The position numbers and the translations under genes were made by a program. Positions 1-61,531 of a stretch of DNA of 61,531 nt are shown here, piece after piece (within the stretch, counting starts at the first letter, position 1; every line of letters begins with the position of its first letter). The notes under the pieces are model-generated. The model saw nothing but the letters and a program-made list of their open reading frames with translations. It ran no database searches and had not been told where the DNA came from. The DNA comes from a virus: the IMG/VR virus record IMGVR_UViG_3300049157_000049, positions 1-61,531 of that record. One strand, given 5' to 3'.

Positions 1-12
1 TCTGACTCCGGT
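1..12. repeat. Terminal direct repeat (left copy of assembly overlap)
   Basis: The first 12 bases are identical to the last 12 (61520-61531). Removing one copy joins the portal reading frame without a break, so this is the overlap of a circular or circularly permuted assembly and not a biological long terminal repeat. Confidence 0.9.
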
Positions 13-1514
13 TGATCGGTGTCATCTTCGGATTCATCACTGTTGTCAGATGACACGCTCGGCCCGTTATCAGATTGATTCAGCCGGTCCGGTGTCAGCG
101 CCGCGAGTAGCTCAGACAGAGATCGGTAGGCAACCATCATCCCTTGCTGTTCGACGACGTAGACGTCACCGTCCGGGTCTTCTTCAAACCCTTGCAACCG
201 CCGCCATTCGTTGACGGTGAGCGTGAACGGCCGGGCTTCAGCCGCCGCCGTCTCCGCTTCACGGTCCGCAGGGATCGGCGAGTCGTAATCGAGCAGGAAG
301 CGGTCGTCGAAGTGCGCGTCAATGACGGAGTGTTGGAGGTTTGACCGGTGCGATTCGAGCCGCGGGACGATGACATCTTTCGCGAAGATTCCATCGGCGG
401 CGTCTGCGGTCGCTCGATTGGAGTTCTCCACGATACCGAGCTTCTCGGGCGGGATGCCGATGACTTGAGCGAACGTGTCGCGGAGATCCTTGCCGAGATC
501 GGAGACGGACATTTCCCGGAGATCGGTGCTGCCGATTTGGTGCACCTTGATTTCCTTGTTGACGAAATGCATACGGAAAGCTTGTAAGAACCCTTGATGC
601 AAAGAGTTCCAGCCTAGTTTGTATTTTTTTAATGCACCACGGCTCGCTCCCGGAACCTCGACGATACCGTCGGGTCTCGCCTGGTTGAAGAAAAAGGACT
701 TGACGTATTTCGCGAGCGCTTCGGACGAATCGAGCTCGTCGGCGAGCGCTCCAACAACTCCGGATCCCCGCGTGTAGGGGTTGACGGGATCGACGTCTAC
801 GATCCAGATCATTTGGTTCGCGGGGATATCTACCGCCGACCCCCGAGCGGAAAACTGGACCGTGAAGAATGGGCGCTGGGGAGAGGCGATCTCCTGGATC
901 CAATGTGGCGGAAGCGGCCATAGCCCCGTAAGTTGCCCGTTGTCTAGTTGTTTGAAGATGGGACTCTCTCCGAGGATATCCACGTAGATCGTCATCAGCT
1001 TGAGGATGTTGTTGCCGCCGAGCAATGGGGACGGACGAGAAAGAATGTTGAAGACGGGGTGATCGACGATTTCAACCAGCTCACCGCGGTTGCGGAGTTG
1101 TTTGATCTCTTGATCTCGGTACCGCTGATCTACGTACTTGACCGCATCGAGCTGGCGCCAACGGCCCCCACCACGAAACGCGTCGTCCAGGGAGAGCGTC
1201 TTCCCGCGTTTAGCCCGCGCGTTGCTAGTACGGCGGGCAAATAACCGCCATCGCGTAGTGGACACCGCCCCCGCGATACGATGCTCGGCGGCGCGCAACC
1301 ACGGATGCGTGTTGTACGCATCGAGGAATTTCTGCGCGTTGCGTTTGGGGGGTGTGGAGCGGTTCAGAAGAGAGAATATCTCCGTCGCGATGGATTCGCC
1401 GGCGGGTGTCAGCTCGTCGACGGACTTTTCGACGGCGGCTATCTCTTGGGGTTGCGATTCCGCGAGCGCCGATACGCCATTTTGGAACCCGAGCCATTGC
1501 GCAAAGCGTCCCAT
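1..1514 (-). CDS. Portal protein (HK97-like), crosses the circular junction
   Basis: Forms the dodecameric portal ring through which DNA is packaged and the tail attaches. The frame starts at the ATG at 1512-1514 (MGRFAQWLGF) and runs off position 1; joined through the 12-base overlap it ends at TAA 61513-61515, giving about 506 residues. Portal-family features are visible: an N-terminal HPWLRAAEHRIAGAVSTTRW segment, NILSRPSPLLGG, WPLPPHWIQEI, and the conserved stem stretch with DLRDTFAQVIGIPPEKLG followed by VENSNRATADAADG. The C-terminus is acidic (DSDDSDESEDDT-like). It is the last gene of the small minus-strand set from 2468 and lies directly upstream, across the junction, of the protease and capsid genes, the usual portal-protease-capsid order. 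Confidence 0.93.
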   Translation of the reverse strand, partial: MGRFAQWLGFQNGVSALAESQPQEIAAVEKSVDELTPAGESIATEIFSLLNRSTPPKRNAQKFLDAYNTHPWLRAAEHRIAGAVSTTRWRLFARRTSNARAKRGKTLSLDDAFRGGGRWRQLDAVKYVDQRYRDQEIKQLRNRGELVEIVDHPVFNILSRPSPLLGGNNILKLMTIYVDILGESPIFKQLDNGQLTGLWPLPPHWIQEIASPQRPFFTVQFSARGSAVDIPANQMIWIVDVDPVNPYTRGSGVVGALADELDSSEALAKYVKSFFFNQARPDGIVEVPGASRGALKKYKLGWNSLHQGFLQAFRMHFVNKEIKVHQIGSTDLREMSVSDLGKDLRDTFAQVIGIPPEKLGIVENSNRATADAADGIFAKDVIVPRLESHRSNLQHSVIDAHFDDRFLLDYDSPIPADREAETAAAEARPFTLTVNEWRRLQGFEEDPDGDVYVVEQQGMMVAYRSLSELLAALTPDRLNQSDNGPSVSSDNSDESEDDTDQPES

Positions 1515-1553
1515 GCGAGAATGGTAGCATGTGCGCGGCCAAAACAGCCAGCG

Positions 1554-1793
1554 TCAAAAACTACGCTGGCGAGGGGCGGTGACGATCTGCGACTCACACG
1601 TGCTGCAACCGTATGTACGCGTGTTGTTTACATCGTCGAAACAGATCAATTTCACAGACCGATTGGTTTGGCAGCCGGGGCACTTTGGTCGTCGACCGCC
1701 GAGACGGCCGTTGATTTTGCTGGTGCCGGGTTTGGGGGATTTTCCCCCCTTTGCCCCAATGGTTGAGAGGTACTCTTTCACTGCGCTATCCAT
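1554..1793 (-). CDS. Small zinc-ribbon protein, 79 aa
   Basis: Unrecognised family. A basic N-terminus (IGAKGGKSPKPGTSK) precedes a CPGC...CSTC four-cysteine zinc ribbon at about residues 37-66. A GGAGGA Shine-Dalgarno sequence stands directly before the ATG at 1793. It lies 39 bp upstream of the portal start on the same strand, so it could be co-transcribed with the portal. A copy of the AAGC-GCTT operator core lies just upstream (about 1812-1824). Nucleic-acid binding is inferred from the zinc ribbon and the Lys/Arg/Gly-rich head only. Confidence 0.7.
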   Translation of the reverse strand: MDSAVKEYLSTIGAKGGKSPKPGTSKINGRLGGRRPKCPGCQTNRSVKLICFDDVNNTRTYGCSTCESQIVTAPRQRSF

Positions 1794-1826
1794 TCCTCCA
1801 AGTCTAGCAGATCAAAGCGGCTTAGG

Positions 1827-2039
1827 CTAGTTCATCCGCCCGGGGAGATTGGCGAAGCGCCGGCGAGCACAGGAGTCGCATAGCGCGTGCGAGGGCCGCC
1901 GCGCAAGATCCTTGACGAATTGCGCCAGCATGCGGCGGGGGTCACAATCCATGCAGACGCGAACGGTGCCCCCCTCAGGAGATTGACGGACGATTGCCGT
2001 CCAATCGCTGACTGTAAGTCCTTTAGTCAGAATACCCAT
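1827..2039 (-). CDS. Small CxxC protein, 70 aa
   Basis: Unrecognised. It contains CMDC (about residue 29) and CDSC (about residue 54) pairs that could bind one zinc, and an Arg-rich tail. A purine-rich GGGGTGGA ribosome site precedes the ATG. It overlaps the 3' end of the 42-residue gene upstream by 17 bp, which suggests translational coupling. Confidence 0.6.
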   Translation of the reverse strand: MGILTKGLTVSDWTAIVRQSPEGGTVRVCMDCDPRRMLAQFVKDLARRPSHALCDSCARRRFANLPGRMN

Positions 2040-2151
2040 TCATCCACCCCAATGCTTCAGCGTAGTGGACTTCAGTGCCCCACTTACGCAGAATGGCTAT
2101 CGCGGCCGGTACGAGCAGCCTGTAAACGACAAAGCGCTTCAAAGCCCTCAT
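2023..2151 (-). CDS. Tiny coupled gene, 42 aa
   Basis: Begins MRALKRFVVYRLLVPAAIAI and ends WMNGYSD. The ATG (2149-2151) overlaps the TGA of the upstream gene as ATGA, and its 3' end overlaps the next start, so the three genes form a coupled chain. The hydrophobic stretch at residues 8-20 could be one membrane segment. Short length makes this uncertain. Confidence 0.45.
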   Translation of the reverse strand: MRALKRFVVYRLLVPAAIAILRKWGTEVHYAEALGWMNGYSD

Positions 2152-2468
2152 GAGCGCCGTGATATTTCGAGCGACGCGCGGAGAACCGCTTCGAGCCCGA
2201 GTTGTTTCTGGTCGCGCGCGATCTGATGGCCAAGCGCATCAAGGCGCTCGAGCCGAGCTCGGTAATGGCGGCGCCGGGTAGGACGGAGGGAGCTCTCTGC
2301 CTTTTTACACGTTGTGCGTCCGCGATTGTCGGCGGGATGCCGCGTGGGGTGGCGATGGCACGTCACGCAGGATTGGCATAGCTCCCGGTGACACGTGGTG
2401 CACACGCCGAGATTGAGGTTTTCAGTCCGTGGCTCCGTCCTACCCGTGTTTTTCATGCCGCCCTCCAT
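2148..2468 (-). CDS. Cys/His-rich small protein, 106 aa, possibly leaderless
   Basis: Unrecognised. The N-terminal third holds CTTC, CQSC and a nearby CHRH, enough ligands for one or two zinc sites; the rest is a basic helix (RRRHYRARLERLDALGHQ). The sigma70-type promoter just upstream puts the predicted +1 on the A of this ATG. A second in-frame ATG (residue 5) is preceded by GGAGGGC, which could act as a normal ribosome site, so either start is possible. Confidence 0.6.
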   Translation of the reverse strand: MEGGMKNTGRTEPRTENLNLGVCTTCHRELCQSCVTCHRHPTRHPADNRGRTTCKKAESSLRPTRRRHYRARLERLDALGHQIARDQKQLGLEAVLRASLEISRRS

Positions 2469-2474
2469 ATGATT

Positions 2475-2503
2475 ATGGTAACCTAAGCAGCTTAGATTGT
2501 CAA
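2475..2503 (-). promoter_or_regulatory. Sigma70-type promoter with operator in spacer
   Basis: On the minus strand: TTGACA (2503-2498), 17-bp spacer, TACCAT (2480-2475). The spacer carries the palindrome CTAAGCTGCTTAGG shared with other promoters of this genome. The predicted +1 is 2468, the first base of the downstream ATG. Confidence 0.75.
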
Positions 2504-2665
2504 GAAAAAAAAATGATCAGAGGGGGCTGGCCCTTACACCACAGCACCCTAAAGGGCGCTCCCGGTGGGGCAAAACCGGACCTTCGGGTTGCCAAACCCG
2601 ACGTGCGTACGGGATTGCAGCCCCGTGCCCTAGGCCCTCCGCTGCAACGGAGTGCCCCCTCCTCC
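2502..2665. other. GC-rich structured intergenic segment
   Basis: No gene seen. Read on the plus strand it can fold as GGGGCA...TGCCCC enclosing three hairpins (TCGGGTT/AACCCGA, ACGGG/CCCGT, CTCCG/CGGAG), a cloverleaf-like shape. On the minus strand, downstream of the 2673-2897 gene, it contains GC stems and a run of nine T (2503-2511 region), compatible with a transcription terminator. Confidence 0.4.
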
Positions 2666-2672
2666 CCAAGAA

Positions 2673-2897
2673 TCAGAACGTGAACCGTTTCGGCGCGGTC
2701 TGCCCGGGATTCAAGAACTGCGCCTTGACCTCATCAAGCGCGTTATGCAGCGCGCCGAACATAGATTCGATTTGCTCTTCTGTGTACGCGTACACCGCCG
2801 CCCGGGAGAGATTCCCCAGCTTGTGGATCTGAAGGATGAGGTTGTTCACGCGCGGATCCCCTACACGTATAAACTTTTCCTCTTTTGTTTCTTTCAC
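2673..2897 (-). CDS. Conserved-looking small phage protein, 75 aa
   Basis: Unrecognised function. GTG start chosen because GGAGGGGG stands 4 bases upstream; a longer TTG start at 2915 would place the ribosome site inside the gene. The sequence (MKETKEEKFIRVGDPRVNN..., LSRAAVYAYTEEQIESMF) suggests a short strand followed by two helices. An extended -10 element (TGGTATTAT) lies about 25 bp upstream. It is followed by the structured segment and a T-run. Confidence 0.65.
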   Translation of the reverse strand: MKETKEEKFIRVGDPRVNNLILQIHKLGNLSRAAVYAYTEEQIESMFGALHNALDEVKAQFLNPGQTAPKRFTF

Positions 2898-2944
2898 TTT
2901 ACCCCCTCCGTACAAGTCTATAATACCACGGCGGCCGGATCAAT

Positions 2945-2990
2945 ATGATTGCAACCCCAGTCAAGCATAATTACCTGACTGGGTTCGCTG
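2945..2990. other. Hairpin between small genes
   Basis: An 8-bp perfect stem CCCAGTCA/TGACTGGG around a 12-base loop (about 2955-2982) lies between the stop at 3028 and the next start at 2897. There is no T-run, so a terminator role is only possible. Confidence 0.35.
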
Positions 2991-3027
2991 CCGGGAGTGG
3001 GGAATCACGTTTGAAGGACCGACAGCG

Positions 3028-3648
3028 TCAAAAATTGCGGCTCATCCCGTAAGGCTCACCCCAACGGTTGGCGAGAAGTTGCGGCTCGGTGCGATTACCG
3101 ATTTCGAAAACCTGAGTCCCCGTGCCGTTGGCCCGTCCGATCACATAATGCAGGATAGGCAACGCCCAACGCTCCCCGGCGGTGAAATCTATCCCCGTCA
3201 GGAACACCCGCTGATAGCCCCACGCGACTGCGGTAGCGACGAGCCACGAGATGGAATTGTCGAAAACCTCTGCGCGGATATCAACGGATTTCGCGATCTC
3301 TTTGAATGGGAATTTCTGCAATACGTACTCTCCGGGCGGTTGGATGCCCTCGGGCGGACTCTGTCGCCAATCCTCGATCGCATGTTGCGGTAGGTAAAGC
3401 GCTCGCGTGTACCCCGCCAGCCAGTACATATAGTCGATTCCATGGGCTGCAACCATATGGTCAATGGAGTGGAGCTGAAACCAGGATGTAGAGACGTTTG
3501 CCCAGAGTTGTTGTTTTCGTTGGTCATTGATGCCCCAGATCGCCGCGAACCGGTCGCGAAGATTTTTTGTGTCAAGCGTGGACTCCGCACACCCTTTAAT
3601 AAGCACTGCGGAAGATGGAGATTCGATGTATTTTGTCACGATTTCCAT
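3028..3648 (-). CDS. Maf/DUF115-like protein (MptE-like fold), 206 aa
   Basis: Resembles a 6-hydroxymethylpterin pyrophosphokinase MptE-like / DUF115 domain, the domain shared with flagellin-glycosylating motility accessory factors (Maf). The matching region is the C-terminal half: VFDNSISWLVATAVAWGY then RVFLTGIDFT, with an acidic Asp after GI. The same E/D..A...G..I.L.GID(M/F)T pattern occurs in the larger protein at 57800-58627, so the two are probably paralogues. Its start overlaps the membrane gene upstream by 13 bp. It lies near the lysis genes, away from the sugar-activating gene. Function is inferred from the fold pattern; glycosyl transfer is not shown. Confidence 0.55.
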   Translation of the reverse strand: MEIVTKYIESPSSAVLIKGCAESTLDTKNLRDRFAAIWGINDQRKQQLWANVSTSWFQLHSIDHMVAAHGIDYMYWLAGYTRALYLPQHAIEDWRQSPPEGIQPPGEYVLQKFPFKEIAKSVDIRAEVFDNSISWLVATAVAWGYQRVFLTGIDFTAGERWALPILHYVIGRANGTGTQVFEIGNRTEPQLLANRWGEPYGMSRNF

Positions 3649-3962
3649 CCTGACTTTGGTATGTTATTGTCCTCAGCTTGATGTAGTATGAACGCCTTTA
3701 ACGATGATAGCTCCCGGATGAAAGCGTCATTTCTTTGCTCGGATCGGCCGTACGATTCGTGAGCTATTTGGATAACCCCCTTGATAGCTTCAATTCCATG
3801 TTTTAGGTCGTTAGCCATGCGATGGAGTTTAATCATCACGCCGCCGACACCCCCAACAATGAGCAGATAAAACGTCAAGTGCGCCCAGTAACCCGATGCC
3901 GCAAGATGCACCATCGATATTAGCACGACAACGACAATAATCAGCGTTTTCGCAGTTTGCAT
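3636..3962 (-). CDS. Small membrane protein, 108 aa
   Basis: Two hydrophobic segments at about residues 7-23 (LIIVVVVLISMVHLAASGYW) and 29-45, then an amphipathic helical tail. It fits a small inner-membrane protein such as an accessory holin or antiholin, but I do not recognise the family. It sits between the lipoprotein gene and the Maf-like gene on one transcript. Confidence 0.6.
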   Translation of the reverse strand: MQTAKTLIIVVVVLISMVHLAASGYWAHLTFYLLIVGGVGGVMIKLHRMANDLKHGIEAIKGVIQIAHESYGRSEQRNDAFIRELSSLKAFILHQAEDNNIPKSGWKS

Positions 3963-3974
3963 TTTGTCCCTTTG

Positions 3975-4010
3975 TTTTAAGGCGGGCCACCGTCCTTATG
4001 GCCCGCCCTG
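3975..4010. terminator. Strong hairpin downstream of the lipoprotein gene
   Basis: A 9-bp perfect stem GGCGGGCCA/TGGCCCGCC with a 9-base loop (about 3979-4005). There is only a short TTAAAA after it on the minus strand, so it is a weak intrinsic terminator or an RNA-stability element. Confidence 0.45.
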
Positions 4011-4086
4011 ATCGATTGAGTTTGACGGTTTACCTTCTGTCCTGAATTCTCAAGGATCGCCTCATACCTCGCTATTGGACGTGGGT

Positions 4087-4470
4087 TTAGCAGGTATGCC
4101 CGACACATTTCCATCTGGCATCCCGCGTCATATGGAGCATAGCGTGCATCGCTTCATGCTCCAACACTTGGGGCATTGTGACATTATAGTGAATCTCCCC
4201 GTGGCGGTAGCACCCATTGGCGGACACCCCGCCGCAGTCAAACGACCCCGGATGTGAGTAGAACCGGAATGAGCTCGCGGGGATGTGGTACGTCGACACG
4301 CCGTAATCAGCGTCGAGACGGCGCTGTGCTGACTCCCAAAATCCGGGGAGCGTTTCGATCTGGCTGGCAACCACAGGCGCCGCGTCAAAACTCGCAGAGA
4401 TGGGCGATTTTCCGCACCCGATAAGTGCTACAACCAAAAGGCTAATCGTTGCCGCCATCAGCGACTTCAT
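4087..4470 (-). CDS. Lipoprotein with metallopeptidase-like HExxH motif
   Basis: The ATG at 4470 follows an AGGAG site 7 bases away. Residues 1-19 form a lipoprotein signal ending in the lipobox LIGC, so the mature protein would be lipid-anchored facing the periplasm. Near the C-terminus LEHEAMHAML matches the zinc-peptidase HExxH pattern, and there are four cysteines that could form disulfides. The gene overlaps the 3' end of the upstream membrane/coiled-coil gene by 29 bp, the arrangement of Rz/Rz1 spanin pairs. It could be the outer spanin partner carrying an enzymatic domain, or a periplasmic protease used at lysis or for host-surface modification. An operator-type promoter (4508-4536) lies just upstream. 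Confidence 0.65.
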   Translation of the reverse strand: MKSLMAATISLLVVALIGCGKSPISASFDAAPVVASQIETLPGFWESAQRRLDADYGVSTYHIPASSFRFYSHPGSFDCGGVSANGCYRHGEIHYNVTMPQVLEHEAMHAMLHMTRDARWKCVGHTC

Positions 4471-4807
4471 TTGCGGTCTCCTTTTCGTTTCCCTCATCCT
4501 GATTCCCAGTATAGCCTAAGCCGCTTGGGTTGTCAAGTACCTTTTGGAGGGGGTGCCGCATCCGCGCATGGTAGTACCAGGTTTCGAGCGCCGCTTGCTG
4601 CTCCTCGATCTTTTCGTTTTGCTCCCGAAGGGCGTTTATGCGACGATTAAGCTGATCCGTAAGTTGAATCGCAAAGGATTCGCAAGATTCAACTTGCTTG
4701 GTTTTTGATGAAATGACTTTCGTATCCATCAACAAAAAGCCCAACAGCAAACCGATCACGAGAAGCTCAACGACTGCTACCAGCTTTAAGTTTGTGATTT
4801 GTCCCAT
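4442..4807 (-). CDS. Membrane-anchored coiled-coil protein, i-spanin candidate
   Basis: Start chosen at the second ATG of an ATG-ATG pair preceded by AAGGGG. A single N-terminal membrane segment (LVAVVELLVIGLLLGFLL, about residues 8-25) is followed by a long predicted coiled coil (QLTDQLNRRINALREQNEKI, about residues 47-75). This type II membrane plus coiled-coil plan, and the overlap with a lipoprotein gene, fit an inner-membrane spanin. No family match is claimed. Confidence 0.6.
   Translation of the reverse strand: MGQITNLKLVAVVELLVIGLLLGFLLMDTKVISSKTKQVESCESFAIQLTDQLNRRINALREQNEKIEEQQAALETWYYHARMRHPLQKVLDNPSGLGYTGNQDEGNEKETANEVADGGND
4508..4536 (-). promoter_or_regulatory. Sigma70-type promoter with operator in spacer
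   Basis: TTGACA (4536-4531), 17-bp spacer with CCAAGCGGCTTAGG, TATACT (4513-4508); predicted +1 at 4501. It lies inside the 3' end of the coiled-coil gene and would drive the lipoprotein gene at 4470 and those below it. Confidence 0.75.
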
Positions 4808-4846
4808 CATTGCCCCTTGTACCCCCGAAGGGGCGTTAGGATCACC

Positions 4847-6235
4847 ATGAAAGAGATCCAACGTAAGATGCTAGACCATTTTCGGGTGACCATACTCGAG
4901 AACAAGTATATCCCAGTCAAGCCGTTTTCTAAACAGGCACAGTTTATTATGTCTCCTCAGCGCGAAGGGCTATACGGTGGTGCCGCATTTGGGGGTAAAT
5001 CGGTATGCTTGGCGATGTGCGCATTACAATATGTCGATGTGCCTGGATATAACGCTGTGTTATTTCGTAGAACTAATCCCCAATTGACACGCGCTGATGG
5101 GCTAGTGCCGCTTTTGGAGAGTTGGCTATTGGATTCGGATGCGCGGTATAACAAAACTCAACGTCTGTGGACTTTTCCATCCACTGCGACATTACGGCTA
5201 GACCAATTGCAGCATGACCATACGGTGCATGAACATCAGGGTGCACAGTACCAATTTATTGGGTTCGATGAGCTAACGCATTTTTACGAATCACAATACA
5301 GATATATGATGTCTCGGCTCCGCAAGCCAAAAGAGATGAACGTCCCTTTGCGCACTCGCAGCACCGCTAACCCTGGTGGACTAGGCCATAACTGGGTGTA
5401 TGACCGTTTTGTGAATCCTGAAACTGCGAAGGATCCAGAACGCAAAAAGCGCGTATTCGTACCCGCTCGTGTGGAGGATAACGTTGCGGCGGATGTTGAT
5501 GAATACGATAAGACACTACAGAACCTTACAAAAATTGACTACACGCGACTGCGTCACGGAGACTGGACGTCACAAAAGCCCGGAGAGATTATCACCATAG
5601 AGATGATCCAAGAGAATTTGATAAACCCCTCTGACATTCCTAAGAGCATTCGCCTGATTAGGTACTGGGATTTAGCGAGCTCGGCTATAACGGAGAGCAA
5701 CCGTGACCCGGATTGGACGGCGGGCGCCTTAGTGGGTGAATCGGAACGGATGTTTTATGTGGTGAATGTTAAAAGGTTTCGTGAGGAGCCCTATAAAAGA
5801 GATTTAAGGATTCGAGGGACGGCACGCACGGACGGCAAAGATATTACAGTTTGGTTCCAGCGGGACCCGGGTCAAGCTGGTAAAAGTCAGATCTTTACGT
5901 TCCAGCGTGATGTGCTGCCTGAGTTTTTGGTCGAAGGGGACCCAAAGCGTACGTCGAAGGTTATCGATTGGGAGTTCATCGCGCAGAAGCTCGAAGCGGG
6001 ACTTGTCAAGATCGTGAAAGGGCCTTGGAATATGGAAATGGAAACCGAGTTTTGCGAGCTGACGAGAGACGACCAGCACGCGCATGACGACATGGCCGAT
6101 GCCGTGAGTGGAGCTTTACGCGTGCTGGCCGAAAGTGAAGCGGCTTACGTGAGTTTTGAGCCTCCCTCGGGGTCTCTCGATGACGACGAAAGGGAAGAAG
6201 AAGGGGACGATAGCGTCGAATTCGCTTTCGTCTGA
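4847..6235 (+). CDS. terL: Terminase large subunit
   Basis: ATP-driven DNA packaging motor and headful/site nuclease. ATG at 4847 is preceded by an AGGAT site; the frame is open further upstream but without a ribosome site. Residues about 43-52 form the Walker A-like YGGAAFGGKS, and about 138-149 the Walker B YQFIGFDELTHF. ATPase coupling motif TRSTANPGGLGHNW follows. The C-terminal RNase H-fold nuclease shows RYWDLASS with an acidic DWTAGALVG and the late acidic HDDMADAVSGAL. Length (462 aa) is normal. It is the only plus-strand gene within the minus-strand lysis region, and its small subunit is far away (23892), which is unusual. Confidence 0.95.
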   Translation: MKEIQRKMLDHFRVTILENKYIPVKPFSKQAQFIMSPQREGLYGGAAFGGKSVCLAMCALQYVDVPGYNAVLFRRTNPQLTRADGLVPLLESWLLDSDARYNKTQRLWTFPSTATLRLDQLQHDHTVHEHQGAQYQFIGFDELTHFYESQYRYMMSRLRKPKEMNVPLRTRSTANPGGLGHNWVYDRFVNPETAKDPERKKRVFVPARVEDNVAADVDEYDKTLQNLTKIDYTRLRHGDWTSQKPGEIITIEMIQENLINPSDIPKSIRLIRYWDLASSAITESNRDPDWTAGALVGESERMFYVVNVKRFREEPYKRDLRIRGTARTDGKDITVWFQRDPGQAGKSQIFTFQRDVLPEFLVEGDPKRTSKVIDWEFIAQKLEAGLVKIVKGPWNMEMETEFCELTRDDQHAHDDMADAVSGALRVLAESEAAYVSFEPPSGSLDDDEREEEGDDSVEFAFV

Positions 6236-6330
6236 CGCCCTCCTGTGTTGTTTACGCCGTCATACGATCGTAGGACAGCTATGACGAGCGCCGCCCATAC
6301 CAGCATGATGAATCCCGCGACGTAGATCAT
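6145..6330 (-). CDS. Small membrane protein antisense to the terL 3' end
   Basis: MIYVAGFIMLVWAALVIAVL gives one N-terminal membrane segment; the tail is Ser-rich. Its ATG overlaps the stop of the upstream gene (ATGA), which supports coupled translation, but 91 bp overlap the terL 3' end in antisense and there is no ribosome site. Uncertain. Confidence 0.4.
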   Translation of the reverse strand: MIYVAGFIMLVWAALVIAVLRSYDGVNNTGGRQTKANSTLSSPSSSLSSSSRDPEGGSKLT

Positions 6331-6767
6331 TGGCGCAAATGGTAATGTGCGAGGAACGCGTAGGCGCCAATGCCTAAGACGCGGACATACCAAGCCTGTG
6401 TAGGATTGGTCTTGTACATTTGATCCGATACCATCACTACACCCGCCGCCCCGACAGCAGACGCGGTCACCCGACCCATAAACCCCTCAACATCCGGGGA
6501 AAACGCTGGGTCTTTCCGCGCGCGAACAGCCTCTGCGGCAATGCTGGCTCCTGACGATGCGTAAGTAAGGTATCCAAAGACGCGAAACCACTTCCCTTGC
6601 TGGTGTGATTCGTGCTCCGATTCGACGACGTCGAGCGGGGATTGCAGCGTAGGGTAGTACGAAAACGCTTCCGTCGAGTGGGGAGACGGTAGCGCCGTAA
6701 TCCCCTCACCAAATAGAGGCGCAGCGGCAAACAGAGCGATGATCAATGTTGCGATGAGTTTTCTCAT
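6327..6767 (-). CDS. Exported/membrane protein, 146 aa
   Basis: A signal peptide (MRKLIATLIIALFAAAPLFG, cleavage likely after the small residues near 20) leads an exported domain of unknown family. Two later apolar stretches (about residues 100-115 and 128-142) may be membrane-associated. It lies in the lysis/accessory region on the minus strand. No function assigned. Confidence 0.6.
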   Translation of the reverse strand: MRKLIATLIIALFAAAPLFGEGITALPSPHSTEAFSYYPTLQSPLDVVESEHESHQQGKWFRVFGYLTYASSGASIAAEAVRARKDPAFSPDVEGFMGRVTASAVGAAGVVMVSDQMYKTNPTQAWYVRVLGIGAYAFLAHYHLRQ

Positions 6768-6779
6768 AGATGTATCTCC

Positions 6780-7070
6780 CTAGTCATCTTTGTGTATAAC
6801 ATCCACTAGCACATCCCCGTGACATGTTAGCGGTGTACACCAGCATCCAAGTGTTTTGCCCCGAAGTTGCTTCTTTGCGGCGCGGATTAGGTCCGGTTGC
6901 ATGTTAAGCCACATGCGATATTTGTGTATGACCTTTCGTCGATCGCCGTGGATACCGATCACGAAAGGATTGCCCCATTTGGACGGTCGTCCAATGTAAA
7001 CATCGAATTTTGCCTTTTTGCAGTGGACAACCCGGGTTTTACCGGGTCTCTTTCCATGCGGCAGGGTCAT
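6780..7070 (-). CDS. DUF4326-like protein
   Basis: MTLPHGKRPGK start chosen to give the usual compact domain. The pattern VVHCKKAKFDVYIGRPSKWG, NPF, GDR, and then LRGKTLGCWC with PLTCHGDVL is the signature of DUF4326, a small domain found in phages and bacteria and predicted to act on nucleic acid or nucleotides; two conserved cysteines and a histidine near the end look like catalytic or metal residues. Function unknown. Confidence 0.75.
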   Translation of the reverse strand: MTLPHGKRPGKTRVVHCKKAKFDVYIGRPSKWGNPFVIGIHGDRRKVIHKYRMWLNMQPDLIRAAKKQLRGKTLGCWCTPLTCHGDVLVDVIHKDD

Positions 7071-7144
7071 AGGACCGGTTCTCCCCCACAAAAATCTGGT
7101 AGGCGTAACATAGTATCCAGAGTAGCGGATATAAGATTACGTAC

Positions 7145-8482
7145 CTACACAGGACTTTTGAAAAATTTGTCAGCAAACTCCTTAGACCGCATGAGAGCGT
7201 CACGGAGACGAGCCTCTGACATGTGCCCTGACTTGAGACGTTCATTGTAGTGTTTTAGTCCTTCGATGTCGGCGTCCCGTTGGAGGATATCCCGGTAGGC
7301 AGCTGTGATGATATGCCCATACGGAAAATAAGGGATCTCGGGGTCCGGACTAGGGTCCGGTCCGGGAGACGGTTGTGCGCCACTCAGGTACTGCTCGATC
7401 TTGTTTAGCTCGCGATCCGGGTCCGAAGCCATACCCTCAAAATCGTGCATACAAAACGAGATTCCGTTTTCGAGAGTTTGTTCCATGAAGTCGATGTACT
7501 TTTGTACCTCGGTAGTCGTTGACGCCGGCCGAAACATCTCTTTTCCAGGCGGGAACGCTTTGCCAGGATCAGGTCCGGGCAGGGAGCGGGATTCCCACGC
7601 GGTGAGATCCATGTAATGCATCGATTCCGAGTAATAACGGATTTCGGTCTCCGGGCCGAGGTTGGTGCGCTCCCACCACCTGCCGTTGCGGGTCGGGTGG
7701 ATTACCCAGATATCGGCGCCGTCCGGCCGGCCCACCGTGTACTCTACGGTGTTTCGGCCCCCGTGATCCGCCATAACGAGCCCCTCCGGCCACTGCTCGG
7801 GCTTGCCGTTTTTCACTCGGCGGTGACGCACGAACTGCATGTTGAGCTCATCGAGCACCGCTTGCCGGGCCTGTTGCTGGGATTTCCCCGCAGCGCGCTC
7901 TTGCTTGAATCCATTCTGGTGCGCATCCCATTCGTTAATGAGCGAGTGGAAGAGGTTGTTCCCGCCGCGTTCCTGCTCGATCTCGCGCATCAAACGGGCT
8001 GTCTGCCGCGCGCAGTGGCCGATGACTTCGTACGGCACGCCGTCCGTGTGCTTCAGCGTCGCGTTGGTGACATACTCCGCGACGAGCCCGAATTCTTGGA
8101 GGATATCGACGAGAGCGGTGATCATTTGCCGGTTGAGCGGCGTGACTTCGCGGGGCCGATGACCCCGCTTGAGCGCGTTGATGTCCCAGACACCGTTGTT
8201 CCAGGGATACTGCCCGAAAAAGGGGTGATCGCCCGGGCGCTGCTCGTGGAGATCCCCCCAGTCCGCCGTTTCGCCGAAAACTCGCATCCCGTGGAATCCG
8301 AGGTCTTTGACGCGTTTCGCCCAGCGGCGCGCCTTGTCGAGCGGGTTGCCGCCGCGAGGGGAACCGCTCAAATGCTGGTTGAGCCACGCCATAAATTTGA
8401 ACGAGCTCCGCATACGGAGAACGGTCGGCCGGCCGTTGAGAGCAAAGAGGTTATCTTCCCGTCTGACTGAGATTTTTTCCAT
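7145..8482 (-). CDS. TIM-barrel glycoside-hydrolase-like protein with DUF4214 tail
   Basis: The first 360 residues look like a GH5/GH39-type TIM barrel: FHGMRVFGETADWGD near strand 2, then NLFHSLINEWDAHQNG with the N-E pair typical of the acid/base residue, and a later YYSESMHYMD glutamate as a possible nucleophile. A Pro-rich linker (PSPGPDPSPDPEIPYF) leads to a C-terminal DUF4214-like helical domain (AAYRDILQRDADIEGLKHYN, ...SKEFADKF). It lies next to the holin candidate. It could be a polysaccharide depolymerase, a virion hydrolase, or the lytic enzyme; I cannot choose. Catalytic assignment is inferred from motif placement. Confidence 0.6.
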   Translation of the reverse strand: MEKISVRREDNLFALNGRPTVLRMRSSFKFMAWLNQHLSGSPRGGNPLDKARRWAKRVKDLGFHGMRVFGETADWGDLHEQRPGDHPFFGQYPWNNGVWDINALKRGHRPREVTPLNRQMITALVDILQEFGLVAEYVTNATLKHTDGVPYEVIGHCARQTARLMREIEQERGGNNLFHSLINEWDAHQNGFKQERAAGKSQQQARQAVLDELNMQFVRHRRVKNGKPEQWPEGLVMADHGGRNTVEYTVGRPDGADIWVIHPTRNGRWWERTNLGPETEIRYYSESMHYMDLTAWESRSLPGPDPGKAFPPGKEMFRPASTTTEVQKYIDFMEQTLENGISFCMHDFEGMASDPDRELNKIEQYLSGAQPSPGPDPSPDPEIPYFPYGHIITAAYRDILQRDADIEGLKHYNERLKSGHMSEARLRDALMRSKEFADKFFKSPV

Positions 8483-8492
8483 GATTTTGCCC

Positions 8493-8726
8493 CTAGTCTT
8501 TCATGTGCATCCGTGCGGCGGCCGCGCGGGATTCCCGTGCTTTCCATGACGCGAACAGCGTACCGACAAGAACGATCGCGGATTCGATGACAGGCCGGAG
8601 CTCCCCGAGGAACTCGTTCGCACCTACCGGTACGTCGACGAAAAACGACAAGACGAGCAGAATGAAGCCCGTCACAGTGGCCCATTTCACTTTGCTGGAT
8701 ATGAGAGTCATTAGAGGTTGTCTCAT
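8493..8726 (-). CDS. Holin candidate, 77 aa
   Basis: ATG at 8726 follows AAGGAGA. Two membrane segments (WATVTGFILLVLSFFVDV and VIESAIVLVGTLFASW) separated by a short acidic loop, with a charged C-terminus (KARESRAAAARMHMKD), fit a class II holin. It is followed at 10 bp by the glycoside-hydrolase-like gene. Confidence 0.6.
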   Translation of the reverse strand: MRQPLMTLISSKVKWATVTGFILLVLSFFVDVPVGANEFLGELRPVIESAIVLVGTLFASWKARESRAAAARMHMKD

Positions 8727-8751
8727 GATGTGTCTCCTTGATGTAATATGA

Positions 8752-8976
8752 CTACTTTGACAGTTTCTTGCGGCCAGGCTTTGGCGGATGGCGCTCCCGA
8801 CGATGCTTAAGAACTTCAACCTCCTCACGATCCAGCAACATGTTGCCGGAGATTGTGATGTATTCCAGCGTCCCGGCCATGCAGTACGACCGGACGGAGG
8901 ATACGGACACGCCAAGAATCTTAGCTGCGTCGGTCACCGACAGCAGATTTTCTTGAAGATGCGCCATATTCAGCAT
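8752..8976 (-). CDS. MerR/excisionase-type helix-turn-helix protein, 74 aa
   Basis: LLSVTDAAKILGVSVSSVRS is a winged helix-turn-helix of the HTH_17 (excisionase/MerR-like) type, followed by a recognition-wing region (YCMAGTLEYITISGNMLLDR) and a basic tail (KPGRKKLSK). It probably binds DNA as a small regulator. Its promoter (8983-9011) puts +1 on the A of the ATG, so the mRNA may be leaderless; no Shine-Dalgarno site is visible. It is divergent from the 9116 gene and may control both promoters. No integrase was seen, so a recombination directionality role is less likely. Confidence 0.75.
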   Translation of the reverse strand: MLNMAHLQENLLSVTDAAKILGVSVSSVRSYCMAGTLEYITISGNMLLDREEVEVLKHRRERHPPKPGRKKLSK

Positions 8977-8982
8977 GTATCG

Positions 8983-9011
8983 AGTCTAGCGAACAAACCT
9001 TGCGCAGTCAA
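8983..9011 (-). promoter_or_regulatory. Promoter of the HTH gene (leaderless arrangement)
   Basis: TTGACT (9011-9006), 17-bp spacer, TAGACT (8988-8983); +1 predicted at 8976, which is the A of the start codon. Confidence 0.7.
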
Positions 9012-9038
9012 CAGCGTATTAGCGTAAAGATTTAATGG

Positions 9039-9067
9039 TTGACTTATATGCTACATAGTGGTACAGT
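9039..9067 (+). promoter_or_regulatory. Divergent promoter for the 9116 plus-strand block
   Basis: TTGACT (9039-9044), 17-bp spacer, TACAGT (9062-9067); predicted +1 about 9074, 42 bases before the first ATG. Its -35 lies 28 bp from that of the leftward promoter, so a regulator bound here could act on both. Confidence 0.7.
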
Positions 9068-9115
9068 GTTTTAAGCCATGTAACACCTTGTAAACCCAAT
9101 AGTTAGGGGGCTGAT

Positions 9116-9322
9116 ATGACTAAAATTGTCAAGATCACAAATACGATCGCTTGGTTTGAGGGCATCGCGGAAGCGGTTGAAACTAAGCTCGATAGGCAGC
9201 AAGACGAGCTCGTACAGCTCAGCGTGCGCATCCGGGACAGCAAATCGCAGCTTGACCGTCTCCGGGGTGCCATCCAGCGCGCGCGGAGTCGCGGAGATGT
9301 GGAAATGACGGTGGAGGCGTGA
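9116..9322 (+). CDS. Small coiled-coil protein, 68 aa
   Basis: Unrecognised. ATG preceded by TAGGGGG. From residue 22 the sequence is a continuous charged helix (KLDRQQDELVQLSVRIRDSK) with a heptad-like pattern, likely an oligomeric coiled coil. First gene of the rightward early block; stop is adjacent to the next ATG. Confidence 0.65.
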   Translation: MTKIVKITNTIAWFEGIAEAVETKLDRQQDELVQLSVRIRDSKSQLDRLRGAIQRARSRGDVEMTVEA

Positions 9323-9323
9323 G

Positions 9324-9629
9324 ATGGGGCAACAGGTGATGGCACTCGACAAGCAAGGCACTGTGTTACGGATGGTTCGATTTCGCCGCGCGGGTTTATG
9401 CTGGGTGGCTACTGTCAGCTCCGTCTGCCTCCACAGGACGCAGCACACCGACCCACCCACCGCTGGGGAAGGGTGGACGAAGATCAGCGCCTTAGAGCGA
9501 GCCCTAGCGGCTTGGGTGAGGCAGGCCGAGAATGCCGCACAAGCAGAGCGGGCGCGACGACGGGCAATCGAGAGGTCGCCAGACGGGGCCGGAAACGCGG
9601 CGGTGGGTATTGATCCGTCCGAAAAATAA
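9324..9629 (+). CDS. Hypothetical protein, 101 aa
   Basis: Unrecognised. The start lies 1 bp after the upstream stop. The second half is an Ala/Arg-rich helix (ALERALAAWVRQAENAAQAE) that could be a coiled coil; the first half is probably beta. Followed by a terminator at 9657. Confidence 0.55.
   Translation: MGQQVMALDKQGTVLRMVRFRRAGLCWVATVSSVCLHRTQHTDPPTAGEGWTKISALERALAAWVRQAENAAQAERARRRAIERSPDGAGNAAVGIDPSEK
9597..9611 (+). repeat. 15-bp direct repeat, copy 1
   Basis: GCGGCGGTGGGTATT recurs exactly at 10059-10073; the bases just after it (GGTATTGATCCGTC) also recur near 9901. Copies lie at the ends of a 0.5-kb gene-poor segment. Confidence 0.7.
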
Positions 9630-9656
9630 CTGTTAGAACAGCGATCGTTTGTTTTC

Positions 9657-9694
9657 AAGGGGTTACGGAGAAAATCCGTGCCCCTTATTTATTT
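9657..9694 (+). terminator. Terminator after the 9116-9629 genes
   Basis: AAGGGG, then ACGGA-GAAAA-TCCGT, then CCCCTT form a long stem with a small internal mismatch, followed by ATTTATTT. Fits an intrinsic terminator. Confidence 0.6.
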
Positions 9695-9858
9695 AGGTAT
9701 ATAAAAGAACCAGATCGTTTTTTGTTGTGGACTGTACGTTGACACGTCTTATCCGTTCGTGTCCGGTGGGTATCTCGCGTTAACATACAATTTGAACGCA
9801 AATTTAAATAGACGGAGGTCGGTATTGCGTTTCAACCCAGCGTAAACAAAGGAAAAAA

Positions 9859-10059
9859 GTGCCGGCGAAAATAAAGCGAACTGAGACGAATCTAAGTTAT
9901 GGTATTGATCCGTCTAATCGGTTTGACCGGTGGATTATTTTTGTAATTTTTAAAGATCTCAGAGGTTCCGGAGCTCGGCCGCTACACAACCCGAAGGGTT
10001 GCCAGACGTCTTCGGACTGTGTTATGGTGGACTATATAATGGTCGCAGTGTGTTTATAG
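9859..10059 (+). CDS. Possible small protein, 66 aa
   Basis: A GTG start after AAGGAAAA opens a 66-residue frame (MPAKIKRTETNLSYGIDPSN...). There are no recognisable domains, and it sits in the repeat-bearing gap 9630-10140, which otherwise holds only a terminator and short repeats. It may be spurious or a gene remnant: the segment around GIDPSN repeats the DNA that ends the upstream gene. Confidence 0.25.
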   Translation: MPAKIKRTETNLSYGIDPSNRFDRWIIFVIFKDLRGSGARPLHNPKGCQTSSDCVMVDYIMVAVCL

Positions 10060-10073
10060 CGGCGGTGGGTATT
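10059..10073 (+). repeat. 15-bp direct repeat, copy 2
   Basis: Exact second copy of the 9597-9611 repeat, about 20 bp before the operator-type promoter. Confidence 0.7.
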
Positions 10074-10092
10074 TAGCGTTTGGGTGGAGGGG

Positions 10093-10121
10093 TTGACAAC
10101 CCAAGCGGGTTAGGATAGTTT
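10093..10121 (+). promoter_or_regulatory. Operator-type promoter for the Dam-ThyX block
   Basis: TTGACA (10093-10098), 17-bp spacer holding CCAAGCGGGTTAGG, then a weak -10 TAGTTT (10116-10121). Predicted +1 about 10128, giving a short leader with the AAGGAGA site before ATG 10141. Confidence 0.65.
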
Positions 10122-10140
10122 CGACTGAAAGGAGACGTCG

Positions 10141-10638
10141 ATGCCCAAGAATCCGGCTGAGCTTAGTGTGTTACAGATAATTTGCTGCTCTTTACGAAGG
10201 AGGGTTTTTTTGGTACTTCCGGCAATTATCATATCCTCACTAACCATCCTGCGCATCGTCGGAGCGGGGCCGGTCCCAATGGGGGCGTGTTTAGGGGCCT
10301 TGGTTGTATTCACAGTGATTGGGGTACTCTTCCTACTCGAAGCGAACGACTTTCTATCCACGCTGGACCTGGACGTCTACATCCGCGATGCCTTAGGCCG
10401 CGCCAACGAGCGTAGGCTATACAGGGAGACGATCGACGCTCTTCGTACAGATGGGCCGTTACCCGTTCGGTTGGGGCTTTCCGAATGCGGCCGAGTGGTT
10501 CTCGAAGGCACCTTATGTCCGTTCTCCCCGTTTCGGGAGGTTCGGGTGCAGAAAGCTCAGCGTGAGTCCGAAGTCCGGCGGGCGCACAATAAGGAGTTCA
10601 ACGACAAAGCTTCCAAACTGCTGGACTCGCTCTCATGA
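10141..10638 (+). CDS. Membrane protein, 165 aa
   Basis: AAGGAGACGTCG precedes the ATG. Two membrane segments (about residues 23-41, FLVLPAIIISSLTIL; and 47-65, GACLGALVVFTVIGVLFLLE) are followed by a soluble C-terminal part of about 95 residues, mostly charged helix. Overlaps the methylase start by 4 bp. Family unknown. Confidence 0.65.
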   Translation: MPKNPAELSVLQIICCSLRRRVFLVLPAIIISSLTILRIVGAGPVPMGACLGALVVFTVIGVLFLLEANDFLSTLDLDVYIRDALGRANERRLYRETIDALRTDGPLPVRLGLSECGRVVLEGTLCPFSPFREVRVQKAQRESEVRRAHNKEFNDKASKLLDSLS

Positions 10639-11489
10639 ACACGCTAGCGGGCAAAACCTACCGCCACTTCAAACCCAGTTTCCCCCAAACCCCTCTGCCA
10701 CCGATCGTCAAATGGGTGGGCGGTAAACGCTGGCAAGTTACCACGGTGGGGCCGATGTTCCGGCTTATGAACATGGTGGCCGGCAAGCGCTACCGGTTCA
10801 TCGAGCTCTTCGCGGGGGGCGCCGCGATGTCGTTCGGGCTGCTTCCCCGCCGGGCACTCCTGAATGACAGTCTCCCACCGTTGATGGACTTCTACCGATT
10901 CATCTCAAGATACCCGCACCGCTGGGAATGGCCGAAGATTGGCTGGGAGAATAACGCCGATCAGTATTATGAAAATAGGCAAATGTTCAACGAAGCCGCT
11001 GATCCGGATGTGCGCTCCGCATTGTTTTATTACCTTAATAGGCATTGCTATAACGGCCTGTGGCGACAGAACCGCAAAGGGGAGTTCAACGTCCCTTTCG
11101 GCAAGTACGCAAAGGTCAAGCTGGACACGACGTTCATGGACTACTCAACCGCGTTGAAGCATTGGACCCTGCGGTGCGGGGACTACAAAGCGGTTAAACT
11201 GGACCGGGACGATTTCGTGTATGCGGACCCTCCGTATGATACGGAGTTTCGTAATTACACGGGGCAACCGTTCGAGTTTGAAGACCAGATAGAGCTCGCG
11301 GAGAGACTGGCGGCGCATACCGGGCCTGTTGTGTTGTGTAATGCGCCGACTGGGAGAATCCTGGAGCTCTACAAACAATTGGGGTTCGAGATTTCAATCG
11401 TGCCCCGGAGTTCAACGATTGGATGCAAATCCCGCAAGAAAGTTTATGAGGTCATAGCGACCAATTTTCAAAGAAAGGAGCAACAATGA
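10635..11489 (+). CDS. dam: D12-class DNA N6-adenine methyltransferase (Dam)
   Basis: Transfers methyl from SAM to N6 of adenine, usually in GATC. Motif order is that of the D12/alpha class: an N-terminal PPIVKWVGGKRW, the SAM-binding FIELFAGGAAMSF (about residues 54-66), and the catalytic DFVYADPPYDTEF (about 194-206). Length 284 is standard. It is coupled to the genes on both sides (4-bp overlaps). Likely protects phage DNA from restriction or marks it; GATC lies inside the hub palindromes (TGATCTAGATCA), so methylation could also touch that promoter. Confidence 0.9.
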   Translation: MNTLAGKTYRHFKPSFPQTPLPPIVKWVGGKRWQVTTVGPMFRLMNMVAGKRYRFIELFAGGAAMSFGLLPRRALLNDSLPPLMDFYRFISRYPHRWEWPKIGWENNADQYYENRQMFNEAADPDVRSALFYYLNRHCYNGLWRQNRKGEFNVPFGKYAKVKLDTTFMDYSTALKHWTLRCGDYKAVKLDRDDFVYADPPYDTEFRNYTGQPFEFEDQIELAERLAAHTGPVVLCNAPTGRILELYKQLGFEISIVPRSSTIGCKSRKKVYEVIATNFQRKEQQ

Positions 11490-11899
11490 CAGAATCAAAG
11501 ACAGAGAGACTCGAACTGAGTGAAGAGGAAACCAAAGAGTACATTCGCCTAAGCAACCGGGTTGCGCGGTCAGCGCATCTCAATAGTCGAAACAAAGGGT
11601 TCTGGGAAGCTCCAAAGTGTATTGACGCCAACTGCAACGTGGAGCAGCCCCGAAACAAGGGAGAAATGCTCGCGCTGATTCATTCGGAAATCAGTGAAGC
11701 ACTCGAAGCGGTCAGAAAGAACGTCAACGCGCCCGACAAGCATTGTCCTGAGTACACAGGACTAGCAATCGAACTGGCGGATGCGATAATTCGTATCTAC
11801 GATTTCGCGGCAGGGTTTGGGTTGCCGGTGAACGAAGCGCTCGTGGCAAAGATGGCCTTCAACGTGACGCGGCCGCACAAGCATGGCAAAAAGTTTTGA
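11486..11899 (+). CDS. MazG-like nucleotide pyrophosphohydrolase
   Basis: All-alpha NTP pyrophosphatase. The MazG-type metal ligands are visible as EMLALIHSEISEALEA (ExxxE) and ELADAIIRIYDFA (ExxD), followed by KMAFNVTRPHKHGKKF, a C-terminal ending common in phage MazG-like dNTP diphosphohydrolases. Role inferred: cleaning or reshaping the dNTP pool, or lowering ppGpp, alongside ThyX in the same block. Confidence 0.8.
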   Translation: MTESKTERLELSEEETKEYIRLSNRVARSAHLNSRNKGFWEAPKCIDANCNVEQPRNKGEMLALIHSEISEALEAVRKNVNAPDKHCPEYTGLAIELADAIIRIYDFAAGFGLPVNEALVAKMAFNVTRPHKHGKKF

Positions 11900-12116
11900 C
11901 ATGGCGTATCCGGATACCCCAACAGCGCACTTTGCGGAGTTTGGTGAAATGTGCGGCGGATGTCAAATCCCCGGCGAATATCCGAAGGGTAACTATATTT
12001 GCTGTGACCGCGTGTTTTGCGAAAAGTGCTTATTTCGCACCTACACAAAAGTTTTTGTCTGTCCTAAGTGTTGGTTCCAAAGTGAACCTTGCTTAACTGT
12101 AACAAGAGAAAAATAA
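11883..12116 (+). CDS. Zinc-finger protein (RING/ribbon-like), 77 aa
   Basis: Cysteines are arranged as CGGC, ICCDRVFCEKCLF and VFVCPKCWF, eight or nine in 45 residues, enough for two zinc sites as in RING-like or double-ribbon folds. An internal ATG at 11901, just after the upstream stop, is an equally good start. Function unknown; protein-protein or nucleic-acid contact is likely. Confidence 0.6.
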   Translation: MAKSFDMAYPDTPTAHFAEFGEMCGGCQIPGEYPKGNYICCDRVFCEKCLFRTYTKVFVCPKCWFQSEPCLTVTREK

Positions 12117-12526
12117 TGTGTGACACTTACCTTGACGCGCAACATGACAAACACATCACATCGGGCTGGAAGATCTTCACGGTATATAAGGAGTTTGCGG
12201 GTACTCGAAAAATGTATGGGTCTCGTCATCATGGGATCCTTTGGGAACCGGATAGGTGGTATCGGTGCTACTTGATACGCCCGTTCGATCAGCGATTGAT
12301 TTTGCAGCCTGAGAAGTTTCGCGGCGGATGGCACGGGTTTTGCTATTTCGAAAACTTGTCAGACGCAGTCAAATACAAACGCACAGTGAGTGAAATCTTG
12401 AGTGAAATCCCTGGTCGGTCAGTTGGCGTGATTAAAAGCGTCGAGATCATGGGCCTAAGCAAAAAGGCGACCACCCAAGGGATCACGTGCTGGCTCGCGC
12501 AGACTATGCGCATGATTGGAGACTGA
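12116..12526 (+). CDS. Hypothetical protein, 136 aa
   Basis: Start MCDTYLDAQ overlaps the previous stop (TAATG). It contains an aromatic-rich alpha/beta core (WYRCYLIRPFDQRLILQPEK, GGWHGFCYFENLSDA). Not recognised. Part of the coupled rightward block. Confidence 0.6.
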   Translation: MCDTYLDAQHDKHITSGWKIFTVYKEFAGTRKMYGSRHHGILWEPDRWYRCYLIRPFDQRLILQPEKFRGGWHGFCYFENLSDAVKYKRTVSEILSEIPGRSVGVIKSVEIMGLSKKATTQGITCWLAQTMRMIGD

Positions 12527-12528
12527 AG

Positions 12529-12969
12529 ATGAAAATTACAATGACGTTTGTTGGATGGGGAATGATCTTCCTTGGGGCTTTGTTGTTAATGATGCTTGGC
12601 ATTCTCGCGGCCGTCAATACCGTCACCGCTCAGCCTACAATGGGCTGCGAGGGGAGTTACGTACACCCTACCGGCAAAATTGTGATTGAGGACCCGGATA
12701 CGTTGGGGACGGTTACTCACTATGGCGTGTTCGTGTCCGTGGATGGCGAGTTTGATTTCGACGTGCCAAACTTCACGACTGGTCGTGAGGCGCCAGAGAT
12801 TGTCGTAAGTGATTTAGGTGTTGAGCCCGGGGTGTACTGCGTCGTTGTAGTTTCGAAAGACGATATACGAAATTCCTCTGCGCCGTCTAACGTGTTACGA
12901 TTTACTTTGGTTCCCGAGGGGGTGCCAATTTTAGACCCCCCAGTTATCGAGTTGAGAGGCGATCAATGA
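12529..12969 (+). CDS. Exported protein with Ig/FN3-like domain
   Basis: GGAGACTGAAG precedes the ATG. An N-terminal membrane or signal segment (MIFLGALLLMMLGILAAVNT, about residues 10-30) is followed by about 110 residues of beta-rich sequence with GVEPGVYCVVVVSKDD and SAPSNVLRFTLVP, typical of a fibronectin type III-like sandwich. Probably presented outside the inner membrane. Role unknown. Confidence 0.6.
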   Translation: MKITMTFVGWGMIFLGALLLMMLGILAAVNTVTAQPTMGCEGSYVHPTGKIVIEDPDTLGTVTHYGVFVSVDGEFDFDVPNFTTGREAPEIVVSDLGVEPGVYCVVVVSKDDIRNSSAPSNVLRFTLVPEGVPILDPPVIELRGDQ

Positions 12970-13391
12970 ACGCAAAAGAAACTATTGACAGGCTGCACAA
13001 GACATATCCAGTCAGCAGAGAAACGATGCGATCTGAGGTCGTAATCTCAAAAGAAGTTCTCGATACGGCGGAGTTTAATGTCATCGAGAACATTGTCTTG
13101 GGAAAGCTCATCGCTACTCTAGATCTAACTCTATACGGTGACGCGTACAAAATGGAGACAAAAACCGAGGAAATCACCGTCCCTCGAAGTTGGATAGACC
13201 ACCTTAAACAAGCGATTGTTGTTCGGTGGCCTTGGATGGAGCGATTTATGGAGCCGCAACTCCGTACCATTGACATCAAAACTGAGATATGGCATCGCGT
13301 CGTATGCCCCCACATTGCAGTTGTGAACGAGGATATTCGTCATTACGATTGGATTTCCACATACAAACGTGAAGGGGGCGATGATGATTAA
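12966..13391 (+). CDS. Hypothetical protein, 141 aa
   Basis: No family recognised. Mixed alpha/beta with a Trp-rich segment (VVRWPWMERFMEP). Overlaps both neighbours, so it is translated from the same message. Confidence 0.6.
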   Translation: MNAKETIDRLHKTYPVSRETMRSEVVISKEVLDTAEFNVIENIVLGKLIATLDLTLYGDAYKMETKTEEITVPRSWIDHLKQAIVVRWPWMERFMEPQLRTIDIKTEIWHRVVCPHIAVVNEDIRHYDWISTYKREGGDDD

Positions 13392-13575
13392 CCGGTTTGT
13401 CCATGACGGAACATCACTGGTGGAAGAGCTAGCGCCGTATCTGGAGGAAATGGACCCGAAATCCCGCAGTTTCGTTGAGGATCTGGCGGACACGGTATCC
13501 CGGGAAGGCCACGTCATGACGACGGATGCTCAGTTCGAGTGGCTGTTAGACCTTGAGGAGAAGTTCAAACGATGA
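13381..13575 (+). CDS. Small acidic helical protein, 64 aa
   Basis: Start at ATGATGATT after GAAGGGGG. Acidic helices (SLVEELAPYLEEMDPKSRSF, FEWLLDLEEKFKR). Overlaps ThyX by 4 bp. Not recognised. Confidence 0.6.
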   Translation: MMINRFVHDGTSLVEELAPYLEEMDPKSRSFVEDLADTVSREGHVMTTDAQFEWLLDLEEKFKR

Positions 13576-14279
13576 CTGCGAAGTGGCGCGATAAGGCGTT
13601 CCCGGTGCTGGACAAAGGGTTCGTGCGTGTGGTGGATGTGATGGGCGGGGACTCCGCGATCGTGCAAGCCGCCCGAATCAGCTATGGCGCCGGGACGAAG
13701 ACGAAGCGGGATGACGAGAAGCTCATCAACTACCTGATGAAAAACCGCCATACGACGCCGTTTGAGATGGCGGAAATCAAGTTTCACGTGCGGTGTCCGA
13801 TGGACGTCTGGCGACAGTGGATCCGGCACCGCACCGCGAACGTGAACGAGTACTCGACGCGGTACTCGGTCGCGATCGACGATATGAGGGTCGTGCCGCC
13901 GGACGGGTGGAGGCTCCAGAGCGAGTCGAACAGGCAGGGTAGCGAGGGCGCGCTGTCGACGATCGAGGGGTATGCGCTGACGGCCGCACAGAAGCGGTTT
14001 CATGCGGCCGCGCGAGAGTTGTACGAAGAGCGGCTCGCGAGGGGGGTTAGTCGGGAGCTCGCAAGGCAGGACCTGCCGCTGAGCACGTACACCGAAGCAT
14101 ATTGGAAGATTGATCTACACAATTTGCTGCACTTTTTGAGATTGCGGATGGACAATCACGCGCAGTGGGAGATACGGCAATACGCCGGCGTGATTGGTAA
14201 TGAAATTGTAAGTCAATGGGTCCCGTCGACGTGGGCCGCGTTTAAACGCGCGGCCCACGTATCAGAAGTGTCCAAGTAG
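13572..14279 (+). CDS. thyX: Flavin-dependent thymidylate synthase ThyX
   Basis: Makes dTMP from dUMP with methylene-tetrahydrofolate and FAD. The ThyX signature RHRxxSxNxxSxR appears as RHRTANVNEYSTRY (about residues 82-95; Ala replaces the first Ser), with the N-terminal HTTPFEMAEIKFHV and the C-terminal NLLHFLRLRMDNHAQWEIR. Length 235 is typical. Last gene of the rightward block; its 3' end carries a 12-bp inverted repeat shared with the convergent cupin gene. Confidence 0.93.
   Translation: MTAKWRDKAFPVLDKGFVRVVDVMGGDSAIVQAARISYGAGTKTKRDDEKLINYLMKNRHTTPFEMAEIKFHVRCPMDVWRQWIRHRTANVNEYSTRYSVAIDDMRVVPPDGWRLQSESNRQGSEGALSTIEGYALTAAQKRFHAAARELYEERLARGVSRELARQDLPLSTYTEAYWKIDLHNLLHFLRLRMDNHAQWEIRQYAGVIGNEIVSQWVPSTWAAFKRAAHVSEVSK
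14229..14260. terminator. Bidirectional hairpin at the convergent thyX/cupin 3' ends
   Basis: Perfect 12-bp arms (ACGTGGGCCGCG and its complement, 14229-14240 and 14249-14260) around TTTAAACG. It lies inside the last codons of both converging genes. There is no T-run. Likely blocks read-through or protects both 3' ends. Confidence 0.55.
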
Positions 14280-14571
14280 GTTTACGATGTAGTACCGCCA
14301 CGATGTGGCGCTCAAGGGGGCGTAGTACGGTGATGCTGCCGATGCGTCTCCTTTTTGCTGTCCGGCCGATGATGAGCTCGGTGTAGCCGCCTCGAAGGAT
14401 GATTGAAAACTGCCATTTGTAGGGGTGGTCATGGAAATTTGTGGGAAGATTGGGATACGTGAATTTGTGCAGATAGACGTTGAGCAGCTTGGTGTCTAAG
14501 AGGACCCATCTCGTTAGGCATGTATCTCCTTTCGTCCAAGAGAAAGCGTATTTACGAAGCCGTTTTGCCAT
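14242..14571 (-). CDS. Cupin-fold protein, 109 aa
   Basis: Start MAKRLRKYAFSW after a GGGGG site. The cupin metal motif is visible in NFHDHPYKWQFSIILRGGYT (two His) with a second half RPLERHIVAVLHRKPTWTLL. Small phage cupins of this form are common; the substrate is unknown. The 3' end overlaps thyX antisense by 38 bp. Confidence 0.65.
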   Translation of the reverse strand: MAKRLRKYAFSWTKGDTCLTRWVLLDTKLLNVYLHKFTYPNLPTNFHDHPYKWQFSIILRGGYTELIIGRTAKRRRIGSITVLRPLERHIVAVLHRKPTWTLLIRGPRV

Positions 14572-14585
14572 GTGGCGCCCCCATG

Positions 14586-15032
14586 TTAGTCCATTAGGTT
14601 GTATAGAGATTCCAAAGCGGCCGCGACTGTCTGCCTGTTCTTCCTCTGCATCCAAAAGACGATACGCTGTTCACGATAGATCCGAGAGCCCTCGACTACT
14701 TTGCGCTCAATCTTTGAACGGAACCGTGTAGTATCTTCGAGGGTCTCAAGAATCCTTTCGAGTTCTAGTTTGGTAAGTACCTTACGCTCCCAACTGGTCA
14801 ATGGGGCACCCTCCTCAGTCCAGTAAACCAGCTCGTTACATTGGTCAATAATTACAGCAAATTGACGGCACCCTATTTGCATTATGTAGGTGTCTTTCAA
14901 AGGTAAGTAGGCGGCAGAACCGGTTCCCAAAGGATCCCATGTGCGGCGAAATAGAAACGCATGGATAATTGCCCAACCATCGCCGTGATCGTAGGCATTA
15001 TCGGCCCTAAGTAATGACATATCTAACGGCAT
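14586..15032 (-). CDS. Hypothetical protein, 148 aa
   Basis: Not recognised. The first 70 residues look alpha/beta (HGDGWAIIHAFLFRRTWDP), followed by a long charged helix (TKLELERILETLEDTTRFRS). The start codon overlaps the stop of the upstream gene. Confidence 0.55.
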   Translation of the reverse strand: MPLDMSLLRADNAYDHGDGWAIIHAFLFRRTWDPLGTGSAAYLPLKDTYIMQIGCRQFAVIIDQCNELVYWTEEGAPLTSWERKVLTKLELERILETLEDTTRFRSKIERKVVEGSRIYREQRIVFWMQRKNRQTVAAALESLYNLMD

Positions 15033-15262
15033 TAGTCACCCCCTTCTGCAATTTCAGTGAGCATTTGTATGATAACGGGTATCCGATCAGCGGAGAACGA
15101 GAAGCTGTATTCGGCATACCCGCCGTAATACAATTTAAAGTAAAAGCGAACGTGCCGCTCTGGTTCTTTCATGGTGCGGCTCGGTAGAGACATCGTATCG
15201 GTGGTTAACTCTACACGGTTTAGAGTTCCGTTGAGACCGTATACCTTACTGGGTTTTGCCAT
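15032..15262 (-). CDS. Hypothetical protein, 76 aa
   Basis: Start MAKPSKVYGL at 15262 after GGGAGA. Beta-rich (RHVRFYFKLYYGGYAEYSFS). Not recognised. Confidence 0.55.
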   Translation of the reverse strand: MAKPSKVYGLNGTLNRVELTTDTMSLPSRTMKEPERHVRFYFKLYYGGYAEYSFSFSADRIPVIIQMLTEIAEGGD

Positions 15263-15297
15263 TGATGATCTCCCAAGGTGTTTGTACGCATGTAGTG

Positions 15298-15855
15298 TCA
15301 CTTGTTGGGGCAACCCAACGTGTGGACCATACCAAATGCTGTTACTTGACAGTTTTCGCACTCAGTCGCGGGTTTCTCGGATGGTTTGTGAGGGTCGTAA
15401 GTGTCATAAGGCGAGGAATGGAAAAAAGAAAAAGGCGCGAATCCTATATCGTAATAAAGCGACATATCCTTGATAATCCTCCAGGGCTCTGCAAACGATG
15501 GATCCAGCGACATGTTGGCGGCGGTGGCCGATGCCCCTAGATAGTCTCCATCGCGAAATTCGTTGTAGCCTTTGATGAATTGTTGGTTGTACCGTTCGCC
15601 TAAGGAGCATACGCACAACACAGCTTCATAGTTAAGCACGGGGACGGTGATCTTGTGCGTTGAAGAGTCGTACCGAAAGTTACTACAGTAGACGTGATCC
15701 GTAATATATTTAGCGCATTCGCCACACATGACAGAGCCGTTATTACGCCGCACATCGTAGTTGTGAGCTCCCCATCCGATTTTCTTATGAGTTGCGCAAT
15801 GTGCTTCCCCTGTCGCTGCGATAGCTTGCAGATGTACGAGCAACACGATCGCCAT
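15298..15855 (-). CDS. Exported Cys-rich protein, 185 aa
   Basis: A signal-like N-terminus (MAIVLLVHLQAIAATGEAHC) leads a domain with several cysteines (VMCGECAKYI, VLCVCSLG, ECENCQV) and a helical segment resembling a TPR-like pair (YNEFRDGDYLGASATAANMS). It may be secreted or membrane-anchored. Start overlaps the stop of the 56-residue gene upstream. Confidence 0.55.
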   Translation of the reverse strand: MAIVLLVHLQAIAATGEAHCATHKKIGWGAHNYDVRRNNGSVMCGECAKYITDHVYCSNFRYDSSTHKITVPVLNYEAVLCVCSLGERYNQQFIKGYNEFRDGDYLGASATAANMSLDPSFAEPWRIIKDMSLYYDIGFAPFSFFHSSPYDTYDPHKPSEKPATECENCQVTAFGMVHTLGCPNK

Positions 15856-16025
15856 TATTTTGTACCTCGCTGGATGCGCACCGGTTGGGTGTCGCTCGGG
15901 TCAAGCCGCCGGGAGCGGGTTTTGCCGCAGGAACACCGCCACCAAATCATTCCTTCGCCATCGGGTTGGGCTAGTACGGTTCGCCCACAGTCGCATTGTT
16001 CGGATTTTGCTATGACGATGTTCAT
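15855..16025 (-). CDS. Tiny zinc-ribbon protein, 56 aa
   Basis: Start MNIVIAKSEQCDCGRT after AAGGAGA. Cysteine pairs CDC and CSC, about 20 residues apart, form a compact ribbon; the tail is basic (KTRSRRLDPS). The stop overlaps the next start as TAATG. Coding support comes from the ribosome site and the tight packing. Confidence 0.6.
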   Translation of the reverse strand: MNIVIAKSEQCDCGRTVLAQPDGEGMIWWRCSCGKTRSRRLDPSDTQPVRIQRGTK

Positions 16026-16039
16026 CGGTGTCTCCTTCC

Positions 16040-16264
16040 CTACATTTTATGTGTTGATCTCTGAGAAGAATCTCTTGGAAAGGGACCTCTAGTCCCCGAA
16101 CCCCAGTGCCGCCATTTGCACGGGAACCACCCTAGTTGCCACGGTCTCGTCTCCCATCCAATGGTAATTTGGTGTTGTCCTGCGTGGCCCGGCTTACGTT
16201 CGCATCCATTATCATTACAATAATAGCGACGTGCTGGACGTATCAGATTCAGTCTTACGATCAT
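16040..16264 (-). CDS. Small Cys/Trp-rich protein, 74 aa
   Basis: Start MIVRLNLIRPARRYYCNDN overlaps the stop of the upstream lectin-fold gene (TAATG). Contains a CNDNGCERKPGHAGQH cluster that could bind zinc. Not recognised. Confidence 0.5.
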   Translation of the reverse strand: MIVRLNLIRPARRYYCNDNGCERKPGHAGQHQITIGWETRPWQLGWFPCKWRHWGSGTRGPFPRDSSQRSTHKM

Positions 16265-16857
16265 TATTTCACGTCCCGTGCGCAACGGAAGCCAAGGCCG
16301 TCCCAGTCGTCCGACGGGACGCTAGCGAGCCGGTACGCGGAGCGGACGTACCTGGCGTCCGAGTCCCAGGAACCGCCGCGAATGACCCGCTCCGAGCCTT
16401 CTTCTGTCGAGGTCCACTCATAAACTTGCCCGAGCATATCGTAGAGACCGAGATTGTTGGGTTTTTTTGTCATTACCGCTTTCTTTTCTGTTTGGCCGTA
16501 CACCGCAAATTCGTACAGCTCACCCAAGCTCGGGTAAAACGCCCCAAAACGGCACGCGTACTCCCATTCGGCGTCTGTCGGCAGTCGGTAGCCGCGTGCA
16601 TCACAATATGCCTTAGCATCGTACCAGGACACATCGGTCATAGGGTGGTTATCCGGGCCTTTATGGAACACCGAGCTAGCATAACCCAAATGTTGTTTGT
16701 ACTGCCCGATAGTCACGGGCGTAATGGCCATCTCAAAAGTCCGAATAGACCCGCCGCCAGGAATCCGCACGAATTGGGTCTCTGTAGTAGAGTTGTTTTT
16801 TGGTTTCTCCACCAACTCATACTCGATGCCATCAATGGTCAGTTTGATGTTTGACAT
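16264..16857 (-). CDS. C-type-lectin/FGE-fold protein 1 with DGR-like variable end
   Basis: Formylglycine-generating-enzyme (SUMF1) fold, used by many diversity-generating retroelement (DGR) target proteins. Visible motifs: FVRIPGGGSIRTFEMAITPV, PMTDVSWYDAKAYCDARGYR, LPTDAEWEYACRFG, NNLGLYDMLGQVYEWTS, IRGGSW and the end GFRCAR. At 197 residues it is shorter than true FGE (about 280-300), and the catalytic cysteine region is replaced by a variable stretch, so enzyme activity is unlikely; a binding role fits better. AAGGAG lies upstream. It is a paralogue of the next gene; their last 32 codons before RCAR form the paired cassettes. Confidence 0.8.
   Translation of the reverse strand: MSNIKLTIDGIEYELVEKPKNNSTTETQFVRIPGGGSIRTFEMAITPVTIGQYKQHLGYASSVFHKGPDNHPMTDVSWYDAKAYCDARGYRLPTDAEWEYACRFGAFYPSLGELYEFAVYGQTEKKAVMTKKPNNLGLYDMLGQVYEWTSTEEGSERVIRGGSWDSDARYVRSAYRLASVPSDDWDGLGFRCARDVK
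16285..16380 (-). other. DGR-like variable cassette VR1
   Basis: 32 codons from RGG to FR. Compared with the equal-length cassette at 16920-17015, 16 codons differ, all changing the amino acid, and the other 16 are identical to the third base. Variable codons are mostly NNC (GAC, TAC, CTC, GTC, AGC, GGC), as expected from AAC codons mutated at A. Confidence 0.7.
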
Positions 16858-16901
16858 TTTTTCTCACTCCTTAGGTTGAAACATGTTGCCATGGTAGCCC
16901 T

Positions 16902-17399
16902 TTAGATGTCTCGGGCACAACGGAAGCCGCCGTTGAGCCAGTCGACCGACGGGTCGTACTCGTACCGGTCCGCGACGCAGACGCTCCCGGCGTACGAGTG
17001 CCAGCAACCGCCGCGAAGGATCCGAAACGAGTCCGCGTCTGTTGCTGTCCACTCATAAACCAGCCCCAACATATCGTATAGCCCTAAGTTGTTGGGCTGT
17101 TTTGTACCGACAGTAGCCATACTGGTCCGCTCATAAACAGCGTATCGATCGAGGTCGTCTAGGTCCGGATAGAACCCTCCAAACCTGCACGCATATTCCC
17201 ATTCCGCATCGGTTGGAAGGCGGTAGCCGTGTTCAGCGCAGTACGAAGACGCGTCAAACCACGTTACCTCGACGGCGGGATACTTGCTGCCCACGGCAAT
17301 TTTGGTGTACTGCTCGACCGTAGTAGGGGTTGCGGCCAACTCGAAGGACCGAATATTACCTTGGCCGGGCACATGGATGAATTTGATATCGGATGTCAT
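16902..17399 (-). CDS. C-type-lectin/FGE-fold protein 2 with DGR-like variable end
   Basis: Second copy of the fold, 165 residues, with AGGAGG before the ATG. Motifs parallel the first copy: FIHVPGQGNIRSFELAATPT, VTWFDASSYCAEHGYRLPTD, EWEYACRFGGF, NNLGLYDMLGLVYEWTA and the end GFRCARDI. Outside the cassette the two genes differ at many synonymous sites (for example in the NNLGLYDML codons), whereas inside it they are synonymously identical, which points to recent copying from a shared template. Likely a display or receptor-binding protein. Confidence 0.8.
   Translation of the reverse strand: MTSDIKFIHVPGQGNIRSFELAATPTTVEQYTKIAVGSKYPAVEVTWFDASSYCAEHGYRLPTDAEWEYACRFGGFYPDLDDLDRYAVYERTSMATVGTKQPNNLGLYDMLGLVYEWTATDADSFRILRGGCWHSYAGSVCVADRYEYDPSVDWLNGGFRCARDI
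16920..17015 (-). other. DGR-like variable cassette VR2
   Basis: Partner of 16285-16380. Paired residues (copy 1/copy 2) include S/C, D/H, D/Y, R/G, Y/S, S/V, Y/D, L/Y, A/E, S/Y, D/V, D/L, G/N. 23 of the 25 base differences fall in codon positions 1 and 2. Confidence 0.7.
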
Positions 17400-17409
17400 T
17401 TTGTACCTC

Positions 17410-17850
17410 CTAAACTAGCACAGGTTGCCACGGCAGCACGTCAACAAGTATACGGCTGAGGCGGCGCGCGGATTCCGCAAATTTGGCGGCTCGATCGTGT
17501 TGGTCAATTTTGGCAAGCTGCTCAGAAAGCAGAGTGCATCGGTGGCGGGCAGCGGAGATTTGATAATGGAGCTCCCTCCGCGCAAGGACGTCTTCTATCT
17601 TGGCTAACATGGCCTTTGCGTCGGCAATCTGGCGATCTCGAGCGGTTTGGTGGCGGATTTGCCAGGGAAGGGTACCGCGAGCGTAGTTGTAGAGGCGCCG
17701 TTCCGCATTGAAGAACCGGTCGGCGGTGGCGGTTTGGCCGGATTTGGAGAAAGCGATCGCGCGGCTCATCGCTCGGCGGCGGGCAGCGCGGACGGTTTCT
17801 GTACGGGCGCGGATTGCGGATGGCGTGTTGATGTTTTGGAGTTTTGTCAT
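17410..17850 (-). CDS. Basic helical protein, 146 aa
   Basis: Start MTKLQNINTPSAIRARTETV after GGAGGA, overlapping the previous stop. Almost entirely Arg/Ala-rich helices (ARRRAMSRAIAFSKSGQTAT, LLSEQLAKIDQHDRAAKFAE), two or three helical hairpins. Could bind nucleic acid. Family unknown. Confidence 0.55.
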   Translation of the reverse strand: MTKLQNINTPSAIRARTETVRAARRRAMSRAIAFSKSGQTATADRFFNAERRLYNYARGTLPWQIRHQTARDRQIADAKAMLAKIEDVLARRELHYQISAARHRCTLLSEQLAKIDQHDRAAKFAESARRLSRILVDVLPWQPVLV

Positions 17851-18359
17851 TAGATATCCTCCGAACGCTGCTTGTAGCAGTCGTCGCACCAAAAAGATAA
17901 CAGGACCGCTTTGCCCCGAAAAATGTCATCTATCTGTTCGAGCGCGCCTTCAGATTCTATTATCCCCTCAGTGACGAAAGGGTCTTCGACGATGTTGCCC
18001 TGTTTTTCTTCCTTACACCTACAGCATGTGCCTTTCATGGTCTCCTCATACGAGATGATCTCCCCACGAACGCGCTCACCTTTTGCCGCTTCCGGATACG
18101 CTTGAATAATAAGCTGGTAGGCAAGCTCACAGCGTTTTTTGTGTGCGGCTTCACACGCCTCATAGCGCCCGTCAGGATACGCGGACAAGTGCTGAAAAAG
18201 CGCCGGATCCGGGTCGGTGCCTATTTTTCCCCACAATTGGCCATCACCGAACGACATGACAGTCGAATGGTTACCCCCGACTTTTGACGGCATCCACGCT
18301 GCGAAAACCCACGGGCCGGTCGATGAATAGAGTTGGGTTCGGGTAATTTTGAGCTTCAT
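17850..18359 (-). CDS. Hypothetical protein with CxxC pairs, 169 aa
   Basis: Begins MKLKITRTQLYSSTGPWVFA; the C-terminal half has GTCCRCKEE and WCDDCYKQR, two cysteine pairs about 70 residues apart that could close one zinc site. Overlaps both neighbours. Not recognised. Confidence 0.55.
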   Translation of the reverse strand: MKLKITRTQLYSSTGPWVFAAWMPSKVGGNHSTVMSFGDGQLWGKIGTDPDPALFQHLSAYPDGRYEACEAAHKKRCELAYQLIIQAYPEAAKGERVRGEIISYEETMKGTCCRCKEEKQGNIVEDPFVTEGIIESEGALEQIDDIFRGKAVLLSFWCDDCYKQRSEDI

Positions 18360-18595
18360 GTTCGTCGTACCTTTCGTCCAATCTTGAAAAGGCGCCCGTA
18401 AAGGCGATCCGCAAACTGCTCGTATGTTGTGGCTTCTTCTTCGGCGGCGGCGCGCTCGTCATCTGTGAGGTTGTAGTCAACCGAGGCGTAATGGATGTCG
18501 TTTAAGATGGTCCCGAGACCTTCGTTCACCAGATCGCTCAAGATGTTCATCTCCTCGGCGGACAACCGGAGACGGAGCTCGTAGGGTCTATGCAT
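18356..18595 (-). CDS. Small helical protein, 79 aa
   Basis: MHRPYELRLRLSAEEMNILS suggests a strand followed by long helices (DDERAAAEEEATTYEQFADR). Not recognised. 4-bp overlap with the next gene. Confidence 0.55.
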   Translation of the reverse strand: MHRPYELRLRLSAEEMNILSDLVNEGLGTILNDIHYASVDYNLTDDERAAAEEEATTYEQFADRLYGRLFKIGRKVRRT

Positions 18596-18614
18596 CGGTC
18601 AACCTTTCCCTTTC

Positions 18615-19064
18615 TTAGGCAATACACCCAATAGACCGCGCGATGCGGCGCAAGTCTTCTCTTAGACTTTTCACGGAGTCCGCGCCATCGTGCATACATT
18701 GCAGCTGTTCCGCGAAGTCGTATAGGTACTTACTCTCGCCTTCAAGTCCCAGAAACCAACCCAACTCTTGCATTATGTCCTGAAGGAGCATTTCGTCCGT
18801 TAGTTCGTCCGTTAGTATAGAATCTCTCAGCGATACGTGCTTACGGTCGTAACGTGTACGGTATTGATTGTCGGGGATCGACGCACCGATTGCACAGCGG
18901 ACCTTTCCAGTCGCCTTCCCATTAAGTCGGTAAAAGCACCCGTTTCCTGATTTGCGCGAGAGTCTTGCACCCTTCTGCCCAAAATGGTCAATCGCATTTA
19001 GCAACAACGCGCGTTTTCGCCGCTCTAATGTACCTGTGATCTGTAGCATGTGTCTTCTTGTCAT
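18615..19064 (-). CDS. Hypothetical protein, 149 aa
   Basis: Start MTRRHMLQITGT after GGAG. The N-terminal half is basic (LERRKRALLLNAIDHFGQKG), the C-terminal half helical and acidic. No family recognised. Confidence 0.5.
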   Translation of the reverse strand: MTRRHMLQITGTLERRKRALLLNAIDHFGQKGARLSRKSGNGCFYRLNGKATGKVRCAIGASIPDNQYRTRYDRKHVSLRDSILTDELTDEMLLQDIMQELGWFLGLEGESKYLYDFAEQLQCMHDGADSVKSLREDLRRIARSIGCIA

Positions 19065-19107
19065 CGCTTGATGCTCCGATTTCTTCCGGGAGTCCCTTTG
19101 ATCTCCC

Positions 19108-19374
19108 TCATGCCTTGCCCCCTCCTTTGACAAGTTGGATGTCCAGTTTTTTCAGCCTCTCCAACTGCCTGGTGAGATTTATGATTTTGCGTGCCTTAAG
19201 CTCTCGCGCGCGCACAGTGGCCGCGTCGATTGAGCGATGCCAATCTCCGGGCTGGATACACTGCTCCATGTGATCGCTTGACAGCTTGATTACGCAGTAA
19301 CCGTTATCAACCTCTCTGCCCTCAATCTCCAATATCCCTGTGGTGAGTGCCCATTTCGTGATGTAGACTTTCAT
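19108..19374 (-). CDS. Small phage protein, 88 aa
   Basis: MKVYITKWALTTGILEIEGR begins a short beta domain that resembles other MKVYI-type early proteins here (compare 22520-22705), followed by a helix (RARELKARKIINLTRQLERL). Function unknown. Overlaps the next start. Confidence 0.55.
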   Translation of the reverse strand: MKVYITKWALTTGILEIEGREVDNGYCVIKLSSDHMEQCIQPGDWHRSIDAATVRARELKARKIINLTRQLERLKKLDIQLVKGGGKA

Positions 19375-19601
19375 CTCTTACCCCCTTTTGACTTGACGTA
19401 GGTGGCCACGAAGTCGTAGCTCTCTCCCGCGAGCCCCTCTTCCCCCTCGCGCCGGACGATGTCGCGCTGACCGTGGCCCTCTCGGATAGTGGAGCCTTCG
19501 CCATAGAACGACACGACCGCAGCGGCGGCTTCGATTTCCTTACAGGCCGCCTGGTAGGTCCCCGTGTGGTCGTAGATCTTGTATTTCGGGCTTGCCGCCA
19601 T
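19371..19601 (-). CDS. Small protein, 76 aa
   Basis: MAASPKYKIYDHTGTYQAAC continues as an alpha/beta domain with FYGEGSTIREGHGQRDIVRR. Sequences of this type (KIYDHTGTYQA... VVS.YG.G..IR.GH) are common in phage early regions and have no known function. Confidence 0.55.
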   Translation of the reverse strand: MAASPKYKIYDHTGTYQAACKEIEAAAAVVSFYGEGSTIREGHGQRDIVRREGEEGLAGESYDFVATYVKSKGGKR

Positions 19602-19612
19602 TATGGCACCCC

Positions 19613-20185
19613 CTAAGTCCTAGGTCCAATGGCCCGGGCGTTGCGCATGAGCGCCGCGCTGTTATCCCAGCCGACTATAAACCCCAGGCCGTAGCCATTC
19701 CGTGCGAAGTACAGATCCCTGCCTGCACGAGCGGCATGCCGCTCTACCTCGAAAAATGATCCGTCCTCTAAGCACCGAGTCAGAAACCGCTCGAGGTCAC
19801 CAAACACTTGCTCAGCGTTCGGCGCCCCGATCGTAAAATCCATCGGCGCATCGTCGTTGCTGACCGAACCTCGCCAGTAATCTTCCGCCTCGTGGTAGGA
19901 CTCCGTCATCTCGCGCGCCACGTTCCGGATGAGCTCCGTGCTCAGCACAAACATATCGTCCAGGACGTAGTGGTGGATCTGATGGGCACGGAGCAGCCAA
20001 TTTTCAACGTCTAGCTCGGGCTCGTTCAGATCTGCGGTCTCCACAGCCCAATGCCCGGTGGTGATCTCGTGCCCGTAGATAGCCGACACGCGCACAGCGG
20101 CTGAGGTTGCCTTTGCGCCATGGTTTTCGAGCCATCGGGCTAGCGTCCGTGATGGTTCTGTCTGTCCCCAAACGTACGCTTTCAC
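19613..20185 (-). CDS. Hypothetical protein, 190 aa
   Basis: GTG start chosen because GGGAGG lies 6 bases upstream and the GTG overlaps the preceding stop (GTGA). Alpha/beta; contains DFTIGAPNAEQVFGDLERFL and a C-terminal FARNGYGLGFIVGWD. Not recognised. Confidence 0.55.
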   Translation of the reverse strand: MKAYVWGQTEPSRTLARWLENHGAKATSAAVRVSAIYGHEITTGHWAVETADLNEPELDVENWLLRAHQIHHYVLDDMFVLSTELIRNVAREMTESYHEAEDYWRGSVSNDDAPMDFTIGAPNAEQVFGDLERFLTRCLEDGSFFEVERHAARAGRDLYFARNGYGLGFIVGWDNSAALMRNARAIGPRT

Positions 20186-20436
20186 GGCTTGCCTCCCTGC
20201 CAAACGCGAATGTCAACCTGTAAACCCCCCTTGACTACATCGCTTAGATCCGGCCATGTGCTGTCGATTGCCACCACGTCCTCCAGGGACGTCTCGAGCT
20301 CCATCCCTCGGCCTGTCTGCTCGCCAACAATGTAGTCGATCGCCTTAAGATCTAGGCTCGGATCGCCCGACGGCGCGCGAAGCACCTTGCGGATGTCAGC
20401 TTCGAGTTTCAGCCACTGCATCTTGAACGTCCTCAT
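20182..20436 (-). CDS. Small protein, 84 aa
   Basis: Start MRTFKMQWLKLEADIRKVLR after GGGAGG. Alpha/beta, acidic centre. Coupled to the downstream GTG-start gene. Not recognised. Confidence 0.5.
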   Translation of the reverse strand: MRTFKMQWLKLEADIRKVLRAPSGDPSLDLKAIDYIVGEQTGRGMELETSLEDVVAIDSTWPDLSDVVKGGLQVDIRVWQGGKP

Positions 20437-20461
20437 GACTTGCCTCCCTTTGATTTTTTCG

Positions 20462-20725
20462 TCATGCCCGGGCCGGAGCGTAGACCCCGATGTGCCGCTC
20501 GCAAGGCGTGTAGAGGTACTCCTCGTACCGGTACCTACCCGGCTCCACAACGCGACGCTCGCGCGTCATGCACCCGCACTCCCACAGAAACTCTAGCCGG
20601 CCAACGTCTTGAGCTTCAACCCCACGAGACTCCATGATGGCTCGGATCGGTTTGGTTTCCAGGGGCTTCACTTTTTCGTTTGTCATCTTCTCTCTCCTCT
20701 TGGTTCCCGTTCCCGTGTGTCCCAT
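20462..20725 (-). CDS. Small Cys-containing protein, leaderless candidate, 87 aa
   Basis: The promoter upstream puts +1 exactly on the A of ATG 20725 (MGHTGTGTKRREKM). A second start, MTNEKVKPLE at 20686, is preceded by AGGAGAGAG and may be used instead or as well. The C-terminal part has WECGCMTRERRV and TPCERH, a possible zinc site. Not recognised. Confidence 0.55.
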   Translation of the reverse strand: MGHTGTGTKRREKMTNEKVKPLETKPIRAIMESRGVEAQDVGRLEFLWECGCMTRERRVVEPGRYRYEEYLYTPCERHIGVYAPARA

Positions 20726-20731
20726 AAGTTA

Positions 20732-20760
20732 ATAGTACGCGAGTACGCAGTATTTGTCAA
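20732..20760 (-). promoter_or_regulatory. Early promoter, leaderless arrangement (GTAC-N4-GTAC type)
   Basis: TTGACA (20760-20755), 17-bp spacer, TACTAT (20737-20732), +1 predicted at 20725. The element GTAC-N4-GTAC overlaps the -10; the promoter at 23281-23309 has nearly the same -10 and start context (TACTATTAACTYATGG). Confidence 0.75.
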
Positions 20761-20796
20761 CAAAAAAAAAAGACCACCCCCGGGGGGAGCGCGGTC
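20761..20796 (-). terminator. Intrinsic terminator
   Basis: On the minus strand a GC hairpin (GACC...GGTC with a C6/G5 core) is followed by ten T. It stops transcription from the 21-22 kb genes immediately before the next promoter. Confidence 0.75.
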
Positions 20797-20910
20797 CCGG
20801 GGGCGGCCGGCCGGAGGTACCTTATAGCTCAGCGATGGCGCGCCGGATAGCCTAGATCAAATTCATCCCGCGCATCACTGGCTCGAGTAGAGCCCCCCAC
20901 GCTTTGGGTT
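20797..20910. other. Short untranslated stretch upstream of the terminator
   Basis: A very GC-rich palindromic patch (GGCCGGCCGG) and a 20-codon frame starting at the stop of the 20911 gene (ATGA overlap). I see no convincing gene. Confidence 0.35.
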
Positions 20911-21132
20911 TCATTCGGCGTTTCCTGTGTCGGGCGGGTTGCTCATCCACTCCTCGGGGATAGGGAGTAGTAAGTCCCTTTTGAGTTGGTTGCCTTGCGC
21001 ACCCCCTAACCAGAGAATGAGGCTTTTCACGGCGAGTACGCCGCGCATAATGGGCACGGGGGTTTGGTCGCTGTCCAGAATCAAGTCGAACATTCTGTCA
21101 ATCTCCTTGTTGCTGCGTTGGATTCTAGACAT
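20911..21132 (-). CDS. Small helical protein, 73 aa
   Basis: MSRIQRSNKEIDRMFDLILD, then a hydrophobic centre (MRGVLAVKSLILWLGG). Not recognised. Overlaps the upstream gene by 8 bp. Confidence 0.5.
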   Translation of the reverse strand: MSRIQRSNKEIDRMFDLILDSDQTPVPIMRGVLAVKSLILWLGGAQGNQLKRDLLLPIPEEWMSNPPDTGNAE

Positions 21133-21775
21133 CGCTTGCCCCTTTCTGCGGTTCCTCCCTGATTTCGGGGGCTTGTAGTTGGTCGATCGCTCGGTTGATG
21201 AGCGCCCGGATGACGTCCTCTTGTGCCGTGCGCCGGAGCTTCCCGAAGACGTCCTCGATCAGCCCGCAGACGAGGTCGCGCTTGTGGGCGGCCATGACGT
21301 CAACAGGGTGGATCAGAAACTTGTCCGTTTCGAGAATGGCGAAGAGCAGGGTGCCAAGCGCGTCGAGGAATTCGAAGTCCCCTGTGTCGTTGTAGAGATC
21401 ACTCGCGAGGGTGATTGTTTCCTTGGCGGTGGTGATGCGCTTGCGGAACGCGGCCATGCTCTCGGCTGGCGGATTGGTGGCGGGCATAGGGATTTCCAGT
21501 TTCGTGTCGGGCAGCCACGCCGACGAATGGGATGCTTTCGTGTCTTGGTCGTTGCCGTCAGGCTGCGAATGGAGCTCCTCACACAGCGCGTGGAAGGCTG
21601 CCCATAGCACTGCGTGGGACGGCATCCATGGCTCCCATTCGCCCAGTGTAAGGAAACCGGCATTGCTGAGAAAGGTGAGATGCTCAATCCCGTAATGGGC
21701 CGCTTTCGTGCTCTCGTCGAGGAATCTGGTGACCCGGTATTTGCTGTCCCCCATTTCGAATTCCACTGCTCTCAT
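21125..21775 (-). CDS. Hypothetical protein, 216 aa
   Basis: MRAVEFEMGDSKYRVTRFLD starts a beta region, followed by helices (MAAFRKRITTAKETITLASD, LGTLLFAILETDKFLI). The N-terminus resembles the small chaperone-like or tail-assembly proteins of phages but the resemblance is too weak to name it. Confidence 0.5.
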   Translation of the reverse strand: MRAVEFEMGDSKYRVTRFLDESTKAAHYGIEHLTFLSNAGFLTLGEWEPWMPSHAVLWAAFHALCEELHSQPDGNDQDTKASHSSAWLPDTKLEIPMPATNPPAESMAAFRKRITTAKETITLASDLYNDTGDFEFLDALGTLLFAILETDKFLIHPVDVMAAHKRDLVCGLIEDVFGKLRRTAQEDVIRALINRAIDQLQAPEIREEPQKGASDV

Positions 21776-21963
21776 TTCGGTTCTCCCTTTTCCTTTTCTA
21801 TCATCACGTCAACGACCGCTTCGTCGAATTGTTCCATTACGTTGCCCGGGTAAAAAGAGCTTAGTTTCTGTAGCCTTTTTACGAGTTTGAGTCGGACTTG
21901 ATATGCGATGCCCAGCCATTCCGGCTCTGACGTGGCCTTCTCTGGTTGTTTTTTCTCTGTCAT
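21772..21963 (-). CDS. Small protein, 63 aa
   Basis: MTEKKQPEKATSEPEWLGIA start after AGAGGAAC; a 24-base longer ATG is possible. Helical. Not recognised. Overlaps the next start by 4 bp. Confidence 0.45.
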   Translation of the reverse strand: MTEKKQPEKATSEPEWLGIAYQVRLKLVKRLQKLSSFYPGNVMEQFDEAVVDVMIEKEKGEPK

Positions 21964-21999
21964 TTCGTTGTTCCTCTTACGCTTCAAACGCCAATGCCA

Positions 22000-22380
22000 T
22001 TAGCACTTCTTGTTGAAGGCGAGATTGCGGATCTGGTGGGCGGGGATGAACAGATCGCCATCTGCCAGCTCGATGTAGGCGCCGTTTTTGGCCACTTCCG
22101 CCGCGTAGAGCTCCGGGGATGTGCGGAGGGCCGGAAGATGGGTGAATTTCGCTCCAGTGACGGTGACTATTGTTACCCTGATTGCTGGATTTGGGTACGA
22201 CAGATCTACAGGCTTGTCGATTGGTGATACGAGCGCTGTCGTGTTGATTTCCTCCAAGAGTTCGTAGCACCAAGTCATGTGGCATCCCCGGTAGGATTTA
22301 GGGGGAATGGTGCTGTCGAAGGGCACCGTGACGTAGATTCCGTCAGCCCGGCGAAAGGTGATCTTGTGAGTTGGCGTCAT
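22000..22380 (-). CDS. Hypothetical protein, 126 aa
   Basis: MTPTHKITFRRADGIYVTVP start after AGGAGACG. Beta-rich (IRVTIVTVTGAKFTHLPALR) ending with DLFIPAHQIRNLAF. Not recognised. Confidence 0.55.
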   Translation of the reverse strand: MTPTHKITFRRADGIYVTVPFDSTIPPKSYRGCHMTWCYELLEEINTTALVSPIDKPVDLSYPNPAIRVTIVTVTGAKFTHLPALRTSPELYAAEVAKNGAYIELADGDLFIPAHQIRNLAFNKKC

Positions 22381-22404
22381 TCGGCGTCTCCTGACTTCTG
22401 TCAT

Positions 22405-22519
22405 TACATGCTCTCCGCGTTCAAAAATCTCTGAAAAAATTCGCGTGGGGCTTCTCCGGAGTCCCCCCTCTTTTCAGATAAATGGACTTTTTCCCTAGGG
22501 GGGGGGGGGGGTCTAGTGA
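22405..22519 (-). other. Poly-C leader between small genes
   Basis: No gene. On the message strand it holds 14 consecutive C (22511-22498), then a long imperfect hairpin bounded by TCTGAAAA/TTTTCAGA around GGGGACTCC/GGAG..CCCC. It may be a transcript-control or slippage element. Confidence 0.4.
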
Positions 22520-22705
22520 TCAGTCCTCGGGGTCCTCGTCTAGGTCAAGCTCTTGCACGTCCATAGCGAGACGCTGACGTCGCTGGGCGCCCCGAGCCTT
22601 ATCCGCATAAGCTTCCGCTCTGTTGCGGCTGGTGTACGCAGCGACCGGAATCATGTGGCCGTCGGACGAGAGCCCGTTCTCCTCCAGCACGATGTAGACC
22701 TTCAA
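22520..22705 (-). CDS. Small MKVYI-type protein, 61 aa
   Basis: TTG start after AAGGAGAC. MKVYIVLEENGLSSDGHMIP, then a helix with YTSRNRAEAYADKARG and an acidic end. The YTSR..AE.YA pattern is common in small phage proteins of unknown role. Confidence 0.55.
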   Translation of the reverse strand: MKVYIVLEENGLSSDGHMIPVAAYTSRNRAEAYADKARGAQRRQRLAMDVQELDLDEDPED

Positions 22706-22731
22706 TAGCTGTCTCCTTAGGGGGGGGGGTC

Positions 22732-22917
22732 CTATACGGGTCGCGATCGGTATTTGACCGCGACAAAGTACGGTGGCCTGTGATTATCCGCGTCACGGTT
22801 CAGTCTCCGGATGGCCGCCCGGGTCTGGTCAGCGGGCAGAACGCCCCAAAATGACCAAGAAAAGCCCTCGCCGTCGTACTTTTGGACTCCTCGTTCGATT
22901 ACTCTTTCGTCTGCCAT
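22732..22917 (-). CDS. Small protein, 61 aa
   Basis: MADERVIERGVQKYDGEGFS, then WGVLPADQTRAAIRRLNRDA: a short beta-alpha unit. A run of ten G follows the gene on the plus strand (22720-22729). Not recognised. Confidence 0.5.
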   Translation of the reverse strand: MADERVIERGVQKYDGEGFSWSFWGVLPADQTRAAIRRLNRDADNHRPPYFVAVKYRSRPV

Positions 22918-22927
22918 GTCAGTTCTC

Positions 22928-23104
22928 CTACACCCAGATGGGTGCGTTGTAGGTTAGGGCCACCTTGAGCGCGGTGATGGTGGCGTCCTCATGAGAGCGG
23001 ATTGACGTCCATCGGGCTCCCTCTACCTCGGCTACTTCACCCTCCGGGCTCGTAGCCTCGGCAACGACCGTGACGGTGTAGAGAGTAGGTAGTGTGTCGC
23101 TCAT
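22928..23104 (-). CDS. Small protein, 58 aa
   Basis: MSDTLPTLYTVTVVAEATSP start after AAAGGGG, overlapping the previous stop as ATGA. Beta-strand rich. Not recognised. Confidence 0.5.
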   Translation of the reverse strand: MSDTLPTLYTVTVVAEATSPEGEVAEVEGARWTSIRSHEDATITALKVALTYNAPIWV

Positions 23105-23274
23105 TGGGTGCCCCTTTCCAGCGTCTGGAGTTCTTTGCGTTTCAGCCAGATATCCGTCCCGTGTTTGTCTTGGACCCAAGCCCCGCCCTCCAATGGCACA
23201 TCACGGGTGAAGGTGTAGCCTTCATGGGCCAGCCGCTCTAGCTGCTTTTCTCGGTTACTCTTTGTCTGTTCCAT
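23101..23274 (-). CDS. Leaderless early protein, 57 aa
   Basis: MEQTKSNREKQLERLAHEGY, ending WLKRKELQTLERGTQ. The ATG (23272-23274) has no Shine-Dalgarno site, and the promoter at 23281-23309 puts +1 on its first base. First gene of the leftward early operon reaching down to about 20.9 kb; overlaps the next start by 4 bp. Helix-strand-helix small protein, not recognised. Confidence 0.6.
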   Translation of the reverse strand: MEQTKSNREKQLERLAHEGYTFTRDVPLEGGAWVQDKHGTDIWLKRKELQTLERGTQ

Positions 23275-23280
23275 GAGTTA

Positions 23281-23309
23281 ATAGTACACTAGTATGGTGT
23301 GCATGTCAA
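23281..23309 (-). promoter_or_regulatory. Leftward early promoter, leaderless arrangement
   Basis: TTGACA (23309-23304), 17-bp spacer, TACTAT (23286-23281); +1 at 23274, the A of the ATG. The GTAC...AGTAT element overlapping the -10 matches the promoter at 20732-20760. Confidence 0.78.
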
Positions 23310-23390
23310 CAGTTTATTTGCGCTGAATAGCAGATTCCCCCCTACGCCGTCTACCCCCTCCGGGGCTAGGCGGCCGCCCCCCTGGATTGG

Positions 23391-23419
23391 TTGACGAATG
23401 GGCAAATCCATGCTATCCT
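23391..23419 (+). promoter_or_regulatory. Rightward sigma70-type promoter
   Basis: TTGACG (23391-23396), 17-bp spacer, TATCCT (23414-23419); predicted +1 about 23426. Confidence 0.55.
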
Positions 23420-23469
23420 GATCTTCACCAACCGAGGGGGGTGGGGGGCTCCAACAATTTATCAGAATG

Positions 23470-23510
23470 TGATCTAGATCATTGACATACGCTGCGTAGA
23501 GGCTTATTAT
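23470..23510 (+). promoter_or_regulatory. Rightward promoter with CRP/FNR-like palindrome at -41.5
   Basis: TGATCTAGATCA (23470-23481) is followed directly by TTGACA (23482-23487), a 17-bp spacer and TATTAT (23505-23510). With +1 at 23517 the palindrome centre is -41.5, the class II position of CRP/FNR-family activators. The palindrome also contains two GATC sites. Confidence 0.7.
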
Positions 23511-23512
23511 TA

Positions 23513-23555
23513 GATATAGCAAGTGATTGACGGAACGTCAATCACTTGCTATATC
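23513..23555. other. Perfect 20-bp hairpin 1 (GAA loop)
   Basis: Arms 23513-23532 and 23536-23555 are perfectly complementary with the 3-base loop GAA inside CG-GAA-CG. The predicted +1 of the palindrome promoter (23517) falls inside the left arm, so the RNA would begin with this hairpin. No T-run follows. Confidence 0.8.
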
Positions 23556-23578
23556 ATTATTGTAGGGTCGGATTCCTG

Positions 23579-23607
23579 TTGACAACCTAACCAGGTTAGC
23601 TTATACT
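23579..23607 (+). promoter_or_regulatory. Rightward operator-type promoter
   Basis: TTGACA (23579-23584), spacer of 17 bp with the palindrome CCTAACCAGGTTAG, TATACT (23602-23607); +1 about 23614. There is no gene on this strand downstream within the hub, so it would make a noncoding or antisense RNA. Confidence 0.72.
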
Positions 23608-23655
23608 ATAATGGGGGAGTGTGTGTGAGGGGGGGGGGCCTCCAGTCGCGCCCGT

Positions 23656-23694
23656 AAATCAATGAGACCAACGGAACGTTGGTCTCATTGATTT
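23656..23694. other. Perfect 18-bp hairpin 2 (GAA loop)
   Basis: Arms 23656-23673 and 23677-23694, loop GAA, with the same CG-GAA-CG apex as hairpin 1 but unrelated stem sequence. The leftward palindrome promoter has its predicted +1 (23689) within the arm. Confidence 0.8.
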
Positions 23695-23695
23695 A

Positions 23696-23736
23696 ATATT
23701 AAGCCACTAAACGGCATATGTCAATGATATAGATCA
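23696..23736 (-). promoter_or_regulatory. Leftward promoter with CRP/FNR-like palindrome at -41.5
   Basis: Minus strand: TGATCTATATCA (23736-23725), TTGACA (23724-23719), 17-bp spacer, TAATAT (23701-23696). Same geometry as the rightward copy; the two segments form an inverted repeat of about 55 bp. Confidence 0.7.
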
Positions 23737-23799
23737 CAGATTGATAGAGGGCAAAGTACTTTGTTTCGCAAAGGCGATAGATGGATCTCCCCCCATTAT

Positions 23800-23828
23800 A
23801 GTATAACCCAAGCCGGTTAGGTTGTCAA
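23800..23828 (-). promoter_or_regulatory. Leftward operator-type promoter
   Basis: TTGACA (23828-23823), 17-bp spacer with CCTAACCGGCTTGGG, TATACT (23805-23800); +1 about 23793. Reads towards the leftward palindrome promoter and the early genes. Confidence 0.75.
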
Positions 23829-23843
23829 CCCTTGGCCGAGCGA

Positions 23844-23867
23844 GGTTGACCCCGGAGGGGGTCAACC
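23844..23867. terminator. Hairpin downstream of the TerS gene
   Basis: Perfect 10-bp stem GGTTGACCCC/GGGGTCAACC with a GGAG loop, flanked by direct copies of CCGAGCGAGG (23836-23845 and 23867-23876). It separates the TerS operon end from the hub promoters. No T-run. Confidence 0.55.
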
Positions 23868-23891
23868 GAGCGAGGATAGGGGGAGGGGTGC

Positions 23892-24878
23892 TCAGGTAGA
23901 GGTTGATTTGGTGGGGGGCGACGGGGTGACGTCGATGGTTTCCGCTAGGGCGCGATCCATCGCTTCGGAGTATTCGATGTACATTTGTTCCACATTGATA
24001 ACTGGTTTTACTGTAGGAGCCCGCTCTTTCTCACGAGCACGTTCCGCCCGCTCAACAGGGTCAAAGATTTTGATTTTCGCGAGAGTGTCAAGTGCGTCTT
24101 TGCGGTTGTAGAATTCGAATTCTGTATAGACATCTCTTTTATTTGTGTCAGGATCAATTACGACTTTTTGTCTTACTTTACGTATACAAGGCATTACCTT
24201 ATCAAGCTCACCAGTTGATAGATGATCAAGGGTAATTTCGTATTGTCCTGACGAATTCTTTTTTGTAATTACAGCAGGATTAAATTCAGCTATCTCCTGA
24301 ATACGTAAGGTTATGTCATTACAACTATACTCAAGTGAATTCGAAAGACGCTCGCTTTCGAGCGCGAGCGACGCCTTGACCTTCTTCCTTGCCAAAATGT
24401 TCCTAGATTGCACATTTGCCCGTTTTCTGCTAAATCCCGCATTTACCGCGCTTTGGATGCGGTCTCCGGCAGCGTCGCCCCAGATATATTCCAGCACAAA
24501 CTTATAAACCTTTGGAGGCAACTTATACGGATTTTTGACGTCATATGACGACTTTTCCGCGAGTAATCTTTCAACTGAACCTGATAAATTCGCCTGCTGC
24601 CGCGAAAAATCGCCAAATTCCGGCAATTTTGAGTTCTTCTGGACGGATTCCCGGGTCGATAAGCTGACGAGCTGTTGATCTGATAGATCCCCCACTGAAT
24701 CTGCCGCGGATTTCGCCGCTGACTCGAGTGCGCGGGTTTCCCGCTTCTCGGCGGACTCGGTGCGCTTGCGAGCTCGCGACCGCGCATGTGGCGACTTGGA
24801 TGCGGAGTCTATGCCCGCATCGTCCGGCGCGGAAAGGAAGAAGCCCTTTCGGCGAGTGCGTTTGGGTCGATCGCTCAT
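23892..24878 (-). CDS. Terminase small subunit-like protein
   Basis: DNA-recognition subunit of the packaging motor, by resemblance. The central region (about residues 115-205) has YKFVLEYIWGDAAGDRIQSA, then AGFSRKRANVQSRNILARKK and LEIQEIAEFNP-like helices, the pattern of terminase small subunits (helix-turn-helix AA..AGFS...A...S..L.. followed by LRIQEIAEF). At 328 residues it is longer than usual: the first 110 residues are a Ser/Lys/Arg-rich, probably disordered extension. It lies 17.7 kb from terL, beyond the hub. A chromatin-like or regulatory DNA-binding role is the alternative. Confidence 0.65.
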   Translation of the reverse strand: MSDRPKRTRRKGFFLSAPDDAGIDSASKSPHARSRARKRTESAEKRETRALESAAKSAADSVGDLSDQQLVSLSTRESVQKNSKLPEFGDFSRQQANLSGSVERLLAEKSSYDVKNPYKLPPKVYKFVLEYIWGDAAGDRIQSAVNAGFSRKRANVQSRNILARKKVKASLALESERLSNSLEYSCNDITLRIQEIAEFNPAVITKKNSSGQYEITLDHLSTGELDKVMPCIRKVRQKVVIDPDTNKRDVYTEFEFYNRKDALDTLAKIKIFDPVERAERAREKERAPTVKPVINVEQMYIEYSEAMDRALAETIDVTPSPPTKSTST

Positions 24879-25031
24879 TTAAACCCCCGATACGTAGCAG
24901 ACGATGAGTGCGGTGGCGCCTACGATGGCTACGGTCGCCAAGGCAGCGTAGAGCGCCCAATCCATGAATCGGCCGAGGGAGGGCTGATAGCGGTCAGGGG
25001 AAAGCTCCCGTCGCGCCTGGTCAGCTCTCAT
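24879..25031 (-). CDS. Tiny membrane protein, 50 aa
   Basis: MRADQARRELSPDRYQPSLG then one membrane helix (WALYAALATVAIVGATALIV). GAGGGGA precedes the ATG; the stop overlaps the TerS start (TAAATG). Function unknown. Confidence 0.55.
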   Translation of the reverse strand: MRADQARRELSPDRYQPSLGRFMDWALYAALATVAIVGATALIVCYVSGV

Positions 25032-25404
25032 CGGAGCTCCCCTCTTCGCTGCCAAGGGCCGCCAGCACGAAGCAGTCCTTAGCCTCGAGGAGCTTGCGGA
25101 GCCCCCGCGTCTTCTCGTCACAATCCGGAAGTTGATGATCCAGCATGTTCGCCAACCCCGCACACGCGTCAGACACTTTGCGAAGCGGTTGAGGTAAATG
25201 ATTCGATTTGAAGTATTTAAGCAACGGGTTGATGATACGCTCCATTGCGGTAATCCTTTCTTGTTGGTCGTTGATGTGGTACAGGTGCTCGTAGCTCCGG
25301 TCGCTCCGGTCGCGCTGATAAGCTAGGATGCCGCAATTCTGGCACAGAGCCATTCTGGCGGCGGCCCCGCTTCGCATCGGTTTAGAGCAGTTCGGACATT
25401 CCAT
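25021..25404 (-). CDS. Zinc-ribbon protein, 127 aa
   Basis: MECPNCSKPMRSGAAARMAL, then CQNCG: a classic N-terminal CxxC-CxxC ribbon, followed by helices (ITAMERIINPLLKYF, CAGLANMLDH). GAGGTG precedes the ATG. Possibly nucleic-acid binding. Confidence 0.6.
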   Translation of the reverse strand: MECPNCSKPMRSGAAARMALCQNCGILAYQRDRSDRSYEHLYHINDQQERITAMERIINPLLKYFKSNHLPQPLRKVSDACAGLANMLDHQLPDCDEKTRGLRKLLEAKDCFVLAALGSEEGSSDES

Positions 25405-25409
25405 CGTTA

Positions 25410-25745
25410 TCACCTCGAAACGGCAGAGCACCAGTCTTTCGATTCGAGCTCATTCGTTTCGTTTACGAAGCTCTGAATCTCCGCCTTGAAAGAATCGAAG
25501 TCTTGCACGCGGTAAGCAATATCGACCAAGATCTCGTGGAAGGTGTCCCGGAATCTCGCGTGCGCTTCTTTGAAGGTCTCCCCTCCCTCTGCCAAACCTC
25601 CGGGCTGCACACCGTTCATCCACCAGCCGTCTTCTTCTTTCACCATAAGAGCCCTCCCTCTGGAGCATACCTCAGCGAAGAAACCGCTTCCCTTCACAAA
25701 GTGCCGATACGTAAAGATTAACGGGTATTCCTGGACGGGTTCCAC
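25410..25745 (-). CDS. HicB-like/small alpha-beta protein, 111 aa
   Basis: GTG start after GGGAGGAGA. The pattern YPLIFTYRHFVKGSGFFAEV, GRALMVKEEDGWWMNGVQPG and GLAEGGETFKEAHARFRDTF resembles HicB-type partial RNase H-fold proteins, in which a short beta unit is followed by a GETxxEA helix. No partner toxin is seen next to it, so an orphan or unrelated phage protein is likely. Confidence 0.5.
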   Translation of the reverse strand: MEPVQEYPLIFTYRHFVKGSGFFAEVCSRGRALMVKEEDGWWMNGVQPGGLAEGGETFKEAHARFRDTFHEILVDIAYRVQDFDSFKAEIQSFVNETNELESKDWCSAVSR

Positions 25746-25759
25746 TTCGTCTCCTCCCT

Positions 25760-26041
25760 TCAGAGCTCCCTCAATGGTAGCAGAAGCCCACAATCCGAGC
25801 ACTGGCTCACTTGGATTTCAGAGACGCGCTCGGTCACCCCCCGACATTTGGGGCACTCCGCCCGCCCGGTCCGGTAGACGGACAGGATCTCCCCGGCGGA
25901 AAAAACCAGGATCGCGCCGCAGGTACCGCAATCCCCCCGCGAGTTCCATTCGTTCATATGGCCAGCGAGCTCACCACACCGGGGGCACTCCGCCGTTCCA
26001 TTGATGAAATTCTCGTGCGTTAGGGCTGTGGTGCCGTTCAC
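25760..26041 (-). CDS. Double zinc-ribbon protein, 93 aa
   Basis: Two ribbons: AECPRCGELAGHMNEW...CGTCG at the start and AECPKCRGV...CSDCGLLLP at the end, four CxxC pairs in 93 residues. Function unknown; one of several ribbon proteins in this operon. Confidence 0.6.
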   Translation of the reverse strand: MNGTTALTHENFINGTAECPRCGELAGHMNEWNSRGDCGTCGAILVFSAGEILSVYRTGRAECPKCRGVTERVSEIQVSQCSDCGLLLPLREL

Positions 26042-26295
26042 GGCTGAACTCCCCAGAGAATCAGCGCGGAAACCGCTATCGCCCCCGCCACGAGCACCGC
26101 GAGAACCGCATACCTGGTGGGCTCACCGTCTACCGCTTCGGCGAGCACTTGCACTGAAATCTTGGTCGTCGTATCGCATAACGGGCACACGACGTAGAAC
26201 CTTTCTCCCCAAGGGCGCGCCGCGTGGTAGTCCGGGACGGTCAATAGCGCGCGGCATTTGGTATTGGCACAACGAACCTCCGCCAATCCGCTCAT
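26038..26295 (-). CDS. Zinc-ribbon membrane protein, 85 aa
   Basis: MSGLAEVRCANTKCRALLTV and FYVVCPLCDTTT give a Cys4 ribbon; the C-terminus is one membrane segment (YAVLAVLVAGAIAVSALILW). Start overlaps the preceding stop. A ribbon facing the cytoplasm on a tail anchor. Confidence 0.55.
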   Translation of the reverse strand: MSGLAEVRCANTKCRALLTVPDYHAARPWGERFYVVCPLCDTTTKISVQVLAEAVDGEPTRYAVLAVLVAGAIAVSALILWGVQP

Positions 26296-26459
26296 AGCAA
26301 ACCTCTCAGCCCTTCTCTGATCAACATCATGACCGCGAACACCGCTGCAATTGTCATGGTGATTGTAAGGATAACCCAAAGAACCCCAAAAACCATCTCG
26401 GCTGCCGTTTCCAACCGTCGGTATCTACGGAAGCCACACCTGATACACCGATACGTCAA
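26292..26459 (-). CDS. Small membrane protein, 55 aa
   Basis: TTG start after GGGGAG, overlapping the upstream stop. MTYRCIRCGFRRYRR is followed by a membrane helix (MVFGVLWVILTITMTIAAVF). A ribbon half-site plus anchor, echoing the neighbouring gene. Confidence 0.5.
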   Translation of the reverse strand: MTYRCIRCGFRRYRRLETAAEMVFGVLWVILTITMTIAAVFAVMMLIREGLRGLL

Positions 26460-26581
26460 TTTAGATCTCCCCCCTTGGGCATAGCGGGCTTCCCACGCTC
26501 GCAGAGCGCGTGCCTCTCTTGCGTGATTCCAAAGTCGTACGGTCGGCCACATGTGCAGGCGATTCGGTCTGTGTCTTCCAA
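26456..26581 (-). CDS. Tiny Cys protein, 41 aa
   Basis: TTG start after GAGGGGG. MEDTDRIACTCGRPYDFG has a CxC pair; the end MPKGGDLN contains the ribosome site for the next gene. Coding status uncertain. Confidence 0.4.
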   Translation of the reverse strand: MEDTDRIACTCGRPYDFGITQERHALCERGKPAMPKGGDLN

Positions 26582-26591
26582 AATAACCCCC

Positions 26592-27083
26592 TCATTCAAC
26601 TTGTTTTGTGACCACCTTAAACTCAATTTGGCACCGAGCTCCGCAGTACGGGCATACGACTCCGCCATAGAGCCCTTGGAATGTCGTCAGCTTGTCAGCG
26701 GTGATGTCGAATCCCTCGCTACACTGCCAACACACCACGTTACTATTGTCTACCGTGTATGACGGCATAGGGTCAGGTTCGCGTGGGTTAAAATCGACCT
26801 CAAATTGTACCGGCTCGTCCAATTGCTTCGCCCATCCTTCATCAAGGCTTCCAAGTGTTGTGAACTCCCGCACTTGGTCTGGCAATCCAGTCCTTAGCAT
26901 CGTTTGCCGGACTCGCGCTTCCTCACTGAGGTCGTCCAGTTTATCGGCGATGTTCTTACCAGTAACCCCAACGAATGTGTCGAGCTTGCGGCGGGCGACC
27001 GTCGCCAAATGAGACAAAGTCTGACTCATTCCGATGCGCTGAACGATTGAAACAAGAGACTCTAAAACGTGTTCTCTTTCCAT
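26592..27083 (-). CDS. Helical protein with C-terminal zinc ribbon, 163 aa
   Basis: MEREHVLESLVSIVQRIGMS start overlaps the upstream stop (TAATG). The N-terminal 100 residues are helical (LSHLATVARRKLDTFVGVTG); the C-terminus has VVCWQCSEGF...VVCPYCGARC, a Cys4 ribbon. Not recognised. Confidence 0.55.
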   Translation of the reverse strand: MEREHVLESLVSIVQRIGMSQTLSHLATVARRKLDTFVGVTGKNIADKLDDLSEEARVRQTMLRTGLPDQVREFTTLGSLDEGWAKQLDEPVQFEVDFNPREPDPMPSYTVDNSNVVCWQCSEGFDITADKLTTFQGLYGGVVCPYCGARCQIEFKVVTKQVE

Positions 27084-27409
27084 TACAGAAAATGCCTCCC
27101 GCTGCGCCATCCACAGCCACGATCGGGGCATACGAATTCGGACGACTTTTCCATAAGGTCAAGCTTGCGGCCGCACTTCTCGCAGACGTAGTGTAATGAC
27201 GTATCGCTATCGCCTGTGCCCGCCCATTGCCGTTCGGGTTCTCTAGTGAGCCCTTCTCGTTTCAGATAAACCCGCAAGCGGTCGTCCAGCGACCCTTGAA
27301 GAAGTTTCGCCATCACAAGCTTCAAGAGCCGCTGTCCGGATTTCTGTAATTCTAATATCCTAGCTGCTAACTCGGGGTCAGCGACCTCGATCTTCAGTGT
27401 GAGTTTCAT
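27083..27409 (-). CDS. Hypothetical zinc-ribbon protein, 108 aa
   Basis: MKLTLKIEVADPELAARILE, then a helical middle, and a ribbon YVCEKCGRKL...FVCPDRGCGW at the C-terminus. Function unknown. Confidence 0.55.
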   Translation of the reverse strand: MKLTLKIEVADPELAARILELQKSGQRLLKLVMAKLLQGSLDDRLRVYLKREGLTREPERQWAGTGDSDTSLHYVCEKCGRKLDLMEKSSEFVCPDRGCGWRSGRHFL

Positions 27410-27429
27410 TTCGCCCCTCGTCGCCCTAT

Positions 27430-27813
27430 CTAGCTTATGACAACTACCTTGAGGACACGGACCTTCTTTGTGAGCGGGCCTGTTGGGGTGTGGCTGTGAA
27501 GGCCCTCTATCTCTTCAATCACTACTTTGCAGCCCCGCCTGAGGGGCCGTCTCGGGTTCTCAGCGACCGCCCCCAATGAGTACAAGCCACGCCGCCCGTC
27601 GTCAAACTTGACATGGAACAAGGTCAGCTCCACTTGCGTCACCGTTGCGAACCGCCGCACGATTTTCTCTTGGACGATGTTTTCGTGTGTATGTGCCGTC
27701 TCCGGGGGTTTAGCCGTTTCGGCCGACTCTTCAGCATTTTGCGTGTCTTTCTCTTCAGCCGTGTCTTTCTCTTCAGTTTTCTTAGAACTCTCCGCTTTTT
27801 GTTTCTTTGCCAT
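27430..27813 (-). CDS. Hypothetical protein with charged N-terminus, 127 aa
   Basis: The first 45 residues are a Lys/Glu-rich disordered tail (SSKKTEEKDTAEEKDTQNAE); the rest is a beta barrel-like domain (EKIVRRFATVTQVELTLFHV, GPLTKKVRVLKVVVIS). Not recognised. Confidence 0.5.
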   Translation of the reverse strand: MAKKQKAESSKKTEEKDTAEEKDTQNAEESAETAKPPETAHTHENIVQEKIVRRFATVTQVELTLFHVKFDDGRRGLYSLGAVAENPRRPLRRGCKVVIEEIEGLHSHTPTGPLTKKVRVLKVVVIS

Positions 27814-27826
27814 TTTGTGAACTCCT

Positions 27827-28339
27827 TTATGGATTTGTAGTATGTAAATAGCCTTGAACCATCATTCGGTGACCAGTTAAGTCTGAGAAGTCATCATTTA
27901 GTACTACTTCCAGCCGTTCGTTTTCCAGACCGTAAATCGAAAGCGGTATCCCCGCCCGATCAAAACTCCATCGTACGACTATCATAACATCGCCAACACC
28001 AAACGCCAGCTCTTTCACGTCGTAGCATAGCACCGCCCATTCGCCGTTTGTCTTAACGTTGGATTTCGTAAGTGCATTCACGGTCCCGGAATCATTTTGT
28101 ATACGCACTTGAATCCCGTTCGCAAGGGTAATGTTGTTACCGTATTTGTCCGCGTCCGGGTTGCCCGCATCTTTGATCCATATAATCATGCGATGAGCGA
28201 AAAATTTCTTGTCGCTCGGGGGTTGGTAAAAGAAGATTGTCTGGCCAGCTCCAAGATCAGAATAGTCGCCTGTCATTTCAGTCGTTCCGGTTCCGTCCCC
28301 GGCTGTATCTAGGAGATGAGAGAGATATCTTGAGGACAT
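27827..28339 (-). CDS. Probable virion protein, 170 aa
   Basis: A beta-sandwich-like sequence (FFAHRMIIWIKDAGNPDADK, WAVLCYDVKELAFGVGDVMI, RMMVQGYLHT) typical of phage structural or decoration proteins. It lies away from the head/tail operon, between small genes. No family named. Confidence 0.45.
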   Translation of the reverse strand: MSSRYLSHLLDTAGDGTGTTEMTGDYSDLGAGQTIFFYQPPSDKKFFAHRMIIWIKDAGNPDADKYGNNITLANGIQVRIQNDSGTVNALTKSNVKTNGEWAVLCYDVKELAFGVGDVMIVVRWSFDRAGIPLSIYGLENERLEVVLNDDFSDLTGHRMMVQGYLHTTNP

Positions 28340-28363
28340 AATTCGCCTCCAAAAGTCTTTACA

Positions 28364-28810
28364 TCATTTGTTATACGTAATGGAGTGCATCAGCTTGAGC
28401 GCGTCTATTACGGATTTGAGTTCTTGCTCGGATGATATTGTGACGCACCATTTGGGCTGAAACGTAGGGCCGATTGTTACCTCCGATTGGGTGCCTGTTG
28501 ATGGGATGCGAATTAGAAGATCCCCTTTATCGAGTTCTATGACTTTAGATGAGAACGATGGCGGCGGGGGGCCAAATGTCGCCTGACGGATCGTTGCCCA
28601 TGGGCGCCCGGTATTGCGGTACTCAACCATGCGGAATTTCGCACCACGTTTGATGAGAGATCGCTCGTCTTCGGACACGCAGCTATTTGACACGTAGCTT
28701 ACGTAAACCCGCTCCCCCTCCGTCAGCTTGGCGTTGAACCCCTCATAGGACAGCTCGTGTACCGTCCCTGTCAGGGTTACAATATCGATGATGGGGCACG
28801 GCTCACTCAA
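28364..28810 (-). CDS. Hypothetical protein, 148 aa
   Basis: MSEPCPIIDIVTLTGTVHEL then beta-rich sequence with VCVSYVSNS-like strands and a C-terminal helix (SEQELKSVIDALKLM). Overlaps the upstream lysozyme-like gene by 8 bp. Not recognised. Confidence 0.5.
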   Translation of the reverse strand: MSEPCPIIDIVTLTGTVHELSYEGFNAKLTEGERVYVSYVSNSCVSEDERSLIKRGAKFRMVEYRNTGRPWATIRQATFGPPPPSFSSKVIELDKGDLLIRIPSTGTQSEVTIGPTFQPKWCVTISSEQELKSVIDALKLMHSITYNK

Positions 28811-29234
28811 CGCCTTGACCCGAATACATCACGCTGTGCAGAGATGTAGCTGGGGTTATTGGGTCCCCTACAAAGGCCGCTACGAACGTGGCGTACGCGA
28901 TGGGGTGATTGTCGTCCTCAGCTGGAGCGTAAACACCGAAAAACTCAAGGATCGTGGATGTCGGTTCCAGTCCGGAGCCGGTGCGGCCGGTACATTTGGC
29001 TGCGATGTCCCAGAGCAACGCCGCAAAGCCCTGCTCATACAATTCGAATCTGGCGAATCCACCCACGCGATCCACCGCAAATCGGGAATGGCGAAGATTC
29101 CCGGGGTTGTTGTTGCGGTACGAACGGGACTCAGGGAACCACCCTTCAAATTTTTGGATGGCGAGCGCCATCCTGTAGACGTGAGGGTGATGCTTCGCCA
29201 TATAGAGAATGTAGGTGTAAGATTGGTCGTTCAT
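28803..29234 (-). CDS. Endolysin-type muramidase/transglycosylase-like protein
   Basis: Peptidoglycan-cleaving enzyme by motif: ALAIQKFEGWFPESRSYRNN, then NPGNLR, GGFARFELYEQGFAALLWDI. The (S)xxYRNNNPGNLR block with an upstream glutamate (FEGW) marks a lysozyme-like family common in phage endolysins. 143 residues from MNDQSYTYI, start preceded by AAAGGG. No signal peptide. It lies in an operon of small genes rather than beside the holin candidate, so this genome has two separate cell-wall or polysaccharide hydrolase candidates. Confidence 0.75.
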   Translation of the reverse strand: MNDQSYTYILYMAKHHPHVYRMALAIQKFEGWFPESRSYRNNNPGNLRHSRFAVDRVGGFARFELYEQGFAALLWDIAAKCTGRTGSGLEPTSTILEFFGVYAPAEDDNHPIAYATFVAAFVGDPITPATSLHSVMYSGQGVE

Positions 29235-29365
29235 TGAGCCCTTTCTGGGTTGACAGCTAGGTGTCCCCATCCCCCTCCTAGATGCCGAGGTTTGGAGCCT
29301 CAGCATGCGAGCCGACCCGGGAATCCGTCGCCCCCGGCTCCAACTACCCTCGCCTGTCAGTCTAT

Positions 29366-29400
29366 CAAAAACGCGGGCGCGTAGCCCGGCTACGCGTTGG
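29366..29400 (-). terminator. Intrinsic terminator after the RHH gene
   Basis: Minus strand: CGCGTAGC-CGG-GCTACGCG stem followed by CCCGCG and five T. The left arm includes the stop codon of the 29390 gene. Confidence 0.6.
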
Positions 29401-29563
29401 AGCCGAAGACTTCGCGACGGAAGTAGTGCGACAGGGATATACCTTCCTTTGTCGCGCGCCTGCGGATGGCTTCCATATCCGCCTTCGAAATCTTCAGTTG
29501 AAAGAACTTAGGGCGCCCCCCTTCCACGTCGGGGCGCCGGCCACGTTGCGGTTTCTCTGCCAT
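29390..29563 (-). CDS. Ribbon-helix-helix protein, 57 aa
   Basis: MAEKPQRGRRPDVEGGRPKF, then FQLKISKADMEAIRRRATKE and GISLSHYFRREVF: a strand followed by two helices, the Arc/MetJ/CopG-type DNA-binding fold. AAGGAGA precedes. Likely a dimeric repressor; it may read one of the two promoter operator families here. Confidence 0.7.
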   Translation of the reverse strand: MAEKPQRGRRPDVEGGRPKFFQLKISKADMEAIRRRATKEGISLSHYFRREVFGSNA

Positions 29564-29589
29564 AGATGCGATCTCCTTTCTGAGTATTG

Positions 29590-29973
29590 TCACTCCTCAT
29601 TATCCCCTATCGGTTGTGACGCGTCAAATACGACCTCAGGCGCATAGGGTCGGGTCTTTGCCGCCGAGATGCTCGCGCCGGCTACAGGGGGGTCCTGAAT
29701 CTTTGAAGCTTGAATCGTTTCGATAGGCACGCCGTTGTCGATAAGCGCTTCTTCAGAGAGCCTCCATTTGCTGCCCCGGTCAACCCTCGTGACTTTCCAC
29801 TCATCATAGCTGTAGGACTTGAGGTTGAAAGCGGTGATGATGCTGACGATCTCTTCGGTGACTTCCTTTTTTCGCGCGACCGCTTCAACCTCTTGGGCGC
29901 GCAATCGTTTGTACTCCGCGCAGAGCTCCCGCAGAGTCGGCCCGACCATTTCCTCGATCTCTTCAAATGTCAT
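29590..29973 (-). CDS. Hypothetical protein, 127 aa
   Basis: MTFEEIEEMVGPTLRELCAE begins a coiled helix, followed by SYSYDEWKVTRVDRGSKWRL and ALIDNGVPIETIQASK. Phage proteins with the SY.YDEW.VTR..G...RLS...L...GV form a conserved family of unknown role, often near replication genes. Confidence 0.55.
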   Translation of the reverse strand: MTFEEIEEMVGPTLRELCAEYKRLRAQEVEAVARKKEVTEEIVSIITAFNLKSYSYDEWKVTRVDRGSKWRLSEEALIDNGVPIETIQASKIQDPPVAGASISAAKTRPYAPEVVFDASQPIGDNEE

Positions 29974-29975
29974 TT

Positions 29976-30248
29976 TTATAGCCCCTTTGTCTTGAGCACG
30001 CTCGATACCACGGAACCAACTTTCTTGACGATTTTCTTGTAGCTCCAACTTCCTTTACCAAAATACAAATCTCGCTGCAGCGTGCTCGGGATAAGCTTAG
30101 CGTGTTCGCGGCATGTCGGATACCTTACGGGGATCCGTTTGGTGCAAGTATTCACCACACAAACATGACGTTTCGGCGCACGCTTGAGCGGGTAGTTCTG
30201 CCGGTTGTAGGTATCAACGAAAGCCTGTAGGGCCTTAGCGTTCTTCAT
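29976..30248 (-). CDS. Small basic protein, 90 aa
   Basis: KRHVCVVNTCTKRIPVRYPT and CREHAK give a CxxxxC..C..H cluster; the C-terminus is lysine-rich (SYKKIVKKVGS). Possibly a zinc-binding nucleic-acid protein. Overlaps the upstream gene by 14 bp. Confidence 0.5.
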   Translation of the reverse strand: MKNAKALQAFVDTYNRQNYPLKRAPKRHVCVVNTCTKRIPVRYPTCREHAKLIPSTLQRDLYFGKGSWSYKKIVKKVGSVVSSVLKTKGL

Positions 30249-30555
30249 ACGTCCACCCGCCTTGTTTGCTTATGGCTTCAAAGTCCTCTTTGGTAAAGGG
30301 CGTCTCGTAGTCGGATAGCCAACAGGTAAGTTGGCCTTCCGCATCCGTCGAGATGTGCTCAATTTTCAGCTCCCGAAACGCAAGCGATTCTATTTCTAGC
30401 CCCATACCTACAAATGCAGGCATAGGCAGACTTATGTATTTCGAAAGCCTAACGCTGACAGGCCCCGTGCCAATTTTGGGTTGCTTCCCGAAATACGCCG
30501 AAGAGATTACAAATTTGTATACCACTTTTGTCACCCCCTCAATTTGTACTTCCAT
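30235..30555 (-). CDS. Hypothetical protein, 106 aa
   Basis: MEVQIEGVTKVVYKFVISSA; beta-rich with LSKYISLPMPAFVGMGLEIE. Not recognised. Confidence 0.5.
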   Translation of the reverse strand: MEVQIEGVTKVVYKFVISSAYFGKQPKIGTGPVSVRLSKYISLPMPAFVGMGLEIESLAFRELKIEHISTDAEGQLTCWLSDYETPFTKEDFEAISKQGGWTYEER

Positions 30556-30556
30556 A

Positions 30557-30739
30557 CTATTGTCCTCCTGAGGGTTTAGGCGCAGGTTTCGGACGCGGTC
30601 TAGGTTTCGGCTTCTCCCATGGGGGTTTCTTAGCAGTCATGGGCCTTCGGTCACCAAACGCCACAACCATAGCAATAACAACCACCATCGCAAAAAACAC
30701 CAACCCAGCGACACACACGTGACACGAGAAACTATACAC
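30557..30739 (-). CDS. Small membrane protein with Pro/Lys tail, 60 aa
   Basis: GTG start overlapping the upstream TAG. One membrane helix (GLVFFAMVVVIAMVVAF) then a KPKPRPRPKPAPKP tail, a form seen in small envelope-associated phage proteins. Confidence 0.5.
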   Translation of the reverse strand: MYSFSCHVCVAGLVFFAMVVVIAMVVAFGDRRPMTAKKPPWEKPKPRPRPKPAPKPSGGQ

Positions 30740-31059
30740 TACAAAACCTCCACGTCGTCGATGTTGATGAATGGAAGTGACGCACCAATGCTGAAATAGA
30801 GCGGGGACTTGTGGCCAGCCTCGGCCCCATGAAGGAAAAACACGCCCTTAACACGAAACGTCGCACCGGTGAGTTTGGGCTTTGAGCTGCTTTCTACCTT
30901 GCCGTTGTAGAACTGCGACACAACTTTGATCTCAGCACCTTTAAGCCGTTTGAGTAGCGCATTGACGCGGTTCTCGATGTCTTTGCATTCCTCGCGGATG
31001 TGGTGCGTTTTTTCAGAGATCGGTGCAAACCCTATTACGTTGACAACTTCAGCAGTCAT
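30739..31059 (-). CDS. Hypothetical protein, 106 aa
   Basis: MTAEVVNVIGFAPISEKTHH, a helical centre (IREECKDIENRVNALLKRLK) and a beta end. Directly follows the DNA polymerase gene. Not recognised. Confidence 0.5.
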   Translation of the reverse strand: MTAEVVNVIGFAPISEKTHHIREECKDIENRVNALLKRLKGAEIKVVSQFYNGKVESSSKPKLTGATFRVKGVFFLHGAEAGHKSPLYFSIGASLPFINIDDVEVL

Positions 31060-31071
31060 TATCGTTCTCCT

Positions 31072-33699
31072 CTATTCTTTGATGTCTGCGAGGTTATAGC
31101 CAAAGCCGCTATCAACTTCAACAGGTACTGACAGCGGCACAGCGTTAATCATGAGGTCTTCCATCATGGTTTTTGTGTTGTGTTTCTCATCTGGCGAATC
31201 CGGTGTTTCCACGGTCAGGTCATCATGAATCTGTAGCAACGGAAACACTAACAGAGTGGACGCCGCCACTTCTTCCATGACGAGATTCATGGCGCGTTTG
31301 ATGATCTCTTGCGCGGTTCCTTGGATACGGAAGTTGATTGCGGCACGCTCCGCTTCGAATCTCGTATAGGCGTTCTCCGAGTGGATGCCCGGAAGGATCC
31401 GTTTACGGCCGAGCTGGGTGCGCACGTATCCGTGGCGACGGCAATATTCTTTGGACTCTTCCATGTACACCTTAACACCTGAAACCAGCTTAAGATACTC
31501 CTGTAGAAACTCTTCACATTTTGTGAGTGGCCAGTTCAGTCCTACTTTATTCAATGACAGATAGAGCTTTTTAGCGCCCCCTCCGTACACCGTAAGAAAC
31601 CCAATTGTCTTTGCTGGGAACCTCTGCGAACCTTTATCGACGGCATCAACAGGTATATCCCAGATCATTGCGGCGGTTTTGGAGTGTTGGTCCTCTCCAT
31701 TGCGAAACGTCTCGCACAGAAACGGGTCACCGGAGATGTGAGCGAGCACACGCATCTCAATACCGGAGTAATCTGCGCCGAACATGATGTGGCCGGCACG
31801 GACGATAAACGCTTTCTTGATACGCTTGCCGAGCTCCGTTCGGGCGGGCAACGCGAGCACGTTTGGATCGAATGCAGACAGTCGCCCGGTTATCACGCTT
31901 GTAATGCGGAAATTAGGGTGAAGCGTACCGTTCTTGACGTACTCAGGGATCTTATCCGCATATGTGCTTTTAAGCTTTAGCAGCCCCCGATATTCCAGCG
32001 TTTTGCTTAGAAGCCAGTGCGCAACCTCCCACGATTCGGACTCCTCAGTGTCGAGCTCCAACATGTTAATCAGCGTTTGGATGTTAGGCTCATTCAAGCT
32101 AGGCTGGCCTGAATCCGTTTTCGTCGGGGGCATTGGTATATTACCGAGACCGTCATAGAGAAATTCCGTAAGTTGTTTTGACGAATTTAGGTTCAAGTCT
32201 GTCCCCAGCTTATCCTTAATCTCACCATGGATCCCTAGCATCTTACTCATAAGCTCATCTGACAGCGTCTTGAGCGCCTCCAGATCGGGATAAAGCCCGT
32301 ATTCCTGCATGCGATTGATAAACGTAATGGCACCTAGGTCGTTCTGTATGCTTTTGCCTAGCTTATTACGTCGGATCTCCTCTTCAAGGATCGGCAATAC
32401 CTCATACGTCGCATGTGCGTCTCGGGCGGAGTAGTATATCGCATCTTCGAGCGGGATATCATCGAGAGTCGGCTCGGGCATATCGCCAAACTTTTCAATG
32501 GCGGGCGCTTTATCCGCATGGTCCCATTTCTTCCAACGCTCTCGTAGATCTGCTTTCTTGATTTTGTCTTCCGCGAGATCAGATAGAAGCCTGTCGAGCT
32601 TGCGATTCAATGGCCACGGTTTCTTTGCAACCATCTTCCCGCCTTTGAACTCGGTACGCGGCGGAGTCGGTCCCCAGTCGTAATCCGCTATCTCCATTAT
32701 ATACTTGAACGCAAGGCTTGCGGACGGCTTAGCAATCATGTCTCTGTAGGATTTCATCTTCATGCCGCAATGGCGCATGGCGAGGGGCTTCAAGCCCTGC
32801 GGCTCTACTTGTAATTGGTATGACAATACCTGGCTATCCGTAAACTGCATACGTTCCACACAGAGAACTCCAAGAACCTTAAGCATACGAATATCGTATA
32901 GCGCATTATGGTAAATTATCCGGGGGCGATTCCGATTAAGCGCGTCGTCGAACGCTTTTATCAAACGGGCGCCATTGGGTCCATGCAGTCGAATGACGTA
33001 AGCAACGCCAGATTCAGAGCAAAAACTCAGCCCCCAAGGGTTGTAAGGCGTCCCTTCAGTATCGACAGCAACCGATCCCTTCAGCTTGCGTCTAAGAAGC
33101 TTCACGGCAACTGGTACAGACATCTTGTTGATATCAATGTATTTGGGAGATGGGTGTTTGTCTCGAATCCTCTTAAGCGGGAGCTCCCCCCTTAGGTAGC
33201 GGCCTAATTGTCTATAGTCGTACTCGATGAAAGGCTGTAGATCGTGGTTATGCATCCCTCCGGCTGGGTGGTAGAGCGGTACAACCCACCCTTGATAGCC
33301 AGTGGCCTTTGAGCGCGCCCATTGGGCTTTCCCATGGACCACATCCATCGAACACCGGGGGCCTAAAAAGAACCGCGCGGAAAACGCTCCAACCGCACCG
33401 ATGATGCCCGGGTTTACCTCCTCAATCTCCGCGCTCAGCTTGCTTACGTCTCGGGAGATCTCCCAAGGTAGGGGATCCGGGTCGCCTTCTTTGTAGTCTT
33501 TAACCAGGTTGGTTTTGTAGTACGAGTATTTCCGTATCCCTGCCGCTGCCATGTAGCGATCTTGCTCGCGGCCAGATGCGCCCACAAATGGAAGCCCAAG
33601 CTCGGCTTCCGTCTTGCCAGGGCGCTCTCCGACAACCATTAGCTCCGCAGGGACGGGGCCATCCCCGGGCACCCAGATCTGCTTAGGCTTACGATTCAT
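31072..33699 (-). CDS. Family A DNA polymerase with N-terminal UDG-like domain
   Basis: Replicative polymerase. Three parts: residues about 8-180 resemble a family 4/5-type uracil-DNA glycosylase (ELMVVGERPGKTEAELGLPF, VGASGREQDR, LYHPAGGMHN); about 205-430 is a DnaQ-like 3'-5' exonuclease (VAVDTEGTPYNPWGLSF, then NALYDIRMLK and a late YSARDAHATYEV); about 450-875 is the PolA core with motif A DYSGIEMRVLAHISGD, motif B RFPAKTIGFLTVYGGG and motif C LLQIHDDLTVE. Motif C reads HDD rather than the common HDE. There is no 5'-3' exonuclease. It lies downstream of the ERCC4 and Sak4-like genes in one transcript. Confidence 0.92.
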   Translation of the reverse strand: MNRKPKQIWVPGDGPVPAELMVVGERPGKTEAELGLPFVGASGREQDRYMAAAGIRKYSYYKTNLVKDYKEGDPDPLPWEISRDVSKLSAEIEEVNPGIIGAVGAFSARFFLGPRCSMDVVHGKAQWARSKATGYQGWVVPLYHPAGGMHNHDLQPFIEYDYRQLGRYLRGELPLKRIRDKHPSPKYIDINKMSVPVAVKLLRRKLKGSVAVDTEGTPYNPWGLSFCSESGVAYVIRLHGPNGARLIKAFDDALNRNRPRIIYHNALYDIRMLKVLGVLCVERMQFTDSQVLSYQLQVEPQGLKPLAMRHCGMKMKSYRDMIAKPSASLAFKYIMEIADYDWGPTPPRTEFKGGKMVAKKPWPLNRKLDRLLSDLAEDKIKKADLRERWKKWDHADKAPAIEKFGDMPEPTLDDIPLEDAIYYSARDAHATYEVLPILEEEIRRNKLGKSIQNDLGAITFINRMQEYGLYPDLEALKTLSDELMSKMLGIHGEIKDKLGTDLNLNSSKQLTEFLYDGLGNIPMPPTKTDSGQPSLNEPNIQTLINMLELDTEESESWEVAHWLLSKTLEYRGLLKLKSTYADKIPEYVKNGTLHPNFRITSVITGRLSAFDPNVLALPARTELGKRIKKAFIVRAGHIMFGADYSGIEMRVLAHISGDPFLCETFRNGEDQHSKTAAMIWDIPVDAVDKGSQRFPAKTIGFLTVYGGGAKKLYLSLNKVGLNWPLTKCEEFLQEYLKLVSGVKVYMEESKEYCRRHGYVRTQLGRKRILPGIHSENAYTRFEAERAAINFRIQGTAQEIIKRAMNLVMEEVAASTLLVFPLLQIHDDLTVETPDSPDEKHNTKTMMEDLMINAVPLSVPVEVDSGFGYNLADIKE

Positions 33700-34090
33700 T
33701 CCGTTTTCGCACTACCATTGTCAACGTCTTATACTCACCGCGACCGACATGAGAGAGCTCAATCTGCACGATATCATCGTAATCTAGGTTAAGGTATTGC
33801 GCGGCTTCGTCCGGAATTGCAATAGCCTTAGGGTTTGAGCCTTCCCGCCCGTGGTCTAGAAGGCGCTTACCTTCCGTAACGAACCCCAATACCAATTTTA
33901 CACAGTCTGTGCAACGGTAGGCGCCGCCTATAAGGCTCCATCCTTCTGGAGGTTCGGGGCGCCTATCGTCATGGGCTAACTGATACAGTACAGATTCGTG
34001 CAAACCTGAGTAGGCAATTCCTGGTAAATCTACCGCGTTCGGGCAGAAATCGCATTCGATCGATGCTCTTGTTGTTATCTTAATCGCCAT
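33689..34090 (-). CDS. Zinc-binding protein with AbrB-like end, 133 aa
   Basis: The N-terminal half has CDFC and CTDC pairs (zinc ribbon); the C-terminal half, PKAIAIPDEAAQYLNLDYDD then IVQIELSHV, looks like a looped-hinge AbrB/SpoVT-type unit. Overlaps polymerase and nuclease genes. Possibly a DNA-binding accessory factor. Confidence 0.55.
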   Translation of the reverse strand: MAIKITTRASIECDFCPNAVDLPGIAYSGLHESVLYQLAHDDRRPEPPEGWSLIGGAYRCTDCVKLVLGFVTEGKRLLDHGREGSNPKAIAIPDEAAQYLNLDYDDIVQIELSHVGRGEYKTLTMVVRKRNES

Positions 34091-34811
34091 TGTTTGAGCC
34101 CCTCACTCCCAGCTCTTTCATAATCCGTTCCGCTTTTTTAGCGCCGATGCCGTTTATCTTCACCCAGTCTTCTACCTGAGCATCGACCATCGCCTTGACA
34201 GTAGAGAATCTCTCAGCAATACGTAATGACAGCTCCCACCCAACGTTCGTTAATTGCGAAGCGAAATACTGTGTCTTAGACACATTACCAATCTCTGTCC
34301 CCGACGCTAAACTACAGATAGCCCCACTCTTGTTAAAGACCTTGTAGCTTTTGTGTTTCGCCCAGTCTTTTTGCCACCATTGATATAGCTCAATCAATAG
34401 CATGATCGAATCCCGTTTATCCACCGCCTGCAACAGCCTAACAGGCGCTTGATGTGTGATGGAGAGTAGCCAACCGCGAAAGTCCGCGAGCGTTGTCACG
34501 CCCATTGGCACCTTTGGCGACTTGATATATCCACGGTTGTCCTCCCTTGGCATCCCGATTAAGAGTAGATAGCTGACATCGAAGGTTTCGATCATTCCGG
34601 GAATCTGATGGCACGCAAGCCGCCCGTTCTTCATGCAACTCAGCGCGTCCGACATGGTTTTGATTTCCACACCGATTGAGAGCTGGCCTTTTGGCCCCTT
34701 GCCGAAGAACGCCACGTCCCCGAAGTCGAGCTGCGTGAGCTCCACACCAAGTCGCCTAGGCATCGCGTCCTTTAGGTGCTTTGAGCCGATACGGTTGTCC
34801 ACTAAGATCAT
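34080..34811 (-). CDS. ERCC4/XPF-family nuclease with HhH
   Basis: Structure-specific endonuclease. MILVDNRIGSKHLKDAMPRR and LTQLDFGDVAFFG supply the first acidic residues, and IGVEIKTMSDALSCMKNGRL the VExK...D motif of the ERCC4 active site. The C-terminus (VEDWVKINGIGAKKAERIMK) is a helix-hairpin-helix for DNA binding. Overlaps neighbours on both sides. Role inferred: trimming branched replication or recombination intermediates. Confidence 0.85.
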   Translation of the reverse strand: MILVDNRIGSKHLKDAMPRRLGVELTQLDFGDVAFFGKGPKGQLSIGVEIKTMSDALSCMKNGRLACHQIPGMIETFDVSYLLLIGMPREDNRGYIKSPKVPMGVTTLADFRGWLLSITHQAPVRLLQAVDKRDSIMLLIELYQWWQKDWAKHKSYKVFNKSGAICSLASGTEIGNVSKTQYFASQLTNVGWELSLRIAERFSTVKAMVDAQVEDWVKINGIGAKKAERIMKELGVRGSNNGD

Positions 34812-35131
34812 GGTTTCTGCTCAAAGCGGGATTCGCTCTCCTCAACCATCCCGCGAAGCAAATACAGATAGTTGATGAGATCGTTGATTCTCCCTTCGAT
34901 TGGTTCTGACGCTACTTTACCGCTTCGAACGAAGTGGCGGATTGATGACCAATGCTTTTGCGCGAACACGTACCAGACATGTCGGGGCTCAATACCGCAG
35001 TCCTCACTTGTTCTTTTGAAATTACGTAACGCGTCGTCATCGCCCGCGTATTCCATACCCTTTGTGTCACGGAGCTCAGAACAAGCCTGCTGTACTTCAG
35101 TCACGAGATTTTCGAAGTCTTCACGCCTCAT
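34808..35131 (-). CDS. Nucleotide modification associated domain 1 (DUF1599-like)
   Basis: Pattern TKGMEYAGDDDALRNFKRTS, then WYVFAQKHWSSIRHFVRSGK and IEGRINDLINYLYLLRGMVE matches the small all-alpha DUF1599/NMAD1 family seen in phages with modified DNA and in some nucleotide-processing operons. Start MRREDFENLV chosen. Overlaps the Sak4-like gene. Confidence 0.7.
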   Translation of the reverse strand: MRREDFENLVTEVQQACSELRDTKGMEYAGDDDALRNFKRTSEDCGIEPRHVWYVFAQKHWSSIRHFVRSGKVASEPIEGRINDLINYLYLLRGMVEESESRFEQKP

Positions 35132-35936
35132 CTTCCCAAACCTCCACACCCCATTCATCTAAATCAGCGTCGGGGAACAGATATTCAACCAATTCTGCAA
35201 AGCACATCGCGGGCTGTAGTGTCTGGTTAAGATCCACATTTGGCCGGCATTTGTTGAAGTAGTACATAAATTCCGCGTCCCCCCCGTCTCCCTTTACAAT
35301 GCGAGCTGTAATGTCAACTTGAGTGTGATAGAGAATAATATCTTTCTGCCCGTCGAATTCCTTCTTTCCTGTATTTTTGTCATTTACCCATTTGTCCTTC
35401 ATCCTGTGAAGCGTAATAAAATTCATATTCTCACAGCGCTTCACCCGTGCTATGAGAGCGTTGTATTCCATTTTGAGTTTTGTGTACCACAGTGGCGGCG
35501 CTTTTTCAATTCGGGTTGTCCGAGCGAAACGCAAAAACCGATAGAAATCGCTTGCGGTGTCCCATACTAAAGTCCTCGGCGGGTCATCTTGATCCATCAA
35601 CTTAAAACAATCGGATTTCCAATCGGACACGCAGTCGGCGCACTCTTCAACAACTTCTTCGATCTCTTTCTCGGAAACATCCTTGTAATGCATTGTGGTT
35701 TCTTCGATTCGGGGAGGGTCGTACTCTTTGAGCCAAATCTCTTTACCACGTTCGGCAAACTTTTCAACCATGCTATCGCTTCCCAAGTCGAGGGATTGCA
35801 CCAAAATAGGATCAGGGGCGGTAAACGCAAAATGGTTTTTGCCGCTTCCTTGCTGGCCGGTGATGTTGATCATCAATTTAGGTTTAGGCACAGAATTCGC
35901 CCTTTCAAACCCGAGCTTTTTGTATTTACTCGTCAT
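35121..35936 (-). CDS. Sak4-like RecA-fold ATPase
   Basis: Walker A at about residues 26-36 (ITGQQGSGKNHFAF) and Walker B RTLVWDTASDFYRF (about 119-132), then HRMKDKWVNDKNTGK. Sak4-type single-strand annealing/recombination ATPases have this size and form and sit beside a PD-(D/E)XK nuclease, as here. Also compatible with a general AAA_24 family ATPase. Confidence 0.75.
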   Translation of the reverse strand: MTSKYKKLGFERANSVPKPKLMINITGQQGSGKNHFAFTAPDPILVQSLDLGSDSMVEKFAERGKEIWLKEYDPPRIEETTMHYKDVSEKEIEEVVEECADCVSDWKSDCFKLMDQDDPPRTLVWDTASDFYRFLRFARTTRIEKAPPLWYTKLKMEYNALIARVKRCENMNFITLHRMKDKWVNDKNTGKKEFDGQKDIILYHTQVDITARIVKGDGGDAEFMYYFNKCRPNVDLNQTLQPAMCFAELVEYLFPDADLDEWGVEVWEDEA

Positions 35937-35954
35937 CGGTGTAGTCCTTTGCTG

Positions 35955-36551
35955 TTAGACCCATCCCTGGTTTTTGGCGTGAGCTTTAAGCACTTCAAAA
36001 TTCTGCGACAGCTCTTCGTCTGTGAACGTCAGGTCATACATACGCCAACTGTATTTCGTCCTATCACTATCGAAAAATTGGTAACGACCGTTGACGTAGA
36101 AAACCCTGAATCGAACCGTGTGAAGGCCTAGCATATGTAAGTACGCTTTGGATTGGAGCATCCAATGGTGGTAAGACGGGTCAGTAATGTGTTTTTTGGC
36201 GGATTTCCACGTCGCTTTGTACTCCTCGATGATCGGTACGCCTGGATCTGCCGGTACCGGCGGGTCAGGGGCAAGGTTAATCCCATCCGGTGTGCCGTAG
36301 ATTCCGTCCTTTTCTACCTCTCCGGGATGTGGCACAACGTTGTCATGGTTAAATAGATAATGCCCGAGCCACTTTTCCATCGCTAGGCCAAAGAGGATCA
36401 TCTCGCGTGCGTCTTGGATATTGCCGCCGTATTTCTTGGGGTCTTTTTTGACGAGAATATCTGATGTAATGTCAGAGACATGAAGCCCTTTGGAACGCGT
36501 TGGGTCATTGAGGAGTTGCGGGCCTAAGAATTTGTGCTCGGTTATTTTCAT
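35955..36551 (-). CDS. PD-(D/E)XK (Cas4/RecB-like) nuclease
   Basis: GIYGTPDGINLAP supplies the active-site Asp and IIEEYKATWKSAKK the E-x-K motif; upstream LHVSDITSDILVKK and later HHWMLQSKAYLHMLGLHTVR (the QxxxY element) complete the fold. Likely the exonuclease partner of the Sak4-like protein. Confidence 0.8.
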   Translation of the reverse strand: MKITEHKFLGPQLLNDPTRSKGLHVSDITSDILVKKDPKKYGGNIQDAREMILFGLAMEKWLGHYLFNHDNVVPHPGEVEKDGIYGTPDGINLAPDPPVPADPGVPIIEEYKATWKSAKKHITDPSYHHWMLQSKAYLHMLGLHTVRFRVFYVNGRYQFFDSDRTKYSWRMYDLTFTDEELSQNFEVLKAHAKNQGWV

Positions 36552-37153
36552 TATAGAATTCCTAGAACCATAAGTCGCAGTACTAAGTGTGCAGGGTCTT
36601 TAACGCGCTCGATCGGACATTTAAGGGGGACTCGATTCCAACTCTGATCCATACAAAACATCCTAGGTTTATAGACATCCTCTGGCCACTGCTCGGATAT
36701 CTGATTCAACGTTTGTGCGTGGTCTTCGACGATCGCTGCGTAGAACGGAAACGGCACCCGTTTATTAATCCGTGACGTGCACGCTTGGATAAACCATGTC
36801 GCTTTTTCCGCCGGGCTACCAAAGCTTTTAATCGCAACAGTTTTGTCAAAAACACTTGAAGCCTTCATGTGGGGAGTCACCCATTTGTAATCCCCTCGCG
36901 CCGTCGCTATGGTGATGTGCGCCCGTCTTGTGAGCACCTGCATGGTCTGCTTGGCGTAGGGGTAAAACTGTGGAACCATATCGCGGAAAATAACATGAAA
37001 TGTTTTGAGGACTTCTTCGGAGGATAGGCCATACTCTGCAGCTAGATTATACTGCGTAGGCGGAGCGCAAAGATCGTGTAACTGTAAAAACGGTGTAACT
37101 AGATCAACAAACACCCCATCAAGGTCACATACAATATTAGGTTTCTTTGCCAT
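36551..37153 (-). CDS. HAD-type 5'(3')-deoxyribonucleotidase
   Basis: IVCDLDGVFVDLVTPFLQ is HAD motif I (DxDGV), ITIATARGDYKW motif II, a Lys in VAIKSF motif III and AAIVEDHAQTLNQIS motif IV. Dephosphorylates deoxynucleoside monophosphates. Fits a role in dNTP pool control with MazG and ThyX. Confidence 0.8.
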   Translation of the reverse strand: MAKKPNIVCDLDGVFVDLVTPFLQLHDLCAPPTQYNLAAEYGLSSEEVLKTFHVIFRDMVPQFYPYAKQTMQVLTRRAHITIATARGDYKWVTPHMKASSVFDKTVAIKSFGSPAEKATWFIQACTSRINKRVPFPFYAAIVEDHAQTLNQISEQWPEDVYKPRMFCMDQSWNRVPLKCPIERVKDPAHLVLRLMVLGIL

Positions 37154-37209
37154 TACTGCCCCCTCAGCTCCGGGGTGCCAGGGCTATCCCTGGCACCCTG
37201 ATCCGTACG

Positions 37210-38145
37210 TTATTCTTCGTCCTCAACCGTGAGAACCTTGCCGTCGAAACTGAAGAGCTCGGACTCTTTCAGGTTCTCAGTTTTCTTCGTCCAAGCGATG
37301 ACCTCTTTGCGTTGAGTGGGCTTTATTTTCAGCCGAAGAAGTTTCCCGGGCAGCGCGGTCCGCTTGATCGACCCGCCAGCCGCTTTGACAGTCTCGTAGA
37401 CAGCCACTTCCGGATCAAAGTCACCCCCGGCGTCGTCGGCGGGGTCCTCTTCTTCCTCTTCTTCCTCTTCTTCCTTTGCAGCCGCCTTGGACTTCGCGAG
37501 AGGCTTTCGGCGGGTCTTTGGACGAGTGTCCTTTTCTTCCTCTTCTTCTCCCAATTCATCCTCATCCGCGACGAATTCGTCCTCTCCATCGCTGTCGGTA
37601 TCCTCTTCGATCGAGCCTACAAAGCGCTGATAGTCATCGGTCTCTTCAGCGCCAGGCAAAAGGTAGATCTCAGATGGGACCAGGACCATGATCTGCGCGC
37701 CTTCTTTGGTTTTGCTCTTCCGCCCGGTAAACTCCGCGAGAGGGCGCTGGATCCATTGCGCGTGAAGGCCTTCGAGCTTGCTGATGTCACCCGAGTGGAG
37801 GAGCTTCGCGGGAACACCAAGTTGTTGCAGCTGAGCAAACAGCACAGCCGCTTTTGTGGTACGCCCGATGCTTTCCTGTGAGCCGGTGCTCTTGAGGCGC
37901 TTGCCGCCGTCAACCACCGCGAAGTTGTCACCCGCGTCGCTGCCCATGCTGTACGCCTGCGGATAAGTTTTTTCATCCCCAGCGAGATGGAGCATCGCAA
38001 CGGTGTTGTTGCCCGTCGCCCCTCCATAGTCAAACTTGTCATCGAACCTAGCTCGATAAATTGTGAACTCCCCACCGAAGGTCCCAGTATCCACTTGGTC
38101 TTCAGCTGAAAGGCCCACGTACTTTTCAGTTGGCTTTTTTGCCAT
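37210..38145 (-). CDS. Candidate ssDNA-binding/recombination accessory protein, 311 aa
   Basis: Start MAKKPTEKYVGLSAEDQVDT. The first 170 residues look like one alpha/beta domain (GEFTIYRARFDDKFDYGG, TTKAAVLFAQLQQLGVPAKL); a very acidic/Lys linker follows (EEEEEEEEEDPADDAGGD) and a short C-terminal winged-helix-like domain (VYETVKAAGGSIKRTALPGK). Acidic tails and the place between helicase and nucleases suggest a single-strand binding protein, but no OB fold is proven. Confidence 0.5.
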   Translation of the reverse strand: MAKKPTEKYVGLSAEDQVDTGTFGGEFTIYRARFDDKFDYGGATGNNTVAMLHLAGDEKTYPQAYSMGSDAGDNFAVVDGGKRLKSTGSQESIGRTTKAAVLFAQLQQLGVPAKLLHSGDISKLEGLHAQWIQRPLAEFTGRKSKTKEGAQIMVLVPSEIYLLPGAEETDDYQRFVGSIEEDTDSDGEDEFVADEDELGEEEEEKDTRPKTRRKPLAKSKAAAKEEEEEEEEEDPADDAGGDFDPEVAVYETVKAAGGSIKRTALPGKLLRLKIKPTQRKEVIAWTKKTENLKESELFSFDGKVLTVEDEE

Positions 38146-38149
38146 TTCG

Positions 38150-38446
38150 TCATTCTCCTTTTGTTGGTGTTTTTGGTTTAGATGAAGCCGTTGGGGTTCC
38201 AGCAATCCCGATATCAAATTGCGACAACCGTCTTTCAATCTTCGTGACCAGGCTCTGTAACGCATCGAAATCTTCTAATGTCTCGATATAAGCGTACATA
38301 ATTTTGCTGTCCGCCAAAGTATCCATATTCTCTCTGATAAGGTGGCTAAACAGCCGAGCGTGAGAGGCGCGCGCATTACCTAAAAACAATTCCATCAGCG
38401 AGATTAACTCGCTATTGGGCGTGTCATCTTGTTTGGATTTACTCAT
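38150..38446 (-). CDS. Small helical protein, 98 aa
   Basis: MSKSKQDDTPNSELISLMEL, all helical, Thr/Lys-rich tail. Overlaps the helicase stop by 4 bp. Not recognised. Confidence 0.5.
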   Translation of the reverse strand: MSKSKQDDTPNSELISLMELFLGNARASHARLFSHLIRENMDTLADSKIMYAYIETLEDFDALQSLVTKIERRLSQFDIGIAGTPTASSKPKTPTKGE

Positions 38447-40011
38447 TCTACCCTCCGAGAGGCTTTTGTGTGGCGTATAGGCAGCGTCGCGACCTTACGT
38501 AAAGAGTTCATGAACCATTTTGGAGCGAACCGCTTGTTTGCCCAGATGAACCAGTCCCAAAAATTGTTGTCGACAATAAACGTCTCACAAAAATCGTCTT
38601 CCGCCCTTGTTGCTCGGCCCGACGCTTGGACGATCTCTTGCATAGCGATATAGGATGCATAGGTCTTGTCGAGCTCTATGCGTTTTTTCATGATGGGTGA
38701 GAATAGATTAGGCCAGGGCACCTTAGCGATGATTTGGAATCGACACTCATCGTACGGGAAATCAAGCCCGGTGGTTGACGATGGCGATAGGAATACTCCG
38801 TTAGATGACTTGCGAAATCTGTCAAGTGCGTAGTCTTTATCCCGCGCGTCAGTATGTGTAATGATTCTGTGGGGGTATTTAGTGAGATCGTGTATAAGCT
38901 CTGCGCGTTTGTAGCTAACAGCGTGTATGATCCCTTTTGTATGCGGATGGGCTTTTAGGATTAAGTCCATACGATTCATCCACCAAGAATTCTCCGACGG
39001 TGTATTGTTACGGCTCACTCGAACAGACGGCAGGAAACTAACTCGTCGGTTTTTGACAGGGAACGTATGAGGAAAGCTACAAACCTCTACTTCGTCCTTC
39101 TCGATACCTAGCAGGTTGAGCGTCTTTCGTGTCGCAGTGGCGGAGACTAGGTAAATCTTATCGACACCCGCAAACAAGTAATCTTCGGCGAATTTCGCTG
39201 GCGACAGGGGGTCGAACATGATCTTTTTTTTGCTTGTTGCATCTGGGACCCAATTATCAGGATCGCCATGTTCGCTAAGCGTCTTCATCCCTCGCTTCAG
39301 TCGCGCTAATCTACTCGCTTGGTGTATCCCCGCTGCACTCTTGTTGTAGGTTAACTTTTTCCTACCCCATATAGTCACGAACGTTTTCGCAAAAGCTACC
39401 CAATCCTCGGGCTTCGAAGTCCTAGGGTAAGTGTCGCCACAAAACTCACGAAGGTCCTCGTACCGGAAACTCACGCCAAGGAAATTTGCAAGCTCTTTCG
39501 GCGCAGAATGAGCTTCGTCTAAAACCAACAGATCGAAGGCGCCCATCTTGCTTAGGTTGTGCATGTAGTAGCTATAATTCGTAACCACTAAATTAGAGGT
39601 AACCATCTTGTCAAACGCTGCATAATACGTACATTGCTTATCCCCGCTACCCGCGGAGATACGGCTGCAATCTATGTTGTAATTACAAGGGCCTAAATCA
39701 ACCGTAATTAGTGGGTTGTTTGGCTCCTCTTTACACCCGTAGTTGTTCTTTCCTCGGATGTCAGACACCAACTCCTCGTAGTCCCTGATGATTTGGTTCT
39801 GTAATGCTTTTGTCGACGTGAGGATACACGTGCGCCCGCCCATCAGAAGATGTTGTGCAACGTATGTTAGGGTTTTGCCGCCGCCTGTGGGGATAGTGTG
39901 TAATACGAATCGCGCCTCAGACTTCAAAGCGCGAACGATAGCGGCATCTTGGTACTTACGCCACTTAGTGAATTTTTCGGGCGCGCCTATCTCTTTAGGT
40001 TTGGGGAGCAT
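38443..40011 (-). CDS. DinG/XPD-like SF2 DNA helicase
   Basis: 5'-3' helicase of the Rad3 group. Walker A TIPTGGGKT (about residues 39-47), motif Ia LTSTKALQNQ, four cysteines between (NYGC...GPCNYNIDC...KQCTYYAAF, about residues 92-128) as an iron-sulfur site, motif II LVLDEAH, motif III SATATRKT, motif VI ASGRATR. 522 residues. Functions in opening structured DNA during phage replication. Confidence 0.88.
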   Translation of the reverse strand: MLPKPKEIGAPEKFTKWRKYQDAAIVRALKSEARFVLHTIPTGGGKTLTYVAQHLLMGGRTCILTSTKALQNQIIRDYEELVSDIRGKNNYGCKEEPNNPLITVDLGPCNYNIDCSRISAGSGDKQCTYYAAFDKMVTSNLVVTNYSYYMHNLSKMGAFDLLVLDEAHSAPKELANFLGVSFRYEDLREFCGDTYPRTSKPEDWVAFAKTFVTIWGRKKLTYNKSAAGIHQASRLARLKRGMKTLSEHGDPDNWVPDATSKKKIMFDPLSPAKFAEDYLFAGVDKIYLVSATATRKTLNLLGIEKDEVEVCSFPHTFPVKNRRVSFLPSVRVSRNNTPSENSWWMNRMDLILKAHPHTKGIIHAVSYKRAELIHDLTKYPHRIITHTDARDKDYALDRFRKSSNGVFLSPSSTTGLDFPYDECRFQIIAKVPWPNLFSPIMKKRIELDKTYASYIAMQEIVQASGRATRAEDDFCETFIVDNNFWDWFIWANKRFAPKWFMNSLRKVATLPIRHTKASRRVE

Positions 40012-40012
40012 G

Positions 40013-40606
40013 TTAGCTGATACTTTTGACCATGGAAAGGCTTACGCCCGTCATCTGTTTTTCGATACCTTCAAACGCGCGGTTGAAATCTTGTAGATAT
40101 TTGTCACGCCAATGCGAATGTTCCATGTCTTTAATTTTTTGTCGTACTTGAGCGATAGTCCGAGCCGCTTCGGCCACCGCACCGCTCATGACGAGACGGT
40201 TTATGACCTCTTGGGAGCGCTGGATTGTCTGCTCAAAAGACATGAGTTCTTCCTGCGCAGCAAGGATCTCTAGGATCGATTCCACTTGCGAGATTGAGGA
40301 TTTGATCATGAGAGAGTTTTTGAGCTTTTTGTGTTTGGAAAGACGGCGGATATGTTCGCGGACAGCATGTCGGATGAAATCCCCTTCCGCTTTGTACTCG
40401 TCCCCGTATTCGTTGACGAGCTCGCGGATGACTGCGGCTGATTGGGGTTGTATAGAAAACGTAATGCGCGTTGAGTGGCCTTTGTCATCGACCGTAACAC
40501 GCGACTTGCGGAATCCAGTTCGGTCAATACCTGAAAACGGGTCCTCTTGAGGCTCATCATCAAAGTTGTTACTGACAGATAGGGATAGAAATTTGTCATG
40601 AGTCAT
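40013..40606 (-). CDS. Ribbon-helix-helix-like protein with coiled coil, 197 aa
   Basis: Residues about 45-90 (STRITFSIQPQSAAVIRELV, EYKAEGDFIRHAVREHIRRL) match a strand-helix-helix DNA-binding unit; the rest is a helical coiled coil. It may be a regulator or a DNA-organising protein. Overlaps the next gene by 11 bp. Confidence 0.55.
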   Translation of the reverse strand: MTHDKFLSLSVSNNFDDEPQEDPFSGIDRTGFRKSRVTVDDKGHSTRITFSIQPQSAAVIRELVNEYGDEYKAEGDFIRHAVREHIRRLSKHKKLKNSLMIKSSISQVESILEILAAQEELMSFEQTIQRSQEVINRLVMSGAVAEAARTIAQVRQKIKDMEHSHWRDKYLQDFNRAFEGIEKQMTGVSLSMVKSIS

Positions 40607-41006
40607 TGTTAGCCTCTTTCCATTTGGCGTAGTGGTAGCGCGTGCGACACCCCGGCTTGCAGAATTTATGATCTGAACGTGCAGGGGTGAACGTCACATT
40701 ACAGAATATACACTGCCTGTTGGGGTGTTGAACACGGATCGATTCATGTGTCGAGACCCAACCAAGCTTCGCCATTCGCCGTTGCTGGTGGAAGTTCGGA
40801 CGGCCCGGCTTGTTCCCCATCACCATGAAGCGGGGGTCTTTTCCGGCGGCTCGCCGTTCCCACTTGTGGATCGACTCGAGCAGGTTTTTGCGCTCGTCGC
40901 GACGGGTGACTGTCGGGAGAATCTCTCGCAGGCGTTTCAGATACGCTCGCGCGCCGTCCCGGTCACCAGGGGACAGAACAGGGCAGTCAAGGTGTCGTTT
41001 GCTCAT
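40596..41006 (-). CDS. Zinc-finger protein, 136 aa
   Basis: The C-terminal segment CIFCNVTFTPARSDHKFC then CKPGCRTRYHYAKW is a TRASH/MYM-like zinc finger; the N-terminal part is basic helices. First gene of the leftward replication operon. A promoter-like element with half of the CCGCTTAGC operator lies 10-40 bp upstream. Confidence 0.6.
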   Translation of the reverse strand: MSKRHLDCPVLSPGDRDGARAYLKRLREILPTVTRRDERKNLLESIHKWERRAAGKDPRFMVMGNKPGRPNFHQQRRMAKLGWVSTHESIRVQHPNRQCIFCNVTFTPARSDHKFCKPGCRTRYHYAKWKEANNDS

Positions 41007-41011
41007 TTGTC

Positions 41012-41042
41012 TATGCTAAGCGGTTTTGGTTGACGCTGTCAA
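41012..41042 (-). promoter_or_regulatory. Candidate promoter of the replication operon
   Basis: TTGACA (41042-41037), 18-bp spacer ending in the half-operator CCGCT, then TAGCAT (about 41018-41013). It lies directly between the terminator of the tail operon and the 41006 start. The 18-bp spacing makes it less certain than the others. Confidence 0.5.
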
Positions 41043-41050
41043 GCCTGCAG

Positions 41051-41076
41051 AAAAAAGGGCTGCTAGCCGCAGCCCC
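41051..41076 (-). terminator. Intrinsic terminator at the end of the structural operon
   Basis: Minus strand GGGCTGC-loop-GCAGCCC (41075-41057) followed by six T. It ends the tail transcript after the 41111 gene. Confidence 0.85.
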
Positions 41077-41110
41077 AAAAAGTAATATTACCCCGCGACA
41101 GCATGTAATA

Positions 41111-41425
41111 TTACTTATTCAACTTAGCTTCCAGCCGTTCGATCTTCGCCTCGACTTTGTCGGTGAGTCGCTGGACCTGACCGACGAGCGTTGCTAGGAC
41201 CTCGGTGTTTTTGCCTACGTACTCGTTTGACTGCTTGAGAATCAGCATGAGCTGATCGTTGGATTTCACCCCGGACGCGGTCATGAATCGTAAGAAAAGG
41301 AACAACATGCCGAGAGCGAGCACCGCAATGACAACCGAATGGGGCGCGATGGTTCCGGTCGTCTCGATCGTTTTCTCCAATATTTCAGCTTGTGTACCAG
41401 AGATTATTTTCAATGTGGGAATCAT
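41111..41425 (-). CDS. Membrane/coiled-coil protein, 104 aa
   Basis: A central membrane segment (VVIAVLALGMLFLFLRFM, about residues 30-48) then a coiled coil ending AKIERLEAKLNK. Last gene of the tail operon; could be a holin or spanin-like component. Not recognised. Confidence 0.55.
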   Translation of the reverse strand: MIPTLKIISGTQAEILEKTIETTGTIAPHSVVIAVLALGMLFLFLRFMTASGVKSNDQLMLILKQSNEYVGKNTEVLATLVGQVQRLTDKVEAKIERLEAKLNK

Positions 41426-41476
41426 GATGTTAGTCTCCTTACCTACTGTAATAATGCTCCCGTCGACGCTGTAATA

Positions 41477-42484
41477 TTACTCATCTGGTAGAATAAGGGC
41501 GGAGAGGGGCCGAACGTATGAAAGGACGCGCACCTGTATCTCACCAAACACCGGCCCTGTGGCGGCCTGAGAGACATCGATCCGTAACAGCCCGTTGTCT
41601 ACCCCCGATCCCGAGCTCGGAGCGAGACAGCGGCGCGCGTAGGACGTGGCATCGGGTATTTTGCGCGCGGCATTGTCGGATGTGGAGAGTGTCGGCCCGG
41701 TCGCGTACATGTCCACCCAAGAGGACCCGTCCCATTTGAAAACGTCTAAGTTTATATCAGTGTTAGGGTTAGCGTCCGTGAAGAGTCCCACATCTTCCAC
41801 ACGCGCCGCGTCCCAAATACGATGCAGGAGCTTGGCGCCCGTCGTGATCCCTGATCCGAACTGGTAGTTGAACGTCTCGCGTCTCGGGATTGCCGGGATT
41901 GTGTCTGCGGGTGGAACGGCACCGATTAGAACCGTAGGCTGAGAGACGTACATGTCGCCAGTAGCGGCCAGCTCCGCCTGCAGAATGAGCTTGTCAGCGT
42001 TCGCGGCGATGGTGTGAGTCAGAGTCATCAACTGCCAGTCGTCATCGCCGTCGTGGGCGTCTGTGCGCGTCGGTGAGCCTGTGCCGCCGTCATTCAGCGC
42101 GATCTTGGCGTTTGTGGAGTCGGATTTGACCCAGACTGCGACGACGATCGGCACGCCATCGAGCCCGTCGTCATAGGATGCGGTGGTCAAGATGTTGTAA
42201 TCGAGCGAGTCCGTACCCGAACCCGAGTAGGTCATTTTCGTTGCGAAATCCCCCTTTTTCCGAGTGGTATCCGCGAGCCCGGTCCCGGTGCGCGCGATCG
42301 TCGGGCTGCCTGACTTTCCCCAGAGAGCCGGGGGGTTGGCGTCTCCGTTGTGCCAGATGAGGAAATCGGAATTCGCGATGAGGTTGATGCCGAACAGGGA
42401 TTGGTCAATAGCCTGAAAGTTGCTCCGGACGTCCGCCGAGACGGTTTTGGCGCCGTCTGCAGGCTTGTTGCGGTTGTAGGTCAT
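41477..42484 (-). CDS. Tail fibre/receptor-binding-type protein, 335 aa
   Basis: MTYNRNKPADGAKTVSADVR resembles the N-terminal collar of short tail fibres; LIANSDFLIWHNGDANPPALWG then a carbohydrate-binding-module-like jelly roll (VVAVWVKSDSTNAKIALNDG, WQLMTLTHTIAANADKLILQ). The C-terminal 130 residues look like a separate beta domain. Likely exposed at the tail tip. Confidence 0.6.
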   Translation of the reverse strand: MTYNRNKPADGAKTVSADVRSNFQAIDQSLFGINLIANSDFLIWHNGDANPPALWGKSGSPTIARTGTGLADTTRKKGDFATKMTYSGSGTDSLDYNILTTASYDDGLDGVPIVVAVWVKSDSTNAKIALNDGGTGSPTRTDAHDGDDDWQLMTLTHTIAANADKLILQAELAATGDMYVSQPTVLIGAVPPADTIPAIPRRETFNYQFGSGITTGAKLLHRIWDAARVEDVGLFTDANPNTDINLDVFKWDGSSWVDMYATGPTLSTSDNAARKIPDATSYARRCLAPSSGSGVDNGLLRIDVSQAATGPVFGEIQVRVLSYVRPLSALILPDE

Positions 42485-42774
42485 GGGCGTCTCCGTATGT
42501 GCTGGTCTACGTCATCGTGCAGCTTTTGAATCTGGCACCCAAGGCTCTCAAAGCGTCGGGAGTGGCGTCTCAGGCGCGCCACACGGTGGGACCACCGAGC
42601 GAGCATGCTTCGCAGCTCCTCAAACGGCAACGGGGCGACGCGCCTTCGGTGCTCTAACATCTGGGATTGCAGCGCTTCCAACTCGCTGGACTCCGCGTCG
42701 GTGAGCTCTCCATTGATGTCCTTGTCAATCAGCGCGCATCGGCGCGCGTTCTTCGCATCGGTCCATCGCGTCAT
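42481..42774 (-). CDS. Small helical protein, 97 aa
   Basis: WTDAKNARRCALIDKDINGE and LTDAESSELEALQSQMLEHR match a widespread family of unknown function (NARR..LIDKEI.G.LT..E..EL..LQ). The C-terminal part is a basic helix. Confidence 0.6.
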   Translation of the reverse strand: MTRWTDAKNARRCALIDKDINGELTDAESSELEALQSQMLEHRRRVAPLPFEELRSMLARWSHRVARLRRHSRRFESLGCQIQKLHDDVDQHIRRRP

Positions 42775-43178
42775 TTCAGCTTGCCCTTTTTACGGCCGGC
42801 CCGACCCCGACCTCTCCCGCGACCCGGGCCGGAGTCGTCATCGCCCCCGCCACCACCGCCCGATTGGAGGATTTCCGGTAGGTCCATCCGCCGCGCGAAG
42901 TCGCGCACGATCTTGTGGTACTCCGCACGCGCCAACTTGCGGCCGGCCGCAGCGAGCTCAGGCGGTAGCTCGGTCAGCCGGTTGATGTTTTCCTCCAACG
43001 ATAATTGTATCAGCATATCAATGTTGTCGCGAGAGGCGGCGATACCCAGCTCGTGAAGCGCCGACGTAACCCCTTGCTTCGTAAGGCTATAGGCTTGTTT
43101 GATCGCCTCAAGCGCTTTCCGGTCGATGAATTTCTTTTCATGGTCTGGGTCCGCTAAGGGCTTAAAGTTGAATGACAT
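42771..43178 (-). CDS. Hypothetical protein, 135 aa
   Basis: MSFNFKPLADPDHEKKFIDR, helices in the middle, then a Gly- and Arg-rich disordered tail (SGPGRGRGRGRAGRKKGK). It follows the radical SAM gene by 24 bp. Not recognised; the basic tail could bind the acidic Cys-repeat or DNA. Confidence 0.5.
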   Translation of the reverse strand: MSFNFKPLADPDHEKKFIDRKALEAIKQAYSLTKQGVTSALHELGIAASRDNIDMLIQLSLEENINRLTELPPELAAAGRKLARAEYHKIVRDFARRMDLPEILQSGGGGGGDDDSGPGRGRGRGRAGRKKGKLK

Positions 43179-43202
43179 AGAAGGGATCCCCTCGAAATTT
43201 TG

Positions 43203-44324
43203 TCACGCTTTGTAGCTGAGCTTGCCCTCAATTTTAGCACCTAAATGAAGCCCTGCAAAGATCGATTGCATCGACTGGCACCAGCCGGGAGCGATGTCGT
43301 AGCGGTTTTTCGGGTCATGGCCATCCTGTCCTATGTAACGACAGTGGCATCCACCAAAACTGACAGGGTTCGCCGCGCAGTCCCCACAATCGAAGCCCTT
43401 TGGTGTCCGCATCTGGGAGTTTTTGATCCCACTGACTTCTGTAAGTCGGGTCTGGTTAATGACGGGGTCGTGGAATACGTCACCCACTTTGTAATATTCT
43501 GCGGTGCCTTCCGCCACACCCGGCTCGAACGCTTTGAACGCCATCTCTTGGCTCGGGTACAGATAGCCTTCCGGTGTTAACGCAAGCATTGATAGCCCAG
43601 TTCCGCACGGCTGCAGAGGTTTTGAACTACGAATGTAAGTTTCGTAGAATTTACCAGCCCAATTTGATGACATGGATTTCCGTATGCACAACCGCATCAC
43701 CCGCTTCATGAAATCTTGTAGCATGATTCGGGACTCCGGCTTCCATTCTTTGAGCCAATTGATGTTGAAATTTAGTTTCTTGAATCCGCGGTCGATCATC
43801 CAGTGGAGATCATCTGTCGAGAATGGAACATCTGGGTCAAGTTGCCAAGCGATCTCGAGACCGGGTCTCCATTTGAGTAGGGACTCGGGGTCTATTACGT
43901 CCCATGAAGGTTTTCCTTTGTAGTAGAAACGCTGCTTGTCGTGTATCCATGGTGGGCCGTCGAGAGACAGTAGCATCCCTACCTTATGGCTATCCATGAA
44001 TGACATAAAATCATCGTCGAGCATGGTGCCGTTTGTGGTGATTGACCATTTCAAATTAAGAGGGGAGTTAGACCATTCCGTCACGACCTTTTTGATGAGG
44101 GGTTTATTGAGAAGGGGTTCGCCTCCATACCAAATGATGTTGAGGTTTTTGTCCTTCTTACACCAATCGTTGATGAGCCATTCAAACGCGCGATCGGCAG
44201 TCCTTGGCGGCATCATCTTGAATAGTCCCGCATTCTTTTGCCATTTCCATTGGTGACTGCCCTGGTAGCAATAACTACAATCCAAGTTGCATGTTCTCGT
44301 GTTGACAAGCCAAAGTGTTTTCAT
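43203..44324 (-). CDS. Radical SAM/SPASM peptide-modifying enzyme
   Basis: Start MKTLWLVNTRTCNLDCSYCY at 44324, whose ATG overlaps the stop of the Cys-repeat tail gene (TAATG). The 4Fe-4S/SAM motif is C12-x3-C16-x2-C19; the GGE motif appears as IIWYGGEPLL, and SITTNGTML and LLSLDGPPW are the later barrel strands. The C-terminus is SPASM-like: PCGTGLSMLALTPEGYLYP, then GFDCGDC...GGCHCRY and APGWCQSM for auxiliary clusters. 373 residues matches anaerobic sulfatase-maturase/RiPP maturases, which act on Cys or Ser side chains. Coupled translation marks the neighbouring cysteine repeats as the probable substrate (thioether crosslinks or Cys oxidation). Confidence 0.88.
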   Translation of the reverse strand: MKTLWLVNTRTCNLDCSYCYQGSHQWKWQKNAGLFKMMPPRTADRAFEWLINDWCKKDKNLNIIWYGGEPLLNKPLIKKVVTEWSNSPLNLKWSITTNGTMLDDDFMSFMDSHKVGMLLSLDGPPWIHDKQRFYYKGKPSWDVIDPESLLKWRPGLEIAWQLDPDVPFSTDDLHWMIDRGFKKLNFNINWLKEWKPESRIMLQDFMKRVMRLCIRKSMSSNWAGKFYETYIRSSKPLQPCGTGLSMLALTPEGYLYPSQEMAFKAFEPGVAEGTAEYYKVGDVFHDPVINQTRLTEVSGIKNSQMRTPKGFDCGDCAANPVSFGGCHCRYIGQDGHDPKNRYDIAPGWCQSMQSIFAGLHLGAKIEGKLSYKA

Positions 44325-47300
44325 TATAGATCTTCGTCTCCGGACTCTCTGCCTGATTGACAGATTGACTGACATTGCGATTGGCAATGGGTTTGACACC
44401 CTACCTGACAGTTCAGTTCACACGTAGATTGGCAATTCAACTCACAGTTAGATTGACAGCTAACCTCGCATGTAGACTGGCACGTTACCTGGCACCCGGT
44501 CTGGCAAGTGATTTGGCAACCAGACTGGCACCCTTGTTGGCAAACAGTTTGACATGACGATTCACACGGTGATTGGCAACCGAGCTCACAAGCTGTTTGG
44601 CAGGAAGACTCACACGGAGTTTGACAGCCCCCGCCCTCACACCCTCCCTGACAAGCAAGCTCACACGTAGCCTGACATGAGCTTTGACATGTGTCCTGAC
44701 AAGTCAGCTCGCACGTCGATTGACAGGCAAGTTGACAGGTATCTTGGCACGCACTCTGGCATGCAATTTGACATGATGCTTCGCAAGTCTCTTGGCAAGC
44801 GATTTCGCACGTATCCTGGCACGATTGTTGGCACGTTGACTGACAGGATGATTGACAGAATCCTTGACACTCATTAACACACGCTTGGCTCGCAACCGTT
44901 ACGCGATCGTCAGTCGCGGTGAACTGTACCAGGCCCGACAGCGCGTCTTTCGATAGAGATATAATCCGGAAAATTTCATTTGAGATTTGGCCCGACTTAC
45001 CGAGTCCTCTTCGCTTCAAGATCTTAAACTTGTCACCTACTTCCTTGCGCATCAACTTCCCCCCGATGACTGTGCCTTGTATCTTGCGCGCAGCAGATGA
45101 TGACAGTTCGAGAATCCGTGACGCTAAGGACTCCGCATTGTCCGTGATCTTTAGATACGTCTCTACAGGTTTTATGTCCGGACGTCCCAGTAATACGGAA
45201 ACTGACGTGTCGGAGCGTTCAACGGACTCAAACGTACCGCGCGAGGGGTCTTGGTCGAAATCCACACGGATCTTAGCGAATACCTCATTTGAGGCTCTTG
45301 ACGAAGAGAAATCAGAAATATCGTAATCAAACACAGTAGTTATATTGTCGGCTACTGTACCTACATAAATCTGATAGAAGATTTTGCCTGAGCCATCAAT
45401 GATGATGTTCCCGAGATTACTACGCTCCAATGTGTCAAAGATTTCGCTTGTGCTTGTGCTTTCACGGAGATAGATGCTAAGAGATTCCGCAGCGGTATCT
45501 CGAGCGAACAAAAAGCTAGTCGTGTCGATTGCGCTCGACGGTTTACCCATGAAGCGCACAAGGAGCGTCTGGAGAATGTCGGCCCCTATCTCAATAAGAG
45601 CATCTGCGGTGCCCGTGAAGGTTCCGCTAGCGTCGTCTCGATACCCTTTAGCGTCCGTTCGCAGGATGTGATCGCGATCAACGTCGTCAAATATTGCGTT
45701 GTCGGCTTCATAGCTTAGCGACCCCGTGTTGTCGTCCCCGAGATTGAACCCTAGCAGCCCCCAACCAGTGGAGCTAGAATGGGACCCCGTTTTTGTAAGT
45801 AGGTTAGCAGTTCCGGCATCCTTTGAAACCGTGATTTGATGCGTGGTATTACTGTATGCACAATTCCAGTCGGCCGCGCCAGCGTCTCTTAGCTGCGTCT
45901 GCACATGTGCTGCTAAAGACTGCGCCGTGTAGAGTCCCGACGTCAACTCGGCGGTAAGCTCCGCACCCCCTTCATTGAAGTCCAAACGAGAGTTGGTGTC
46001 GAGCACGCGGTATGGACCCACATCGCGAGAGATAGTGAATCTACCGTTGTCAACATCCGTTGTATAGTCTGTCCCATCGACAAGCTCTAGCCGCTCGGTC
46101 GTTAACCTTAACCCTGCGAATTCCTCAGACGTGTAAGCATAGACTGTGGTTATTTCTTTGATACCGTTTGGGGCTCTACTTACATCCGCGACCTCATAGA
46201 CCCCATAATCGTTTGCAGTTACGTTTACACGAAAAGGTGTGATGTTGGATTTCACCCCGAAAAATACAGGTTTTATACGTCCGTCAGTTTTTGTAAGGCT
46301 TAAATTGGGAAGGTCGTCTTCAGAATAGAGATCCGTCGCAATCTGCTGATGGAAGAACGTTCGCTCGTCATCCAAATCGAACGTCGCTATGTCATCTGTG
46401 ATGTTGATGCGCTGGATTAGGCCTGTCATTTGAGCGAAATACTGGTTGACGTCGAGCTCAACAGTCGTTCCATCAGACGCCTCAATGGCACCCCCGATCT
46501 TGACGATGACAGACTGACTCATCCATTGTAGTTCGGCAACCAAACGTTCGATGAATCCATCGGAATTGATTAACGACACGTCCCCACTACCTATTTGTTT
46601 CCCTGCGAAATAGATATCAGGCGAACCCGTCTCAAGACTAGGGATGGAGGAATTGGAGACCCGGGGGTCATAAGGGTAGTAACGATAGATTCTCTCCATC
46701 ACGATACCGTCATACAACACGATCGATGTACCGCTGCCGCCCGATTTGGTTTCGAACGTTACGACATGATTACCACTACTCTCTGCGCGAAAATCCACGA
46801 TGAATCGTTTCCAAGCGTCTCCGGTATTGTTGAGGTCAATATCTCCATCAAAACTCGCAACGTCTTCCCAATTGGTCCCGTCTGTGTGTACAAATGCATT
46901 GGGTGTTGCGAAGTTATCACGGACCCGTATTACCCCCTGCGTGGCGTTCGTGCCTATCGTTTTGTAATACCCGTGTAGACGATAACGGTGGCCGGAAACT
47001 AATGTAATGTTCCCTGTAGTTAGAATAGTCTGCCCACCGACTGTTGTATCAGCCGCTGTAAGCCTCGCTGCGGAAGAATTTATCTTTACGTCAGTGGTTT
47101 CTTCGTCGACGGTGCCCGTTCCTGTCTTGGTGAAATTGTCAGGCGAGCCTCCAGTCCAATTTTCAAAGTCCCCGTTTGTTACGAGATTGTTGCCGGATAG
47201 ATCGGGAAGAATTAGTGCTTTTGACGCGAAATGAAATGGCACAACGGCGGCTACTGTGGTGTCTGACGGATCGCTGCCATCCGAAAGATTGACGTAGAGC

Positions 47301-48349
47301 TGTCGCACTTGGTCCCAACAATTAATGACGGTCCCGGGGCCGGTCCCTGTCGCGGTTGTTCCCGCAGATGTGAAATCGCCGCTGCTACCCCGATTGCTGG
47401 TGAAGTCCCCATTCACGAAAAAGATGAGCGGCTGCACGCCGTCCGCAAGGGAGCCATCTTCGCCAAGATTTTTTGGCGTACTCCCAGAGAAAAACTTGGC
47501 TAGCTCGGTTGAATCATTCGGATTATGTAGTACTGGATGGAACCACAGATTCGCCAGCTCACCGTTTAGTTGTTGAGTGCCCGCTAGTTGCCCGATTTCG
47601 TACTCACCCCCGGTCAAATCGATATCGTTCGCGGGGCTAGCTGTGGACGATCCGACAACTACACCGTCAACCGCTACGTAGGTTGTTGCTGATGTATCGA
47701 AACCTACCATAACATGATGCCAGTCCCCATCCGCCGTAACAGTGACTGAGCTGGTGATGGTAAACATCGTGTTATTTGACGAATCTTTTGCTATGACACG
47801 GATATTGTCGTCATTGTCACGTAGCACGTTGATCCGACCGCTACCGCTAACGTTGTGTGCGAAGATTTGTTGTGTAGTCCCGTCCCCACCGTTGAATTTA
47901 ACCCACGTTGAGAAAGTAGCTACGCTGCTATCAAACGCGCCGGACAAGCTTGCTATTTCGTATTGTGTGTTTGTACCGTTGAAGACAGCGGACTCCCATG
48001 CGGGTGCATCCCAAAACGAGCCATCATCCCAGTTGATAACCGGCGCATCAAAAACCTCATCCACATCGTAGAAAAATGTCCCAACGGTCGCGATGCAATC
48101 CGCGAGGGTGTCAGCTCTTGAGAGTACCTCATCGGCGGTTTTGACGGATATCACATCGCGCACCACGTCATCAAATACGAAGTCGTGCACGGAAACGTAA
48201 GTCGTTCCTGAGTGTAACGACCAATCAGCGACTTCGACTACCGGGCGCAACTCAACAGTCGCTACGCGATTCGGGTCTGTTAAATCGAGAAGCTCATCTA
48301 GATCGGGCGAACCCGTCGTGACACCCAGCCTTCCGTTTCGTGCAGCCAT
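44324..48349 (-). CDS. Tail-tip protein with LamG domain and C-terminal CXXX repeat
   Basis: 1341 residues from MAARNGRLGVTTGS, start overlapping the upstream stop (TGATG) with AGGAG nearby. Residues about 120-300 form a LamG/concanavalin-like domain (WHHVMVGFDTSATTYVAVDG). The middle 700 residues look like a tail-tip/baseplate protein, including a module (LDFNEGGAELTAELTSGLYT...YEADN) also present in the upstream distal tail protein. Residues about 1157-1333 are 44 cysteines, each followed by Q or E (first by V), in a C-[QE]-x-x repeat broken once (CEGGGC). The end is a charged RESGDEDL. Located after the tape measure and distal tail genes, so a virion tail component, likely modified by the next gene's radical SAM enzyme. 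Confidence 0.85.
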   Translation of the reverse strand: MAARNGRLGVTTGSPDLDELLDLTDPNRVATVELRPVVEVADWSLHSGTTYVSVHDFVFDDVVRDVISVKTADEVLSRADTLADCIATVGTFFYDVDEVFDAPVINWDDGSFWDAPAWESAVFNGTNTQYEIASLSGAFDSSVATFSTWVKFNGGDGTTQQIFAHNVSGSGRINVLRDNDDNIRVIAKDSSNNTMFTITSSVTVTADGDWHHVMVGFDTSATTYVAVDGVVVGSSTASPANDIDLTGGEYEIGQLAGTQQLNGELANLWFHPVLHNPNDSTELAKFFSGSTPKNLGEDGSLADGVQPLIFFVNGDFTSNRGSSGDFTSAGTTATGTGPGTVINCWDQVRQLYVNLSDGSDPSDTTVAAVVPFHFASKALILPDLSGNNLVTNGDFENWTGGSPDNFTKTGTGTVDEETTDVKINSSAARLTAADTTVGGQTILTTGNITLVSGHRYRLHGYYKTIGTNATQGVIRVRDNFATPNAFVHTDGTNWEDVASFDGDIDLNNTGDAWKRFIVDFRAESSGNHVVTFETKSGGSGTSIVLYDGIVMERIYRYYPYDPRVSNSSIPSLETGSPDIYFAGKQIGSGDVSLINSDGFIERLVAELQWMSQSVIVKIGGAIEASDGTTVELDVNQYFAQMTGLIQRINITDDIATFDLDDERTFFHQQIATDLYSEDDLPNLSLTKTDGRIKPVFFGVKSNITPFRVNVTANDYGVYEVADVSRAPNGIKEITTVYAYTSEEFAGLRLTTERLELVDGTDYTTDVDNGRFTISRDVGPYRVLDTNSRLDFNEGGAELTAELTSGLYTAQSLAAHVQTQLRDAGAADWNCAYSNTTHQITVSKDAGTANLLTKTGSHSSSTGWGLLGFNLGDDNTGSLSYEADNAIFDDVDRDHILRTDAKGYRDDASGTFTGTADALIEIGADILQTLLVRFMGKPSSAIDTTSFLFARDTAAESLSIYLRESTSTSEIFDTLERSNLGNIIIDGSGKIFYQIYVGTVADNITTVFDYDISDFSSSRASNEVFAKIRVDFDQDPSRGTFESVERSDTSVSVLLGRPDIKPVETYLKITDNAESLASRILELSSSAARKIQGTVIGGKLMRKEVGDKFKILKRRGLGKSGQISNEIFRIISLSKDALSGLVQFTATDDRVTVASQACVNECQGFCQSSCQSTCQQSCQDTCEIACQETCEASCQIACQSACQDTCQLACQSTCELTCQDTCQSSCQATCELACQGGCEGGGCQTPCESSCQTACELGCQSPCESSCQTVCQQGCQSGCQITCQTGCQVTCQSTCEVSCQSNCELNCQSTCELNCQVGCQTHCQSQCQSICQSGRESGDEDL
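44360..44881 (-). repeat. 12-bp-period DNA repeat encoding the (C-[QE]-x-x) tract
   Basis: About 43 tandem four-codon units; TGT/TGC codons fall every 12 bases with a single 3-base insertion. Codons of the variable positions are mixed, so the tract is old or selected at the protein level and not a simple recent expansion. Confidence 0.95.
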
Positions 48350-49464
48350 CAGCCTAAAGACTCCTGAATTGGCACGGCGATGCGCCAATGGGTCGGGGGC
48401 ACTTCTGTAATAGCTAGTGGAGATGCGCTGTGACAATATAGCATATCGGTTGAGTCATTTTGCGGGTCGAAGAAAAAGAACAGCGGCCGGCCTATCCGCC
48501 GGTCCCCAGACATCGTCTCGAAACTTGTTTTGTCAGCGTTGGTCATGCCCATGAACTCGATGCTAAATTGGCGCGCAGCCTGCTTAACGTTTTGGAACCC
48601 TGCGCCTTGATCTGCTAACTGAATAGCTGTAAGCTCCACACGGTCGATCGCCATTTCGAAGGCGTGCGCCCGGGAAGGTTGAAAATAGGCGCCTACAAAA
48701 GCCACACCTATACTGTTGTACCCGGTGCTCGACTGCACATCGTCAAATTCAAGCTGCCAAAAGCGATAAGTCTGCTCACTGAAAAAATCTAAGCGGAAGG
48801 TGTCATCTGTGTTGCTATCTGCGAGCACTTGGCTGAACGCGGGAGAGATCCAGCTATCGGATGAATTGCCATGAAGGGTCACGGTCCCCGTGCTATCAAT
48901 ATTGTGGTCAAGCACGATACCCAGCTCTACCGTCTGCGCTTGGGGAAGGACATAAGTGATCCGATGGCGCGATTGGTGGCTGGCGTTATCCGCAGTGTAC
49001 GACGTAGCACCAGTGTCGTCCGCAGAGACATCGAACCCAAGATCCACACCAATAGATGTTGACGTGTTAGAACCTGTAGACCATTCAAGCCCTATCGTAT
49101 CTGACCCAGTATCTCGCGCGATTACAAATTTGTTCGTCGATGCGTTGTAGGTTACAGAATAGGTATTGTCAGTAGCCGCAGCGTCCATTTGGGTTTCAAT
49201 CTCAGCGGCCATTAACGCGCCCGTCGCGTAGTTGCCCGCTGTGATCGTTGCGGTGGCATCACCGGTGGTACCCTCGGTAAAATCTAATTTGTCATTATAC
49301 CCTGCGACGATAGTCCATCCTGTTTTCGAGCGCCATTGCTTGGAGCGCAGCTGATCAATTGAAAACTTCCCTTTGAAAGTGGGCTGCTCGCTTGATGCGG
49401 CAATCGTTGTTCCCGCGAATTGTAGGAAATTCTGCCATGCGAATCTTGGTGTGACGTCTGCCAC
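48349..49464 (-). CDS. Distal tail-like protein, 371 aa
   Basis: Starts MADVTPRFAWQNFLQFAGTT; contains the LDFTEGTTGDATATITAGNY...SYTADN module shared with the tail-tip protein. The C-terminal half (FSIEFMGMTNADKTSFETMS, RPLFFFFDPQN) is typical of phage distal tail/minor tail proteins. Placed between tape measure and tail-tip genes. Confidence 0.65.
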   Translation of the reverse strand: MADVTPRFAWQNFLQFAGTTIAASSEQPTFKGKFSIDQLRSKQWRSKTGWTIVAGYNDKLDFTEGTTGDATATITAGNYATGALMAAEIETQMDAAATDNTYSVTYNASTNKFVIARDTGSDTIGLEWSTGSNTSTSIGVDLGFDVSADDTGATSYTADNASHQSRHRITYVLPQAQTVELGIVLDHNIDSTGTVTLHGNSSDSWISPAFSQVLADSNTDDTFRLDFFSEQTYRFWQLEFDDVQSSTGYNSIGVAFVGAYFQPSRAHAFEMAIDRVELTAIQLADQGAGFQNVKQAARQFSIEFMGMTNADKTSFETMSGDRRIGRPLFFFFDPQNDSTDMLYCHSASPLAITEVPPTHWRIAVPIQESLG

Positions 49465-49472
49465 GATTCCCC

Positions 49473-52400
49473 CTAGAAATTTCTCACAGCGGACGGGTGG
49501 ATACGCATCGATCGCTGTTTGGAGCGCCGCTCGATTTCAGGAACCACCGCCCGCGCAACTTCTTTATCCCCGATCATAACAGGAACCACCAACGTAGTAG
49601 TTCCGCCGTTTCGCTGCCCGCGCCCGTCCTTGTCAAAACTGACGCGCTCGGGACCTGCCTCTCCCACGAGAAGGTTGGTGGGGCCGAATGCCGTAAAGGG
49701 CACTGCGGCGGCCGCCCGTCGCTGGCGCCGTGGGACCGGGACCTCACGGAAGCTCGGGATGGAGACGTCGGGTACCCGAATAGAGCCCGCCGCCCGAGCC
49801 GCATCCCGGAAAGTCGACTTCAAGACTCCCACTTGCTCAGCCGCTGTGCGTAGCCCCCCAACAACATCGGTTGTCATCACCGCAGTCAGATCCTTCGCCG
49901 CTTGCTGGGTGTCTTCCATGGCGGCGGTTGAGGTTTCCGCCTGGCCTTCGAGCTCAATGCCGAACGCCTCTGCCAGAGTCGTCATCCCCTCGAAATCCAC
50001 ACCGAGTCTCTCCGCAGCGCGAATCATGCGGAGAATCTGGAATTCACCAGCGGGGCCTAGCTGATCCATCACGGGGATAAGCTGCGCAACGTTGTCATTT
50101 AGGATGCGTTGCGCTTCCGACGCGGAAACTTGGCCGCGCTCCAAGAACGAAAACGTGTCCGCGATGCGCTCGGTGAACATGTCGAGATCTGCCGTACCGT
50201 CCGCCAGCGCTTCGCCGAAGATGCCCCCGAGGGAGACTTGGAGCGCCGTTTCGATGTCGCCACGGTTTTCCTTGATGCCTTCAATCGACTCCAAAAGTCC
50301 TTTAGATATAGCAGTTCCGAAGTTGTCCTTGATGGCGTCCTTGACGTTGGCCTTTTTGAAGATCTTGCCAATGAGCTTCGCGATGCCAAAGCCGCCCGCT
50401 ATCCCGCCACCGATGATAGCTGTCAGAGGATTCGTGAAGAAGCCCCCGAGGGAGCCTAGAATCCCCGCTCCGCCGCCAGCCGCCCCACCACCAAGCCCGG
50501 CGGCTCCCGCGGCGGCGCCTCCTCCTACTGTTGCCGCTCCGCCTCCCCCGCCGAAAAGCCCTCCAATCAGCCCGCCGATACCGCCAATGCCCCCAACACC
50601 GGGGACGCCACCGCCACCAATGCCCGTGATCCCCCCAAGAATTCCGCCTCCACGACCCCCTGTGAAAAGTCCGATGAGCTTGTTGACGGTACCTAGACCA
50701 GACTGAATAGTGCCGAGGAATTTCTCGACGAAGCGGATAGCCTTGCCGAGTGCAGATTCTGCAGAGACTCCGAAGTCATCCATAAGCCCCCTCAGACCAG
50801 ATGTGGCTCGCGACGACCGGTCGAGCGCCTCGTTCCATGTGGTGGTGAGCGGTGGGAGTCCCAGCAACGCCGCGTTCGCTTCCGTGCCGAACTTAGGGAG
50901 CTCCGCAGTGACGTCGCTGATCTCTTCCGGGAGACCCTTGATCGTGTCTTCCCACTCATCCGTCGTGAATACCATTCGCTCCATCGGCGGGAGGTTTGCG
51001 AGCGCTTTGCGGCCAACTTCTTCGATGCTCTTCGCCATCCGGCCGAGCTCCCCGTTGAGCTCGACCCCCTCTTGCTTCGCCGTTTTGATGATGTCCGTAA
51101 CCGAGCGGAGACCCTCCGCTGAGAGCTTCCGCCCTTGCGCATTCAAAATTTCTAGAGCTTTGTTTGTTCGTGTGATCTCTTTTTCGAGACCCCCTGTGCC
51201 GAGAGAGTCGACTAGTCCAAGCACAGAAGAATCAAGCTCATCGAATGTGTCATTGAGGTTTTTAAACGTGGTGGTAAGGTCCTGAGTAGTTTTGTCTACC
51301 TTTTTGGTTACGGACTCGCCAACCTTTGCGACCCCTTGAGATTCCCGCATCGCATTGATGTGATCGTTCATCGCTTTGCGAGCTTCTTTGAGCCCCTTCG
51401 TACTGAACTCGAATGACTTCCCTTGTTCACGGAACATGTCATTCGCTTTGCCGATGAGCCGGATGTCCTCCGCTTGGATGGGGGGATCGAGTTTACCGTC
51501 CATCGTGCGGCGAAGCCCCATCATAGATTCCATTGTGCCTGTGATGGCGTCCCGCATCCCAGTCATTTCTAGGATGAAATTCGTAGCCGCAAACGCCGCG
51601 ACGAAGACAACAAGCCCTGCGAGTATAGGATTCGCCGCAGCAAACTGCAGGAACATAGCCTTTGCGGCAATAAGAGCCTTCGCCATCCACGCAAGAAATA
51701 CTTTTCCTGCAACTGTGATTGCAGCAAACGCGATCGGAAGTTGCCCTGCTGCGGCCGTGAGCGCACCAATCGCTATGAGAAGGGGGCCGAGTGCAGCCAC
51801 TAGTAGGCCAATAACTACAATTACCGTGCGTGTTGTTTGGCTCCATTCGCCGAACCGAGTCACCATCGAAGCCAGCGACTCTAGCATCGGCTTGAAGACT
51901 TCCATCAAGTCCAGCAAAACAGGAATGAGCGCTTGACCGAGCGTGATGCCGATATCAATGATCTGATTCGCCAGCTTGATCAATTGAGACGCGAAAGTCT
52001 CAAAACGTTTCGCAGCCTCTTCATTCAACGCGCCCCCGTTTTGCGCTTGTTCCGCGGCCCTTTTCAACGCGTCGCCTAGAAGATCTGACGCGCTCGCCAC
52101 ACGCAACGATGCGTCTCTGACCCGAATCTGATTCAGCCCGAGCTCTTTCAAAACCTTGAAAGATGAGATCCCTTGCTTGTCGAGATTGCTAAGCCCTACA
52201 ACGAACGCCTCAATTGCCTTAGAGGAATCTTCCTTAAAGGCTTTCGCGAATTCGCTTGATGTCTGCCCGGCTACCGCCGCGAATTTCTGTAGTCTCGCGC
52301 CCCCCTCATCTACGGACGCCGCCAGATCGATGAACAGTCGGGAGAACGCAGTACCGCCCGCTTCCGCCTTGATACCGGCAGACGACAACACCGCACTGAA

Positions 52401-53051
52401 CGCGAGAATTTCGTCTTGACTTAGACCTATCTCTTTACCCGCCGCCGCCAGACGCAACGCAAATTCAACGATTTCGGACTCCGTCGACGCGAAATTGTTG
52501 CCGAGGTCCACGATTACATCACCGACGCGTTCGATATTGGTTCCATCTAAGCCGTCCGTGATGTTCGCAAATCTCGCAAGGGATTTCGCCGCGTCTGCAC
52601 TAGCAATATCTGTCGTGACGCCAAGCTTCGCCATGACGGTCGTAAACTCGACCAGACCATCCGCTTTGACGCCAACCTGACCGGAGACTTCCGCGATTTT
52701 GTTGAGCTCGTTCACGGCCACCGGGAGCGTTGATGTGGCCAGCTTGCGGAATTCACTCTCCAACTTAGCAAACGATGTGGTTGCGGTCTCGTTGACTGTC
52801 TTTTTGACACCGGCGAAAGAGGACTCGAAATCCGCCGCCATCTTAACGGACGCCCCCGCTATAAGGGCCATCGGCGCCGCAAGGCGTGTAATTTGTGACC
52901 CAACTTCGGTGATATCACGGCCCGCTTGGCGGACCTTTTTCGCCATCGATTGGAGGCTCTTAGGAACCCTTTTACGTTCTTTGTCGAACCCTTTTGTAAG
53001 GAGTTTTACGTCTATTGTGAGGGTGCCGAGCGATCGTGTTGGCCCTGCCAT
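49473..53051 (-). CDS. Tail tape measure protein (TP901 type)
   Basis: 1192 residues set the tail length. N-terminal LTIDVKLLTKGFDKERKRVP and the TP901-core FESSFAGVKKTVNETATTSF, SGQVGVKADGLVEFTTVMAK, AEAGGTAFSRLF. A membrane-spanning cluster at about residues 407-487, a Gly-rich low-complexity region at about 795-870, and a C-terminal region ending with RSMRIHPSAVRNF. Follows the frameshifting chaperone genes, as in lambda. Confidence 0.93.
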   Translation of the reverse strand: MAGPTRSLGTLTIDVKLLTKGFDKERKRVPKSLQSMAKKVRQAGRDITEVGSQITRLAAPMALIAGASVKMAADFESSFAGVKKTVNETATTSFAKLESEFRKLATSTLPVAVNELNKIAEVSGQVGVKADGLVEFTTVMAKLGVTTDIASADAAKSLARFANITDGLDGTNIERVGDVIVDLGNNFASTESEIVEFALRLAAAGKEIGLSQDEILAFSAVLSSAGIKAEAGGTAFSRLFIDLAASVDEGGARLQKFAAVAGQTSSEFAKAFKEDSSKAIEAFVVGLSNLDKQGISSFKVLKELGLNQIRVRDASLRVASASDLLGDALKRAAEQAQNGGALNEEAAKRFETFASQLIKLANQIIDIGITLGQALIPVLLDLMEVFKPMLESLASMVTRFGEWSQTTRTVIVVIGLLVAALGPLLIAIGALTAAAGQLPIAFAAITVAGKVFLAWMAKALIAAKAMFLQFAAANPILAGLVVFVAAFAATNFILEMTGMRDAITGTMESMMGLRRTMDGKLDPPIQAEDIRLIGKANDMFREQGKSFEFSTKGLKEARKAMNDHINAMRESQGVAKVGESVTKKVDKTTQDLTTTFKNLNDTFDELDSSVLGLVDSLGTGGLEKEITRTNKALEILNAQGRKLSAEGLRSVTDIIKTAKQEGVELNGELGRMAKSIEEVGRKALANLPPMERMVFTTDEWEDTIKGLPEEISDVTAELPKFGTEANAALLGLPPLTTTWNEALDRSSRATSGLRGLMDDFGVSAESALGKAIRFVEKFLGTIQSGLGTVNKLIGLFTGGRGGGILGGITGIGGGGVPGVGGIGGIGGLIGGLFGGGGGAATVGGGAAAGAAGLGGGAAGGGAGILGSLGGFFTNPLTAIIGGGIAGGFGIAKLIGKIFKKANVKDAIKDNFGTAISKGLLESIEGIKENRGDIETALQVSLGGIFGEALADGTADLDMFTERIADTFSFLERGQVSASEAQRILNDNVAQLIPVMDQLGPAGEFQILRMIRAAERLGVDFEGMTTLAEAFGIELEGQAETSTAAMEDTQQAAKDLTAVMTTDVVGGLRTAAEQVGVLKSTFRDAARAAGSIRVPDVSIPSFREVPVPRRQRRAAAAVPFTAFGPTNLLVGEAGPERVSFDKDGRGQRNGGTTTLVVPVMIGDKEVARAVVPEIERRSKQRSMRIHPSAVRNF

Positions 53052-53076
53052 TGTAGCTACCTCTTAAGATGATAGC

Positions 53077-53137
53077 AGCGGGGCGTGGCGGTAGAGGGGC
53101 ATTTACCGCCACGTACCGTTAGGCACGTTGCCCCGCT
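53077..53137 (-). other. Nested stem-loop between chaperone and tape measure genes
   Basis: Outer arms AGCGGGGC/GCCCCGCT (53077-53084, 53130-53137) enclose a 9-bp hairpin GTGGCGGTA/TACCGCCAC (53085-53093, 53104-53112). It fills the gap upstream of the tape-measure ribosome site and downstream of the chaperone stop. No T-run. Confidence 0.6.
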
Positions 53138-53142
53138 ACGTG

Positions 53143-53535
53143 TCACCGTTGCTTTGGCTCAACGGTGCCACCCATCATTGAATTAATCATTTTGACCTTC
53201 TCTAACAGCCGCTCCGTCTGTCTTTGTTCGTCGTCTGCACGTTTGCGTTCCTGGTCGGCCATATCGTACGCCAATACGAAATCGTCAATATCGCGCGCCG
53301 TGTAGTTGATGCTCCGCGCGGTCGTCTTGCTGGCCCAAAGTTTTGCCATTTGGACTAACATTTTGTTGAACCCGTTGTGGACCTCGGACGTCAATAACGC
53401 AAAAAGTAGATCCATCCGATGATCCGATATCGGGCTGATTTCGTTGTACGCAATCCAATATGACAACTCCGTAGGTGTCAGTTCCCGCTCCAACTCCCCG
53501 ACAGTCTTTCCCAGCCGTAAGGCTAGGTCGAACAT
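53143..53535 (-). CDS. Tail assembly chaperone, T-like part (lambda gpT analogue)
   Basis: MFDLALRLGKTVGELERELT, then PTELSYWIAYNEISPI: the DUF4035-like pattern of tail assembly chaperone T domains. The ATG overlaps the TGA of the G-like gene. Probably made mainly as the C-terminal half of a -1 frameshift fusion (about 279 residues in all). Confidence 0.8.
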   Translation of the reverse strand: MFDLALRLGKTVGELERELTPTELSYWIAYNEISPISDHRMDLLFALLTSEVHNGFNKMLVQMAKLWASKTTARSINYTARDIDDFVLAYDMADQERKRADDEQRQTERLLEKVKMINSMMGGTVEPKQR

Positions 53536-53981
53536 CAATCGTCTGACGGAGTTGGAGCGGAGTCGTTTTTTGCTTCCTCTTTGATAGACTCCGACATTCC
53601 GTTAAGTCGAAGGGCCGCCGCCGCAATGGTGTTGATCGCTGAACCAGATTTGTTAGCGAGCTTCATCTCTTCACCAGGCTTGAACAGCCACTCGAATTTA
53701 CCCTCTTCTGTCTTCCGGGTGAGAGATAGCGCCGCAATACGCAGCTTGACGTTCTCCGCCGCAATTTCTGTCCCGGAGTCGCCAATTTTGTACTTGATCC
53801 TATTTTCATCTTGCGATTCGGAAAGCGTGCATGACTCGAAATAGTCGCGCCGCGAGATGGAAAGTTGCTGAATCCAGACAGAACGGTCCCAGTCGGGAAT
53901 CTCGACGAGCTCCGTCTTGAGATCGTTGATACGGAGTAGCTCATCGGCGGAGTTGATTTCCATGACCTCTTCGTTTGCCAT
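53535..53981 (-). CDS. Tail assembly chaperone, G-like (lambda gpG analogue)
   Basis: 148 residues, placed between tail tube and tape measure. Core TELVEIPDWDRSVWIQQLSI, then helices; KKN near the end comes from the slippery codons. Chaperones the tape measure protein during tail assembly. Length and place match lambda gpG (140 aa). Confidence 0.8.
   Translation of the reverse strand: MANEEVMEINSADELLRINDLKTELVEIPDWDRSVWIQQLSISRRDYFESCTLSESQDENRIKYKIGDSGTEIAAENVKLRIAALSLTRKTEEGKFEWLFKPGEEMKLANKSGSAINTIAAAALRLNGMSESIKEEAKNDSAPTPSDD
53565..53571 (-). promoter_or_regulatory. -1 ribosomal frameshift heptamer A AAA AAC
   Basis: On the minus strand the heptamer sits in the zero frame as GCA-AAA-AAC (codons 137-139 of the G-like gene). 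After a -1 slip the frame runs without a stop through RLRSNSVRRL into MFDLALRLGK of the T-like gene, giving a G-T fusion of about 279 residues. Confidence 0.8.
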
Positions 53982-54005
53982 TTTGTTATGCCCCTCTTTA
54001 TGTGG

Positions 54006-54434
54006 TTATGCGAGTGTTGGCTGACCCGTCACGGTGAACGTGATACTTACAGAAAGTTGTTCGCCCACGGGCGCAGATGGATTGAACGCTGTCACGATTG
54101 CCGTGAAAGACCAGGTTGTCGACGAGGGATCCGGGAACACGATCTGGAAGTTTCGCGCGGTTCCGTTCTCCATATCGTTAAGGACACCGGTTGTTGCGTC
54201 GTGAGTTGCGTCCGTAGGGATCCAGTTTACGTCGAACGAAACCTCGCCGCCGTCCTTGAGCCCCGCAATGCGTTCGCGCCATGCGTTTGTTGAACCGTGA
54301 TTTGTCACGTCGACAGGATCGACGCTGAGCCCCAGTCCAATGTCCCGGACTTCCGCGATGGTCGTAAATACTTCCGTCGCGGCGCCGTTTCCTTGTTTGA
54401 GTAGAGTACCGTGTCCAAGAGTCGCTGATGTCAT
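54006..54434 (-). CDS. Major tail tube protein
   Basis: 142 residues: MTSATLGHGTLLKQGNGAAT, AEVRDIGLGLSVDPVDVTNH, WRERIAGLKDGGEVSFDVNW, IPTDATHD. This VDVTNHGSTNAW...G..D.GEV..D..W pattern marks lambda-type tail tube proteins (TTP). Directly upstream of the chaperones. Confidence 0.88.
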   Translation of the reverse strand: MTSATLGHGTLLKQGNGAATEVFTTIAEVRDIGLGLSVDPVDVTNHGSTNAWRERIAGLKDGGEVSFDVNWIPTDATHDATTGVLNDMENGTARNFQIVFPDPSSTTWSFTAIVTAFNPSAPVGEQLSVSITFTVTGQPTLA

Positions 54435-54455
54435 GATTTCGCTCCTTAAGTAAGA

Positions 54456-54815
54456 TTACAGGCCAGGGATTTTGATGATAGCGACTTCCAAGCTCGTCGA
54501 TGTACCTTCCAGATAAAAATTGCCGTCCGTGTTGATCCACCCGGTGAGTTTCATCGGGCCAATTACGGCGAATTCACCTGTAGCCATGACTTGTGTGACG
54601 TCCTCTTGTCGCCCTTGAGGGTCGTCTACTGATTTCAGTACGACGCTTCCCGTGGCCGTTGTTGGGTTCCGGATTACAATCAGTTCGGACCCCGTGAGGG
54701 AGAACTGCTCGCCATTCGTGCTTGTAGTCCCTTGAAAAGCCGTAAATGCGAACGTCGTGAACGCGCCCTCATAAGCGCCAGGGGCCGTGATTTTAGTAAG
54801 TGTGGTTCTCGCCAT
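54456..54815 (-). CDS. Decoration-like structural protein, 119 aa
   Basis: MARTTLTKITAPGAYEGAFT, GSELIVIRNPTTATGSVVLK and VIGPMKLTGWINTDGNFYLE form a small beta barrel like those of phage head-decoration or neck proteins. It lies between connector and tail tube genes. Confidence 0.6.
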   Translation of the reverse strand: MARTTLTKITAPGAYEGAFTTFAFTAFQGTTSTNGEQFSLTGSELIVIRNPTTATGSVVLKSVDDPQGRQEDVTQVMATGEFAVIGPMKLTGWINTDGNFYLEGTSTSLEVAIIKIPGL

Positions 54816-54826
54816 TGCATGTCTCC

Positions 54827-55021
54827 TTAATTGCGGTTCCTGATCAGGCTAGAATGCAATTTTATGATATGGGCGCGCAGAGCTCCCAAGTTATTTAGCG
54901 TGTCAAATTTGCAGTGCGGACACGACATTCTGTAAAGCCCCTCTTTCCACTGAACAACTTCAAATCCTTGCTGCCGTGCTGTCTCTACCATCTGCTTCAC
55001 TACGGATTCTTTTCGTTGCAT
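54827..55021 (-). CDS. Small C2H2-like zinc protein, 64 aa
   Basis: LYRMSCPHCKFDTLNNLGAL then HIIKLH: CxxC plus HxxxxH, a C2H2-like zinc finger. An odd inclusion among structural genes. Function unknown. Confidence 0.55.
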   Translation of the reverse strand: MQRKESVVKQMVETARQQGFEVVQWKEGLYRMSCPHCKFDTLNNLGALRAHIIKLHSSLIRNRN

Positions 55022-55030
55022 GAGAGTTTC

Positions 55031-55429
55031 CTAATCACTGTGCATCACGGCTACATCGAAAACTACCAGATGTCGGCTGCGTGATTCGTCCTTACCTACG
55101 GCTGTAGGTGCCCCAATAGGTGAACATGACAAAATACGTGTCGACGGAGTGATTTGCTCATTATAGATTCGGTCAAAAATTTCGTAAGCGGATTCCGCAT
55201 TCGTAAACGCTGTCGAGATATCGACAGCGCGACTGATTACCTCCACGACCGGCCGGAAGATTGTCTCGGTGCCCTGAGTCCTCAGCGGAGGAATCCCCGC
55301 TCGCTGTATCAGGGTCACCATTGTGTCCGGCGAATCTGCCGTGTCAGGCACATGATCGTAAAACAGCATGTCATCCGAAAATCCTCCGGCCCTTAGCAAG
55401 ATTAACATGTCCTTCGTCAATCCAGGCAT
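55031..55429 (-). CDS. Tail terminator/minor capsid-like protein, 132 aa
   Basis: MPGLTKDMLILLRAGGFSDD, TMVTLIQRAGIPPLRTQGTE, then AYEIFDRIYNEQITPSTRIL: the form of phage minor capsid/tail-completion proteins (minor capsid protein-type) located between gp10-like and tail genes. Confidence 0.65.
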   Translation of the reverse strand: MPGLTKDMLILLRAGGFSDDMLFYDHVPDTADSPDTMVTLIQRAGIPPLRTQGTETIFRPVVEVISRAVDISTAFTNAESAYEIFDRIYNEQITPSTRILSCSPIGAPTAVGKDESRSRHLVVFDVAVMHSD

Positions 55430-55797
55430 TAGAATCCCCTAGCGATGTCGGATAACAACACAACGGCCATTTGCTCAACCGCTTTCTCGAGAAATCGATC
55501 CGTCCCTACCTCGTGGCGAGCGGGTATGTCATGAACAAAAACAGCATATTTTTCAGATTTCCCTGCACCGAATCCGATGGTTATCATTATACCATCTTGA
55601 CGTTTTTCTGGCTCACTAACCTGTCCGGAGTCTCTGAGGTCCCCAGTGCGAACCGGGGTACGACCTTGTGCGACAAGCTTCGTGCGGGCTCCCCAACTTC
55701 CGAGTCCATTTCCGAGATCATTTTGGGTATTCTTCGCCTCATCCCGCAGTGCGCGTTCGATATCATCAAGGTCTTTGTCGAAAACTTTAAATCCCAT
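55429..55797 (-). CDS. HK97 gp10-like head-tail protein
   Basis: MGFKVFDKDLDDIERALRDE, then GRTPVRTGDLRDSGQVSEPE and RHEVGTDRFLEKAVEQM. The TPVRTGxLRxS pattern is diagnostic of HK97 gp10-type proteins that join head and tail. Confidence 0.8.
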   Translation of the reverse strand: MGFKVFDKDLDDIERALRDEAKNTQNDLGNGLGSWGARTKLVAQGRTPVRTGDLRDSGQVSEPEKRQDGIMITIGFGAGKSEKYAVFVHDIPARHEVGTDRFLEKAVEQMAVVLLSDIARGF

Positions 55798-55799
55798 GG

Positions 55800-56126
55800 T
55801 TAAACGTGGATCACAGTGCTGTGGATCCCCTCCTCATCCGCTAGCACATCAATGGCTAAAACCGGCAATCGACTGTGCGGATTGAAATCTGATGGAAACG
55901 TGACAAGACTGTCAGCCGCTATTTTTGTGGTGAGGTTGGTGTACGCACGGCCGATGGAATTTTTCTCTTGTCCGTCGAATCCAATCACGATGCGGACTTT
56001 CTGCTCGATATAAGCGGATACGGAAACGTCCGCGTAACCGATTGGATCACCATTCTGCGCGCGACCTAGAAACTTGTGCACCGTGATAGTAAAGGGCATG
56101 CAGTCTTCCCACAGTGAAATATCCAT
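55800..56126 (-). CDS. Head completion/stopper-like protein, 108 aa
   Basis: ATG overlaps the previous stop; MPFTITVHKFLGRAQNGDPI inside is a second possible start. Beta-barrel pattern (VRIVIGFDGQEKNSIGRAYT, LPVLAIDVLADEEGIHSTVI) of head-tail stopper proteins. Confidence 0.65.
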   Translation of the reverse strand: MDISLWEDCMPFTITVHKFLGRAQNGDPIGYADVSVSAYIEQKVRIVIGFDGQEKNSIGRAYTNLTTKIAADSLVTFPSDFNPHSRLPVLAIDVLADEEGIHSTVIHV

Positions 56127-56785
56127 TACGCAAATCCTTCCACTGTCATTGCGCGAGCTAGCAACATCTCAGCTCGATCGGGGATACCATGTAGCGACTG
56201 CGCCAAGGCGAATTCAATTTCAAGCGGTCCGATTTTCTTACGTTTGATGTTGGAGAGCGACTTTCTCCCCGCGAACCAATCCTTCACGATTTCGATCCCA
56301 GCCTGTTCGAAAATCAATGGCAGCGTTTCTACTCCCGTGGATGTCGCTGTGGAACCGGGCATTTTGTACCCTGCGGTATAGACAACGGATAAGTCTGTAG
56401 GGTCCTCCCTACCGAAATGGGGTACTTGCGCAAGCGTTGTGTTGAAAGCCTTGACACGTTTACGCCACCCATTTTCACGGAAGAGTATCCCTACCGCTTT
56501 GTCATCTACGACGTAATCCGTAATGATTGACGAATCCAGCGTCACCGACGTAATGTCAGCGATAGGATGCACGGACAGCGGGAGGAAATTATCACCCGAG
56601 CCTGCAAGCGTTTCCGTGTATGTCTGCACGCCCAGTGATGGCACATCTACCACGGACCGGACCGCGTCACTTGCCCGGTCCGCGATAACCGCTAGAAGCG
56701 TGGATGTGGTACCCAATATGCTCTCAAGCGCAGCTACGGTGACAACTCTTTCGTCAGTAGCCGCAGTTGTTACCGTCAGGCCCAT
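56126..56785 (-). CDS. Head-tail connector (gp6/adaptor-like)
   Basis: VDVPSLGVQTYTETLAGSGD, LPLSVHPIADITSVTLDSSI, DLSVVYTAGYK, then LPLIFEQAGIEIVKDWFAGR. The Y.AGY....P...A...V..W motif is that of phage gp6-like connector proteins. 219 residues. Confidence 0.8.
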   Translation of the reverse strand: MGLTVTTAATDERVVTVAALESILGTTSTLLAVIADRASDAVRSVVDVPSLGVQTYTETLAGSGDNFLPLSVHPIADITSVTLDSSIITDYVVDDKAVGILFRENGWRKRVKAFNTTLAQVPHFGREDPTDLSVVYTAGYKMPGSTATSTGVETLPLIFEQAGIEIVKDWFAGRKSLSNIKRKKIGPLEIEFALAQSLHGIPDRAEMLLARAMTVEGFA

Positions 56786-56787
56786 GG

Positions 56788-57066
56788 TTAACCCTCGTCA
56801 TTCTCCGGCTGGGAATAACCGATGACTTCCGCGATCGGATTGTCTGCATGTTTTGGCGACAGATAGCTCGCGACTACCTTTGCGCTGTCGGGCCACGCCG
56901 CTTCATCACCCTTATGATATGGGGGCGCCGACCGCAGAAACCTCAGCACAACCATTCGTGTGCTCTTGGCGCCATTTTCAGTTTTCGATGCGTCGGTCTC
57001 CACAACCGTCGTTGATTCAGTTTTCTCCTCTTTCGATGGAGAGCGTTTCAGTCCGCCTGTAGCCAT
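56788..57066 (-). CDS. Hypothetical structural-operon protein, 92 aa
   Basis: MATGGLKRSPSKEEKTESTT, a disordered head, then MVVLRFLRSAPPYHKGDEAA and VASYLSPKHADNPIAEVIGY. The APPYHKGDxAxW...VA pattern occurs in small phage head-region proteins. Overlaps the sugar-activating gene by 19 bp. Confidence 0.55.
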   Translation of the reverse strand: MATGGLKRSPSKEEKTESTTVVETDASKTENGAKSTRMVVLRFLRSAPPYHKGDEAAWPDSAKVVASYLSPKHADNPIAEVIGYSQPENDEG

Positions 57067-57803
57067 ACGTACTTTCCCCCTTTGATAAGGCATTCTACCG
57101 TTTCAAAATCCTCATCCGTGTTTATGTCGACCCCGTGAGAGTGGGGCACTTCCATGCCGATAACTTTCGAGGCAGTTCGACTACCTCGTGACAAGAGATA
57201 ACTAACCGGTGTGGCATAAACCGCTCCTGTCTCGACCATGTAAGTATCTTTGTGCGTGAATGATTGCGATATGCCCCGATCGGTGCCGTTGAGCTGGCGG
57301 ATCAATGTACCGTAGTACCGAGCGTCCAAATGGTTCGAAACAGGATTCTCTGAGCCCCAAAGAAAACTATTGTGTTTTGTTACTGTCATGACAGGCCACT
57401 TAACGCTAAACGCCCGCCCAACGCAATCATCTATCAAGGATGGAACACGAATCGGCGATGTCGGGTGTAGCGTAACTACGACGTCATATCCGCTGAGCTC
57501 CCGTGCTGAGAGACACGAAATCACCGCATGAAACACCACAGGGTCCGTCACGACGTCATCAGCGGCTAAATCTTCCCTGCGCTCGAACGAGACCACATTC
57601 TGCCCGTAGTTTTCTCGCGTGTAGGCAAGCACCTCTTGGTCATCAGACGTTACGATGGTCTTCTCGACATGGCGCGACTCTTTCACACTACGCAATGTGT
57701 AGTCAATGAGTGGCCGCCCTGCGAGATCCCGCATGTTTTTGCCTGGAACACGCGACGAGTTTTTGCGTGCTGGGATGACAGCGATCGCTTTGATTTCACT
57801 CAT
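57048..57803 (-). CDS. neuA: Acylneuraminate (CMP-nonulosonate) cytidylyltransferase
   Basis: Activates sialic-type sugars as CMP-sugars. AIAVIPARKNSSRVPGKNMR is the nucleotide-binding signature (IPARxxSxRxPxKN), then LAGRPLIDYTLRSVKESRHV, TIVTSDDQEVL and VTLHPTSPIR, ending with HGVDINTDEDFETVECLI, the metal-binding DINxxxDF of the family. 251 residues. The ATG overlaps the stop of the Maf-like gene (ATGA), so the two are co-made. It lies inside the capsid/connector operon, which suggests a role in virion glycosylation or in making a capped surface sugar during infection. Confidence 0.88.
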   Translation of the reverse strand: MSEIKAIAVIPARKNSSRVPGKNMRDLAGRPLIDYTLRSVKESRHVEKTIVTSDDQEVLAYTRENYGQNVVSFERREDLAADDVVTDPVVFHAVISCLSARELSGYDVVVTLHPTSPIRVPSLIDDCVGRAFSVKWPVMTVTKHNSFLWGSENPVSNHLDARYYGTLIRQLNGTDRGISQSFTHKDTYMVETGAVYATPVSYLLSRGSRTASKVIGMEVPHSHGVDINTDEDFETVECLIKGGKYVWLQAD

Positions 57804-58627
57804 TGCTGCCATCCTTTTTTCATTTCTTCGGTCTGCCGCTCGATAGACTCCGCAGTTTTTTCGAGATCTCGCCCGCGACGGTGCTGCGTCAATAATGTGG
57901 TGAGCTCAATCATTTGCAGTCGAGCAGCTTCATGAATGATACGCTGCGTATCAGCTTGGTCGCGCTGTTTAAGGTTCGCATCTCGGATTGCCGCGAGTTG
58001 TTTTTCTTTCGCCTTGAGAACTTTGACCATGTCGTCGACGAATCCATCAGGTTCTTGGTCGAATCCGTATAGGCAGGATGACGTCATCAGCGCGCCCCCA
58101 TCGGGTATGATAATGTTAATACCCATACCATGCGCGACACCGAGAAAAAATTCTGTGTTCGGTCGTTGATACCCCCACTCCGTATCGTGCGTCATGTCGA
58201 TACCATACAGGTAGATATGCGAATACAACTGTTGTCTGGTGACATGGCGCCAAAGTACGAACGCAAGTGCGTAGGCGACAGTGGATTCAAAGTAGGGAGT
58301 TTTGAGCCGTAGGGCTGCCACCACGTCATCAAGGGGGTACGGCGTGCTTGTCGGGAACTCTTCAATCTCCCGTATGGTGTACAGCGGAATCTTGAGAGAT
58401 TTGTAGTGGTTCGCGATCTTGGGGTACTGCTCTTTGTGGATCTCCCGTAGGTGGCTATCGTGGTGAATTTCGTACCAGTAATCCCACGGGAGATCCGGCA
58501 TGATCATCCATAGGCTGTTCATCCCGTGGAACTCAAAGGACGAATCGCCGATGTGTTGTCGCACAGCTTCCCGCGTTGATGGCGAAAAGCCTACGATTGC
58601 CGCTTTTTTCGCTGATGGTTTCGTCAT
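57800..58627 (-). CDS. Maf/DUF115-like protein, 275 aa
   Basis: Resembles the DUF115/MptE-like domain found in Maf flagellin glycosyltransferases. Rossmann-like start KKAAIVGFSPSTREAVRQHI, FHGMNSLWMI, then YPLDDVVAALRLKTPYFEST, IYLYGIDMTHDTEW and FFLGVAHGMGINIIIPDGGA. The C-terminal 75 residues are a long helix or coiled coil. Translationally coupled to neuA, so its likely substrate is a CMP-activated nonulosonate. Alternative: a phage protein of the 6-hydroxymethylpterin kinase fold with no sugar role. Confidence 0.65.
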   Translation of the reverse strand: MTKPSAKKAAIVGFSPSTREAVRQHIGDSSFEFHGMNSLWMIMPDLPWDYWYEIHHDSHLREIHKEQYPKIANHYKSLKIPLYTIREIEEFPTSTPYPLDDVVAALRLKTPYFESTVAYALAFVLWRHVTRQQLYSHIYLYGIDMTHDTEWGYQRPNTEFFLGVAHGMGINIIIPDGGALMTSSCLYGFDQEPDGFVDDMVKVLKAKEKQLAAIRDANLKQRDQADTQRIIHEAARLQMIELTTLLTQHRRGRDLEKTAESIERQTEEMKKGWQQ

Positions 58628-58660
58628 TTTGCCCCTCTAGTGTTCAGTGTTTGGTTTTGA

Positions 58661-59170
58661 TTAGCCGCTGGCAGGAAGCTCCTTTGCGCCTCCAAAGATA
58701 GCCACTGCGCCGCCAAAGTGCAGTGAGCTACCTGTGGACGTGCTGTCGATATAGTTTGTTGACGACGGCTGCACTACTACCCGCAGGTACCGGCTGAAAG
58801 TGCGAAATTCGCCCGTGTTCTCGGAGATTGAGAATTCGGAATTTGCCGTCGACGTCGACGTGGTGGCGTTCGTGACCGTGAATGTGCGGCCGGTGGTTCC
58901 GTCGTTTGCCCATGTCGATCCTGCGCCCGATGTGGATGTGCGATCCTGGATGTCCACCTTGAAAGCGAGCGTCCGGCCTGTCGTCAAGCTGTAGGAAAAC
59001 GGCACCGTAAACTTTACGCAGTGGTATTGGCCACGCGAAAGCCCACTGACACGATCAATCTGGATTCCATTGATAGAATCCGCGTTGTTCGTGGCACCGC
59101 TGTCAAAGCTCGCTTGAGGCGCAAGCGCAACAACCGATTCTGTGTAAGCTCCAATATCGTATGCGTGCAT
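58661..59170 (-). CDS. Head structural protein, 169 aa
   Basis: MHAYDIGAYTESVVALAPQA, then a beta-rich, Ser/Thr-rich body (RTFTVTNATTSTSTANSEFS, RYLRVVVQPSSTNYI). Directly follows the capsid gene, so a head-decoration or minor head protein. Its many Ser/Thr make it one candidate target of the Maf-like enzyme next door. Confidence 0.6.
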   Translation of the reverse strand: MHAYDIGAYTESVVALAPQASFDSGATNNADSINGIQIDRVSGLSRGQYHCVKFTVPFSYSLTTGRTLAFKVDIQDRTSTSGAGSTWANDGTTGRTFTVTNATTSTSTANSEFSISENTGEFRTFSRYLRVVVQPSSTNYIDSTSTGSSLHFGGAVAIFGGAKELPASG

Positions 59171-59227
59171 TTCTTACTCTCCCTTTGTTTTATACGGCGT
59201 TTCGATCCCCGTAACGTGCGCTTGTCG

Positions 59228-60454
59228 TTACGATGCAGGGATCGAATCCCAAGTGACAGCAGTCTTGACCACAATCGCATCCGGCTGTCGAGTGATGATG
59301 TCAGTACGGATAACGTACCGAACGACCGTCTGCAGCATCGAGAACGAAGAGACGACGTTTGAGCCGTCGTGGTACGCCGCATCTTCAGAGACAGTGATTT
59401 CGATTCCACCCAGCGAACCGAGCACGATTTCCGCGAAGTCCACAAGGTAGAGCTCGGTTTCGTCCCCACCGCTTCCAAGGTTCCGGGGAATCTGTTTGGA
59501 GACGACGAACGGGAACCCGAAGAGCCGGCCCTGGTTAACCTCACTACGGAACACGGGATTGGCGTTCGCATCCAGCGCTGTAAAGAGCGCTTTCCACGTT
59601 CGCGGCTCCATAATCCACCCAACTTCGGTCATTGGGACGTTCGCGTCCATAAGAGCTTGAATCATCCCACCAAGATCGCTTACGACGTTGGTTACGTTGA
59701 CGGTGCTGTTCGCATCCGAAACGTTTCCAGACGACGCGAGATGACGAAGCCCCCGGGGCTGCCCGTCTGACCCATCCGCACGCAAGTAAGCGAGATCCGA
59801 CGCGAGCACGGCATCCATGACAACGTCGTCCCGCACGAACGCAGGGGCGTCCGTTGCGGCACTGATGATCAAGTCGTTCGAAATCGGCACGACACCCGCA
59901 TAGGTCTTCGGGATGAGCTGTACGGAACCGAATGCGGGTTGGGTGGCCGGCGCGTTTTGGCTCTCACCAATCCAGCCGCCAGACGCTCCAGTCGTGTGTT
60001 TTGGAATCCGGATCGAGCCGGTGCCGGACCCTGGCTCGAACGTGAGACGGCGGGGGTTGAACGCGCTGAAAACCTCCCGGTTGCGGAGTAGTTCGATAAT
60101 GTCGGGCGAGACCGCTTCCGTCAGAAGGAACCCACCGTCAGTAGCCGATCCGGCCGTGAGCGCCTTCTCAAATTCCGTGAGCCCGTGTTTGTCATCCTTG
60201 TACCATTTGGTCGCAGCGTACGCACCCGCGCGCTCCAGATTTCCTCGAGAATGCATGAGAGACAGAAGCAACTCGCCGCTTCTAGCTCTCTTATCCCTTT
60301 TTTCCTTGGCTTGCATGAAGTCGATGACTTGAGCGGTCGTGTCCGTCGCGGCTTCTTTCGCTTTGCGCTCCCGCTGTTCCTCTTTCTCAGCAATGCCGGC
60401 TTCCTTGAAGCATTCAGTCACAGCCTGTTGAATATCCTTAACCGTGAGACCCAT
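59228..60454 (-). CDS. Major capsid protein (HK97 fold)
   Basis: 408 residues. A charged helical N-terminal delta-like domain (about 1-110: EKEEQRERKAKEAATDTT) is probably removed by the protease. Then ALTAGSATDGGFLLTEAVSP, GGWIGESQNAPATQPAFGSV, PRGLRHLA and GRLFGFPFVVSKQIPRN, hallmark HK97-capsid stretches. Preceded by the protease gene. Confidence 0.93.
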   Translation of the reverse strand: MGLTVKDIQQAVTECFKEAGIAEKEEQRERKAKEAATDTTAQVIDFMQAKEKRDKRARSGELLLSLMHSRGNLERAGAYAATKWYKDDKHGLTEFEKALTAGSATDGGFLLTEAVSPDIIELLRNREVFSAFNPRRLTFEPGSGTGSIRIPKHTTGASGGWIGESQNAPATQPAFGSVQLIPKTYAGVVPISNDLIISAATDAPAFVRDDVVMDAVLASDLAYLRADGSDGQPRGLRHLASSGNVSDANSTVNVTNVVSDLGGMIQALMDANVPMTEVGWIMEPRTWKALFTALDANANPVFRSEVNQGRLFGFPFVVSKQIPRNLGSGGDETELYLVDFAEIVLGSLGGIEITVSEDAAYHDGSNVVSSFSMLQTVVRYVIRTDIITRQPDAIVVKTAVTWDSIPAS

Positions 60455-60472
60455 GATTTATCTCCTTACGAA

Positions 60473-61342
60473 TTAGTCCTGTAGTTTACCGGACTGATGA
60501 ACGGTGGTCATTTTCTTTCTTGCGGTAATTTCGGTCATGACGATTTGTTTCAGCTCATCCCTTGTTATATCGAGCGTTTCATCGTCCGAATCCTCCTCAT
60601 CGGCTTCGATGGAGGTTTCCGATTTTGCGTCACCCGACCCAACACGAAGGGTCTCGTTATCGTCTAGTTTGCGCGCGCTGGCCATGACAAGATCCTTAAT
60701 ATCAGGATCATACTGCATGAGCTCAAGCGTCACAGCGACCTCGTCGGGAATACCCGAGAGACTCGTCTGGGCGGGTGACACAACTTTTGCGAGATTATGA
60801 ACGTTTGATGCCTTGATTTTGTCGGCCATTTCGCAGATCCAATCTTTCATTGGGTTGATGTTGTAGCCTTGGGCTGAAGCTACCAGTATCGCGTCTGCGT
60901 TTGCGGGGATCGTCACGACACTCCACTCGGTAAGCTCTTGGCGCATGAAATTGATGCCACCACGTTCGTCATCAAACGAGAATTCGAGGGGGCGAAATCC
61001 GACGCTGGCGGCCTTTAGGAACCCACCCACGAGGAGCTGGAACACGGACTCCGCGAGAGGATTCTGCTCTGCCGTAGCAAACTGCGCCCGAGAGCGAATC
61101 TGGCGGGCGGTTTTGCGGAGTCGGATAGACCGGCCAATGGGCGGCGTGTCCCGGGAGTGCATCCACAGGACCAAGGGGTTTTGCTCGAACGCGGCAGTCT
61201 CCCACCCCGCAGGGTTGATCACGTCGTTGTCACGATCGACTGAACCGGTCGTGATTATAAAATCAGCAGTACGCGCCTCGCGGTTTACCGCTTTGACGCT
61301 TGAGCCGAAGTTTTTAATGACAAAATCCGGGGCATCAGTCAT
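60473..61342 (-). CDS. Prohead protease (HK97 family, S78)
   Basis: Serine protease that matures the capsid. MTDAPDFVIKNFGSSVKAVN start after GAGGAGG. DNDVINPAGWETAAFEQNPL, VLWMHSRDTPPIG (catalytic His region), GFLKAASVGFRPLEF (catalytic Ser) and ELTEWSVVTIPANADAI are the S78 family blocks. The C-terminal 80 residues are acidic and may act as a scaffold. Confidence 0.9.
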   Translation of the reverse strand: MTDAPDFVIKNFGSSVKAVNREARTADFIITTGSVDRDNDVINPAGWETAAFEQNPLVLWMHSRDTPPIGRSIRLRKTARQIRSRAQFATAEQNPLAESVFQLLVGGFLKAASVGFRPLEFSFDDERGGINFMRQELTEWSVVTIPANADAILVASAQGYNINPMKDWICEMADKIKASNVHNLAKVVSPAQTSLSGIPDEVAVTLELMQYDPDIKDLVMASARKLDDNETLRVGSGDAKSETSIEADEEDSDDETLDITRDELKQIVMTEITARKKMTTVHQSGKLQD

Positions 61343-61362
61343 ATGGCTAGCCTCCTCTTGCA

Positions 61363-61391
61363 TTAAAACGCAACCAAATTACGCCTGTCAA
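61363..61391 (-). promoter_or_regulatory. Promoter of the protease-capsid operon
   Basis: TTGACA (61391-61386), 17-bp spacer, TTTTAA (61368-61363); predicted +1 about 61356, followed by an AGAGGAGG ribosome site and the ATG at 61342. The intergenic 61364-61512 holds no gene. Confidence 0.6.
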
Positions 61392-61512
61392 ACGGTAACC
61401 CGCTGTGTTTAGAGAAAGTTAAGGGGTTTGGTATGTTGGTTTAGCCGTACAAGTACAAAACGGAAGAAAGGTTTACGGGGAATTTTTCGCGGGGGGTGTT
61501 GCAGGATTAAAT

Positions 61513-61531
61513 TTAGTCATCTGACTCCGGT
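61513..61531 (-). CDS. Portal protein, last codons (junction piece)
   Basis: Continuation of the 1-1514 portal gene through the circular junction: after the overlap the frame reads SDD and stops at TAA (61513-61515). Confidence 0.85.
61520..61531. repeat. Terminal direct repeat (right copy of assembly overlap)
   Basis: Identical to positions 1-12; see the left copy. Confidence 0.9.

Follow-up and report, generated by a model that had tools for sequence, protein, structure and literature searches.

The window, i.e., the whole 61,531-nucleotide stretch of viral DNA analysed here, carries on its minus strand a tail gene that is followed immediately by the gene of a radical SAM/SPASM enzyme. The tail gene (44324..48349, from its ATG at 48349 to 44324 in the ORF analysis) encodes 1341 residues, and its product is the candidate substrate of the enzyme, which has 373 residues and is encoded at 43203..44324. 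The ATG of the enzyme gene (44324-44322) shares one base with the stop codon TAA of the tail gene (44326-44324) in the sequence taATGa, as the initial annotation had proposed. Upstream on the same strand are a tail tape measure gene (49473..53051; TIGR01760, E=3.4e-45; phrog_13339, E=1e-92), which marks the module as belonging to the tail, and the gene of a 371-residue tail protein (48349..49464; phrog_8610) that is distal-tail-like by position. A homologue of the latter also precedes the tail gene in the relative L001. Downstream, still on the minus strand, lies the gene of a 335-residue protein of the tail fibre/spike type (41477..42484; phrog_15641). In L001 and L236 a relative of this fibre protein directly follows the enzyme gene, and thus the conserved unit is formed by the tail and enzyme genes alone.

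Relatives of the window tail protein were found in five other viral contigs (35-46% identity). Orthologous tail-enzyme pairs are present in L001, L236, L160 and L165, where the enzymes are 46-58% identical to that of the window. Residues 125-271 of the tail protein form a Laminin_G_3 / concanavalin-A-like domain (47537..47977, minus strand; Pfam E=2.2e-14), and this laminin-G-like insertion is missing from the L001 relative, where the alignment has a gap. The window protein matched no tail family of Pfam or PHROG and no tail-tip family model, and the label tail tip is assigned by position, from the gene order after the tape measure. The tail profile matched none of the sequences of solved structures, and tblastn of the tail and of its Cys tract found no match among cultured phages, a search in which low-complexity masking probably removed the tract. 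For the part outside the tract, the structure model was too poor to be of use (pLDDT 41). Relatives of the capsid and polymerase are too distant and too mixed to point to a host.

The C-terminal part of the tail protein is a Cys tract (residues 1157-1335; 44345..44881, minus strand) with 44 Cys as candidate donors and 44 Gln or Glu as candidate acceptors. The 44 Cys occupy residues 1157-1330 and are separated by 42 intervals of four residues and a single interval of five, so that the regular repeat described from the sequence at the outset holds. The residue after the Cys is Gln in 32 cases, Glu in 11 and Val in one, the Val being found at the first Cys only. The longest run of Cys at four-residue spacing is 23, whereas 20,000 random permutations of these 185 residues gave no run longer than 9. 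Codon usage in the tract is mixed (TGT 25, TGC 19; CAA 20, CAG 12). Between the close relatives L001 and L207, 17 of the 34 Cys codons of the tract show a synonymous difference and none a non-synonymous one, which means that selection keeps the amino acids and not a DNA repeat. Thus, the tract pattern is under purifying selection at the protein level. Directly before the tract, the alignment reveals a DDRVTVAS segment (44888..44911, minus strand), which could be a leader-like recognition element. Its DDxVTVA core is invariant across the six tract-bearing relatives aligned and is degenerate in L237, a homologue in which the tract is absent. We suggest that this segment is a possible recognition site for the enzyme.

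The neighbouring gene product was correctly recognised in the initial annotation as a radical SAM/SPASM enzyme. It matches Pfam Radical_SAM (PF04055) with 46.9 bits against a cut-off of 29.5 (E=4e-12), and it has the CxxxCxxC cluster motif formed by C12, C16 and C19 (44268..44291, minus strand), a GGEP motif at residues 67-70 and a SPASM region extending from C240 to C349 (43278..43607, minus strand). The SPASM Cys are C240, C313, C316, C326 and C349; Ser258 stands in the place of the usual Cys, C322 is absent and there is an extra C328. The canonical seven-Cys motif (C-x9-15-G-x4-C ... C-x2-C-x5-C-x3-C ... C) is therefore not present, and by its Cys pattern the SPASM domain of the window enzyme is classed as modified rather than canonical. 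The enzymes of the window group have Ser at the G-x4-C position plus an extra C-x-C, and the middle Cys (C322) is lost in the window, L001 and L236 and kept in L160 and L165. An altered auxiliary cluster in the enzymes of this group is likely. The window enzyme has no N-terminal extension that could accommodate a leader-binding domain, and no such domain was detected in it.

Among the protein families compared, the window enzyme scores highest against PapB (NF047865, 140.5 bits), which is far below the cut-off of 340. It reaches 115 bits against QhpD (TIGR03906, cut-off 453) and 77.4 bits against rSAM_Cxxx_rpt (TIGR04115, cut-off 350), and sactipeptide maturases are among its matches at lower score. 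The tract scores 35.4 bits against the Cys-Xaa-Xaa-Xaa target protein TIGR04117 (cut-off 50). By these cut-offs, the enzyme is placed outside PapB, TIGR04115 and TIGR03906, and the tract outside TIGR04117. The radical SAM families with CXXX-repeat targets that the initial annotation mentioned do exist, as TIGR04115 and TIGR04117, whereas the window enzyme is not a member of them. The nearest structure in the PDB to the enzyme family profile is CteB (5wgg, E=5e-32). All 29 aligned viral radical SAM enzymes from tract-bearing phages match the PapB model with E below 1e-10, and to judge from such matches the enzymes of these phages all resemble peptide-maturase SPASM families.

The co-occurrence of tract and enzyme strongly supports a link between the two. 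Pattern scans for CXXX frames covered 2.9 million viral contigs. Many of the raw matches are low-complexity repeats, which were used as controls, and natural C-[QE]-x-x tracts remain after their removal in a few dozen viral records. Of the 39 records with a natural tract, 32 carry a radical SAM gene (PF04055), versus 0 of 42 controls with spurious CXXX (Fisher p=4e-16); this count leaves out L027, L049 and L053, which were picked partly for their enzyme, and keeps L127, a doubtful and possibly low-complexity tract whose record has a radical SAM gene. In five of the seven exceptions (G002, G007, G026, G031 and G037) the contig ends inside or beside the tract, and in G015 it ends 4 kb beyond the tract. 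The last, G034, has a 521-residue CxxxCxxC protein that was detected by tblastn sequence search only. The nearest radical SAM gene is on the strand of the tract gene in all loci except L212, and it often overlaps the tract gene or lies within about 50 nt of it.

The converse case is L237, whose tail protein stops exactly before the site of the tract (ending ...MADDVAWAAAFVEE and the stop). The gene of a relative of the window fibre protein follows about 40 nt after this tail gene, and there is no radical SAM gene on the contig, a single case on 12 kb of sequence. A held-out search with the enzyme profile alone returned one new relative, L344, in which a 1301-residue ORF just upstream of the enzyme, in the place of the tail gene, ends in 42 irregularly spaced tract Cys. 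In these cases tract and enzyme are present or absent together. The initial annotation had named Cys-repeat tail proteins that regularly lack a radical SAM neighbour as evidence against its proposal, and this pattern did not occur. In the human-gut phage contigs that were examined, no C[QE] tract lies near the radical SAM relatives. Scanning a genome collection with the enzyme profile returned SPASM enzymes that are all distant, none of them within 10 kb of a Cys tract. A related module is present in a culturable phage, Erwinia phage vB_EamM_Caitlin, where Cys-rich ORFs lie close to gp171/gp172.

Outside the tract, its bearers fall into unrelated groups. These include the window group, a large family with L075, L144, L218 and L229, lambda-type phage tail tip fibre proteins of PF09327 (L185, and weakly L200) and P2 gpI-type tail proteins of PF09684 (L157, E=4e-11, and weakly L131). 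The PF09327 and PF09684 bearers have the same kind of tract and their own radical SAM neighbour, whereas the window tail protein has no detectable similarity to them outside the tract. To our knowledge, ordinary members of PF09327 and PF09684 have no such tract. Those tract carriers that can be identified are tail-tip or baseplate proteins.

The arrangement of residues within the tracts suggests which residues could be joined. In a strict C-[QE]-x-x repeat, Gln or Glu at +1 and at +5 of a Cys are indistinguishable, and only the ends of blocks and the interruptions separate them. Gln or Glu stands at +5 of the last Cys of a block, defined by the absence of Cys in the next ten residues, in 22 of 25 cases, and none of the positions +2 to +4 or +6 to +11 has it in more than 4 of 25. 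At the first Cys of a block, Gln or Glu is found at +1 in 8 of 28 cases and at +5 in 25 of 28. Across interruptions of at least seven residues, Gln or Glu is kept at +5 of the preceding Cys in 41 of 42 cases versus 6 of 42 at +1 of the following Cys (p=5e-16), where the 42 interruptions are not all independent, 15 of them being from L182. The window itself follows this pattern. Its last Cys (1330, CQSGRE) has Glu at +5 and its first (CVNECQ) has no Gln or Glu at +1, so that donors and acceptors number 44 each. Thus, the repeat consists of Cys-x4-[Gln/Glu] pairs that overlap one another, with one acceptor per Cys. The initial guess that the conserved Gln/Glu is the partner of Cys is sharpened by this result, since the residue concerned is five positions downstream and not the one next to the Cys.

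The spacing is not absolute, because at a distance of 5 or 6 residues to the next Cys the Gln or Glu shifts to +6 or +7, and at a distance of 3 to +4. Some tract Cys are without a Gln/Glu partner, for example in L165 and where the tract of L236 is irregular. In L344, which was not used to derive the rule, Gln or Glu is commonest at +5 (29 of 42), although within its CQxC[GA]Q units the second Cys has it at +7 or +8. A thioether between Cys and the conserved Gln/Glu is plausible from this pairing.

Several known systems are close to the one described here. PapB forms thioethers from Cys to Asp or Glu and accepts Cys-Xn-Asp with n=0-6 and also Glu (PMC9413430). Like the window enzyme, PapB is a SPASM radical SAM enzyme, and the two align over nearly the whole of the window enzyme. 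Its substrate PapA, the precursor of the ranthipeptide freyrasin, is likewise an array of Cys motifs, each with an acidic partner shortly after the Cys (Cys-x3-Asp/Glu). With its six motifs, PapA is a small precursor peptide, whereas the candidate substrate in the window has 1341 residues and 44 overlapping Cys-x4-[Gln/Glu] motifs, and in the phage tracts, unlike in PapA, Gln is about as frequent as Glu. Of the PapB-type arrangement, i.e., an adjacent precursor with repeated Cys-Xn-Asp/Glu, the array immediately upstream of the window enzyme is an instance once Gln is included. In quinohemoprotein amine dehydrogenase, QhpD introduces three Cys-to-Asp/Glu thioethers inside the protein subunit QhpC (PMC7876137). 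This system is similar in that the target is a functional protein and not a peptide natural product; it differs in having three crosslinks, a leader peptide with a protease, and a cofactor-bearing subunit as target. The TIGR04115/TIGR04117 system resembles the phage module in that a target with a Cys-x-x-x repeat adjoins a SPASM enzyme. CteB, the SCIFF maturase, is also thioether-forming, and its chain has about 95 residues before the radical SAM domain that the window enzyme does not have. CteB acts on a short six-Cys peptide.

We suggest that the two genes form a crosslinking module in which the enzyme makes a ladder of thioethers from Cys to Gln/Glu(+5) on the tail protein, a reading to which we give a probability of about 60% from the sequence comparisons. 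The tail protein would be made with its C-terminal array of overlapping Cys-x4-[Gln/Glu] motifs, and the co-translated radical SAM/SPASM enzyme would act on it in the reducing cytoplasm. Each Cys sulfur would be joined to a side-chain carbon (the beta or gamma CH2, close to the carboxyl or amide group) of the Gln or Glu five residues downstream, giving up to 44 interleaved six-residue thioether rings. The crosslinked tract could then form a stiff rod or stalk that terminates the tail protein and resists proteases and oxidation. As a component of the adsorption apparatus it could be exposed outside the cell, where the product would be stable. The thioether reaction, the carbon used, the completeness of the reaction and the mechanical or adsorption role are inferred here.

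The thioether ladder is the best explanation because the nearest characterised enzymes, PapB, QhpD and CteB, all form Cys thioethers. It would also account for the acceptor residues: over 1610 tract Cys, the acceptor position is Glu in 47% and Gln in 40%, and a free exchange of this kind would be explained by an acceptor CH2 near a C=O and speaks against metal ligation by carboxylates or thioesters that require Gln. Several observations count against this reading. The enzyme scores 140 bits where the PapB cut-off is 340, Ser258 replaces a canonical SPASM Cys, and no leader-binding domain was detected. In addition, AlphaFold models the tract within the C-terminal part (pLDDT 57) as two long helices of low confidence, in a prediction that is blind to crosslinks, and i to i+5 is not the natural helix staple. 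We know of no characterised maturase that uses Gln.

An unlikely but serious alternative is that the enzyme modifies the tract in another way, e.g., by a C-alpha thioether (sactionine) to a small residue before the next Cys, or by some other change of the Cys or the backbone, with Gln/Glu(+5) as a recognition element. The residue at +3 is also restricted, being Gly, Ser, Thr or Ala in about 67%, and sactipeptide maturases belong to the same superfamily and are among the lower-scoring matches of the enzyme. Moreover, TIGR04115-type CXXX tracts without Gln/Glu occur in the phages L049 and L053, so that Cys repeats alone can be radical SAM targets. However, one Gln/Glu per Cys survives both Cys loss and insertions, as expected for a bonding partner, and the best-scoring characterised relatives bond Cys to Asp/Glu.

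It is considerably less probable that the tract is a self-folding metal-binding, iron-sulfur-binding or disulfide-rich rod and that the enzyme acts elsewhere, e.g., in cofactor or tRNA chemistry. With 44 Cys, metal binding or the formation of disulfides outside the cell is certainly conceivable, and the low-confidence AlphaFold model is regular and helical. Such a rod does not account for the co-occurrence and tight adjacency of tract and enzyme over unrelated tail proteins and phages, for their joint absence in L237, or for the resemblance of all the enzymes to peptide maturases. Internal Cys-Gln thioesters occur in complement C3 and in Gram-positive thioester adhesins, and Cys-Gln pairing at a fixed spacing in a tract that is likely exposed would suit a chemical harpoon tip with spontaneous thioesters and a dispensable enzyme, but we regard this as highly improbable since Glu replaces Gln freely, such bonds need folded domains and not a four-residue repeat, and the radical SAM gene would be left unexplained.

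Virions normally owe their stability to folding, disulfides, isopeptide or chainmail bonds. In our search of open-access papers, modification of a phage tail or virion protein by a radical SAM enzyme was nowhere described. If the thioether ladder is correct, this modification of a virion structure and a polythioether with Gln as acceptor would not have been described before, and the stapling of a tail protein at dozens of sites by a radical enzyme of its own would be a new means of making a part of a virion. It would also be a use of RiPP-type chemistry at the scale of a protein. The broader proposal, that tailed phages of several unrelated lineages build a tail-tip or baseplate part as a radical-crosslinked Cys-Gln/Glu(+5) ladder, has in our view an even chance of being right. 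The Cys-x4-[Gln/Glu] rule is a testable prediction, and the natural tracts offer many substrate lengths and spacings for enzymology. Potentially, they provide a route to tough, genetically encoded crosslinked rods, and they suggest a function for many radical SAM genes in phage tail regions.

Not all Cys-repeat tracts in phages follow the Gln/Glu rule. The enzymes of L049 and L053 pass the TIGR04115 cut-off with 444 and 473 bits, respectively, and that of L027 is just below it. Since L049 and L053 thus have true TIGR04115 enzymes beside CXXX tracts without the Gln/Glu rule, at least two types of Cys-repeat module are in use among phages.

Viral contigs L049, L053 and L027 carry CXXX tracts without Gln/Glu, and these adjoin CXXX-repeat maturases of the TIGR04115 type. 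The maturases of L049 and L053 score above the cut-off of this family, and that of L027 falls just under it. This pairing is a second type of module.

The cultured Erwinia phage vB_EamM_Caitlin (L337, KX397365) is a possible laboratory model. At 5101-5894 and 7070-9308, amid virion genes, its two radical SAM genes, gp172 and gp171, lie close to a pair of short ORFs that bear Cys-rich CS/CT/CG-x-x tracts (CGGTCSWSCSNGCSASC...). A similar tract is found in the viral record L023, together with an enzyme containing CNLNCSFCGG.

Several tract ORFs occur in one phage (L182/L329; L329 is 172 kb in size), including one of 385 aa (L182 / L329:12226-13380) with longer repeats and approximately 75 tract Cys. 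Its 4-spaced blocks are interrupted at least 14 times, mostly by 9-residue gaps, and the Gln/Glu at +5 is retained. The radical SAM enzyme of L329 (4169-6721, minus strand) appears to be interrupted by an intein, inserted at one of its SPASM cysteines (CGSGCFTGDTGVKM...VVVGNCREDSL).

In the L185 and L200 tail proteins, the Cys tract is followed by a segment, GGGC-[WI]-x2-GTPV-x-V-[YW]-D..., that has no match in Pfam. By eye, it resembles the N-terminus of a self-processing Hint/intein domain; the tract might be freed or re-attached.

Elsewhere, three consecutive radical SAM genes adjoin a Cys-tract gene (L154:1000-3485), and a 1079-residue Cys-tract ORF (L186:2122-5358) has a weak thioredoxin-like match at residues 493-536.
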